Assembly: GCA_902785905.1 (NCBI GenBank) | Contig: CADAAM010000013.1 | Span: 1-41,733 of the forward strand | Length of the DNA stretch: 41,733 nucleotides | Source: Oscillospiraceae bacterium | Lineage (GTDB): Bacteria; Bacillota; Clostridia; Oscillospirales; Oscillospiraceae | Reading direction: 5' to 3' | In this document: in pieces, positions 1-41,733 of the stretch | Layout of the letters: every line of letters starts with the position of its first letter | How positions within the stretch are numbered: position 1 is the first letter of the stretch | Position numbers and translations under genes: made by a program | Notes under the pieces: generated by a model | Seen by the model: the letters and a program-made list of their open reading frames with translations, nothing else | The model's database searches: none | Told to the model about the DNA's origin: nothing

Positions 1-98
1 ATGAGGTCAATATGCTATGCCTTTTTCAACATACTTTGACTAATTAGAGAGACGTTGCCTCTCAATAGCTCCTTTTGCTATTTTGAGACAACGCCTTT
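1..98. repeat. Left copy of the 98-bp terminal inverted repeat
   Basis: Bases 1-98 match the reverse complement of 41635-41732 without mismatch. The unit contains a stem-loop (GTTGCCTCTCAATAGC with GCTATTTTGAGACAAC, 14 of 16 positions paired). Read on the minus strand it follows directly from the ATACTG-type repeat next to potD and carries the same ACGTCTC word as the other copies, so it looks like one more variant of that family cut off by the contig end. No gene lies in 1-132. Confidence 0.9.
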
Positions 99-133
99 TC
101 GTTAAAACGAGCCGTTTTAACGAAAAACAGTAT
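98..133 (-). repeat. Repeat copy D, terminal hairpin abutting the potD stop codon
   Basis: On the minus strand this begins ATACTG, then a near-perfect hairpin (TTTTCGTTAAAACG, short loop, CGTTTTAACGAAAA). The same first 40 bases open copy B at 21514, with two differences in the loop. The ATACTG end overlaps the TGA stop of potD (135-133). The hairpin could slow or end potABCD transcription, but no T-run follows it, so I do not call it an intrinsic terminator. Confidence 0.8.
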
Positions 134-1245
134 CAGTTGATCTTGAGCGTCTCCCACAGGGAGTTAACATAATCGAGCGTCGCCTCGTCCAGGCTGCGGA
201 AGGCGTACTCGTTATACAGCGCGGCGAAGTCATCAACCTCGGGGTAGAGGATCGCCATGGCCTCTTCGCCCATCTCCTCAATATAACCCTCGTCGGTGTA
301 GACGGCGGTGTTGGGAGAGGCGTAGTAGATGAACTCGGCATTGGCGATGGCGGGCTCGGGGGAGAGCATGTAGTTGATGAAGATCTCGGCCAGCTCCTTG
401 TTCTGGCAGCAGGAGGGGATGCACATGGCGTCGATGAAATAGTTGGTGCGCTCGGGGTAGTAGAAGCGGAGATCCACACCCTCGGCCTGGGCATCGAGCA
501 TGGTGAAGTAATCGCCCGCATAGTAGGTGCCGATGGCAGCCTCGCCGGACTCCATCATGTTGTAAATCTCATCCATGACATAGCTCTTGACCAGGGGAGC
601 CTGCTTTTTGAGCTCGGCCAGGGCCTGATCCCAGACGTCGTGGTCGGTGCTGTTGACGTCGAGACCCAGCCTGTACTGGGCGGTGCCGAAGGCGTCGCGG
701 GAGTTGTTGAACTGGAGGATCTCGCCCTTGTACTTGTCGTTCCAGATGAGGTCCCAGCCGTTCGCGTCGGCCTCGTCGACGACGTTCGCGTTATAGATAA
801 TGCCGGTCACGCCGTAGGTGTAGGGCACGGTGTACTTGTTGTCCGGGTCATAATACAGACCGCGGAAGGTCTCGTCGATGTTCTTGTAGTTGGGAATGTT
901 CTTGAAGTCCAGTTCGAGCAGCATGTTGTTCTCGCGCATGCGGGCGATCATGTAGTCGGAGGGGACGACCACGTCGAAGCTGACGGCGCCGCTGGAGAGC
1001 TTGGCGTACATGTCCTCGTTGCTGGCGAAGGTGGTGTAGTTGACCTTGACCTTTTGCTTGTAGGTCGCCTCGTACCACTTCTCAAACTCGCGGATCGTAT
1101 CGAAGGAATCTTCAGAGCCGTCGGAGATATACTCGCCCCAGTTGTAGACGTTGAGCGTCAGAGTCTTGGACGAGCCGCCGCAGCCCGCAAGGGCGAGGGT
1201 GCACAGCAGCAGGACAGCGATGAGCAGCGCGGTGGTTCTTTTCAT
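133..1245 (-). CDS. potD: Spermidine/putrescine ABC transporter substrate-binding lipoprotein
   Basis: A 370-residue periplasmic-type binding protein of the PotD family (SBP_bac_8 fold) that captures polyamines outside the membrane for the PotABC importer. The N-terminus is a lipoprotein signal: positive start, hydrophobic core, lipobox LAGC with Cys22. The mature part opens with the family pattern LNVYNWGEYI and contains FDVVVPSDYM and the YTYGVTGIIYN segment. The start is supported by AGGAGG seven bases upstream. It is the last gene of potA-B-C-D, 49 bases after potC. Substrate (spermidine or putrescine) cannot be decided by eye. Family assignment is firm. Confidence 0.93.
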   Translation of the reverse strand: MKRTTALLIAVLLLCTLALAGCGGSSKTLTLNVYNWGEYISDGSEDSFDTIREFEKWYEATYKQKVKVNYTTFASNEDMYAKLSSGAVSFDVVVPSDYMIARMRENNMLLELDFKNIPNYKNIDETFRGLYYDPDNKYTVPYTYGVTGIIYNANVVDEADANGWDLIWNDKYKGEILQFNNSRDAFGTAQYRLGLDVNSTDHDVWDQALAELKKQAPLVKSYVMDEIYNMMESGEAAIGTYYAGDYFTMLDAQAEGVDLRFYYPERTNYFIDAMCIPSCCQNKELAEIFINYMLSPEPAIANAEFIYYASPNTAVYTDEGYIEEMGEEAMAILYPEVDDFAALYNEYAFRSLDEATLDYVNSLWETLKIN

Positions 1246-1294
1246 GTTTTTGCCTCCTATTATTATCTGATGAAAACGTGGGGGGTGCGGGGGT

Positions 1295-2116
1295 TCAGGG
1301 CTTTTTGTCCCTGCGCGTCGTCTTCTCCCTGCGCCTGGGCGATGCGTCGTCGGAGTCGGAGAAGTTGGAGATGAGCAGCAGGGTCAGTATCACAAAGAAG
1401 ATGATGGTCGCAAGGGCGTACATCTTCGGGGTGACGGTTTTTTTCGTCATGTTGTAGATGCGGGTCTGGAAGCCGTTGCCCGCGGTAAAGTAGGAGATCA
1501 CAAAGTCGTCGAGCGAGAGGGTGAAGGCCATGATGAGGCCCGTGACGACGCCGGGCATGATCTCCGGCAGCTCCGCCTTGAAGAAGGCGCGCAGAGGTGT
1601 GCAGCCGAGATCCATCGCGGCCTCGGGCAGGGCCTTGTCCATCTGCTGGAGCTTGGGCAGCACCTGCAAAATCACATAGGGAAGGCAGAAGGTGATGTGC
1701 GCAATGAGCATGGTCCAGAAGCTCAGACTCGTCGCCGCGCCGAAGAGACGGCCCACGAACACGAACATGAGCATCAGGGAGATGCCGGTGATGATATCGG
1801 GGTTGATCATCGGGATGTTGGTGACGCTGTCGAGGGCGGTGCGCATGAATTTGCTGCGCAGCTTATTGATGCCGACGGCGGCGGCCGTGCCCATGACGGT
1901 GGAGATCAGCGAGGCCGACACCGCGAGGATCAGCGTGTTGCGCACGGCCTTGAGCGTCTCGGAGTCGCGGAACAGCTCCCGATACCAGTAGAGAGAGAAG
2001 CCGGAGAAGACGGACAGGCTCTTGGCCCGGTTGAAAGAGAAGACCAGCAGGATCGCGATGGGGGCGAAGAGGAAGATCATGATGAGGGCGGTGTAAATTT
2101 TCGACGCACGTTTCAT
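1295..2116 (-). CDS. potC: Spermidine/putrescine ABC transporter permease PotC
   Basis: Inner-membrane permease, 273 residues, about six membrane segments, BPD_transp_1 family. The EAA loop that contacts the ATPase is visible (AAMDLGCTPLRAFFKAELPE), followed by the usual IMPG turn. The start at 2116 (MKRASK) has GGAGG a few bases upstream. An in-frame ATG at 2140 would overlap potB and lacks such a site. It begins 13 bases after the potB stop. The C-terminus ends in a highly charged Arg/Lys/Asp tail of about 20 residues facing the cytoplasm. PotB and PotC form the heterodimeric channel. Confidence 0.93.
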   Translation of the reverse strand: MKRASKIYTALIMIFLFAPIAILLVFSFNRAKSLSVFSGFSLYWYRELFRDSETLKAVRNTLILAVSASLISTVMGTAAAVGINKLRSKFMRTALDSVTNIPMINPDIITGISLMLMFVFVGRLFGAATSLSFWTMLIAHITFCLPYVILQVLPKLQQMDKALPEAAMDLGCTPLRAFFKAELPEIMPGVVTGLIMAFTLSLDDFVISYFTAGNGFQTRIYNMTKKTVTPKMYALATIIFFVILTLLLISNFSDSDDASPRRREKTTRRDKKP

Positions 2117-2129
2117 AGTCCTGTCCTCC

Positions 2130-2999
2130 TCACGCCACAATGATCTTCCGGTTGGCGAGCTTCTGCACCAGCGCCATGCAGGCCAGCAGAATCACCATCA
2201 GGATGAAGGCGATGGCAGCCGCAAAGTGGAGATTGTTCGCCACATACTGGCCCTCGATCGCGTCGCCGATCAGAAAGAACTTGCCGTTGCCGAGCTTCTG
2301 GGAGATGTAGAAGGTGCTGATCGAGGGAATGAGCACCATGGTGACGCCGGACAGGACGCCCGGCAGGCTCAGCGGCCAGATCACGCGGCGCAGCACGCTC
2401 ACGGCCGGGCAGCCGAGATCGCTCGCCGCCTCCAGAAGCCGCACGTCGAGCTTCGCCATCACCGAGTAGATGGGCAGCACCATGTACGGGAAGTAGTCGT
2501 AGACCATGCCGATCACGACGGCGGACTCGGTCCCGATGATGTGGATGCGCCCGAGGTGCAGGGCAGAGAGAAAGCTGTTGAGGATGCCGGTGTCCTGCAG
2601 GATGGTCATCCAGGCGTAGGTGCGGATCAGAAAGTTCATCCACATCGGGATCATGATGAGCGTCAGCAGGATGCTCTGGGTGCGGGCTTTGGCTCTCGCC
2701 ATGATGTAGGCGAGGGGATAGCCCATCAGAAGGCAGATGAAGGTGGAGATCACCGCGAGCTTTAAGGAGCGCATGAAGATCACCAGATAGGTGCGCACCT
2801 CCCGCACGCTCTCCCCGTCGTCGATCTGGGAGGTGGCGGTGAAAAAGCGGGTGATGTTATCAAAGGTAAAGCGGAAGCTGTTGTCCGTAAAGGCGTAGTA
2901 GGCCACGAAAATCAGCGGCACCACGATGAACAGCGCCGCCCAGATCGAATAGGGCGTCAGCGTCATGCGCTGGATGAGGGAGCGGGTCTTCTTATTCAT
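2130..2999 (-). CDS. potB: Spermidine/putrescine ABC transporter permease PotB
   Basis: Inner-membrane permease, 289 residues, partner of PotC. It shows a first membrane segment near residue 15 ([18 protein letters not shown]), a periplasmic loop, then five further segments, with the EAA loop [20 protein letters not shown] near residue 205. The chosen ATG at 2999 overlaps the potA stop codon by eight bases, typical of translational coupling. The open frame extends 18 codons further upstream, but that part is Arg/Trp-rich and unlike the family. Assignment rests on sequence pattern and operon position. Confidence 0.93.
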
Positions 3000-4143
3000 G
3001 GCCGGACTCGCTTTCCGTCTCCATCTCCTCCAGCACCTCAAGCTCCACCTCACCGATCTCGTCCATCTCGTCGGAGAAGCTGGAGTAGTCGCCGAACATG
3101 CCGGAGTACTTGGACTTCTTCATAATGTGGATGGCGTCCGGCTCGATGAACAGGCCCACATGCTCGTCCACGTCGTGGAAGTCGGTGGTCTGGATCATCC
3201 ACTTGAAGCCGCTGATGTCCACGATGATCTCATAGTGTACGCCGAGGAAGGTGACCGAGGTCACAACGCCGCGGAGCTGTCCCTTCTCCTCGGACACAAT
3301 GTCCACGTCCTCGGGCCGCACCACCACGTCCACCGGCTCGCGCCTTTCAAAGCCGCTGTCCACACAGGGGAAGACGTGGCCTGCGAAGCTGACCTTTCTG
3401 TCCTCGAGCATCACGCCGTCGAGGATGTTGCTCTCGCCGATGAAGTCCGCGACGAAGGCGTTTTCCGGCTCGTTGTAGATGTCCACGGGGGTGCCGATCT
3501 GCTGGATGCGGCCCTCGGACATGACGACCACGGTGTCGGACATACTGAGGGCCTCCTCCTGGTCATGGGTGACGAAGACGAAGGTGATGCCGGTGGCCTT
3601 CTGAATGTTCTTGAGCTCCACCTGCATGTCCTTGCGGAGCTTGAGGTCGAGGGCGGCCAGCGGCTCGTCCAGGAGCAGCACCTTGGGTTGGTTGACCAGG
3701 GCGCGGGCGATGGCGACGCGCTGCTGCTGCCCGCCGGAGAGACTGGAAACGCTGCGCTTTTCAAAGCCCTTGAGCGCCACCAGCGCCAGCATCTCGGTGA
3801 CCTTCTTGTTGATCTCGTCCTTTGGCATCTTCTTCTCGCGCAGGGAGAAGGCCACGTTCTCAAACACATTGAGATGGGGGAAGAGAGCGTAGCGCTGAAA
3901 GACGGTGTTGACGTTGCGCTTGTGGGGCGGCAGCTCGTTGATGTTCTCACCCATGAAGATGACGTCGCCCTCGTCGGCCGTCTCAAAGCCGCCGATGATG
4001 CGCAGCGTTGTGGTCTTGCCGCAGCCCGAGGGGCCCAGCAGGGTGAGAAACTCGTTGTCGTAGATGTCGAGGTTGATGTGGTCCAGCACGACGTCTCCGT
4101 CAAAGGCCTTCGTAATGTTTTTCAGCTCGATGATCTTTTTCAT
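2992..4143 (-). CDS. potA: Spermidine/putrescine ABC transporter ATP-binding protein
   Basis: ATPase that drives polyamine import, 383 residues. Walker [10 protein letters not shown] lies at residues 37-45, the signature [15 protein letters not shown] near 135, Walker [13 protein letters not shown] near 158 and the H-loop VTHDQEEA near 190. A TOBE-type domain forms the C-terminal third, as in PotA and other CUT1/MOI-like ATPases. The ATG at 4143 follows a GGGGGA site, whereas the frame upstream (to 4254) is A/T-rich and unlike the family. The acidic C-terminus (about 30 residues rich in Glu, Asp and Ser) is longer than usual. First gene of the potABCD operon. Confidence 0.94.
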
Positions 4144-4695
4144 GTCTTTCCCCCATAGATAAGGCAATAACGCATAATTCGGCAAGAGTGAATTCTGAGA
4201 AAAATTGTGTTCTGATGAAGGCAGTTTTTCGCAGGAATACTTTGTGTATTTCAAGAAAAAGTGACAAAATCAGAGCGCAATTTTTCCAGAAGGCGCCGAA
4301 GCCGGATTGTGCGGTGTTGCCTTAAAACAAAAGCAGCCGTGCAAAAGCACAGCCGCTGCAAAATAGCCGTCGCGCGCATAGACGCGTTTGAAGTCCCCTG
4401 CCTGCAGGGGACGGCCCAATGGATTTTAAGAGTCTATATAGCAAAGAACACTTTTACTACTCTTATTGACCATTTCACAGTTATGCTTTTACAAAACCAT
4501 AAAATTTGAGCTTTTAACTCAATCAATAAGGCAACAGAAGTTGCCGCCGCGTCGAAGCACCGGGCGGTCGATATCTTGCTTCGGATAAACTCGGAATATC
4601 CAATTGAGATGCCTCATTTTAGCAGGATTCTACACCGGTGTCAATGTTTTTTTATTTGCGGCGCGTTCGTTTCGCATAGGCCCCAAGGGCATTTT
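4144..4695. other. Intergenic region upstream of potA, hairpins only
   Basis: About 550 bases without a convincing gene. It holds several small hairpins: GCAGCCGTGC...GCACAGCCGCTGC around 4336-4362, GTCCCCTGC/GCAGGGGAC near 4393-4412, and GGCAAC/GTTGCC near 4531-4546. The open frame at 4261-4509 (+) has no ribosome site and odd composition and is not called. The potA promoter must lie here on the minus strand. The best candidate, TTGCCG-N17-TTATCT just before the potA ribosome site, leaves almost no leader, so I do not assign one. Confidence 0.5.
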
Positions 4696-4819
4696 ATACT
4701 GGTCTCCCATAAAACGGCTTAAAGCCGTTTTATAGCGCCAAAGGCGCGTCGGAGACCTATGAGACGTGTTTTGTGCCCAAGGGCACAAAAAAACGAACCG
4801 TTTTAACGAAAAACAGTAT
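4696..4819 (-). repeat. Repeat copy A, modular multi-hairpin element
   Basis: A 124-bp element bounded by ATACTG (4696-4701) and CAGTAT (4814-4819), inverted relative to copy B at 21514-21653. Shared blocks are ATAAAACGGCTT..AAGCCGTTTTAT, the GTGCCC/GGGCAC hairpin, ACGTCTCATAGG, and CGTTAAAACGGTTCG. Relative to B it lacks one side of the first hairpin and the CGCGC hairpin, but carries an extra GACGCGCC/GGCGC block. It has the size and terminal-repeat layout of a MITE-like element; no transposase is present in the window. Confidence 0.8.
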
Positions 4820-4868
4820 TAATATAACGCCCGTAAATTCACGGCGAGAGCAGTCACCCGGGGCGGAC

Positions 4869-4896
4869 AAAAAAGCGCCCCGCAGATGCGGGGCGC
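4869..4896 (-). terminator. Intrinsic terminator of the caspase-like gene
   Basis: On the minus strand a nine-pair GC stem (GCGCCCCGC, loop, GCGGGGCGC) is followed by six T, about 75 bases after the stop of the gene ending at 4973. Two further hairpins lie between them: GTCGAC-GCTTT-GTCGAC near 4904-4920 and GCGCACGGCG-GTTT-CGCCGTGCGC near 4929-4952. Confidence 0.8.
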
Positions 4897-4972
4897 TCAG
4901 ACTGTCGACGCTTTGTCGACAGCGAAAAGCGCACGGCGGTTTCGCCGTGCGCCTTTGAGAAAGGGATGCAGT

Positions 4973-7075
4973 TCACCGTCTGAAGAGGACCTCGGATGTG
5001 TTGGCGGCGTAGCACTGAGCGGTTTGGCCGGAATTGCGGGAGGTAGCCTGGTTTCTGGCGTATGTGTAAATCTCGTTCACGGTAAGCTGGTTGTCGCGGC
5101 TGGTATCGGCGGGCATCGACCCGTTATAAGTGCCGTAGAAGTAATCCGCACCGCAGCCCTCAACAAAGCTCCGTGTGAACGCGCCGTAGCTCTGACCGTT
5201 GACTGTTTGGGAAGCGGCGTTCTGGGTCGATGTGCAGGCCGTGATGACAACAAACTTGCTGGTGGCGAGCTCTCCGGTCATCAAATATTCATCATCGACA
5301 TCACCGTCGACGATCACGGTGGAGTCGTATGCGGCGAAAGCGTCGATCACGCTCTGGTTGAAGGCGTCCAGAGCAGCCTGTGTATCCTGCAGGAACAGAT
5401 TTTCATCCTGAATCTGCACAGCCCTGTTGATCGATGCGCCGCTGTGACAGCTGTCGAGGATGACAATGATGCGGCCGGGGATTTTGTTGAGCTCAGCGGC
5501 AAGCGCGGCGGTAGTGAGAATATCGCTGGAGTTGTCGTTTATGCCGACAAGTGCGCCAAGGTAGCTGGTATTGCTCGAATACGCACCGTGTCCGGCATAG
5601 AAGAAGAGGGAGACGTCGCTGCCGGAAGCGCCGGAGAACGCGGAGGAGATCGCATTTTTGATGCCGGAGGCGGTCAGATCATTTCTCTGGGTGCAGCTAA
5701 ACGTGTTGGACAGACCGGAGAGCATCATTCTCATCGCGCTGGCGTCGTTGATGGTGCCTGAAAGCTTTCCGCCCGCATAGTTCTCGTTGCCGATCAGCAG
5801 AGCCCGGTATTTGGTGGACGTGACGGGCGAGGGGGTTGAAGCGGCGTTCAAAGTCAGGGGGATACTGCCGGTGGCAGAGCTGTTGTAGAATCTGACTTCG
5901 AAATAATAGACGGAACCCGCCGCGAAATTATAAGTGATGAGGAAATTGCTGCCATCGCCGCCGTCATCGTTGTATGCAAGCTGCTTTCCGCTGCTGTCGC
6001 ACAGGCAGGCTACGGTATCCAAGGAAGCTGTTGAGGTGAATGTGTAGCTTGCGGACGTCGAGGGTGTAAATCGATACCACGCGGATGCACCGCCGGTGCT
6101 GATGGTAGCGGTCGTATTGCCGGTGTAGATGGTCGGCGTGCTCACCGTCAGGTTCGCCTCGCTGCTGGTCACACTTTCACTGCCATTGGAGACGGCGCAG
6201 CGGAAGCTGCTGCCGTTCTGGAACGGCGTGGTGCTGAAGCTAAGCGTGCCCGTCGCATTGCCGCCAAGGGTGGAGTCCTGCCAGTAGCTGCTGCCGGAGC
6301 GCTTCTCCTCCCACTGATAATCCAGCGTGCCGTCACCGGAGGCCGACACGGAGAAGGCAGCCATGGCCCCTGCACTTACCGAAGCGGAGGAGGGCTGCTG
6401 CGTGATCTGCACAGGAAGCGGGGCGCTCAAATACATGAGGAAATTGCCGGTGTCAGAGCTGGAATAGAATTTGACTTCAAAATAATAGACGGAACCCGCC
6501 GTGAAATAATGGGAGAGCTGGAAGTTTCTGTTTTCTCCGCTGTCATCGTCGTAGTCGATCTGAGTCAGGGAAGCGTCATACAGATAGGCAACGGTATCGT
6601 ACGAGGAATCTGACTTGAGCGTGTAGATTCCCGATTTTGTCGGCACAAAGGTGTACAGTTTGGTGGAGCCTTTATGTTCAATGAGGGGGTTATTAAAGCC
6701 GACTCGGATAGTAGAACGGAAGCCGACGCTGATGCCGTTGTTCAGGCACCAGTTGGCGGCGTAGGAATCGTAATTGACGTAAGCCCGCTCAAAATTGAAG
6801 CAGTCGTCAAAAGCTGTGCTGTCAATGCTGCTGACTGACGGGGGGATGAAAATTTTTCTGAGACCGCTTGAAGCGAAGGCCCTGGGCCCGATCCGGGTCA
6901 CGCCGTCGGGGACGATGACCTTTTCGACGGACAGGTTGCCCATAAAGGCTTCCGCCCCGATCTCATTCAGAGCGGCAGGGAGCTGATAGAGGCCCGGAGA
7001 AGAAGCCGCGGCGCTAAGCGGGATGAGAAGCAGCGCCGTGAGACAGAGCATGAGGAGGATCAATATTTTTTTCAA
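4973..7075 (-). CDS. Secreted caspase-like (C14) protein with LRR, PPC-like and Ig-like domains
   Basis: A 700-residue exported protein. I place the start at a TTG (7075) because GAGGTGA sits directly upstream and a clean signal peptide follows (LKKILILLMLCLTALL, cut near AAA-S); the frame runs 32 codons further up but without a ribosome site. Domains in order: a short BspA-type leucine-rich repeat region (about 30-95), a PPC-like beta domain (about 120-215), an Ig-like domain (about 225-312), a second PPC-like domain (about 315-410) and a caspase fold (about 420-700). The caspase dyad is visible as FFYAGHG (His near 496) and VILDSCHSGA (Cys near 543). It is probably a cell-surface or secreted peptidase; substrate unknown. 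It stands alone, with its own promoter and terminator. Confidence 0.82.
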   Translation of the reverse strand: MKKILILLMLCLTALLLIPLSAAASSPGLYQLPAALNEIGAEAFMGNLSVEKVIVPDGVTRIGPRAFASSGLRKIFIPPSVSSIDSTAFDDCFNFERAYVNYDSYAANWCLNNGISVGFRSTIRVGFNNPLIEHKGSTKLYTFVPTKSGIYTLKSDSSYDTVAYLYDASLTQIDYDDDSGENRNFQLSHYFTAGSVYYFEVKFYSSSDTGNFLMYLSAPLPVQITQQPSSASVSAGAMAAFSVSASGDGTLDYQWEEKRSGSSYWQDSTLGGNATGTLSFSTTPFQNGSSFRCAVSNGSESVTSSEANLTVSTPTIYTGNTTATISTGGASAWYRFTPSTSASYTFTSTASLDTVACLCDSSGKQLAYNDDGGDGSNFLITYNFAAGSVYYFEVRFYNSSATGSIPLTLNAASTPSPVTSTKYRALLIGNENYAGGKLSGTINDASAMRMMLSGLSNTFSCTQRNDLTASGIKNAISSAFSGASGSDVSLFFYAGHGAYSSNTSYLGALVGINDNSSDILTTAALAAELNKIPGRIIVILDSCHSGASINRAVQIQDENLFLQDTQAALDAFNQSVIDAFAAYDSTVIVDGDVDDEYLMTGELATSKFVVITACTSTQNAASQTVNGQSYGAFTRSFVEGCGADYFYGTYNGSMPADTSRDNQLTVNEIYTYARNQATSRNSGQTAQCYAANTSEVLFRR

Positions 7076-7142
7076 GGTGGTCACCTCAGACAGAATGCAG
7101 AAATTTAAGAGCTGTTTCGGCTGGATAAATATATATATTTTG

Positions 7143-7171
7143 ATAATACCATAGTTGCGGCGCTGCTTCAA
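7143..7171 (-). promoter_or_regulatory. Sigma-A promoter of the caspase-like gene
   Basis: Minus strand: -35 TTGAAG (7171-7166), 17-base spacer, -10 TATTAT (7148-7143). This gives a leader of about 60 bases to the TTG start at 7075 and supports that start over the upstream in-frame codon at 7171. Confidence 0.65.
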
Positions 7172-7200
7172 GCTTTTTACAGGTTAAGGGCTGTTCCGGG

Positions 7201-7938
7201 TCAGTACCGCACATCCCACAGGAAAAGCCCCTGGGCCGGGGCGGTGAAGCCCGCCTTCGACCGGTCGAGACTCTCAAGCGCCGCCCGGACGCTCTCAGGC
7301 GTGCGCTGCCCGCTGCCGACCTCCAGCAGCGTCCCGGTCAGAATGCGCACCATATTGTAAAGAAAACCGTCCCCGGTGAAGGCGAGGCGCAGCTCCTCCC
7401 CGGTGCGCTCGATCTCAACATGCCGCAGTTCCCGCACCGTGGATTTCTTCTTCCCGTGCGCCGTGCAGAAGGCCGCAAAATCGTGCTGCCCCAAAAGCAG
7501 CTCCGCCGCCCGGCGCATGGCGTCGATATCCAGCGCCCGCGGGAAGACGTACACATAGCGCCGCTCGAACACGTTCGGGGCCAGACTGTTCCAAACCCGG
7601 TAGATATAGGTCTTCTCCATGCAGCTCAGCCTCGCGTGAAAGCGCGGCGGGACCTCCTCGAGGGCGAGGGCGCCGATATCCTCAGGGAGATGTTTCCGTA
7701 ATTCAGTTAACATAAAATCTGCCGACAGCGCCGTCTCCGCGTGAAAGGAGCAGACCTGCCGACGCGCGTGTACGCCCGCGTCGGTGCGCCCGGAGGCGGC
7801 CAGCTCGATCTCCTGGCCGAGCAGCCTCGACAGCAGGGCCTCGAGTCTGGCCTGCATGGTGTTGTCGGTATTTCCCTGCCTCTGCCAGCCGCGGTAGCGC
7901 GTGCCGTCATAGCAGAGGGTGAGCTTAAAATTGCGCAT
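7201..7938 (-). CDS. truA: tRNA pseudouridine(38-40) synthase TruA
   Basis: Converts uridines 38-40 of the tRNA anticodon arm to pseudouridine. It has 245 residues, the usual size. The N-terminus LTLCYDGTRYRGWQRQ and the catalytic motif SGRTDAGVHA (Asp53) are diagnostic, and GTDFAAFCT-type and GDGFLYNMVRILTGTLLEVG motifs follow as in the family. The ATG at 7938 is preceded only by a weak GAG. It lies between two secreted-repeat-protein genes with which it has no obvious functional link. Its stop is about 125 bases before the caspase-like gene, which has its own promoter. Confidence 0.95.
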   Translation of the reverse strand: MRNFKLTLCYDGTRYRGWQRQGNTDNTMQARLEALLSRLLGQEIELAASGRTDAGVHARRQVCSFHAETALSADFMLTELRKHLPEDIGALALEEVPPRFHARLSCMEKTYIYRVWNSLAPNVFERRYVYVFPRALDIDAMRRAAELLLGQHDFAAFCTAHGKKKSTVRELRHVEIERTGEELRLAFTGDGFLYNMVRILTGTLLEVGSGQRTPESVRAALESLDRSKAGFTAPAQGLFLWDVRY

Positions 7939-7961
7939 AATCTGTCACTCCGATGCCTGTG

Positions 7962-9329
7962 TTATCCGACCAGCCGGTCATCTGCCCAGAAGCCCGACGA
8001 GACGCCGCCGTCGGCCGACCTCATGACGCCGCAGCCCTCACGTTTGTCGTTTTTCCATTCGCCCGCGTATTTCGAACCGTCGGCCCAGACCATGATCCCG
8101 AGGCCGGAGCGCATCCCGTCCTTCCATTCGCCGGTGTATTTCGAGCCGTCGGCCCAGGTGATGACGCCCTCGCCGTCCGGCGCGTCGCTGCCTGTATCCC
8201 CGGTATACCGGTCGGCGTCGGCCGGGAGACTGCTCTCCCCGGCGTTTGCCGGTCCGGCCGGGATGTCCGGCAGCTTGAGGTCTTCCCAGTGCTGGACGCT
8301 GCACAGCTCGTCCGTGTTGAGGCCCGCCGCAACGGCGTGCCCGTCATCGGTGAGACCGAAGGAGGTGTAGGTCCCGGCGGCGATCTGGACGATGCGGCCC
8401 CAGTCCCACACGTCCGCATGCCTGCCCTTGACGGCGCTGTCATAGCCGCAGCTGAGAACCGTCCCGTCTGATCTGAGACCGAGGGAGTGTCGCTCGCCCG
8501 CCGCAACGGAGACCACATTCTCCCAGTCCGATACGCCGCACTGGCCGTAGGCGTTGTCCCCGACGGCGACAACGCTGCCGTCCGCCTTCACGCCGAGAGT
8601 GTGATACGCCCCCGCACCGATGGCGACGATGTCCGTCCAGCCCGATACGTCGCACTGGCCGCTGGTATTGTAGCCGACCGCAACCACCGTTCCGTCGGCG
8701 TGCAGGCCGACCGTGTGCATACAGCCCGCCGCGATGGCGACGATATCGCTCCAGGCGTCGGTATTGCACTGGCCGAAGCCGTTGTTGCCCTTCGCCAGGA
8801 CCCGGCCGTCGGAGCGCAGCCCGACGCTGTGCTCCTTGCCGGCGGCAATGGAGATGATATCCCGCCACTCGCCCAGCGAGCACTCGCCGTGGTAATCGAT
8901 GCCGCGCGCCGCGACCCGGCCCCCGCCCTCGAGACCGATACTGAATTCCTGTCCGGCCGCGACGGAGACAATGTCGCTCCAGCTGTCCAGATAGCGCTTC
9001 TTTCTCGGCGTGCTGATGTCGCCCTCCCGGCCGGCGGTGACGACGGTCCCGTCGTCCTTTACGCCGACGGAGTGCTCCTTGCTCGCCGCGATGGTATTGT
9101 GCACAGCTGCCTGACTCCAGGCCTCGCGGCTGCGGGCGGCGGCGTCCCGGTAATCGCCGAGCTTCGAGAACGCAAGTCCCGCGAGATCGGCGCGTCCGCT
9201 TTGGAAAAGATTCATAGCCTCGCGATAGGCGGCCTCCCGTGAACCGTCGGCAAAGGCGCCGACGGGCAGGGAGAGGATCAGGGCGGCAAGCAAAGCGCAG
9301 GCCGTCAGGATGGACAGCAGACGTCTCAT
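7962..9329 (-). CDS. Secreted RCC1-type beta-propeller protein with C-terminal MORN repeats
   Basis: A 455-residue exported protein. The ATG at 9329 has GAGGAGA upstream and starts a signal peptide (MRRLLSILTACALLAALILS, cut near AFA-D). A short helical segment (about 30-70) precedes some seven RCC1-like repeats (about 75-370), each built on DIVAIAAG-x-HTVGLHADGTVVAVG, then two clear and one weak MORN repeats (YTGEWKDGMRSGLGIMVW, YAGEWKNDKREGCGVM). RCC1 repeats fold as a propeller and MORN repeats often bind lipid or protein, but the function in secreted clostridial proteins is not established. Codon use resembles the neighbours. Confidence 0.82.
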   Translation of the reverse strand: MRRLLSILTACALLAALILSLPVGAFADGSREAAYREAMNLFQSGRADLAGLAFSKLGDYRDAAARSREAWSQAAVHNTIAASKEHSVGVKDDGTVVTAGREGDISTPRKKRYLDSWSDIVSVAAGQEFSIGLEGGGRVAARGIDYHGECSLGEWRDIISIAAGKEHSVGLRSDGRVLAKGNNGFGQCNTDAWSDIVAIAAGCMHTVGLHADGTVVAVGYNTSGQCDVSGWTDIVAIGAGAYHTLGVKADGSVVAVGDNAYGQCGVSDWENVVSVAAGERHSLGLRSDGTVLSCGYDSAVKGRHADVWDWGRIVQIAAGTYTSFGLTDDGHAVAAGLNTDELCSVQHWEDLKLPDIPAGPANAGESSLPADADRYTGDTGSDAPDGEGVITWADGSKYTGEWKDGMRSGLGIMVWADGSKYAGEWKNDKREGCGVMRSADGGVSSGFWADDRLVG

Positions 9330-9363
9330 AGTGTGTCTCCTCACTGTATCTGGTCTTTTTTTC

Positions 9364-9392
9364 AGTTTACCCGATCGCTCTGCGTTTTTCAA
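9364..9392 (-). promoter_or_regulatory. Probable promoter of the RCC1/MORN gene
   Basis: Minus strand TTGAAA (9392-9387), 17 bases, TAAACT (9369-9364), about 30 bases before the GAGGAGA-ATG start. It is divergent from, and back to back with, the lysA promoter. Confidence 0.55.
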
Positions 9393-9413
9393 GAGCTGCT
9401 TGCGGGCAGCACC

Positions 9414-9442
9414 TTGACTTTATCGGACTAATGTGCTAAAAT
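9414..9442 (+). promoter_or_regulatory. Promoter of lysA
   Basis: TTGACT (9414-9419), 17-base spacer, TAAAAT (9437-9442). The start point would fall near 9449, giving a short leader of about 25-30 bases to lysA, too short for a lysine riboswitch. Confidence 0.7.
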
Positions 9443-9476
9443 TCCTTCATCTTTTAACAGGAATCAGGTGCTATCC

Positions 9477-10772
9477 ATGCTCAGCAGCAACATTACACGT
9501 GAACCGGGCGGCGCCCTGCGCTTCGCCGGACAGAGCGTGCCGGAGCTCGCCAGACTCTACGGTACGCCCCTCTACCTGATGGACGAGGACCGTATCCGCT
9601 TTAACTGCCGCCTTTACCTCGACGCCTTCCGCAGCGCCTTCGGGGACGCCGCTCTGCCGCTCTACGCGGGTAAGGCCTGCGCCTTCAAGCAGATGTACCG
9701 CATCATGGCGGAGGAGGGCATGGGCGTGGACGCCGTGTCCCGCGGGGAGATCTACACAGCGCTGAAAGCGGGCTTCCCGGCCTCGCGCATCTGGTTCCAC
9801 GGCGACGGCAAGACGGATGAGGACATCCGCTATGCCCTGGATCACGGCGTCGGCTTCTTCGTCGTGGACGGCTTTGAGGAACTGGAAGCCTTGGACAGGG
9901 AAGCGGGGGAGCGCGGCATCCGGCAGAAGATCCTGCTGCGCGTGACCCCGGGCATCGACCCGCACACCTATGAGGCGGTGAACACCGGGCGCGTGGATGT
10001 GAAGTTCGGCGTCCCCATCGGCACGGGCCAGGCCTTCGGTTTCGTCAAGGCCGCGCTGGCCTGCCCCCATCTTGAGCTCTGCGGCCTGCACTGCCACGTC
10101 GGCTCCATGGTATTCGACGAGAGCGTCTTTGAGGACACGGCGGATGTGATGTTTGACTTCATGCTTAAGCTGCGGGACGGTCTCGGCTATGTGACCGGGA
10201 CGCTCGACCTCGGCGGCGGCTACGGCACGCGCTACACCGAGGCGGACAAGCAGGCCGACATCCCCGGCCGCATCGCCTTTCTGGCGGCGCACATGCGCGC
10301 TCTCGCGGCAAAGACGGGGCTGCCCATGCCCTTCATCCTCATGGAGCCGGGGCGCAGCATCGTGGCCGACGCGGGGATGACCGTCTACACCGTCAGCGCC
10401 GTCAAGCGCATCGAGGGCTTCAAGAGCCATGTCATCGTGGACGGCGGCATGACCGACAACCCGCGCTACTGCCTCTATCGCGCGCACTACACCGTCCTGC
10501 ACGCCGAGCGGGAGGCGGGGGAGACGGCGGTCTTCGACCTCGCGGGCCGCTGCTGCGAGAGCGGCGACATCCTCCAGCCCGCGGTCACGCTCCCGGCGGA
10601 CGTCAAGCGGGGCGATCTGGTCGCGGTCTGCACCACCGGAGCCTACAACTACTCCATGGCCTCCAACTACAACCGCCTGGGCCGACCGCCGGTGGTCATG
10701 CTGCGCGGCGGGGAGCGCTTCGTCGCGGTCAGGCGCGAGGGGCTGGACGAGCTCAGCGCCCTGGACGAGTGA
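9477..10772 (+). CDS. lysA: Diaminopimelate decarboxylase
   Basis: PLP enzyme that decarboxylates meso-diaminopimelate to L-lysine, the last step of lysine synthesis; 431 residues from ATG 9477. The PLP lysine lies in YAGKACAFKQ (about residue 66), followed by GLHCHVGS, the phosphate-binding glycine loop LDLGGGYG, EPGRSIVADAG and the active-site CCESGD motif. Two starts compete: GTG 9468 (AGGA four bases upstream) and ATG 9477 (AGGTG six bases upstream). I prefer ATG for its spacing. A repeat element follows directly after the stop codon, and the cyclo-ligase gene starts inside it. Confidence 0.93.
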   Translation: MLSSNITREPGGALRFAGQSVPELARLYGTPLYLMDEDRIRFNCRLYLDAFRSAFGDAALPLYAGKACAFKQMYRIMAEEGMGVDAVSRGEIYTALKAGFPASRIWFHGDGKTDEDIRYALDHGVGFFVVDGFEELEALDREAGERGIRQKILLRVTPGIDPHTYEAVNTGRVDVKFGVPIGTGQAFGFVKAALACPHLELCGLHCHVGSMVFDESVFEDTADVMFDFMLKLRDGLGYVTGTLDLGGGYGTRYTEADKQADIPGRIAFLAAHMRALAAKTGLPMPFILMEPGRSIVADAGMTVYTVSAVKRIEGFKSHVIVDGGMTDNPRYCLYRAHYTVLHAEREAGETAVFDLAGRCCESGDILQPAVTLPADVKRGDLVAVCTTGAYNYSMASNYNRLGRPPVVMLRGGERFVAVRREGLDELSALDE

Positions 10773-10831
10773 AGAATAGAGAGTGAAGAGTGAAGAGTGG
10801 AGTTGAGGTGTCGCTTCGCGACGATGATGAA
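10773..10831 (+). repeat. GAGTGGAG-type dispersed repeat after lysA
   Basis: Immediately after the lysA stop comes an A/G-rich run of AGAGTG(A/G)AG units, then GAGTGGAGTTGAGG and a GTCGC-TTC-GCGAC hairpin. The same arrangement (GAGTGGAGTTGAGGAGTC, GCTTCGCG hairpin) follows the MFS gene stop at 13191 on the other strand. The two copies are clearly related. Here the element also supplies the start codons of the next gene. Confidence 0.7.
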
Positions 10832-11431
10832 TTGCGCGAGGAGAAAAGGCGGCTGCGCAGGGAATGTAAAGACAGGGCTGTAAAACTCACGGACGAATAT
10901 CGCCGCAAGGCCGACCGCGCCATGGGGGAGACCCTGCTGCAATCGGCGCTGTGGCGGCGCGCTTCGGGCGTATTCGTCTATGTCAGCGTACAAAACGAGC
11001 CCGACACCCGCGCCCTGATCGAAGACGCCCTGGGGGAGGGCAAGCGCGTCTATGTGCCGCTGTGCTGCGCGGAGCATGTGATGAAGGCCGTGCGTATCCG
11101 GAGCCTCAAGGAGCTGCACCCCGGCGTCCTCGGCATCCCGGAGCCGCCCGCGGACAATGAGACGGCGGAGCCCTGCGACATCGACCTTGCTGTCGTCCCC
11201 TGCGTGACGGCGACAAGGGAAGGGCAGCGCCTCGGCCACGGCGCGGGCTATTACGACCGCTTTCTGCAAAGCAATCCCTGCACGACGGTCTGTATCTGTT
11301 ATGAGGCCATGCTGTCGGAGACTGTCCCTGCGGACAGATACGATGCGCCCATGGACTATGTGCTCAGTGAGAGGGCCTGCTGTCAGCGACATGAGGATGA
11401 AGGGCCCGTCTGTTCCATACAGAGCATTTAG
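10790..11431 (+). CDS. 5-formyltetrahydrofolate cyclo-ligase
   Basis: ATP-dependent conversion of 5-formyl-THF to 5,10-methenyl-THF (MTHFS/YgfA family). The frame from GTG 10790 gives 213 residues. Family signs are the basic N-terminal helix (EEKRRLRRECKDR), YVSVQNEPDTRALIEDAL, and the phosphate/metal loop GHGAGYYDRFL near residue 150. The start is uncertain: GTG 10790 and GTG 10808 (GGAG upstream) both lie inside a dispersed repeat, and TTG 10832 is just beyond it. The first 14 or so residues are therefore repeat-derived and unlike the family. Probably cotranscribed with lysA. Confidence 0.88.
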   Translation: MKSGVEVSLRDDDELREEKRRLRRECKDRAVKLTDEYRRKADRAMGETLLQSALWRRASGVFVYVSVQNEPDTRALIEDALGEGKRVYVPLCCAEHVMKAVRIRSLKELHPGVLGIPEPPADNETAEPCDIDLAVVPCVTATREGQRLGHGAGYYDRFLQSNPCTTVCICYEAMLSETVPADRYDAPMDYVLSERACCQRHEDEGPVCSIQSI

Positions 11432-11503
11432 CCCCGGAAGGGGGACATCGTGCGCGCGGCGGCCTGCCCGCAAACACACTCTCTTTTCCTCTCTTTACCT
11501 TAC

Positions 11504-11716
11504 CTATCTTACCCTATCTTTACTTGGGTCTACCAACGGTATGTCATCTGGTATGTCATGTGGTATGTCATCCGGTATGTCATGCGGTATGTCATCCGGT
11601 ATGTCAAACCGGCCGCGAAAGAGCCGGAAACACAGGGCTTTGACGGCGTTCGGCAGTACGCAGAGAGCATACAAAAACGCGAAGTCCATCCAGGCGGGAA
11701 CAGACAAAATCATCAC
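11504..11716 (-). CDS. Small hypothetical protein with a tetrapeptide repeat tail
   Basis: Unrecognised 70-residue product from GTG 11716. It is supported less by sequence than by signals: a strong promoter (11752-11780), GGAGG at 11730-11726 and nine bases of spacing. Residues 1-37 are hydrophobic with basic residues (MDFAFLYALCVLPNAVKAL then RLFRGRF), possibly a membrane-associated helix. The rest is a repeat of D-I-P-D and D-I-P-H encoded by the 12-bp tandem array 11538-11609, then a short charged end. Twelve-base units preserve the frame whatever the copy number. The plus-strand reading (GMSSGMSC) lacks such signals. It may instead be a short noncoding transcript. Confidence 0.42.
   Translation of the reverse strand: MMILSVPAWMDFAFLYALCVLPNAVKALCFRLFRGRFDIPDDIPHDIPDDIPHDIPDDIPLVDPSKDRVR
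11538..11609. repeat. 12-bp tandem repeat, six copies
   Basis: Six direct copies of GGTATGTCATSY in a row; the last copy ends CAAAC. Copies alternate between CT/GT and CC/GC at the final two positions, so a 24-bp higher-order unit is visible. The array has no spacers, which excludes CRISPR. Such arrays vary in copy number between strains. Confidence 0.9.
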
Positions 11717-11751
11717 GCAAATTTTCCTCCGATCATCTTAAGACTGCCTGT

Positions 11752-11780
11752 ATTATAGCACAAAACATCTTAAAAATCAA
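11752..11780 (-). promoter_or_regulatory. Sigma-A promoter of the small tandem-repeat gene
   Basis: Minus strand TTGATT (11780-11775), 17-base spacer, perfect TATAAT (11757-11752). The transcript would begin near 11745, fifteen bases before the GGAGG at 11730. Confidence 0.7.
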
Positions 11781-11843
11781 GGATGAGCTCGTACTTTTTT
11801 AAGAAAATTTCTCTCGTCCCTCCGCCTCGTACCGATCGGATAA

Positions 11844-11978
11844 GCAACAGCCCGATCTTTTCCGATAACGAAAGCAACGGGCCGATCACTCCCGTTCACA
11901 GGAACAACGGCCCGATCTTTTCCGTTCACGGAAACAACGGGCCGATCACTCCCGTTCACGGAAACAACGGGCCGTAAT
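11844..11978. repeat. 30-bp tandem repeat, four and a half copies
   Basis: Units start at 11844, 11874, 11904, 11934 and 11964 (partial). They alternate between a CGATCTTTTCCG and a CGATCACTCCCG version, so the real period may be 60 bp. Each unit can fold through CCGTT/AACGG. Both strands are open through the array (10-residue peptide repeats), but neither frame has a believable start with a ribosome site, so I do not call a gene. It sits between the GDPD gene and the promoter at 11780. Confidence 0.9.
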
Positions 11979-11984
11979 ACAAGC

Positions 11985-12008
11985 AGCCCCTCCGACACCG
12001 GAGGGGCT
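11985..12008 (-). terminator. Terminator-like hairpin after the GDPD gene
   Basis: Ten-pair stem AGCCCCTCCG / CGGAGGGGCT with a four-base loop, five bases after the stop codon at 12013. The minus-strand tail (GCTTGTATT) has only a weak T-run, so termination may be partial. Confidence 0.55.
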
Positions 12009-12012
12009 GTTG

Positions 12013-12861
12013 TCAATTCTGTTTGAAAATCCGCTGCGGGCGGTAGAACTCGAAGATCACGCCGTCGCGGCGGCGCTCGGCCCGCTCGTTATGGGCTGTC
12101 CAGCCGAAGCGCAGCGCGCCCATGAGCTCCGCCAGTCTCACCGACGGCGGACGGTAGCCTATGCGGTAGGCGATGAACTGCGGCCGGGAGATGAAATTGA
12201 GCAGACAGTGGCTCAGAAGGAAAGCCTGCTTCGGGGTGACGGCGCCGCCATAATCCCGAGTTCTGGTGGCGAGCTGGCCGCGCAGCAGATCCTTTGCGTG
12301 GAAGCGGAACCAGCGCACGATGAAGGGGTTGAAGCTCTCGATGCAGACCTGGCCGGGGTAGGCGGCGAGGATGGCGTTGACCTTCTCGCACAGCTCCCGG
12401 TTGCGCGAACCGGACTTGAGCTCCACGATCAGCGGCCCGCGCCCGCCGAAGACCTCCAGCGCCTCGGTCAGCAGGGGAATGCGCTGATTCGTCCCGCAGA
12501 GCGTGAGCAGCTTGAGCTCGTCATAGCTCTTCTCGTCCACGCGCCCGGGCACGCCGCACATGCGCTCAAGTGTGTCGTCGTGGAAGACAACGACCTGCCC
12601 GTCCTTTGTCAGACGCGCGTCGAGCTCCGCGCCGTAGCCCGCCCGCCCCGCGAGACGAAAGGCCTCGAGCGAGTTTTCGGGCACGCTCCTGTCCTCGCTG
12701 TGGAGCCCACGGTGGGCAAAGTTCCGCCCGACAAAGGCGGCCTTCTGCCTTTGGGTCGCCGCGCCGGGCGCAATCAGGAACAGCGGCACCGAAACCGACG
12801 CGATGCCCAGCCCGCCGAGTATCGCGGCCTTCTTCAATTTTTGCTGAAAAATTTTGTTCAC
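12013..12861 (-). CDS. Membrane-anchored glycerophosphodiester phosphodiesterase
   Basis: GDPD-family enzyme that hydrolyses glycerophosphodiesters to glycerol-3-phosphate and an alcohol; 282 residues. One hydrophobic segment near the N-terminus (AAILGGLGIASVSVPLFLIAPG) suggests a membrane anchor with the catalytic domain outside. Catalytic motifs are FAHRGLH with PENSLEAF, then ELDARLTKDG and VVFHDDTLERMCG (His/Glu/Asp metal and acid-base residues), and LIVELKSG. GTG 12861 is preferred over TTG 12867 because GAGGT lies seven bases before it. It may act on phospholipid head groups or teichoic acid. Confidence 0.88.
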   Translation of the reverse strand: MNKIFQQKLKKAAILGGLGIASVSVPLFLIAPGAATQRQKAAFVGRNFAHRGLHSEDRSVPENSLEAFRLAGRAGYGAELDARLTKDGQVVVFHDDTLERMCGVPGRVDEKSYDELKLLTLCGTNQRIPLLTEALEVFGGRGPLIVELKSGSRNRELCEKVNAILAAYPGQVCIESFNPFIVRWFRFHAKDLLRGQLATRTRDYGGAVTPKQAFLLSHCLLNFISRPQFIAYRIGYRPPSVRLAELMGALRFGWTAHNERAERRRDGVIFEFYRPQRIFKQN

Positions 12862-12932
12862 AGGCAATACCTCAAATCAAGATATAACAAAGCGACAGAA
12901 TAGAATATTCTCCCGGCTCTGAGAGTCGACGC

Positions 12933-13081
12933 CCTTGGCTCGCCCCCGCCGAACAGGCGAGGGGAGAGCTGTCAGCGCAGCTGACTGAGAGGGGCAAAGC
13001 GCAGCAGGACGACGGCCCCTCTCAGTCACGGCGCTTGCGTGAGACGCGCCGCGACAGCTCCCCCCGACGGGGGAGCCAAGG
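12933..13081. repeat. Long imperfect palindromic intergenic repeat
   Basis: About 150 bases bounded by CCTTGGCTC on the left and GGGGGAGCCAAGG on the right, with internal GACTGAGAGGGG / CCCCTCTCAGTC pairing. The whole region folds into one long branched hairpin. Elements with these words are common between genes in gut Firmicutes (recollection, not checked). A shorter GAGGGGAGCC fragment repeats at 13095-13107. It lies between the tails of two minus-strand genes and has no coding potential. Confidence 0.75.
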
Positions 13082-13131
13082 AGACGCCCCCGACGAGGGG
13101 AGCCATTTCAATCCGTCCGCGAAGCGGACTC

Positions 13132-13190
13132 CTCAACTCCACTCTCCACTCTCAAAACTCAAAACTCCACTCTCCAAACTCCACACTGAT
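13132..13190 (-). repeat. ACTCTCCA-type dispersed repeat after the MFS gene
   Basis: Direct short units on the plus strand (CAACTCCACTCTCCACTC, then CAAAACTC twice, ACTCCACTCTCC, AAACTCCAC) running to the MFS stop codon at 13191. On the minus strand it begins right after the stop, as the related copy does after lysA. A GCGAAGC hairpin follows at 13118-13130. Confidence 0.7.
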
Positions 13191-14568
13191 TCAGTCTCCG
13201 TCCAGCGCCTCGAGCCCGACCACGTTCTCGACCTTGCGCGCCTTGATGTTTTTGACCAGCGCCGTGAAGACGAGGAAGGACAGCACCGTCAGCACGCAGG
13301 CGTAGACCGGCAGGGTGCGCCAGGCGCGGGTGCGGTTGAAGATGAGGCCCAGCAGGATCGGCGTGACCGTCTGGGCCGACATGCTGGCCGCGTAATAATA
13401 GCCGGTGAACTGCCCGATCTTCCTGGACGAGCAGAGCTCCACCACCATGGGGAAGGAGCAGTTGTGCACCAGCGCCATGCCGAAGCCCTTCACGACCCAC
13501 ACGGCGTAGAGCACGGCCGGGAAGCTGAACTCCCCGTGCGCGGCGTTGGCGGCCTCGATCCCGGTGGGGGAGACGAAGCACATGAGCACGAGGGCGAGGA
13601 AGGTGAGGCCGAGGCCGATGGACAAGCCCGCCCGCAATGGTCAGTACCATCGTCGCGCTCGAGACGGAATTAAGGTAATAGATGACGTAGTTGCCGATAT
13701 AGGTGCCGATGGCGTTGTCGGACATGAACCACAGAAACTCAGCGCCCAGGATCGCCAGCAGCATGGTTTTGTTCTCGCGGGACATGGGCCCGTCGTCGTC
13801 CACAGGCGTTGCAATGGCAGCCAGGCGCTCGCCCGCCTCCATCTCCTCCTTCATCTGCTCGTGAATCTCATTCTCCCGCACGGTGAAGAAGAGCACCAGG
13901 GCGGAGATCACCATGAGCACGGAGGCAATCAGGAAGGGCAGCTCAATCGTCCAGACCTTGCGCGCCTCGTCGGCCGCGTTTATATAATCGGAGAGCTTTA
14001 AGAAGATGCCGAGCACGGTGGCAAACGCGCCGCCGAGATAGCCCATGATGTTGATGATGCCGTTGGCCTTCGCCCTGAGGGGCTTGGGCGTGATGTCCGG
14101 CATGAGGGCAACGGCGGGGTTTCGGTACATCATCATGAAGATCAGCACGATCGCCATCATGGCGACCATGCCGCCGATGTTGTTGCGGTGGAAGAAAAGC
14201 GGCACGAAGGGAAAGGCCACCGCCGCCACGAAGGTACCCGTGAGGATATAGGGCATACGCTTGCCGATGGGCGTCTTCGTCCGGTCGGACAGGACGCCGA
14301 AGATCGGCAGCAGGATGAGGGCCGCCAGGTTGTCGCAGGCCATGATGATGCCCACCAGCCACTGCACGTTCAAAATCTTCTCCGGCTCGCCCGCCTTGAG
14401 CTGGGCTGAGGAGATGCCGTACATGCGCCTGGCGAAGATGTCGGTCAGAAAGGTGGGGCACCAGGAGTCGTACACCTGCCAGAGAAGCAGGATGCCGAAG
14501 AAGGCAAAGCCGATCAGAAAGGTACGCTTATAGTTGAGCTTGAGCTCAATGTCCTGTTTCGGGGCCAT
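13191..14568 (-). pseudogene. MFS transporter, GPH/MelB-like, broken by a one-base frameshift
   Basis: Major-facilitator permease of the glycoside/sugar:cation symporter type, about 12 membrane segments over about 458 residues. The N-terminal half reads FLIGFAFFGILLLWQVYDS, DRTKTPIGKRMPYI (the A-like loop) and MYRNPAVALMPDI. Near 13629 the frame changes: ...VLTIAGG continues as LSIGLGLTFLALVLMCF in the other frame and runs to the stop at 13191. One extra base in the CCC at 13627-13629 explains it exactly. Without the shift the frame would end at 13159 in a non-membrane Arg/Pro-rich tail. The start has GGAGGTG upstream. It is paired with the MarR gene 30 bases ahead, which probably regulates it. 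Confidence 0.85.
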
Positions 14569-14598
14569 GAGGGCACCTCCTCGCGAAGATGGGGGCGA

Positions 14599-15036
14599 TT
14601 ACAGTTTGCACTCGGGCATGAGCTCGGCCGACATGACCTGGAGGATGCGGTCAAAGCAGGCGACGTCCTCCTCCGGGAAGCGCTCCATGACGCGGCGCAT
14701 GACCGTGAGCTCGTAATTGGCATAGATATCCATGTAGGCGAAGTATTTCTCCGACAGGATCAGATGATACTCGCGCCTGTCCACGGTGGAGTTCTGGCGC
14801 TCAAGATAGCCTTTTTTGATGAGATTGTTGACCTTGTAGGTGGCGTTGGATTGGGAGATATTCAGGAAGTCGGCAAACTGGCTGACGGTGGGCTGCCCCA
14901 GCATATAGATGACCTCCAGCGAAAAGGCCTCCATCGCGGACAGGGAACCGTCCCGCTCCCGCACCAGCTCGAACACGCGGCGGTAAAACTGCAGCTTGAA
15001 TTTATTATAGACCTCGGCAAAGTTTTTTTCCAGCAT
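14599..15036 (-). CDS. MarR-family transcriptional regulator
   Basis: A 145-residue winged-helix regulator. The helix-turn-helix is PTVSQFADFLNISQSNATYKVNNLIKKGYLERQ (about 50-83), with the wing residues DRREYHLILS following. Dimer helices flank it. The ATG at 15036 has a perfect AGGAGGT eight bases upstream; an in-frame TTG two codons earlier is too close to that site. It precedes the MFS gene with a 30-base gap, a common MarR-efflux pair, so it likely represses its own operon. The ligand is unknown. The region upstream (15052-15110) is strikingly A/T-rich for this genome. Confidence 0.9.
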   Translation of the reverse strand: MLEKNFAEVYNKFKLQFYRRVFELVRERDGSLSAMEAFSLEVIYMLGQPTVSQFADFLNISQSNATYKVNNLIKKGYLERQNSTVDRREYHLILSEKYFAYMDIYANYELTVMRRVMERFPEEDVACFDRILQVMSAELMPECKL

Positions 15037-15179
15037 TGACAAATACCTCCTTTATAGTGTATTTTATATATTTTTAATTTATATCTATAATACTTCAAAA
15101 AATCTCGGTTGTAAATACAGAAAAAGGAAAAAATCATTTGTACAAACTGTGAATTTTGCATACAGTCTGCGGGGAAGAC

Positions 15180-15208
15180 TTGACAAAAGGGGTGCTTGAT
15201 GCTATATT
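15180..15208 (+). promoter_or_regulatory. Sigma-A promoter of the hrcA-grpE-dnaK operon
   Basis: Perfect -35 TTGACA (15180-15185), 17-base spacer, -10 TATATT (15203-15208). The last two bases of the -10 are also the first two of the CIRCE operator, so bound HrcA would block RNA polymerase directly. Confidence 0.9.
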
Positions 15209-15256
15209 AGCACTCGAAAGGAAAGAGTGCCAACAGTCAAACGGCGAGAGTGCTAA
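15207..15256 (+). promoter_or_regulatory. CIRCE operator with an extra half-site
   Basis: TTAGCACTC (15207-15215), nine bases, GAGTGCCAA (15225-15233): the CIRCE inverted repeat with one mismatch in the right arm (consensus GAGTGCTAA). A perfect right arm GAGTGCTAA follows at 15248-15256, 32 bases from the left arm. HrcA is encoded directly downstream, so autoregulation of the heat-shock operon is the expected role. Confidence 0.9.
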
Positions 15257-15280
15257 ACTGACGAACCGGATGTGAGTGCA

Positions 15281-16366
15281 ATGAATATCAGCGAACGCAA
15301 AAAGAAAATACTCGCAGCCGTCGTAGACGAATATGTCCGCACAGCGGAGCCGGTCGGCAGCAAGGCCATCGCGGAACGGGGAGAGCTCCACTGCTCCTCC
15401 GCCACCATCCGAAACGAGCTGGCCGAGCTTGTCAGCCTCGGTTATCTCGAGCAGCCCCACACCTCCGCCGGCCGCGTCCCGACTCCGATGGGCTACCGCA
15501 TGTACGTAAACGAGCTCATGCAGAAGCAGAAGCTCAGTCTGGAGGAGACCGAGGACATCAACCGCCGCATGAACCAGAAGCTGCGGGAGCTGGACGACAC
15601 CATCAGCGACGTAAGCCGTCTGGCCTCCCAGCTCACCGACTATCCGGCCCTTGCCCTCACCACCCGCACGGCGGTCACCATCAAGCGCTTCGATATCATC
15701 TACGTCGACGCCAACACCTTCATCATTGTGGTGCTGCTCAGTGACAACACGGTGAAGAACAAGCTGGTGCGCCTGCCCGTGTCGGTCGACCAGAAGCTGG
15801 TGCAGCGCCTGTCGTCCCTCTTTAACTCCGGCTTCACCGGCATCACCGAGGACGCCGTGACTCCGCTGCTCATCAAATCCACCGAGCGCGCGGCGGACGA
15901 CACCATGGGCGTCACCTCCGTGATCGCGGCCTTCGCCATTGAGGTGCTGACCCAGGCGGCGGCCCCCTCGGCCTATGTCAGCGGCGAGAACCGGCTTCTC
16001 AATCAGCCCGAGTTCCGCGATCCCGACAAGGCGCACAAGCTGATGGGCTATCTGTCCGGCGGCGGTTACATCCTGCCCCCGGGCGAAAACCTCAACGAGG
16101 CGGGGGAGATCAAGGTCCTCATCGGTCCCGAGAACGTGGCCGAGGAGCTCAAGGACTCCAGCGTCGTCATCGCCACCTATGACGCGGGCGACAACACCAG
16201 GGGCATGATCGGCGTGGTCGGCCCGACGCGCATGGACTACTCCGCCGTGGCCGAAAAGCTCTCGATCCTCGCCGCGGGCCTGTCCAGACGGCTCGGCGGG
16301 GGAGAGGCGCCCCCGGAGGGGATGCACAACAAACTGATCATCAAGGGAGATACAGGACATGAGTAA
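15281..16366 (+). CDS. hrcA: Heat-inducible transcription repressor HrcA
   Basis: Repressor that binds CIRCE and is folded by GroEL; 361 residues from ATG 15281. The winged-helix N-terminus ISERKKKILAAVVDEYVRTAEPVGSKAI and SSATIRNELAELVSLGYLEQPHTSAGRVPT are diagnostic, followed by the GAF-like domain and a C-terminal VVGPTRMDYSAVAEKLSIL motif. GTG 15272 is a possible alternative start; both have only weak ribosome sites. Its stop overlaps grpE by eight bases. First gene of the chaperone operon. Confidence 0.95.
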   Translation: MNISERKKKILAAVVDEYVRTAEPVGSKAIAERGELHCSSATIRNELAELVSLGYLEQPHTSAGRVPTPMGYRMYVNELMQKQKLSLEETEDINRRMNQKLRELDDTISDVSRLASQLTDYPALALTTRTAVTIKRFDIIYVDANTFIIVVLLSDNTVKNKLVRLPVSVDQKLVQRLSSLFNSGFTGITEDAVTPLLIKSTERAADDTMGVTSVIAAFAIEVLTQAAAPSAYVSGENRLLNQPEFRDPDKAHKLMGYLSGGGYILPPGENLNEAGEIKVLIGPENVAEELKDSSVVIATYDAGDNTRGMIGVVGPTRMDYSAVAEKLSILAAGLSRRLGGGEAPPEGMHNKLIIKGDTGHE

Positions 16367-16991
16367 GGAACAGAAGACCGAGACGGCCGAGGTCGAACAG
16401 GAGAAGACCGAGACCGCCGCGGAAGAGACAAAGGCGGAAAAGACCGAAGCCGCCCCCGAGGCCGAAGCCGCGGAGGAGAAGAAAGAAGATAAGAAAGAAG
16501 AAGATAAGAAAGAAGATAAGAAAGAAGATAAGAAAGAGGATAAGCCCGCCGAGAAAACCGAGGAGGCAAAGCCCGCGGCGGACGCCGCCCTGAACGACAA
16601 GTACCTCCGCCTCTGCGCCGAGTACGACAACTACCGCAAGCGCAGCCAGAAGGAGAAGGACGCCCTCTACGGCGAGGTCAAGGCGTCCGCGCTCAAGAGC
16701 TTCCTGCCGGTCTATGACAATCTGGTCAGGGCCCTCAACCAGTCCACCGAGGACGAGGCGTACAAGAAGGGCGTCGAGATGATCATGGCCGAGTTCAAGA
16801 AGACCATGGAGAAGCTCGGCGTGACCGAGATGGACTGCCTCGGCAAGACCTTCGACCCCGCCTTCCACAACGCGGTCATGCATGTGGAGGACGAGACAAA
16901 GGGCGAAAACGAGATCGTGGAGGTCTTCCAGCAGGGCTTCATGCTGGGCGACAAGGTGATCCGCTTCGCTATGGTAAAAGTCGCCAACTAA
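16359..16991 (+). CDS. grpE: Nucleotide exchange factor GrpE
   Basis: Releases ADP from DnaK; 210 residues. Residues 1-70 are a low-complexity acidic/basic tail ending in a KKED tetrapeptide repeat encoded by a 12-bp unit (about 16487-16542). The conserved part starts at LNDKYLRLCAEYDNYRKRSQKEKD (long dimer helix), then LPVYDNLVRAL and the beta domain FDPAFHNAVMHVED...EVFQQGFMLGDKVIRFAMVKVAN. Its ATG lies inside the end of hrcA (ATGAGTAA overlap), suggesting coupled translation. The tail is longer than in most GrpE proteins and probably disordered. Confidence 0.95.
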   Translation: MSKEQKTETAEVEQEKTETAAEETKAEKTEAAPEAEAAEEKKEDKKEEDKKEDKKEDKKEDKPAEKTEEAKPAADAALNDKYLRLCAEYDNYRKRSQKEKDALYGEVKASALKSFLPVYDNLVRALNQSTEDEAYKKGVEMIMAEFKKTMEKLGVTEMDCLGKTFDPAFHNAVMHVEDETKGENEIVEVFQQGFMLGDKVIRFAMVKVAN

Positions 16992-17031
16992 GCGTCTTAC
17001 CGGCTATAAGCCGTTAAGCATAAATCAGTGA

Positions 17032-18814
<1,783 letters not shown>

Positions 18815-18851
18815 GATCCCCGACAAGTAAGATCCCTGATTTTCAATCCTT

Positions 18852-18881
18852 GAGGCGGAGCAGACACACTCCGCCTCAAGA
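18852..18881 (+). terminator. Hairpin after dnaK
   Basis: Eleven-pair stem TTGAGGCGGAG / CTCCGCCTCAA with an eight-base loop, about 35 bases after the dnaK stop. No T-run follows, so it may be an attenuating or stabilising hairpin at the end of the hrcA-grpE-dnaK message. Confidence 0.45.
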
Positions 18882-18894
18882 GTCTGTCTGCTTA

Positions 18895-18923
18895 TTGACA
18901 GACAGCGAATAACAGTGTATATA
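18895..18923 (+). promoter_or_regulatory. Sigma-A promoter of dnaJ
   Basis: TTGACA (18895-18900), 17 bases, TATATA (18918-18923), a near-consensus promoter in the 343-base gap before dnaJ. There is no CIRCE next to it, so dnaJ may have basal transcription independent of HrcA. The leader of about 225 bases contains a hairpin at 18935-18956 (GAGGC/GCCTC) and one at 19114-19141 (TCGATTG/CAATCGA plus AAAA/TTTT) that ends just before the AAAGGAGG site. Confidence 0.8.
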
Positions 18924-19157
18924 TCAAATACGTTTTTGAGGCAGCTCTGCCGCCTCGAAAACACCTTAAGCCAAGCATATCGACGCGCGGGAAGCATTCT
19001 GACGCGCGAGTAACGTTCTGGCTTGTCCGCGACGTTCCGGGCTTGCCGCGAGGCCTCGCGTCGACCAACCGGGGCGTCTCACGCAAGCCGAGGGCGATAA
19101 ATGCGAGTTCTCGATTGGAAAACTTCTGCTTTTCAATCGAATATAAAGGAGGCCCCT

Positions 19158-20285
19158 ATGGCCGAGAAAAGAGACTATTATGAAGTGTTGGGCGTCAAGA
19201 AGGACGCCACAGCGGAAGAGATCAAAAAGGCATACCGCAGGCTGACCAAGGAAAACCATCCCGATCTGCACCCGGGCGACAAGGCCTGTGAGGAGCGCTT
19301 CAAGGAGGTCAACGAGGCCTATGAGATCCTCTCCGACGACGACAAGCGCCGCAAGTATGACCAGTACGGCCATGCGGCCTTCGACCCGAACGCGGGCTTC
19401 GGAGGCGGCGGCTTCGACGGTTTTGGCGGTTTCGGCGGCTTCGGGGACATCTTCAGCGACATCTTCGGCGGCTTCGGCGGTTCGACCCGCTCAAACCCCA
19501 ACGCGCCGCGCCGGGGTGAGAATGTCCGCGCCAGCGTGAACATCAGCTTTGAGGAGGCCGCCTTCGGCTGCAAGAAGGAGGTCACCGTCTCCAAGATCGA
19601 GACCTGCGCCGACTGCAAGGGCACCGGCTGCGCCCCCGGCACCACGCCGGAGATCTGTCCCGACTGCAAGGGCACCGGCTCCGTCACCGTCAGCCAGCGC
19701 ACGCCCTTCGGCATGATGCAGTCGAGCTCGCCCTGCTCCAAGTGCCACGGCACCGGCAAGATCATCCACCAGCCCTGCAAGAGCTGCCGGGGTCTCGGCA
19801 GCATCCGCCGTCAGCACAAGATCGAGGTCAACATCCCCGCCGGCATCGACGACGGGCAGACCATCTCCAAGTCCGGCGGCGGCAGCGCGGGCGTCAACGG
19901 CGGCCCCGCGGGCGATCTGCTGGTGTCCGTCATCGTGCGCCCCCACGCCAGATTCGAGCGCGACGGCACGTCGGTTCTGCTCGAGCAGGACATCAGCTAC
20001 GCCCAGGCGACCCTCGGCGCGGAGGTTGAGGTGCCGACCCTGGACGGCAAGGTCAAGCTCACCATCCCCGAGGGAACCCAGCCCGGCGCGGTCTTCCGCC
20101 TGCGCGGCAGGGGCATCCCGTATCTGCGCGGCTCCGGGCGGGGCGACCAGTTCGTCACCGTCTCGATCAAGGTGCCGAGGAACCTGACCGGCTCCCAGAA
20201 GGAGCTGCTCAGACAGTTCGCCGCCTCCATGGGCGAGCTGGACGGCGACGCGGGCCGCGGCATTTTCTCCAGAAAGAAGAAGTAA
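19158..20285 (+). CDS. dnaJ: Chaperone DnaJ (Hsp40)
   Basis: Co-chaperone that delivers substrates to DnaK and stimulates its ATPase; 375 residues. J domain 1-70 with the HPD motif (NHPDLHPG), a Gly/Phe-rich stretch ([15 protein letters not shown]) at about 77-105, then four zinc-binding CxxCxGxG-type motifs ([32 protein letters not shown]) at about 150-215, and the C-terminal substrate domains (VDDGQTI-like [14 protein letters not shown]). ATG 19158 with AAAGGAGG seven bases upstream is clear; the frame opens earlier at 19101. It lies downstream of dnaK with its own promoter and is followed 30 bases later by the acyltransferase. Confidence 0.96.
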
Positions 20286-20315
20286 GCTGGAGTCGGACAT
20301 AGAAGGGAGCAAACT

Positions 20316-21213
20316 ATGAGCGATCACTACCCGAAGGAGTTTCAGACCATCATCGACAAGGCCCGTTCCCTGAACCGCCCCCTGCGCGTCGCGGTCGCCG
20401 GGGCCGACGCCGAGAACATCCTCAGAGGGCTCTTTGACGCCGAGGCCGAGGGCTGGGTCAGGCCCATCCTCTTCGGTAATTTCGAGAAGATCCGCGACAC
20501 GCTTGAAAAGCTCGGCTGCTCTGACCGCAGGTATGACATCCAGCCCGTCGCCGACGGCGACAGCCCCGTGCAGGTCGCCATCGAGATGATCAACGCCGGC
20601 AAGGCCGACGTGCTGATGCGCGGCAAGACCCAGACCCGCGATTTTCTGATGCCCGTGCTGAACAAGGCAAACCACCTCATCAGGCCCGACGCCCTGGTCA
20701 CGCATATCGAGCTGCTCAGCGTCCCCGGCTATCCCAAGCTGCTCGCGATTTCCGACGTGACCCTGCTCATTAACCCCACGCCCGACAACCGGCGGGAGGT
20801 CGCGGTCAACATGGTGCGCGTGCTCAAAGCCTTCGGGGTGGAGCGGCCGAACATCGCCCTGCTCGCCATGGTCGAAAAGCCCAGCTATCACATGCGCGAC
20901 ACGGTGGAGGATCAGACCATCGTCCGCCAGCACCAACAGCAGCCCATCGCGGACTGCAACCTGGTCGGGCCCATCGCCTATGACCTCATCATCAGCAAGG
21001 AGGCCGCGCGGCTCAAAAACTTTGACTGCCCCTACTGCGGGGAGTTTGACGGCATCGTGGTGCCGAACCTCGTCTCCGGCAATCTCCTGGTCAAGGTGCT
21101 GGAGCACAACGCCGGGGCCAGGGGCTGCGGCGTGCTCGCGGGCGCGCGCGTCCCCGTCGCCATCACTCGCCGCCTGCGCCGCGCTGGTGAAGGACGGCGT
21201 ATACGACAACTGA
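20316..21213 (+). CDS. Phosphate acetyl/butyryltransferase family protein, C-terminus disrupted
   Basis: Ptb/Pta-type enzyme that exchanges acyl-CoA and phosphate to give acyl phosphate; about 300 residues expected. Motifs: VAVAGADAENILRGL, KADVLMRGKTQTRDFLMPVLN, HIELLSVPGYPKLLAISDVTLLINPTPD and the C-terminal GCGVLAGARVPVAIT. After VPVAIT (about 21164) the frame no longer fits the family and runs through a palindromic repeat to 21395. In the next frame SLAACAALVKDGVYDN ends at 21213, which looks like the true C-terminus. So a short deletion with frame change, probably of some dozen codons around TSRADS, is likely. GGGAGC lies just before ATG 20316. It may help form butyrate or another acid. 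Confidence 0.75.
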
Positions 21214-21239
21214 ACGGGACTGCCGGAAAATCGGCCATC

Positions 21240-21330
21240 CTCAGCGAAGCGAAGGATCTTTCCCCAAGGGCGGTGAAAACCTGCGGGGAGAGATCCTTCG
21301 CCGCTTTGCTGCCCGGAATGACGGAGCGTC
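21240..21330. repeat. GAAGGATCTTTCCCC palindromic repeat
   Basis: Inverted arms GCGAAGGATCTTTCCCC and GGGGAGAGATCCTTCGCCGC around a short loop, ending in CCCGGAATGACGGAG. Noncoding; the misread end of the acyltransferase frame crosses it. The gap 21214-21482 holds nothing else that I recognise. Confidence 0.65.
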
Positions 21331-21482
21331 AACGGCCCGGCGCTTCCTTTCTTGGTGCAGAAGAAGCGCTGTGCCTTGCCCTGAAAGGAAAATGAATCCA
21401 AAAAAACGGCTCATTCTTTCAGAAATATCGGCTTTACTCTGAAAAAATATGCAGACAAACTGAGAAATAGGCGGAACAATAC

Positions 21483-21512
21483 TTGACTGTCCCGGTCGGC
21501 ATCAGTTATACT
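21483..21512 (+). promoter_or_regulatory. Promoter of the diguanylate cyclase gene
   Basis: TTGACT (21483-21488), 18-base spacer, TATACT (21507-21512). Repeat copy B starts two bases later, so the whole element would form the 5' leader of the cyclase mRNA. Confidence 0.55.
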
Positions 21513-21513
21513 G

Positions 21514-21653
21514 ATACTGTTTTTCGTTAAAACGGTTCGTTTTAACGAAAAGGCATCGCGCAAAGCGCGCTGCCAGTTTTGTGCCCTTGGGCACAAAACA
21601 CGTCTCATAGGCGCTATAAAACGGCTTTAAGCCGTTTTATGGGAGACCAGTAT
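21514..21653 (+). repeat. Repeat copy B, modular multi-hairpin element
   Basis: A 140-bp element from ATACTG (21514-21519) to CAGTAT (21648-21653). Order of hairpins: TTTTCGTTAAAACG/CGTTTTAACGAAAA, GCGCAAAGCGC, GTTTTGTGCCC/GGGCACAAAAC, then the single-stranded word ACGTCTCATAGGCGCT, and ATAAAACGGCTT/AAGCCGTTTTAT. It is the inverted relative of copy A (4696-4819). It sits between promoter and start of the diguanylate cyclase gene. Confidence 0.85.
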
Positions 21654-21689
21654 GAATTGCAATGCAGCTTTGAGAAAGGGGGAGACAGT

Positions 21690-23639
21690 GTGCCGAGACT
21701 GAAAAAGCAGATCACAGGCTATCTGACCAAGGTGGCCGCCGTGGTGACGGCGCTGCTGCTGGCTCTGTTCGTCTTCTTCCAGTATCGGGGTGAGCAGGAG
21801 CGCCTGTATGCCGACGCCAGGGAGATGTTCACCCAGATCGAGCAGATCCTGGTGGAGAACCGGCAGGAGCTCGAGGCCCTGCGTGCTGAGTATAAGGAAT
21901 CCACCCTGCACCGGGCGGAGACCGTAGCCGAGATTCTGCGTGAAGAACCGGAGACCGTCAACGACCGGCTGGGGCTGGAGCGCATCGCGGCGATGGTAGA
22001 GGTGGACGAGATCCACATCTTCGACAAGAACGGCGTCATTGTCGCGGGCACCGTGCCGGACTATTACGGCTACAGCTTCGACGACGGAGAGCAGATCGGC
22101 TTCTTCAAACCCCTGCTGTGGGACAAGTCCCTGCGTCTGGTACAGGATATCACCCCCAACACCGCCGTCAGCATGCCCATGCAGTATTCCGCCCTTTGGA
22201 GCAAGGACGGCGAGCGGATTGTGCAGATCGGCATGTACCCGGCAAACGTGCTCAAGGTGACGGAGAAAAACGAGCTGTCCTATATCTTCTCCCTGCTGTA
22301 TGCCAACACCGACGTGCAGCTTTACGCGGTCGACAGGAGCAGCGGCCTCATACGCGGCGCGACCGTCAAGACAGACGTCGGGAAAACACTGGAGGAGCTC
22401 GGCCTCAGCCTGGAAACGGCCCTCACGGATACGGACGGCTTCCACGCCCGCATCAACGGCGAGTCGGTCTTCTGCCTCTTCACGGTTCTGGATGACAATC
22501 TCATCGGCTATATCACGCCGCGCCACAACGCGGGTGTTACCATACTCGGCAATTCCGTCATGATGACTCTGGGACTGCTGCTGATCACCTTCCTGATGAT
22601 GTCCAGCGTGTCGCGCTTTTTGGAAAAATATGTGATCCGGGGCGTCACCGAGACCAACGACGCCCTCAAGGAGATCACGCGGGGCGACCTCGGCAGGACG
22701 GTAAATATTCGCAGCAATCTGGAATTTTCGGAGCTGAGCGACCACATCAACGCCATGGTCAAAAGCCTGCTGGCCAGCACACGAAAGATCGCCTTCGTCC
22801 TTGACCAGACAGATCTCAACATCGGCGTGTATGAGTACAGCGAGAACATGGATTGGGTGCGCTATACCGAGCATGTGCCCCAAATCCTCGCCTTCTCGAT
22901 TCTGCAGGACAATCAGCTCGCCGTCGGGCGGGAGGCCTTTCAGGCCGTTGTCAACTCCCTGCGCAGAGCTCCGCTGCCGGGAGAAGAGGGCGTGTATATC
23001 CTGCGCATCGGCGACCGGGAGCGCTATATCCGCCTTGAGGAAGTGCATGAGGGCTACGAGATCACCGGCATCGTCGTGGATGAGACGGAGGAGATACAGC
23101 GCCGCCGCGAGATCGAAAAGCAGCGCGACATGGACCCGCTGACCGGCATTCTGAACCGCCGGGGTCTGGACAACGCCCTGGCCAGACTCTTCAGCAATCC
23201 CGACGAGCTGCGCCGCTGCGCCATCATCATGGTGGACGCCGACGGCCTCAAGACCATCAACGACGGCTGCGGCCACTACAGCGGCGATCTCTATATCTTC
23301 GGCATCGTGGAGACACTCACCCGCTTCGGGCAGAGCCTTCGGGGAAAGTATCTGCTGTCGAGAAACGGCGGGGACGAGTTCGTCATATTCCTCTACGGCT
23401 ACCCCGACGACGACACGCTTCTGGATGATATCCACACCCTGCGCCAGTATCAGGATCGGGAGACCGTCGTCCTGAGCGGCGGAAGGACACAGCGCTTGCA
23501 CTTCTCCTTCGGCTACAGCCTGCGCAAGGATGAAGAGACCTATTACGGCGAGCTCTTCCGCAAGGCGGACGAACGCATGTATGAGAACAAGCGCCTGCGC
23601 AAAGCAGCGTCAGGCGGGCAAGTGAATCCTGATACCTGA
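21690..23639 (+). CDS. Membrane-bound sensory diguanylate cyclase (sensor-HAMP-GGDEF)
   Basis: Makes cyclic di-GMP; 649 residues from GTG 21690 (GGGGGAGA upstream). A first membrane helix (AAVVTALLLALFVFF, about 13-27) and a second (SVMMTLGLLLITFLMMSSV, about 288-306) enclose a 260-residue extracellular Cache-like sensor. A HAMP-like segment (DALKEITRGDLGRTVNI) follows, then a PAS-like stretch (about 365-480) and the GGDEF domain with DPLTGILNRRGL, DADGLKTINDGCGH and RNGGDEFVIFL (GGDEF at 560-564). The RxxD inhibitory site is absent: the residues upstream are RGKYLLSR. The signal sensed is unknown. It stands alone, with a terminator directly after it. Confidence 0.9.
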   Translation: MPRLKKQITGYLTKVAAVVTALLLALFVFFQYRGEQERLYADAREMFTQIEQILVENRQELEALRAEYKESTLHRAETVAEILREEPETVNDRLGLERIAAMVEVDEIHIFDKNGVIVAGTVPDYYGYSFDDGEQIGFFKPLLWDKSLRLVQDITPNTAVSMPMQYSALWSKDGERIVQIGMYPANVLKVTEKNELSYIFSLLYANTDVQLYAVDRSSGLIRGATVKTDVGKTLEELGLSLETALTDTDGFHARINGESVFCLFTVLDDNLIGYITPRHNAGVTILGNSVMMTLGLLLITFLMMSSVSRFLEKYVIRGVTETNDALKEITRGDLGRTVNIRSNLEFSELSDHINAMVKSLLASTRKIAFVLDQTDLNIGVYEYSENMDWVRYTEHVPQILAFSILQDNQLAVGREAFQAVVNSLRRAPLPGEEGVYILRIGDRERYIRLEEVHEGYEITGIVVDETEEIQRRREIEKQRDMDPLTGILNRRGLDNALARLFSNPDELRRCAIIMVDADGLKTINDGCGHYSGDLYIFGIVETLTRFGQSLRGKYLLSRNGGDEFVIFLYGYPDDDTLLDDIHTLRQYQDRETVVLSGGRTQRLHFSFGYSLRKDEETYYGELFRKADERMYENKRLRKAASGGQVNPDT

Positions 23640-23642
23640 AAT

Positions 23643-23666
23643 AGGACTGCTTCGGCAGTCCTTTTT
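23643..23666 (+). terminator. Intrinsic terminator of the diguanylate cyclase gene
   Basis: Stem AGGACTGC / GCAGTCCT closed by a TTCG tetraloop and followed by a run of T, three bases after the stop codon. Confidence 0.93.
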
Positions 23667-23700
23667 CACGCGCTCCTCTTTGTAAAAACGGCGCTCCCGG

Positions 23701-23730
23701 TTGACGGCGCAGCGCCAGATATGATAGATT
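23701..23730 (+). promoter_or_regulatory. Possible promoter of the ABC-2 exporter operon
   Basis: TTGACG (23701-23706), 18 bases, TAGATT (23725-23730). A TATACT at 23730-23735 is a better -10 but lies 23 bases from the -35. The spacer holds a GGCGC-A-GCGCC palindrome. Weak call. Confidence 0.35.
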
Positions 23731-23817
23731 ATACTCAAGCAATCCGGCCCGGAAGTGTTCCGCCGGAGGCATCAACAGCCCGCAAAGACCGCGGGCGGAA
23801 AGGGCGGTGCTGCCGCT

Positions 23818-25122
23818 GTGGAAATGATTCAACAGGAAGTTATCAACAATCTGAACATTCTGCTGGAATGGACCCTTTTCTCCATTGCGCTGCAGAGGGT
23901 GCTGCGCAAGATGGGCGGGGAAAAAACATGGATGGCCTATGTCCCCGGCCTGCGCTATCTCGCACTGAGCGAGAGGCTGGACATGGCAAAGGACGGCGTC
24001 GTCTGCGCAGTTTTGGACGTGCTGTCCGTCCTGTCGGTGCTTCTGAACCTGACCGTTGCCTTTAACGTGGAGTCCCGCCTGGCGCTCGCCGTATCTCTGG
24101 CGGAGCTGGTCGTGGTCATCGCCCTCTATGTCTACCGCATCCGCTTTTTCCTCGCCCTCATCCGGGCCTTTGACATGAAAAAGCGCTGGATCATCCTGTG
24201 GCTGATCGCGGAGTGGCTGGCGCTGATGATCATCGGCTTCAGCAAGAAGTATCAGCCGGTAGCGGCCGGGAAGATCCATGAGGACTGGGAGGCCGGCACC
24301 GCCCCGGCGGAGATTCCGGGCGTGCGCTCTCCCGGCGGGCGCGTCATGTCGAACACGGGCCTGAGCGTCGATCTCAGGGAGCGCACCGTCAAGGAGCTGT
24401 TTGAAAAGCGCTATCTGCTCAAGGACATCGCCCTCGACATCCCAAACGGCTCTCTGGTGCTGCTGCTGGGCGGCTCCGGCGCGGGCAAGACCACCTTCGT
24501 CAACGCCCTCATCGGCTACGAGAAGGCGGATGCCACGGTGCTTTTAAATGGTGCGGACGTCTATAAGGACTACGACCGCATGAAGTACCGCATCGGCTTT
24601 GTCCCGCAGCAGAACCTCATCCGCGGAAACGACACCGTGCAGCACACCGTCACGGACGCGGCGGAGCTGCGTCTGCCCGCAGAGATGCCGAACGCCGTGC
24701 GGGACGAGAAGGTCGGGGAGGTCATGGATTTGCTGGGCCTCACCGCCGGGGCCGACGGCCTTGTCTGCAAAAAATCCGGCGGCCAGCTGCGCCGCATCTC
24801 CATCGCCATGGAGCTTGTCACCGATCCCGAGCTCTTCGTCCTGGACGAGCCGGACTCCGGCCTCGACGGCGTCATCGCCCGCGAGATCTTCACCAAGCTG
24901 CGCGGCATCGCGGACGAGGGCAAAATCGTCATCGTCATCACCCACGGCCGCCTTGCCTTCTACGGCAGCCCGCAGGAGGCGCGGGACTTCTTCGGCAAGG
25001 ACACGATGGAGGGCATCGTCATGAGCGTCAACCGCAGGGAAGAGGGCGGCGAGGGCCTCGCCGACGAGTGCATCGAGCGCTACGCGAATATGACAGCGGA
25101 AAAGGAAGGTGTCAGAGCGTGA
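23818..25122 (+). CDS. ABC-2 type exporter ATPase with an N-terminal membrane domain
   Basis: About 434 residues from GTG 23818 (GGGCGGTG eight bases upstream; ATG 23824 and GTG 23755 are alternatives). Residues 1-140 contain three or four hydrophobic segments (LEWTLFSIALQRVL; VVCAVLDVLSVLSVLLNLTVAF; LALAVSLAELVVVIALYVY; IILWLIAEWLALMIIGF) with the loop WMAYVPGLRYLALSERLD. The ATPase follows: Walker A GGSGAGKTT near 220, signature SGGQLRRISIAMEL near 322, Walker B LFVLDEPDSGLDG, H-loop VITH. The arrangement recalls ABCG half-transporters, but the true permease is the next gene. Substrate unknown. The N-terminal domain is not one I can name. Confidence 0.82.
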   Translation: MEMIQQEVINNLNILLEWTLFSIALQRVLRKMGGEKTWMAYVPGLRYLALSERLDMAKDGVVCAVLDVLSVLSVLLNLTVAFNVESRLALAVSLAELVVVIALYVYRIRFFLALIRAFDMKKRWIILWLIAEWLALMIIGFSKKYQPVAAGKIHEDWEAGTAPAEIPGVRSPGGRVMSNTGLSVDLRERTVKELFEKRYLLKDIALDIPNGSLVLLLGGSGAGKTTFVNALIGYEKADATVLLNGADVYKDYDRMKYRIGFVPQQNLIRGNDTVQHTVTDAAELRLPAEMPNAVRDEKVGEVMDLLGLTAGADGLVCKKSGGQLRRISIAMELVTDPELFVLDEPDSGLDGVIAREIFTKLRGIADEGKIVIVITHGRLAFYGSPQEARDFFGKDTMEGIVMSVNRREEGGEGLADECIERYANMTAEKEGVRA

Positions 25123-26060
25123 ACGAGAACATCAAGCACAAAGGCCGCATCGGCCAGACGTTTATCTATCTGGGCAAGCTACTGCGCATGTTCGTCTATC
25201 AGAGCGACTGGAAGGTCCTCCCCATGGGCGCCATTATCGCGAGCGTCGTGACCTTCGTCGTGGGCGCAAACCTCTTTATCACCCAGGAGGGCACGCTGAT
25301 GGGCGCGTTCGCGCTGGTGTGCGTGTGCATCTGGAACGGCTTTTTCAACTCTATCCAGGTCGTCTGCCGGGAACGCGGCATCGTCAAGCGCGAGCACCGC
25401 TCCGGCATGCACGTCTCCTCCTACATCATGGCGCAGATGATCTATCAGTTCATGCTCTGCCTTGCACAGACCGTCATCACTCTGGTGATCTGCAACCTCT
25501 CGGGCGTAAAATTCCCCCAGCAGGGCATCATCACCGCAAGCGGAATGTTCGATCTGGGCATCACGCTCCTGCTCATCACCTTCGCAGCCGACATGATGGC
25601 TCTGATGGTCTCCAGCATCGTGCGAACCACCACCACCGCCATGACCGTCATGCCCTTCCTGCTGATCTTCCAGCTCGTCTTCTCGGGCGGCTTCTTCCAG
25701 CTCGCGGGCTTTGCCAAGAAGATCACCGTGCTGACCATCTCCCGCTGGGGCCTTGACAGCCTCTGCGCCGTCGGCCGGTATAACGAGCTCAAGATGGTCA
25801 CGCTCTGGAACACGATCTTCAAGTTCAAGGACATCGAATTTGAGGGGACAAAGCCGCTGCTGGATGTCATCCTGCAAATCCAGGAGCAGGGCAAGGTCGA
25901 CGACATCCTCTACTGGTCCGGCACCTACAACACGCGCGACGCCTTTGTCAGCACCGCCGAAAACGTCCTCAAAAACTGGGGGGCCATCGCGCTTTTGACC
26001 TTTATCTTCATCGTCGTCGCCATCATCGCGCTCAAGCTCATCGACCGGGACAAGCGCTGA
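25119..26060 (+). CDS. ABC-2 type exporter permease
   Basis: Membrane partner of the preceding ATPase; 313 residues from GTG 25119, whose GTGA overlaps the ATPase stop, with AAGGTG upstream. Six hydrophobic segments are visible, among them VLPMGAIIASVVTFVVGANLF, MGAFALVCVCIWNGFFNSI, FMLCLAQTVITLVIC, LGITLLLITFAADMMALMV, AMTVMPFLLIFQLVFSGGFF and AIALLTFIFIVVAIIALKLI. The loop RERGIVKREHRSGMHVSSYIMA matches the conserved cytoplasmic loop of ABC2_membrane (ABCG-type) permeases, and the LVFSGGFFQL turn is also typical. With one ATPase and one permease it likely assembles as a 2:2 exporter. Confidence 0.85.
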   Translation: MNENIKHKGRIGQTFIYLGKLLRMFVYQSDWKVLPMGAIIASVVTFVVGANLFITQEGTLMGAFALVCVCIWNGFFNSIQVVCRERGIVKREHRSGMHVSSYIMAQMIYQFMLCLAQTVITLVICNLSGVKFPQQGIITASGMFDLGITLLLITFAADMMALMVSSIVRTTTTAMTVMPFLLIFQLVFSGGFFQLAGFAKKITVLTISRWGLDSLCAVGRYNELKMVTLWNTIFKFKDIEFEGTKPLLDVILQIQEQGKVDDILYWSGTYNTRDAFVSTAENVLKNWGAIALLTFIFIVVAIIALKLIDRDKR

Positions 26061-26083
26061 ACCCCATCGGGGCGGCGATCCTC

Positions 26084-26300
26084 ACGGCGGACCCGAACGG
26101 GGTCCGCCGTCAAGCTGTCGACACTTTGTCGACAGCTTGACGGGCAAAAATGGGAACTTACGAAAAAGTTCCCATTTTTGCATGGATTGTACGTGAAGGG
26201 GGACTCCCCGTCCCCCTTCACAGATCCCCCTTACAAGACCAACCTGGTTTGCAAGGGTTTATCTGCAGTCTGACGGCGGACCCGAACGGGGTCCGCCGTC
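26084..26300. repeat. Cluster of five palindromes between operons
   Basis: The 376-base gap after the exporter holds, in order: ACGGCGGACCC/GGGTCCGCCGT (26084-26110), AAGCTGTCGAC/GTCGACAGCTT (26112-26138), CAAAAATGGGAACTT/AGTTCCCATTTTTG (26145-26180), GTGAAGGGGGAC/GTCCCCCTTCA (26191-26220) and a second copy of the first palindrome (26272-26300). That last one is followed by CTTTTT and is a likely terminator. The GTCGAC hairpin resembles the one at 4904-4920. Confidence 0.8.
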
Positions 26301-26366
26301 ACTTTTTATGCCTATTTCACGAAAGGAGGGCGGGCTTTGCCCCTGCATCTTTATACATTTTCCGAC

Positions 26367-26395
26367 TTGTTATCATGTCGGCGGCGTGTTATACT
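26367..26395 (+). promoter_or_regulatory. Promoter of the HTH-cupin-synthetase gene
   Basis: TTGTTA (26367-26372), 17 bases, TATACT (26390-26395), giving a leader of about 35 bases to ATG 26437, which has GGGAGGG upstream. Confidence 0.65.
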
Positions 26396-26436
26396 TCCAC
26401 ATATTGAAAAAAGTCGTTTTACGGGAGGGCTGAAAC

Positions 26437-28719
26437 ATGGCCAAACTGCCTGAACTGGAATACAAAATTCAGGAGATCACGGACCGCATCCGCGAGCTGA
26501 GAACGATCCTGGGCATCTCCGTCGAGGAGATGGCTCAGCGCCTCGGCCTCGAGCCCGAAGACTACCAGGCCTATGAGGCAGGGGAGGAGGAGCTGAACTT
26601 CGCCTTCCTCTACACCTGCGCGCAGATCCTGGGCGTCGACGTCACCGAACTCATCGAGGGCGTGAGCCCCCGGCTCTCCAGCTACATCCTCACCCGCAGC
26701 GGCGAGGGGCGGCGCGTCGAGCAGGCCCACGGCATGACCTACTACAACCTCGCCTATAAGTTCCGCCGCCGCATTGCCGAGCCGCTCTTTGTCCACAGCG
26801 TTTTCAGCGAGGCCGCGCAGCTTCGCCCCATCGAGGTCACCACCCACGAGGGCCAGGAGTTTGACATCGTCATCCGCGGCCACCTCAAGGTCCAGCTCGG
26901 CCGCCATAGCGAGATCCTCGGCCCCGGCGACACGATCTACTTTGACTCCACCACCCCGCACGGCATGATCGCCACCGACGGCGAGGACTGCGACTTCTAC
27001 GCCATCGTCCTCACGCCCGAGGAAAAGCTCGAGCAGCGCCCCGCCGAACAGCCCACCATCACCGCCGCCCGCGAGACCGGGCGCAAGCGCATTTACGAGA
27101 AGTTCATCACCCCCGTCGAGGACGGCAGCGACGTGCTGCGCATGATCCGCTTTGAAAACGCCGACCGCTTCAACTTCGCCTTCGACGTGGTGGACGCCCT
27201 GGGCGAGCAGCAGCCCGAGAAGCTGGCCCTCATGCACGTCGACCGCCACATGAAGGAGACGCGCCTGACCTTCGGGGACATGCGCAAGCTCTCCGGCCGC
27301 GCCGCCAACTACTTCCGCGCCCTCGGCATCAAGAAGGGCGACAAGGTCATGCTGGTGCTGCGGCGAAACTGGCAGTTCTGGCCCATCCTGATCGCGCTGG
27401 AAAAGCTCGGCGCCGTGGCCATCCCGGCCGTCGACCAGCTGCAGGAGAAGGACTACCTCTACCGCTTCGAAACCGCCCACGTCTCCGCCATCATCTGCAC
27501 CGCCGACGGGGAGAGCACCCGCCAGAGCGCTCCGGCCATCGAGCAGTACGGCAAGATCGCGGTCAAGATCGCGGTCAACGGCAAGGTGGAGGGCTGGCAC
27601 AGCTTCGACGAGGAGTTTGAGATGTACTCCGGCCGCTTTGTCCGCACGGAGGACGCCATCTGCGGCGACGACCCCATGATGATGATCTTCACCTCCGGCT
27701 CCACCGGCTATCCGAAGCTCGCCGCCCACAACTGCAAGTACCCCCTCGGCCACTTCGTCACCGCCCGATATTGGCACTGCGTCGACCCCAACGGCCTGCA
27801 CATGACCATCTCCGACACCGGCTGGGCCAAGGCCATGTGGGGCAAGATCTTCGGCCAGTGGCTGTGCGAGGCCGCCGTCTTCGTCTACGATTTTGACCGC
27901 TTCAACGCCGAAGAGATACTCCCGATGTTCGCAAAATACAACATCACCACCTTCTGCGCGCCGCCGACCATGTACCGCTTCCTCATCAAGCAGGACCTGA
28001 GCAAGTACGACCTGAGCTCCATCAAGCACGCCTCCACCGCGGGCGAGGCCATGAACCCCGAGGTCTTCAACCGCTTCAAGGAAGCCACCGGGCTTTCCAT
28101 CATGGAGGGCTTCGGTCAGACCGAGACCACCGTCGTCATCGGCAACTTCGTCGGCATGGTGCCGAAGATCGGCGCCATGGGCAAGCCCAACCCCCAGTAC
28201 GACGTGGAGCTCATTGACCCCGACGGCAAGCCCGCCCCCGCGGGCGAGATCGGCGAGATCTGCGTCTTCACCGGCGACGGCGCGCCCTGCGGCCTCTTCG
28301 CGGGCTACTATGAGAACGAGGAGGAGACCTCCGCCTGCTGGCACGACGGTTATTACCATACCGGGGACCTTGCCTGGCAGGACGAGGACGGCTACTTCTG
28401 GTATGTCGGCCGCGCGGACGACGTGATCAAGTCCTCCGGCTACCGCATCGGCCCCTTCGAGATTGAGAGCGTGCTCATGGAGCTGCCCTACGTGCTCGAG
28501 TGCGGCGTCACCGCTGTCCCGGACGAGATCCGCGGCCAGGTGGTCAAGGCCTGCATCGTTCTCGTCAAGGGCAAGGAGGGCACGGACGAGCTCAAGACCG
28601 AGATTCAGAACTATGTCAAGAAGCGCACCGCGCCGTATAAATATCCCCGCATCGTGGAATTTCGAGAGGAGCTGCCCAAGACCACCAGCGGCAAGATCAT
28701 CCGCAGCAAGCTGAAGTGA
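26437..28719 (+). CDS. HTH-cupin-acyl-CoA synthetase fusion protein
   Basis: A 760-residue protein of three parts. Residues about 10-75 form an XRE-type helix-turn-helix (IRELRTILGISVEEMAQRLG, LEPEDYQAYEAGEEEL). Residues about 110-200 are a cupin (THEGQEFDIVIRGHLKVQLG, LGPGDTIYFDSTTPHGM). Together they look like a whole XRE-cupin regulator. Residues about 240-760 are an AMP-forming acyl-CoA synthetase: P-loop MIFTSGSTGYPK near 416-427, MEGFGQTETT, YYHTGDLAWQDEDGYFWYVG, RADDVIKSSGYRIGPFEIE and the catalytic lysine region PKTTSGKIIRSKLK. The substrate is probably a short or medium acyl acid (inference). It is a single gene with its own promoter. No frame break separates the parts. Confidence 0.9.
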   Translation: MAKLPELEYKIQEITDRIRELRTILGISVEEMAQRLGLEPEDYQAYEAGEEELNFAFLYTCAQILGVDVTELIEGVSPRLSSYILTRSGEGRRVEQAHGMTYYNLAYKFRRRIAEPLFVHSVFSEAAQLRPIEVTTHEGQEFDIVIRGHLKVQLGRHSEILGPGDTIYFDSTTPHGMIATDGEDCDFYAIVLTPEEKLEQRPAEQPTITAARETGRKRIYEKFITPVEDGSDVLRMIRFENADRFNFAFDVVDALGEQQPEKLALMHVDRHMKETRLTFGDMRKLSGRAANYFRALGIKKGDKVMLVLRRNWQFWPILIALEKLGAVAIPAVDQLQEKDYLYRFETAHVSAIICTADGESTRQSAPAIEQYGKIAVKIAVNGKVEGWHSFDEEFEMYSGRFVRTEDAICGDDPMMMIFTSGSTGYPKLAAHNCKYPLGHFVTARYWHCVDPNGLHMTISDTGWAKAMWGKIFGQWLCEAAVFVYDFDRFNAEEILPMFAKYNITTFCAPPTMYRFLIKQDLSKYDLSSIKHASTAGEAMNPEVFNRFKEATGLSIMEGFGQTETTVVIGNFVGMVPKIGAMGKPNPQYDVELIDPDGKPAPAGEIGEICVFTGDGAPCGLFAGYYENEEETSACWHDGYYHTGDLAWQDEDGYFWYVGRADDVIKSSGYRIGPFEIESVLMELPYVLECGVTAVPDEIRGQVVKACIVLVKGKEGTDELKTEIQNYVKKRTAPYKYPRIVEFREELPKTTSGKIIRSKLK

Positions 28720-28795
28720 ATGCCGCGGCGGGTGCTTTGTGAGTTTACCTAAAAAATGACTTTCCGCGCCGCTTCGGTTCGTATTTTCTTTCGTC

Positions 28796-28824
28796 TTGAC
28801 AGTTCAAGGCCACGGCGTTACAAT
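28796..28824 (+). promoter_or_regulatory. Sigma-A promoter of the aromatic operon leader
   Basis: Perfect TTGACA (28796-28801), 17-base spacer, TACAAT (28819-28824; one mismatch to TATAAT). The start point would be near 28831, giving a terminated leader RNA of about 160 nucleotides. Confidence 0.88.
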
Positions 28825-28856
28825 ACAGGCATCCTGAATGTTAGGGGTTTAAAGTA

Positions 28857-28913
28857 ATGAAGTCCAGCCTCGTTTTTGCGTCCTATTATACCTTTACCGG
28901 CGTTCGCGGGTAA
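28857..28913 (+). CDS. Leader peptide of the Phe/Tyr operon attenuator
   Basis: An 18-codon ORF, MKSSLVFASYYTFTGVRG, ATG 28857, stop TAA 28911-28913, with AGGGG nine bases upstream. Codons 10-13 are Tyr-Tyr-Thr-Phe and codon 7 is Phe. The Tyr codons (28884-28889) lie in the left arm of hairpin 1:2 and the stop codon lies in its right arm, as in proteobacterial phe/trp leaders. A ribosome stalled at Tyr or Phe would free segment 2; one at the stop codon would cover it. Not detected by usual gene finders because of size. Direct evidence of translation is lacking. Confidence 0.75.
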   Translation: MKSSLVFASYYTFTGVRG

Positions 28914-28971
28914 GGATAATTTGTGGCGCAAAAAAGAGAGATCTCAGCTTTTTTTGCCGCACAGGTTATCC
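28885..28971 (+). promoter_or_regulatory. Transcription attenuator with alternative hairpins
   Basis: Segment 1 (ATTAT-CCTT-ACC, 28885-28898) pairs with segment 2 (GGT-AAGG-ATAAT, 28909-28920). Segment 2 (GGATAATTTGTG, 28914-28925) can instead pair with segment 3 (CACAGGTTATCC, 28960-28971) over 12 consecutive pairs, two of them G-U, and this stem extends inward through GCAAAAAA/TTTTTTGC (28928-28935 with 28950-28957). Segment 3 also forms the left arm of the terminator at 28956-28989, so the 2:3 and terminator folds exclude each other. All pairings were read by eye; energies were not computed. Confidence 0.8.
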
Positions 28972-28989
28972 TGTGCGGCTTTTGTTTTT
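28956..28989 (+). terminator. Attenuator terminator
   Basis: Ten-pair stem GCCGCACAGG / CCTGTGCGGC, loop TTAT, then TTTTGTTTTT. It is a strong intrinsic terminator placed 266 bases before aroF and 43 bases after the leader peptide stop. Confidence 0.92.
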
Positions 28990-29255
28990 GGGAAACGGCG
29001 AACCAATCGCCGCGCACGTCTTGACGGCATATTTTCCGCCTGATTTTGTCTCGAAATCTTGACATACACAATCCGATTCGCTTTGCTCACATGGATAAGT
29101 TCGCGTTAGCCAAATCAAAGATTTGGACGCTCACTTAAGTATGCCTGCGATTTCTCGCCTTCATCAGACGAAAAATCTGCTCGCCAATCCGCACACTTCG
29201 ATTGATTCACCGCTTCCCGGGTGAGAATGCTTTTTATTTACAGGAGGAAATAGAT
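28990..29255. repeat. Untranslated region between attenuator and aroF, probable dispersed repeat
   Basis: About 265 bases without a gene. Contains GGCGA/TCGCC (28996-29012), CCAAATC/GATTTGG (29110-29127) and an arm GATTTCTCGCC...CAGACGAAAAATC (29150-29178). The stretch 29085-29215 has the look of a mobile intergenic repeat inserted into the leader. A second TTGACA occurs at 29060-29065, but no acceptable -10 follows at 16-18 bases, so I do not call a second promoter. Confidence 0.5.
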
Positions 29256-30257
29256 ATGATCGTTGTATTGAAGCACGGTGTTTCCGAGGAAAAGATGGCC
29301 CAGCTCATTGCCTGGCTCAAGGCCCTGGGTCTGCGCATCCACATTTCCAACGGCGAATTTCAGACCGTTCTCGGCCTCGTGGGGGACACCTCCACGGTGG
29401 ACATGGACCTCGTGGAGAGCCTTGACATCGTCGAGAGCGTCAAGCGCGTCACGGAGCCCTTCAAGATGAGCAGCCGCAAGTTCCACCCCGAGTCCTCGGT
29501 GATCTCGGTGGGCGACGTCAAAATCGGCGCGGGTAACTTCGTGATGATCGCGGGCCCCTGCTCGGTGGAGTCGGAGGAGCAGATCGTCACCGTGGCGAAG
29601 GCCGTCAAGGCAGCGGGCGCGACGCTCCTGCGCGGCGGCGCGTTCAAGCCCCGCACCTCTCCCTACGATTTCCCCGGCCTCAAGGCCCAGGGGCTGGAGC
29701 TTTTGAAGGTCGCCCGGCAGGAGACCGGTCTGCCCTTCGTCACCGAGCTTATGAACATCAACGATCTGCCCCTCTTCGAGGACGTGGACGTCATCCAGAT
29801 CGGCGCGCGCAACATGCAGAACTTTGACCTTCTGCGCGAGCTGGGCCACACGGACAAGCCGATCCTCTTGAAGCGCGGCCTTGCCAACACGCTCAAGGAG
29901 CTTCTGATGAGCGCGGAGTACATCATGGCCTCCGGCAATGAGCAGGTCATGCTCTGCGAGCGCGGCATCCGCACCTTCTCCGACTACACCCGCAACACCC
30001 TGGACCTCTCCGCCGTGCCCATGCTGCATGAGCTTTCACATCTGCCCGTGATCGTGGACCCGAGCCACGCCACCGGTATTGCCCGCCTCGTGCCGCCAAT
30101 GGCCCTGGCCGCCACCGCCGGCGGGGCGGACGGTCTCATCATCGAGGTCCACAACGATCCCATCCACGCCCTGTGCGACGGGGCGCAGAGCCTCCGGCCC
30201 GAGGAGTTTTCCGCCCTGGCCGACAAGGTCCGCGCCATCCGGGGGGTGGTCGGATGA
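29256..30257 (+). CDS. aroF: 3-deoxy-7-phosphoheptulonate (DAHP) synthase, type I-beta
   Basis: First step of the shikimate pathway: PEP plus erythrose-4-phosphate to DAHP; 333 residues. Residues 1-70 are the ferredoxin-like regulatory domain ([20 protein letters not shown]) known to give Tyr/Phe feedback control in Thermotoga-type enzymes. The barrel follows with [46 protein letters not shown] and [12 protein letters not shown] 29256 has AGGAGG seven bases upstream; the frame opens earlier at 29202. First structural gene after the attenuator, and its stop overlaps tyrA (ATGA). Confidence 0.96.
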
Positions 30258-31087
30258 GCACCGTCGGCGTCTTCGGCCTCGGCCTCATCGGCGGCAGCTT
30301 CGTCAAGGCCTACCACGCGGCGGGCTGGACGGTGCTCGCCCACAACCGCTCGCAGTCCGTCCTGGACTTCGCCAAACTCAGCGGCGACGTGGACGGAGAT
30401 CTTACCAAAAAGAACATCGGCGAGTGCGACCTTGTCCTGATCACTATCTACCCCGAGGCGGCGGTCAGCACTCTGCGGGAGTTTGCACCCTATATCGGCG
30501 AAAAGCCGCTGGTCATGGACTGCTGCGGCACCAAGCGCGTCGTGTGTGAGGCGGCCTTCCCGATCGCCGAGGAATACGGCTTCACCTTCGTCGGCGGCCA
30601 CCCCATGGCGGGCACCCAGTATTCCGGCTACAAGTACGCCAAGGCGACCCTGTACCACAACCAGCCCATGGTCATCGTCCCCCCGCGCTATGACGACATT
30701 TTTCTGCTCGGGCGGGTCAAGTCCCTTTTGAGTCCGGCGGGCTTCGGCCGCTACTCGGTCACCACCGCCGAGGCGCACGACGCCATGATCGCCTTCACCT
30801 CGCAGCTTGCGCACGTGGTGTCCAACGCCTATGTCAAGAGCCCGACAGCCAAGCAGCACCACGGCTTCTCCGCGGGCAGCTACAAGGATCTCACCCGCGT
30901 GGCCTGGCTCAACGCCCCCATGTGGGCCGAGCTCTTTCTGGAGAACAAAGACTACCTCATCGGCGAGGTGGACTGCATCATCGACAGCCTCACAGCCTAC
31001 CGCGACGCCATGAGAGACAACGACCGCGAAAAGCTCACCACCCTCCTGGAGGAGGGCAAGCGCCTCAAGGAGGAGATCGACGGATGA
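30254..31087 (+). CDS. tyrA: Prephenate dehydrogenase
   Basis: NAD(P)-dependent oxidative decarboxylation of prephenate to 4-hydroxyphenylpyruvate, the committed step to tyrosine; 277 residues. N-terminal Rossmann motif [16 protein letters not shown], then the prephenate-binding [13 protein letters not shown] (the HPM/AG motif of the family) and the C-terminal all-helical domain ([42 protein letters not shown]). No ACT domain follows, so feedback control is not apparent. ATGA overlaps with both neighbours indicate coupled translation. Confidence 0.93.
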
Positions 31088-32139
31088 CACGCCTTGTCCA
31101 TGTGAGCGCCCCCTCGGGCAGCTATGACGTGAAGATCGGCTCCGGGCTTCTGCCGACGCTCGGCCAGGAAGTGCGCGCCGTGACAAAGGCGCAGCGCTGC
31201 GCAGTCGTCTCCGGCATGAACGTCTATCCCCTCTACGGGGACGCGGTGCAGAGCAGCCTTGAGTGCGCGGGCTTCGAGACGGTCTCCCTCGTCTTCCCGG
31301 CGGGGGAGCAGACCAAGTGCCTCGAGCGCTACGGGGAGCTGCTGAATTTTCTGACCTACAACCGCTTCACGAGAAGCGACTGCGTCGTCGCCCTGGGCGG
31401 CGGCGTGACCGGCGACCTCGCGGGCTTCGCGGCGGCGACCTATCAGCGCGGCGTGCCCTATGTCCAGGTCCCGACGACTTTGCTCGCCGCGGTGGACTCC
31501 TCGGTCGGCGGCAAGACCGCCATCGACCTGCCCGCCGGAAAAAACCAGGTCGGGGCCTTCTACCAGCCCTCGCTGGTCCTCTGCGATACCGACACCCTCC
31601 GGACCCTGCCGGAGCGGGAGCTTCGCGCCGGGTTTGCGGAGGTCATCAAATACGCCGTCCTCGGCGACCCGGCCCTCTTCGAGGCGCTGAAAAACCGGAG
31701 CGTCGACCTGCCCGCCGTGATCGAGACCTGCGTGAAGCGCAAGGCGGAGATCGTTGCGGAGGACGAGAGGGACACCGGCAAGCGCCGCCTTCTGAACCTC
31801 GGCCACAGCTTCGGCCACGCGGTCGAGAGCCGCAGCGCCTATGCGGTTCTGCACGGCGAGGCTGTCGCCGTCGGCACGGCGATGATCTGCCGGGCCGCGC
31901 AGAGCAGGGGACTGCTCTCCGAGGCCGACTGCGGAGCCGTGATCGCCCTGCTGCGCGACTACGGCCTGCCGACTGAAACAACATTCAGCGCGGACGAGCT
32001 TTTGGACACCCTGCGCCTGGACAAGAAAATCTCCGGCGGGAAGCTCCACCTCGTCGTCCCGCGCGAGATCGGCCGCTGCGACATCCTCCCCGTTCCGGAG
32101 GAGGAGCTGCGCGCCTGGCTGGAGGCGGGGCTGAGATGA
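31084..32139 (+). CDS. aroB: 3-dehydroquinate synthase
   Basis: Converts DAHP to 3-dehydroquinate, NAD- and metal-dependent; 351 residues, normal length. Motifs: [66 protein letters not shown], and the metal ligands in GHSFGHAVE and [12 protein letters not shown] 31084 overlaps the tyrA stop by four bases, and the stop overlaps aroA. The frame opens 54 codons earlier, inside tyrA, but no ribosome site supports that. Confidence 0.96.
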
Positions 32140-33398
32140 AGAAGGAGCGCCGTTTTTCTGTCGGGCTGACGCCGGGGCCCTGCGCTGGCGAAGTCTGTAT
32201 TCCCTCCTCCAAATCCGTCGCCCACCGCCTGCTGATCTGCGCCGCGCTGGGGACGGAGAAAACAACACTTCTGATCGACGGCTTTTCCAGGGACATCCTC
32301 GCCACGGCGAAGTGCCTGCGGGCGCTCGGCACCGGGATCGAGGCGAAGGAACGCCGCATCCGCGTCACGCCCATTCAAAAGCCTGTCGGCGGCGGCCTGC
32401 TCCCCTGCGGGGAGAGCGGCTCGACCCTGCGCTTTCTGCTCCCCGTGGCCGGGGCGCTGGGCGTCTCGGGCTATTTCAAAATGGAGGGACGCCTGCCCGA
32501 GCGGCCCATGCAGGTCTATGAAGACGTCCTGCGCGCCCACGGGATGGAGATTTCTCGGGACGGGAGCTTTCTGCGTTTCGGCGGACAGCTCCGCAGCGGG
32601 GACTACAGCCTCCCGGGGGACGTGTCCAGCCAGTATTTCTCCGGCCTGCTGATGGCCCTGCCGCGGCTTTCTGGCGACAGCGCGGTCACGGCGGAGGGGA
32701 CGCTGGAATCCGCGGGCTACATCCGCCTGACGGAGGACGCGCTCGCCCTCTCCGGCGTCCGGATTAAACGGGAGGGGCAGCGCTGGCATATCCCCGGCTC
32801 CCAACGTTTTACGCTTCCCGGCGTCCTGCGCGTGGAAGGGGACTGGTCAAACGCCGCCTTCTTTCTCTGCATGGGCGCGCTGAGTGAAAAGGGCGTCACC
32901 GTGCGCGGGCTGAATCTCCGCTCCGCCCAGGGGGACAGGGCCGTGCTGGACATCCTCAGACAGTTCGGCGCTTCGGTAGAAGCCTCCGACGGCGAGGTAA
33001 CGGTGCGTCGCGCGGAGCTGAGTCCCGTCACCATTGACGCCGCGCCTATCCCCGATCTGGTTCCGGTTTTGTCCGTTCTGGCCTGCGGGGCAACGGGGGA
33101 TACAAGGATCATCAACGCGGCGCGGCTTCGCATGAAGGAGTCCGACCGCCTGCAAACGACGGCAAAGCTGATAAGCGACCTCGGCGGGGCGGTGGACGAG
33201 CTGCCCGACGGCCTCGTCATCCACGGGACGGGCGGACTTCGCGGCGGTGACGTTGATTCCTGCGGCGACCACCGCATCGCCATGAGCGCCGCCGTCGCCG
33301 CCGGATTGTGCCGTGAGAGCGTCACGATCGGCGGCGCGGACTGCGTGCAGAAATCCTACCCCGCCTTCTGGGAGGACTTCTGGAGGTGCGCGAGATGA
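32136..33398 (+). CDS. aroA: 3-phosphoshikimate 1-carboxyvinyltransferase (EPSP synthase)
   Basis: Joins PEP to shikimate-3-phosphate; 420 residues. Active-site motifs: IPSSKSVAHRLLICAAL (Lys and Ser contact substrate), GESGSTLRFLLPVAG in place of the GNAGTAMRPL motif of the class I enzymes, LPGDVSSQYFSGLLMALP, AARLRMKESDRL and GDHRIAMSAAVA. The ESGSTLRF form is the one usual in Clostridia and is often grouped with glyphosate-tolerant class II enzymes; tolerance is not shown here. Coupled to aroB and aroC by ATGA-type overlaps. Confidence 0.95.
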   Translation: MKKERRFSVGLTPGPCAGEVCIPSSKSVAHRLLICAALGTEKTTLLIDGFSRDILATAKCLRALGTGIEAKERRIRVTPIQKPVGGGLLPCGESGSTLRFLLPVAGALGVSGYFKMEGRLPERPMQVYEDVLRAHGMEISRDGSFLRFGGQLRSGDYSLPGDVSSQYFSGLLMALPRLSGDSAVTAEGTLESAGYIRLTEDALALSGVRIKREGQRWHIPGSQRFTLPGVLRVEGDWSNAAFFLCMGALSEKGVTVRGLNLRSAQGDRAVLDILRQFGASVEASDGEVTVRRAELSPVTIDAAPIPDLVPVLSVLACGATGDTRIINAARLRMKESDRLQTTAKLISDLGGAVDELPDGLVIHGTGGLRGGDVDSCGDHRIAMSAAVAAGLCRESVTIGGADCVQKSYPAFWEDFWRCAR

Positions 33399-34465
33399 GC
33401 AGTACCTTTATCGGCCAAAAACTGCGCCTGAGCATCTTCGGACAGAGCCATTCGGAGGCCATCGGCATGACCCTCGACGGCCTGCCCGCGGGTATCGAAA
33501 TTGACCCGGACGAATTACAGCGCTTCCTAAACCGCCGCGCCCCCGGCCAGAACGACTGGTCCACCCCCCGAAAAGAAGAGGACAGACCGGACTTTCTCTG
33601 CGGATTAAAGGACGGCTTCACCTGCGGCGCGCCCCTGACGGCGGTCATCCATAACAACAACACCAGACCCAAGGACTATTCCCAGCTCAAAATCACGCCG
33701 CGCCCCGGCCACGCCGACTACACGGCGGAGGTCAAATACCGGGGCTTTCAGGACTACAGCGGCGGCGGGCACTTCTCCGGCCGCCTGACCGCGCCGCTGT
33801 GCATCGCGGGCGGCATCGTCAGGCAGGAGCTCAGACGGCACAACATCGCCGTCGACGCCCGCATCGCCGCCATCGCCGGGATACGGGACGAGAGCGCCTT
33901 TGAGGCCTCCGTCGCGGACAAGGCCTTTCCCGTCGTCGATGATGAGATCGGTGAGCAGATGCGCGCCGCGATCCAAAACGCCCGCGAGGACGGAGACTCC
34001 GTCGGCGGCGTGATCGAATGCGTCGTGCGCGGCCTGCCCGTCGGGATTGGGGAGCCGATGTTCGACGGGGTTGAAAACCAGATCGCCCGCCTCGTCTTCG
34101 CCGTGCCCGCCGTCAAGGGCATTGAGTTCGGCGCGGGCTTTGAGGCGGCTAAACTGCGCGGCAGCGAAAACAACGACCCCTTTCTTGTTAAAGACGGCCG
34201 TATCGAGACCGCCGCCAACCACGCGGGCGGCATCCTCGGCGGCATCACAAACGGCATGCCCCTCGTCTTCCGCGCCGCCGTCAAGCCCACGCCCTCCATC
34301 TCGAGGGCGCAGCAGAGCGTCAATCTCACGACCATGGAGCCGCAGGAGCTCCGCATCACCGGCAGACATGATCCCTGCATCGTCCCGCGCGCGGTCCCCG
34401 TGATCGAGGCCGCCGCGGCCCTGGCTGTATACGATCTGATACTGGGGGAATCAATATGGAATTAA
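33395..34465 (+). CDS. aroC: Chorismate synthase
   Basis: Trans-1,4-elimination of phosphate from EPSP to give chorismate, using reduced FMN; 356 residues. Motifs: FGQSHSEAIGMTLDGLPAG, RRAPGQNDWSTPRKEEDRP, RPGHADYTAEVKYRGFQDYSGGGHFSGR, and GGITNGMPLVFRAAVKPTPSI. The start ATG 33395 overlaps the aroA stop by four bases with GGAGG nearby; the frame opens three codons earlier. The length is at the short end for the family, as in other Clostridia. Confidence 0.96.
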   Translation: MSSTFIGQKLRLSIFGQSHSEAIGMTLDGLPAGIEIDPDELQRFLNRRAPGQNDWSTPRKEEDRPDFLCGLKDGFTCGAPLTAVIHNNNTRPKDYSQLKITPRPGHADYTAEVKYRGFQDYSGGGHFSGRLTAPLCIAGGIVRQELRRHNIAVDARIAAIAGIRDESAFEASVADKAFPVVDDEIGEQMRAAIQNAREDGDSVGGVIECVVRGLPVGIGEPMFDGVENQIARLVFAVPAVKGIEFGAGFEAAKLRGSENNDPFLVKDGRIETAANHAGGILGGITNGMPLVFRAAVKPTPSISRAQQSVNLTTMEPQELRITGRHDPCIVPRAVPVIEAAAALAVYDLILGESIWN

Positions 34466-35598
34466 AAGACTACCGCGCACGCCTCGACGGCATCGACAGC
34501 GAGCTTCTGCGCCTCTTCTCGGAGCGCATGGACATCGCCGGAGACATCGCCCTCTGGAAGCGTGACAACCACATGCCCGTCCTGGACCTGAGAAGGGAAA
34601 AGGAAAAGCTCAAGACTCTGGAGGCGCAGAGCCCCGAGGCGCTGCGAGAGTACACGGTCTCGCTCTTTTCCACCATCATGGAGCTCTCGCGCAGCCGTCA
34701 GAACCGCGTCCTGCATCCGAGCAGCCCCGAGACGGAGGCCATTGAGAAGGCCCTGAAGGAGACCCCGCAGCTCTTTCCCGAGTCGGCCATCGTCGCCTGC
34801 CAGGGCATCGAGGGGGCCTACTCCGACATCGCCTGCGAAAAGCTCTTTCAAAGGCCCAACACCTTCTATTTTTCCACCTTCGACGCGGTCTTTGCCGCCA
34901 TCGACAAGGGCCTCTGCCGCTACGGCGTCATCCCTGTGGAGAACAGTACCGCCGGCACGGTCAACGCGGTCTATGACCTCATGCGCAGGCATGACTTTCG
35001 CATCGTGCGCTCGGTGCGCGTGAAGGTGGACCACAACCTTCTGGTGCGCCCCGGCGCAAAGCTCGAGGATATCCGGGAGATCTACTCCCACCCCCAGGCC
35101 ATCGCCCAGTGCGCGGCGTTTCTGCAGACCCTGCCGAACGTCAAGGTCATCCCCTGTGAGAACACCGCCGTGGCCGCAAAGAAGGCGTCGGAATCCGGCG
35201 ACAGCGGCGTCGCGGCCCTCTCGTCACGCCAATGCAGCAGGCTCTACGGCCTCGATATCCTCAAGAGCGACGTGCAGGACTCCGGCAACAACTACACCCG
35301 CTTCATCTGCATCTCCAAGAAACTGGAAATCTACCCCGGTGCGAACCGGACGAGCCTGATGATGGTCCTCCCGCACGAGCCGGGTTCCCTCTACCGCCTG
35401 CTCTCACGCTTTAACGCCCTCGGCATCAACCTCACCAAGTTAGAGAGCCGTCCCATGCCGGAGCGCAGCTTTGAGTTCATGTTCTACTTCGACTTCGATA
35501 CCTCGGTCTACTCTCCGCGCTTTATCCAGCTCATGGGCGAGCTGAAGGAGCTCACGGACGAGTATGAGTATCTCGGCAGCTACAGCGAGGTGATCTGA
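34456..35598 (+). CDS. pheA: Bifunctional chorismate mutase / prephenate dehydratase
   Basis: Makes prephenate from chorismate and phenylpyruvate from prephenate, leading to phenylalanine; 380 residues. Residues 1-85 are an AroQ-type all-helical chorismate mutase (RLDGIDSELLRLFSERMDIAGDIALWKRD). The dehydratase spans about 110-285 (GIEGAYSDIACEK, VIPVENSTAGTVNAVYDLM, and the catalytic DSGNNYTRF motif). An ACT domain follows with the Phe-binding ESRP element (LTKLESRPMPERSFEF). The ATG overlaps aroC by ten bases. The same mutase also supplies tyrA. Confidence 0.95.
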   Translation: MELKDYRARLDGIDSELLRLFSERMDIAGDIALWKRDNHMPVLDLRREKEKLKTLEAQSPEALREYTVSLFSTIMELSRSRQNRVLHPSSPETEAIEKALKETPQLFPESAIVACQGIEGAYSDIACEKLFQRPNTFYFSTFDAVFAAIDKGLCRYGVIPVENSTAGTVNAVYDLMRRHDFRIVRSVRVKVDHNLLVRPGAKLEDIREIYSHPQAIAQCAAFLQTLPNVKVIPCENTAVAAKKASESGDSGVAALSSRQCSRLYGLDILKSDVQDSGNNYTRFICISKKLEIYPGANRTSLMMVLPHEPGSLYRLLSRFNALGINLTKLESRPMPERSFEFMFYFDFDTSVYSPRFIQLMGELKELTDEYEYLGSYSEVI

Positions 35599-35599
35599 C

Positions 35600-36820
35600 A
35601 TGAAATGCGGACTTTTGGGCGAAAAGCTCGGCCACAGCTACTCCCCGCAGATCCACGCGGAGCTGGCCGATTATGAGTACAGGCTCTATGAGAAAGCCCC
35701 CGACGAGGTGGAGGACTTCGTCAGAAACGGCGACTGGCACGGCCTCAACGTGACCATTCCCTACAAGAAGACCGTCATCCCGTTTTGTGACGAGCTGTCG
35801 GACACCGCCCGCGCCATCGGCAGCGTCAACACCCTGCTGAGACGCCCGGACGGCACGATCTTCGGCGACAACACCGACGCCTTCGGCTTTGAGACCCTGC
35901 TGGACGGCACGGTCAAGGGCAGCATCCGTGGAAAGAAAGCCCTGGTCCTCGGCACGGGCGGCGCGTCCGTGACCGTGTGCGCCGTGCTGCGCGCGCGGGG
36001 GGCGGTGGTCGTGCCTATCTCCCGAAGCGGCGAGGATAACTATGATAACCTTGACCGCCACGAGGACGCGGCGATCGTCGTCAACGCCACCCCCGTCGGC
36101 ATGTACCCGAAGAACGGCGTCAGCCCCGTTGAGCTTGACGTCTTCCCCAGGCTCGAGGCCGTATTGGACGTGGTCTACAACCCCGCCCGCACCGCCCTGC
36201 TGATGCAGGCGGAGGCGCGCGGCATCCCCTGCGCCGGGGGCCTCACCATGCTTGTGGCCCAGGCCAAGCGCAGCGCGGAGATATTCCTCGGCTATACGCT
36301 TCCCGAAAGTGAGCTTGCGCGCATCACGGCGCTGCTCTCACACGGTATGCAGAACATCGTCCTCGTCGGCATGCCCGGCTGCGGCAAGTCCTCCGTCGGC
36401 AGACGTCTCGCCGAGCGTCTCGACAGACCGCTTCTGGAGGCGGATGCCGAGATCGAAAAGGCAGCCGGTCTCACCATACCCGAAATCTTTGAGCGGGAAG
36501 GGGAGCAGGGCTTCCGCCGCCGCGAGTCGGCCGCCCTCCGGGAGCTCGGCAAGCGCTCCGGGACCGTCATCTCCACCGGCGGCGGCTGCGTGACCAGACC
36601 GGAGAACTATGCCCCCCTTCACCAGAACGGGACCATCGTCTGGCTCCGGCGCGATCTGAACAGGCTCGCGCGGGAGGGGAGACCCCTGTCGCTCAACGCA
36701 GACCTCTCGGCCATGTACGCCATGCGAAAGCCCCTCTATGAGCGCTTCGCCGACCTGACCGTCGACAACAGCGGCACACCGGAGGAGACCGTGGACGCGA
36801 TTCTGGAGGTGCTGAAATGA
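35600..36820 (+). CDS. aroE/aroK: Shikimate dehydrogenase - shikimate kinase fusion
   Basis: One 406-residue chain carrying two pathway steps. Residues 1-250 are AroE (GLLGEKLGHSYSPQIHAELADY, the substrate lysine in NVTIPYKK, GDNTDAFGF, NADPH loop LGTGGASVTV). Residues about 250-406 are AroK (IVLVGMPGCGKSSVGRRLAERL, P-loop at 257-265; DADAEIE; ISTGGGCV; the lid Arg region REGRPL). No stop or ribosome site separates them, so it is a true fusion, and it joins consecutive but not adjacent reactions (dehydroshikimate to shikimate to shikimate-3-P). The ATG lies one base after the pheA stop. Confidence 0.94.
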   Translation: MKCGLLGEKLGHSYSPQIHAELADYEYRLYEKAPDEVEDFVRNGDWHGLNVTIPYKKTVIPFCDELSDTARAIGSVNTLLRRPDGTIFGDNTDAFGFETLLDGTVKGSIRGKKALVLGTGGASVTVCAVLRARGAVVVPISRSGEDNYDNLDRHEDAAIVVNATPVGMYPKNGVSPVELDVFPRLEAVLDVVYNPARTALLMQAEARGIPCAGGLTMLVAQAKRSAEIFLGYTLPESELARITALLSHGMQNIVLVGMPGCGKSSVGRRLAERLDRPLLEADAEIEKAAGLTIPEIFEREGEQGFRRRESAALRELGKRSGTVISTGGGCVTRPENYAPLHQNGTIVWLRRDLNRLAREGRPLSLNADLSAMYAMRKPLYERFADLTVDNSGTPEETVDAILEVLK

Positions 36821-37254
36821 CCTTTCTCATCATCAACGGCCCAAACCTGAATCTGCTGGGCCTGCGTGAGCCGGACATCTACGGCAGACAGGACTTTCAC
36901 GCCCTTGAGGATTTCATCCGCGCCGCGTGTGTGGAGGCGGGCGTCGACTGCGAGCTCTTCCAGTCCAACCACGAGGGGGCCATCGTCGACGCCATCCAGG
37001 GCGCTTACGGGCGCATCGACGGCATCGTCATCAATCCCGCGGCCTATACCCACACCAGCGTCGCCATCCTGGACGCCCTCAAGGCAGTGGCCATCCCTGC
37101 TGTCGAGGTGCACATTTCCGACGTATCCAAGCGCGAGAGCTTTCGTCAGGTCTCCTACGCGGGCCTTGCCTGCGTCAAGAGCTATATCGGCCTCGGCTTC
37201 GAGGGCTACCGCCGGGCTATCCTGTATCTCAAAGACTATCTGGAGGGGAGATAA
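36817..37254 (+). CDS. aroQ: Type II 3-dehydroquinate dehydratase
   Basis: Dehydrates 3-dehydroquinate to 3-dehydroshikimate; 145 residues, dodecameric family. Motifs: IINGPNLNLLGLREPDIYG (catalytic loop Arg and Tyr), FQSNHEGAIVDAIQ, INPAAYTHTSVAILDAL and EVHISDVSKRESFRQVSY (catalytic His). The ATGA overlaps the fusion gene stop. It completes the pathway together with aroB and aroE. Confidence 0.96.
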   Translation: MTFLIINGPNLNLLGLREPDIYGRQDFHALEDFIRAACVEAGVDCELFQSNHEGAIVDAIQGAYGRIDGIVINPAAYTHTSVAILDALKAVAIPAVEVHISDVSKRESFRQVSYAGLACVKSYIGLGFEGYRRAILYLKDYLEGR

Positions 37255-37257
37255 ACC

Positions 37258-38421
37258 ATGAAACCGATGAACAACAAATGCGCGCTCTTTACCGACTCCG
37301 TCATCCGCCGCATGACGAGGATCGCCATCGCCAACAACGCCATCAACCTGGCCCAGGGCTTCCCGGACTTTGATCCGCCCAAGGCTTTGACCGACAGACT
37401 CATTGAGGTCGCCAACCAGGGCCCGCACCAGTACCCCATCACCATGGGCGCGCCGAACTTCCGCCGCGCCGTCGCCGCGAAGACCAAGCGCTTCATGGGC
37501 CGCGACATCGACCCCGAGACCGAGATCGTCGTCACCATCGGCTCCACCGAGGCTATGGTCGATACCCTCTTTGCCCTGACAAATCCCGGGGACAAGGTCG
37601 CCATGTTCTCCCCGTACTTTGAAAACTACTCCGCCCAGACCCTCTTTGCCGACTGCGAGCCGGTCTTCATCCCCCTGGTGCCGCCGACCTTCCGCTTCGA
37701 CCCGAACGTGCTCGAGGACGTCTTCAAGCAGGGAATCAAGGCCATCATCATCTGCAACCCCTCCAACCCCAGCGGCCGCGTCTTCACCTATGACGAGCTC
37801 AAGCTCATAGCCGATCTCTGCATCAAGTACGATGTCTACGCCATCACCGACGAGGTGTACGAGCATATCATCTATGACGGCCACGTCCACACCTACATGG
37901 CCAATCTCCCCGGCATGTGGGAGCGTACCGTCACCTGCAACTCCCTGTCCAAGACCTATTCCATCACGGGCTGGCGTCTCGGCTACGCAATCGCCCCGAA
38001 GCACATCATGGATAAAATCAAGCAGTTCCACGACTTCAACGCCGTCGGCGCGCCCTCTCCGCTGATGGAGGCCGCCGTCGTCGGCCTCGAGATGCCGGAC
38101 AGCTACTACGAGGAATTCACCGCCCACTACGCCCACATGAAGAAGATCTTCACCGGCGGCCTCAAGGACATCGGCATCCCGTTTTCCGATCCCGAGGGCA
38201 CCTATTTCCTCCTGGTGGACATTGCCCCCTATCTCAAGAAAGGCCAGACCGACGTGGCGTTCTGCGAGGAGATGGCCCAGAAGGTCGGCGTGGCCGTCGT
38301 GCCCGGCACCTCCTTCTTCAAGGAGAAGGTCAATAACATCGTCCGCATGCACTTTGCCAAGAAGGACGAGACCCTCTACGCCGCGCTGGAGCGCCTCGCG
38401 GATATCAAGAAAATGCTTTAA
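37258..38421 (+). CDS. Class I/II PLP aminotransferase, probably aromatic
   Basis: A 387-residue fold-type I aminotransferase. PLP lysine in SLSKTYSITGWRLGY (Lys232), with NPSNPSGRVFTYDEL and AITDEVYEHIIYDG before it. The N-terminal INLAQGFPDFDPP and YPITMGAPNFRRAVA are typical of the KAT/MetB-like aromatic and broad-range aminotransferases. As the last gene of a Phe/Tyr operon it most likely transaminates phenylpyruvate and 4-hydroxyphenylpyruvate (inference from context). GGAGGGGAG lies ten bases before the ATG. It completes the route from PEP and E4P to both amino acids. Confidence 0.92.
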   Translation: MKPMNNKCALFTDSVIRRMTRIAIANNAINLAQGFPDFDPPKALTDRLIEVANQGPHQYPITMGAPNFRRAVAAKTKRFMGRDIDPETEIVVTIGSTEAMVDTLFALTNPGDKVAMFSPYFENYSAQTLFADCEPVFIPLVPPTFRFDPNVLEDVFKQGIKAIIICNPSNPSGRVFTYDELKLIADLCIKYDVYAITDEVYEHIIYDGHVHTYMANLPGMWERTVTCNSLSKTYSITGWRLGYAIAPKHIMDKIKQFHDFNAVGAPSPLMEAAVVGLEMPDSYYEEFTAHYAHMKKIFTGGLKDIGIPFSDPEGTYFLLVDIAPYLKKGQTDVAFCEEMAQKVGVAVVPGTSFFKEKVNNIVRMHFAKKDETLYAALERLADIKKML

Positions 38422-38432
38422 AACAGAAACTG

Positions 38433-38462
38433 AGGGCGGGAGCTTCGGCTCCCGCCCTTGGC
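38433..38462. terminator. Bidirectional terminator between the aromatic operon and the LysM gene
   Basis: Ten-pair stem GGGCGGGAGC / GCTCCCGCCC with TTCG loop at 38434-38457. It is followed by a weak T-rich tail on the plus strand and by TTTCTGTTTT a few bases on, on the minus strand. It ends both convergent units. Confidence 0.8.
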
Positions 38463-38486
38463 AATTTCTATGCTGTTTTAAGCGAA

Positions 38487-38729
38487 TCAGATGACGCGGA
38501 TGACCCAGCCCTCACGGATCAGGTCGACATTCTTGATGAGATCGCGGTTGAGCGCCTGGATGTTCCAGATGCTGGTGCCGAATCTGACAGCGATCTCGGA
38601 CAGGGTATCGCCGCGGACAACACGGTAGTAGGTCGCGCCGCCTTCAACCCAGGAGGGGCCGTTCGCGCCGCCGCCGGAAACGGCTTCTGCTTCCTGATCG
38701 TTCAGAACTTTCACTTCATCGTTAGCCAT
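38487..38729 (-). CDS. Small LysM protein with a double-glycine (bacteriocin-type) leader
   Basis: Eighty residues. Residues 1-21 (VKVLNDQEAEAVSGGG) match the bacteriocin-type signal pattern, an L-x-x-x-E-x-x-x-V-x-GG helix that directs export by peptidase-containing ABC transporters with cleavage after GG. Residues about 34-80 are one LysM domain (YYRVVRGDTLSEIAVRFGTSIWNIQALN..LIREGWVIRVI), which binds GlcNAc-containing glycans such as peptidoglycan. So the mature product would be a tiny secreted wall-binding module of about 59 residues. AAGGAG precedes the ATG. No C39 transporter is in the window. It could also be a cytoplasmic LysM protein, but the leader fit is good. Confidence 0.82.
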   Translation of the reverse strand: MANDEVKVLNDQEAEAVSGGGANGPSWVEGGATYYRVVRGDTLSEIAVRFGTSIWNIQALNRDLIKNVDLIREGWVIRVI

Positions 38730-38795
38730 GGTAATAATCTCCTTTTCGTTTTATTATTTTGTTTGTTTGGACTCTTCTTTTCTCGGGTCGACTGT

Positions 38796-38824
38796 ATCAT
38801 ACCAGATTGATGGTGCTATGTCCA
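38796..38824 (-). promoter_or_regulatory. Promoter of the LysM gene
   Basis: Minus strand TGGACA (38824-38819), 17 bases, TATGAT (38801-38796). The leader is about 60 bases. The plus-strand gap 38825-39078 has no strong promoter; TTGTGC-N18-TAGAAT near 38911-38940 is a weak candidate for the next operon. Confidence 0.7.
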
Positions 38825-39078
38825 GTGTTTTGACCTCGGTTTAAGAGTTCTTCAGATTCTTCAAAAGATTCCCGCACCGGCAGAAAGAATTAAAATCATT
38901 CTTTTTTCTCTTGTGCAGGAGTGGGAGATCGTGGTAGAATCATTTTATAATGAAAAATACTGCATGAAATTGTCCGTGCGCCGAGGCTTTCCTTCATCGC
39001 AGTGCACCGCGGACATAGGGATAATGATCGGACGAGTGAGGGTCGCAGGACGAAGTGTTCGGAAAGCGGGGGATTCAA

Positions 39079-39903
39079 ATGGCGGATTATCCTGACGGAA
39101 AACAAGCCCGGGGGGAGACAATACGTCTGACGGTGCTCGGCTGCGGCGGCTCCATGCCGATCAGCGGGGGAGAGAGAAAAGTCTTCGGCGGTGCCACCTC
39201 CTGTTATATGGTACAGGCCGGGGACGACTGTGTCTTTCTGGACGCCGGCACCGGGCTGTTCTCCGCGCCCGTGGAGCTGCCGCGTCCCCCTCTGATTCTG
39301 CTGACACACATGCATCTTGACCATGTGCTGGGACTCGGCATGTATCGCCGTCTGCTGGCAGAAGGGGAGAAGACCATCCTCTGCCTGCCGGCCAAGGACG
39401 AGAGAGAGGCGCGAAAAATGCTTGACGCCTTGTTTTCGCCGCCCTTTTGGCCGCTCAGCCTCCTGCACTACAAAGGCGATCTGGAGCTTGTGCCCCCGCA
39501 CTTCCCCATGCATCACGGCGCGCTGCGCATCGACTGCATGGAGGGGAGGCACCCGGGCGGCTGTCTCGTTTTTCGCGTATCCCACGGAGAAAAATCCCTC
39601 GTCTACGCGACCGATTATGAGCATGATTCATTCGGTTTTGCGATGCTTGAGGAATTTGCGCGGGGGACCGATCTGCTCCTGTACGACGGACAGTACAGTC
39701 CGGATACCTACGAGGCGAGGAGAGGCTTCGGCCATTCCACCGGGGAAAAAGGCATAGAGCTGATGGAGCGCTGCGGCGCAAAGCGTCTGCTGCTGGTTCA
39801 CCATGACCCCGGCTGTACGGATCAGGACCTGTTGGAGAGGGAGGCGCTCATCGGAAGAGAGGATGTGCGTTTCGCACGCGAGGGAGAGGTGATTGAGCTG
39901 TGA
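39079..39903 (+). CDS. MBL-fold metallohydrolase
   Basis: A 274-residue metallo-beta-lactamase-fold protein of the lactamase_B_2/RNase Z-like type. It has LTVLGCGGSMP at the N-terminus, DAGTGLF, the metal motif THMHLDHVLG (HxHxDH, near residue 77), a second ligand region EGRHPGG, YATDYEHD and GFGHSTGEKGIELM with LLLVHHDP near the end. Metal ligands look complete, so it is probably an active hydrolase; the substrate is unknown. ATG 39079 has GGGGGA six bases upstream. Its stop overlaps the cyclase gene by four bases, hinting at a nucleotide or phosphodiester substrate, though this is speculation. Confidence 0.85.
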   Translation: MADYPDGKQARGETIRLTVLGCGGSMPISGGERKVFGGATSCYMVQAGDDCVFLDAGTGLFSAPVELPRPPLILLTHMHLDHVLGLGMYRRLLAEGEKTILCLPAKDEREARKMLDALFSPPFWPLSLLHYKGDLELVPPHFPMHHGALRIDCMEGRHPGGCLVFRVSHGEKSLVYATDYEHDSFGFAMLEEFARGTDLLLYDGQYSPDTYEARRGFGHSTGEKGIELMERCGAKRLLLVHHDPGCTDQDLLEREALIGREDVRFAREGEVIEL

Positions 39904-40667
39904 ACGAGAGCATGGAAGAACGGCTGCGGGAGCTCGAACAGGAAAACCGACACCTTAAAGAGACGATCAAACGCCGTGACGAGCTGATCCGCGAAACCTT
40001 CGGCCGCTATCTGACGGACGAGGTGCTTGAGGAAATCCTGAACAACCGGGGAAACATCAAAATCGGGGGAGAGCGCCGCGTCGTCAGCATGCTGTTTACG
40101 GATATACGCCACTCCACGCAGCTGTCGGAGGAGATGGACGCCGAGTCCTTCCTGAGAATGCTCAACCACTATTTCAGCGAACTGATTGAGATCGTCAACG
40201 CCTGGCAGGGAAATATTCTCGCCTTCGTCGGCGACGCCCTTGTCGTGGTCTTCGGCGCACCGCGGGAGAACCTTTTTTCCGCGCGCAATGCCGCGGTCTG
40301 CGCGGTCGCCATGCAGCGCCGCATGCCTGCCATTAACGCCTGGAATCGCGAGCAGGGTTATCCGAACCTCTCCATGGGCATCGGTCTCCACATCGGCGAG
40401 GCGATACTCGGCAACATCGGCTCTGAGACCCGCACAAAATACGACATGATCGGACGGAACGTGAACCTGGCCTCCCGCATTGAGGGCTTTACCCGCGGCG
40501 GACAGATTCTCGCCTCTACGGAGCTGATCGAGGCCGCGGGGGACCGCGTCATCGTCAACGAGGCCGGCTCCATATGGGTCAGACCCAAGGGCATACAGAC
40601 GGATATCCTGCTGCACGATGTGGTTGGCTTCGGAACAAAAATGGTTCCGCCAGCAGAGAAAGAATAA
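39900..40667 (+). CDS. Class III adenylate/guanylate cyclase, soluble
   Basis: A 255-residue protein from GTG 39900. A short coiled coil (ERLRELEQENRHLKETIKRRDELI) and a FGRYLTDEVLEEIL signalling helix precede the catalytic domain. Metal-binding Asp68 (VSMLFTDIRHST) and Asp112 (FVGDALVVVFGA) are both present. The purine-specifying segment TKYDMIGRNVNLASRIE has the Asp that favours ATP and the catalytic Asn and Arg. So it should make cAMP as a homodimer. No sensory domain is fused. It is flanked by an MBL hydrolase and a STAS protein in one operon. Confidence 0.9.
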   Translation: MNESMEERLRELEQENRHLKETIKRRDELIRETFGRYLTDEVLEEILNNRGNIKIGGERRVVSMLFTDIRHSTQLSEEMDAESFLRMLNHYFSELIEIVNAWQGNILAFVGDALVVVFGAPRENLFSARNAAVCAVAMQRRMPAINAWNREQGYPNLSMGIGLHIGEAILGNIGSETRTKYDMIGRNVNLASRIEGFTRGGQILASTELIEAAGDRVIVNEAGSIWVRPKGIQTDILLHDVVGFGTKMVPPAEKE

Positions 40668-40704
40668 TTTGACATGATACGTCCATGCCGGAGGAGGCAA
40701 GTAT

Positions 40705-41007
40705 ATGATCATCGAATATCAAAAAAACGACACCACGCTCACCGTACTGCCGGAGGGCCACCTGGATACCAACAGCGCACCGAAGCTGGAGGCGGAACTG
40801 AAGAAGAGACTCGACGGGATTACGTCGCTTATCCTGGACTTTGCCGGGGTCGATTACATCTCTTCGGCCGGTCTGCGCGTGGTTCTGGCGATGGATCAGC
40901 TGATGCTTGGCCGCGGGGGCAGCCAGAAAATCATCCATGTCAACGAATATGTCATGAACGTCTTTGATATAACGGGCTTTCTGGATATCATCAGTGTGGA
41001 GACCTGA
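40705..41007 (+). CDS. STAS-domain anti-sigma factor antagonist
   Basis: A 100-residue single STAS domain like SpoIIAA/RsbV. The phosphorylatable serine lies in VDYISSAGLRVVLAM (Ser53/Ser54), the expected place. GGAGGAGG precedes the ATG. It would bind an anti-sigma kinase in a partner-switching system, but no RsbW-like kinase or PP2C phosphatase is in the window. It is 37 bases after the cyclase gene and most likely cotranscribed with it. Confidence 0.9.
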   Translation: MIIEYQKNDTTLTVLPEGHLDTNSAPKLEAELKKRLDGITSLILDFAGVDYISSAGLRVVLAMDQLMLGRGGSQKIIHVNEYVMNVFDITGFLDIISVET

Positions 41008-41056
41008 CAGGTTTATCCTGCAAAAAGAAGCTAATGAATATACAGAGGAATTGAGC

Positions 41057-41417
41057 ATGAAAAAAATGTTGTCCTGCATCCTTGCCCTGCTGCTCCTGGC
41101 AGGCGTGATTCCGGCCGCGTCCGCCGATTATTATGACTATGACTTTCAGCGCTATGTCGATGGAGGACTGCGATCGCTACGGCTGTGACGAGGACTACTG
41201 CGCACCCGTCGCCGGTGCGAAGGTGCAGTTCTGCACGGATGACATCTGTATGCTGGGTGTGACGGATGAAAACGGCGAGGCTGAGTTCGATGTCAATCCC
41301 GGTCCCGGCAACACCGTCCATCTGCTCAAGCCGCCCGCCGGCTTCGCCAAGGACAAGACTGAATACCAGGCCCCTGCAAACTTCGGCGATGTGACCATCG
41401 TCCTGATTGCCGAGTAA
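41057..41417 (+). pseudogene. Small secreted protein with a SpaA/CNA-B-like domain, one-base frameshift
   Basis: ATG 41057 (AGAGGAA upstream) starts a signal peptide (MKKMLSCILALLLLAGVIP, cut near ASA-D) and DYYDYDFQRYV, then the frame stops at 41188. In the next frame the protein continues as DCDRYGCDEDYCAPVAGAKVQF...GVTDENGEAEFDVNPG...GFAKDKTEY to the stop at 41417. Removing one G near 41165 joins them into about 120 residues. The second part has the pattern of a prealbumin-like (SpaA/carboxypeptidase-regulatory) beta domain with four or more cysteines. Function unknown. It follows the STAS gene by 49 bases. Confidence 0.65.
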
Positions 41418-41574
41418 TACTATTTTTCAATAAAAAGTCGACACTTTTTATTGAAAAGATGCCACCTGCGGCGGCATAAAGTTGCTGACGCAACTGACGT
41501 CTCATACGATTTTCAACGCGCCGCAAGGCGCTATAAAAAGTAGATGTTGTCTACTATTTAATGGAAATCAGTAT
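41417..41574 (+). repeat. Repeat copy C, divergent modular multi-hairpin element
   Basis: A 158-bp element from ATACTA (41417-41422) to CAGTAT (41569-41574), beginning on the last base of the stop codon. Hairpins: TTTTTCAATAAAAAGT/ACTTTTTATTGAAAA, GCC..GGC, GTTGC-TGAC-GCAAC, GCGCC..GGCGC, and AAAGTAGA/TCTACTAT. Unpaired words GACGTCTCATA and GGCGCTATAAAA match copy B. The stems differ from B in sequence but fold alike. Confidence 0.75.
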
Positions 41575-41580
41575 AAAAGC

Positions 41581-41616
41581 AAAACATAACCGTCGGTTAT
41601 TGGCGGTTATGTTTTT
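41581..41616 (+). terminator. Intrinsic terminator at the end of the signalling operon
   Basis: Nine-pair stem ACATAACCG / CGGTTATGT with an eleven-base loop (41584-41612), then TTTTT, just after repeat copy C. Confidence 0.85.
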
Positions 41617-41634
41617 CGCTATGAGCGCCGACAG

Positions 41635-41732
41635 AAAGGCGTTGTCTCAAAATAGCAAAAGGAGCTATTGAGAGGCAACGTCTCTCTAATTAGTCAAAGT
41701 ATGTTGAAAAAGGCATAGCATATTGACCTCAT
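41635..41732. repeat. Right copy of the 98-bp terminal inverted repeat
   Basis: Exact reverse complement of 1-98. Immediately inward the two ends differ: on the left comes the CGTTAAAACG hairpin of copy D, on the right a CGCTATGAGCGCCGACAGAAA stretch. This fits two members of a repeat family at which the assembly stopped. Confidence 0.9.
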
Positions 41733-41733
41733 C

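Follow-up and report, generated by a model that had tools for sequence, protein, structure and literature searches.

The window analyzed here is a stretch of 41,733 nucleotides from an Oscillospiraceae bacterium, whose source assembly comprises 2.73 Mb and is 84.8% complete. Gene calls on the plus strand gave an operon of nine genes. The first is aroF, encoding DAHP synthase (29256-30257), followed by tyrA, encoding prephenate dehydrogenase (open reading frame limits 30173-31087, with the true start probably near 30254), aroB, encoding 3-dehydroquinate synthase (open reading frame limits 30922-32139, with the true start further in), aroA, encoding EPSP synthase (32136-33398), and aroC, encoding chorismate synthase (33386-34465). 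The remaining genes are pheA, encoding chorismate mutase/prephenate dehydratase (34456-35598), an aroE-aroK fusion for shikimate dehydrogenase/kinase (35600-36820), aroQ, encoding a type II dehydroquinase (36817-37254), and a class I/II aminotransferase gene (37258-38421), which likely provides the last step of Phe/Tyr synthesis. No trp gene was found among the nine. The named relatives of the AroF protein were mostly gut and rumen MAGs labelled Oscillospiraceae, Ruminococcaceae, Lachnospiraceae or Clostridia, and the plasmid collection gave no match. In the shikimate pathway, chorismate also feeds Trp and folate, and the terminal branches through tyrA and pheA lead to Tyr and Phe. A preliminary description of this DNA stated that the operon makes exactly Phe and Tyr. 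This is correct for the terminal branches, which are only those of Phe and Tyr, but the operon makes chorismate too and, therefore, feeds Trp and folate as well.

Between the operon and an acyl-CoA ligase gene with HTH, cupin, and AMP-binding domains (26437-28719) lies a leader region. The preliminary description named a consensus promoter here, and TTGACA-17-TACAAT at 28796-28824 agrees with the consensus at 11 of 12 positions. A weak Shine-Dalgarno sequence, AGGGG (28843-28847), was read 9 nt 5' of the ATG at 28857 that opens an 18-codon frame, MKSSLVFASYYTFTGVRG, ending with the TAA at 28913. The reported Tyr and Phe codons are present, with Phe at codons 7 and 13 and Tyr at codons 10-11, although with two of each per 18 codons and a weak Shine-Dalgarno sequence this leader is a poor one. 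Segment 1 (28869-28901) carries these codons and pairs with segment 2 (28906-28938), which overlaps the stop codon and can pair with either segment 1 or segment 3. Segment 3 (28950-28971) is both the antiterminator partner and the 5' arm and loop of an intrinsic terminator (28956-28989), in which a hairpin at 28956-28979, the 3:4 stem, is followed by a T-rich tail. All these features lie on the plus strand. The interval from the terminator to aroF, outside the switch, is largely filled by an element of approximately 230 nt (28990-29218) with 13 further matches, some full and some partial, elsewhere in the genome. An inner part of approximately 70-75 nt is absent from some of the copies and from the sister genome G061. 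This element looks like a small mobile repeat, with only a weak inverted repeat of its own.

The three folds that had been described as competing are indeed mutually exclusive. Every one of the 12 pairs proposed between 28914-28925 and 28960-28971 is standard, and beyond a two-base mismatch the pairing continues for another 8. Stem energies were -27.5 kcal/mol for 1:2, which is strong in the window, -22.6 kcal/mol for 2:3 (best local fold -24.3 kcal/mol), and -21.5 kcal/mol for 3:4. Since 1:2 and 3:4 jointly reach -49.0 kcal/mol, the terminated form should win in the absence of a ribosome. Folding of the leader RNA (28830-28995), one of the checks suggested earlier, gave a z score of -6.2 against shuffled sequences, none of 200 being as good.

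On the basis of sequence, we consider it very probable that this element attenuates transcription of the shikimate/Phe/Tyr operon by a ribosome-mediated mechanism. The promoter at 28796-28824 would initiate transcription, and a ribosome would begin the leader. When charged tRNA-Tyr or tRNA-Phe is scarce, the ribosome would halt at codons 7-13 and cover segment 1, so that segments 2 and 3 could pair, the terminator would not form, and the operon would be transcribed. When Tyr codons 10-11 occupy the decoding site, the ribosome footprint would include most of segment 1. When both charged tRNAs are plentiful, a ribosome at the TAA would cover the start of segment 2, from 28911 to about 28925, which is the part required for the first 2:3 helix; 3:4 would then form and transcription would stop near 28989. 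In the absence of translation, 1:2 and 3:4 would form together and keep the operon off. The stalled and stop-codon states would both follow from the anatomy, and ribosome stalling, termination, and a response to Tyr or Phe limitation are expected on these grounds.

Conservation of the leader was examined in the genus. Of 101 genus genomes, 81 had an aroF match in a protein search, and the upstream sequence of 78 aroF loci was taken. A leader was scored when it had at least 4 Phe/Tyr residues making up at least 20% of the peptide, a Shine-Dalgarno match of at least 3 bases, and a terminator. Retention of an open reading frame with Tyr/Phe codons in relatives had been proposed as a check, and 65 of the 78 loci have such a leader with a terminator; the script counted 66, which inspection by eye reduced to 65 because the frame chosen at L071 overlaps a promoter and is an artefact. 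Removal of duplicates left 68 loci with organism titles, of which 60 passed the same script; MAGs with the titles Oscillibacter, Dysosmobacter, and Faecousia are among them. A stricter criterion (at least 25% Phe/Tyr, at least 5 Phe/Tyr residues, and a Shine-Dalgarno match of 4 bases) was satisfied before aroF by 105 of 146 real regions, by none of the 146 reverse strands, and by 5 of 730 shuffled regions. These controls rule out a chance open reading frame at the aroF loci. A promoter matching at least 9 of 12 positions at most 120 nt before the leader start was present at 56 of 59 genus loci and on 12 of 59 reverse strands, and many relatives have longer Shine-Dalgarno sites of the GGAG/GGAGG type.

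The 126 leaders chosen by the script, L071 included, consist of 18.2% Phe, 17.7% Tyr, and 0.2% Trp. The number and order of Phe and Tyr residues vary freely in leaders, and a Phe-Thr pair near the end of the peptide is well conserved. The pooled pN/pS of the leader peptide was 0.48, which suggests that the peptide is constrained, and base pairing may be part of the cause. These patterns bear on the alternative that stalling depends on the nascent peptide or on another signal, for example ribosome-targeting drugs, instead of tRNA charging. The conserved Phe-Thr speaks for such stalling, but columns 51-57, where it lies, are also fixed by base pairing. The free variation of Phe and Tyr and the aromatic amino acid genes downstream also argue against this alternative, which we regard as extremely unlikely.

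No leader was scored at 13 of the 78 genus loci, L071 included, where it is absent or could not be judged; at L070, L076, and L078, aroF was matched only in part and no judgement could be made. At four loci (L062, L071, L072, and L073), the distance from a strong promoter to a short terminator is so small that a leader would not fit between them. They are candidates for an attenuator stripped down to its terminator or for another mode of control. The frames that the script chose at L062, L071, and L074 were rejected as artefacts near or over promoters. At L064 (genome G073), the RNA is kept, as seen by a match to the covariance model described below, yet Tyr is missing from the leader, MKCPFDRCRFILAAWMR, whose specificity may have changed. 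In a divergent subgroup, Cys occurs among the Tyr codons, most clearly at L058 (MAFMSCCYCYCLTVFVR) and less so at L054, L056, L057, and L059. Leaders of this subgroup may sense a further amino acid.

Next, the pairing of the segments was compared across relatives. Of the 130 leaders that have a terminator, 70 were considered for alignment and 59 were aligned; L054, L056, L057, L058, L059, L061, L095, L102, L105, L106, and L112 were excluded before pairs were counted because they looked too divergent. In the 59 leaders, 87.6% of the 2:3 cells were paired and two-sided changes were seen at 10 of 20 pairs. None of 500 shuffles was as good, and slid partners paired at only 37-54%. The first helix (12 pairs) was 97.9% paired and the outer helix (8 pairs) 72.2%. 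Four bases of segment 2 face the terminator loop, where the 3:4 stem makes no demand, and three of these vary. One of them, column 75, pairs with column 138 of the loop as AU in 29 sequences, GC in 13, GU in 5, CG in 3, and UA in 1, with 8 unpaired, which amounts to a two-sided change in 17 of the 59 sequences. This covariation is explained only by the predicted antiterminator, and no other single observation speaks as strongly for the putative RNA switch.

It also weighs on another view, in which the open reading frame is incidental and the upstream acyl-CoA ligase gene has its ordinary terminator at 28956-28989. The hairpin does lie approximately 240 nt past the stop codon of that gene. However, a promoter separates the two, as it does in 56 of the 59 relatives, the leader and the hairpin are retained jointly before aroF, and segment 2 covaries with the terminator loop. 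This view is very unlikely.

The 3:4 terminator was 96.3% paired in the 59 leaders, and none of 500 shuffles was as good. For 1:2 the results were uneven. Pairing was 71.1% and the covariation score exceeded all 500 shuffles, but the number of two-sided pairs was 11 compared to 10.8 in shuffles (301 of 500 as high), with slid versions reaching up to 14. The number of pair types was equalled or exceeded in 474 of 500 shuffles, and codon insertions and deletions shift these columns. Thus, of the covariation that the preliminary description expected in all three stems, compensatory changes were borne out for 2:3 and 3:4, and 1:2 gained support from the score and none from the pair and type counts. 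RNAalifold recovered the terminator and a 7-pair core of 1:2. Mean energies of cognate duplexes were better than all of 5000 permutations for both 2:3 and 1:2, although sequence relatedness inflates permutation tests of this kind. The cognate partner had a median rank among 59 of 15 for 2:3 and 7 for 1:2 and was not usually the best. The kept leader, codons, and stems, the compensatory changes in 2:3 and 3:4, and the pN/pS of 0.48 favor the leader-peptide attenuator originally proposed.

The breadth of the leader was then assessed in a class-level draw of 196 genomes, of which 143 contain aroF. The class is probably Clostridia, judging from the labels of the AroF relatives. This set had 109 upstream regions, of which 108 were scored (L174 was too short). 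The regions were mostly from the top of the aroF ranking with some paralogues left out and, therefore, are biased to closer aroF sequences; the assumed gene start is off in L185, L199, L267, and L273. A strict Phe/Tyr leader was found in 48 of the 108 regions; the controls gave 3 among 108 reverse strands and 6 among 540 shuffled sequences. Counted by genome, 47 of 95 aroF-bearing genomes and 24 of 41 families have it. With a looser limit of 22% for the open reading frame, there were 53 candidates with a terminator, and the z score of their cognate 2:3 duplex, computed against segment 2 shuffled by mononucleotide, was under -2 for 32 candidates and under -3 for 19. The segment sequences differ greatly at this level, and several 2:3 duplexes are weak (e.g., L238, L239, L255, and L269). 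The predicted class-level cases are weaker than those in the genus, and not every one is proven. Across families, the Phe/Tyr-coding frame is kept while the RNA sequence diverges.

This divergence argues against an alternative in which the open reading frame has no role and the element is a metabolite riboswitch or an antiterminator controlled by a protein. Either would use the identical logic of terminator and antiterminator and could account for the strong fold. Rfam 15 gave no match in the window at gathering score, and the matches below it (ncS54, trpB, manA-II, and others, all under their gathering scores) were weak. The pN/pS of the peptide points in the same direction, though base pairing constrains these bases too. 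We find this alternative highly improbable.

A covariance model was built from the 59 aligned aroF leaders, with no locus away from aroF included. At E <= 0.01, it matched in 76 of the 101 genomes of the genus and in 15 of the 196 in the class draw. A hand count gave 35 genus matches away from aroF, plus one on the opposite strand to an aroF leader. By hand comparison of coordinates, 33 of the 35 adjoin a TrpX-type match and lie directly upstream of it. Twenty of the loci away from aroF were fetched, and 18 have a Phe/Tyr leader before a TrpX-type substrate-binding protein. At L343, the leader is present and the contig ends, and at L348 the leader, MKAYAYAASYPFADRVR, precedes tyrA. The substrate-binding protein scored 219-226 bits with the NCBIfam TrpX model, below its cut-off of 390, and was above the cut-off of Pfam PF04392. 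TrpX-type protein matches at E <= 0.001 occurred in 81 of 101 genomes, with distant paralogues counted. Among the best 30 TrpX-type loci, all 28 with upstream sequence carry a Phe/Tyr leader (at least 22% Phe/Tyr and at least 4 such residues), with no Trp in the chosen frame; these loci are largely the same places as the model matches. The window's own genome has one such locus (G000:C37), where the leader is MSGFRFAYATSYYYYYRLDDSGLRCK and its 2:3 duplex has an energy of -29.0 kcal/mol. The genes that follow encode the substrate-binding protein, a permease, and an ATPase. We infer that the TrpX-like ABC transporter is a Phe/Tyr importer. The recurrence of the predicted leaders before this transporter supports the attenuator reading, for which the leader frame with its codons, an intrinsic terminator, a covarying 2:3 antiterminator, and downstream genes of matching function (presumed in the case of the transporter substrate) have been found. 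In one further genome, a Phe-rich leader, MFLSVLFVFICLYFYFFAFLFCKSKSVLCCG, was seen before a PaaK-like phenylacetate-CoA ligase (L330, G208:C158; 560 bits compared to a cut-off of 646).

The source genome also has T-box matches. The T-box model gave 9 matches at E <= 0.001, of which 2 were above the Rfam cut-off, and the downstream genes were examined for 8 of the 9. A leuA-like gene and one other follow the matches above the cut-off, and trpD, pheS, TrpB-like, acyl-CoA ligase-like, tyrS, and alaS genes follow those below. The front of the acyl-CoA ligase-like gene (L086, G000:C11), which has one of the matches below the cut-off, resembles by eye that of the window gene at 26437-28719, with its HTH, cupin, and AMP-binding domains. 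Given these 9 matches, direct sensing of uncharged tRNA by a T-box could also be considered for the aroF element. The RF00230 model has no match there, and among the class genomes 6 have a T-box core motif before aroF and 47 the strict leader, with none having both. The probability that the element is a T-box is, thus, close to negligible. Since T-box matches precede pheS and tyrS, T-boxes and leader peptides both appear to read the charging of tRNA-Phe and tRNA-Tyr in the same cell. From these predictions, it appears that the synthetases are under T-boxes, and synthesis and uptake under leader peptides.

The pheA leader attenuator of E. coli is a known leader-peptide system. Like the E. coli pheA and trp leaders, the element described here combines a short peptide rich in the regulated amino acid with alternative stems and an intrinsic terminator. 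Unlike them, it belongs to another lineage with another sequence, joins Phe and Tyr in one peptide, precedes aroF and a transporter operon, and lacks an Rfam match at gathering score. The mechanism of trp and his leader attenuation is described in PMC10953045. In the Firmicutes, Naville and Gautheret described a His leader in bacilli (PMC2965389), and Rodionov et al. predicted His attenuators in three lineages, including Peptostreptococcaceae, in 17 species (six, five, and six; PMC9413887). Such attenuators are also named in PMC4833913, which cites a 2010 survey by Lopatovskaya et al. As far as the available text of PMC2965389 and PMC9413887 goes, they are likewise cases of leader-peptide attenuation, known by prediction only, and differ in being specific for histidine. 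A Leu-rich ilvD attenuator in Staphylococcus aureus has genetic support (Kaiser et al., PMC5794164). It is also a leader-peptide attenuator of a Firmicute, but responds to leucine, belongs to another class, and is accompanied by the action of CodY. The Leu/phe leader RF01743 of Weinberg et al. (PMC2864571) is, by its name, a leader-type element of a Firmicute; it is given for Lactococcus lactis only and had no match in the window.

A further related element is uORFC-13-1, a Phe uORF before aroF with 24 representatives, from Acholeplasma and unknown environmental sequences only (PMC8632094). It shares the Phe uORF and a terminator before aroF, but the available text on it names no antiterminator. 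The Fig. 6 legend of PMC6429828 names two candidate uORFs upstream of shikimate genes and notes Phe and Tyr for them; they are possibly the same kind of element, and the legend text does not state the host genome. No uORFs with Phe or Tyr were found in the available text of PMC11109978, and T-boxes before tyrosine synthesis genes are reported for the B. cereus group (PMC2494555). A search of the literature by titles and openings, which mostly did not cover subscription papers, found no Phe/Tyr leader regulon in Oscillospirales or Clostridia. This agrees with the earlier statement that no case had been described in Oscillospiraceae, though related predictions do exist in other Firmicutes. Since leader-peptide attenuators have already been reported there, the mechanism is known; the lineage, the breadth, and the second operon appear to be new.

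The textbook control of amino acid genes in Firmicutes is by T-boxes, TRAP, and riboswitches. In addition, PMC10953045 presents transcription as uncoupled from translation in B. subtilis and, by prediction, in Firmicutes generally, and recounts a genome-wide argument to this effect by Johnson et al. (2020). This view, as represented there, counts against the attenuator reading. We nevertheless lean toward an old, Clostridia-wide regulon of stalled-ribosome Phe/Tyr leaders, covering the aroF operon, TrpX-like uptake, and, in one genome, paaK, and existing beside T-boxes for pheS, tyrS, and trp. If such a regulon exists, RNA polymerase and the leading ribosome must, therefore, stay close at these leaders. 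With a leader before aroF in 47 of 95 aroF-bearing class genomes, coupling in Clostridia becomes directly testable. If the reading is true, the transporter family named TrpX would import Phe/Tyr rather than Trp in these bacteria, and the leader would be a ready sensor of Phe/Tyr supply for uncultured gut and rumen species.
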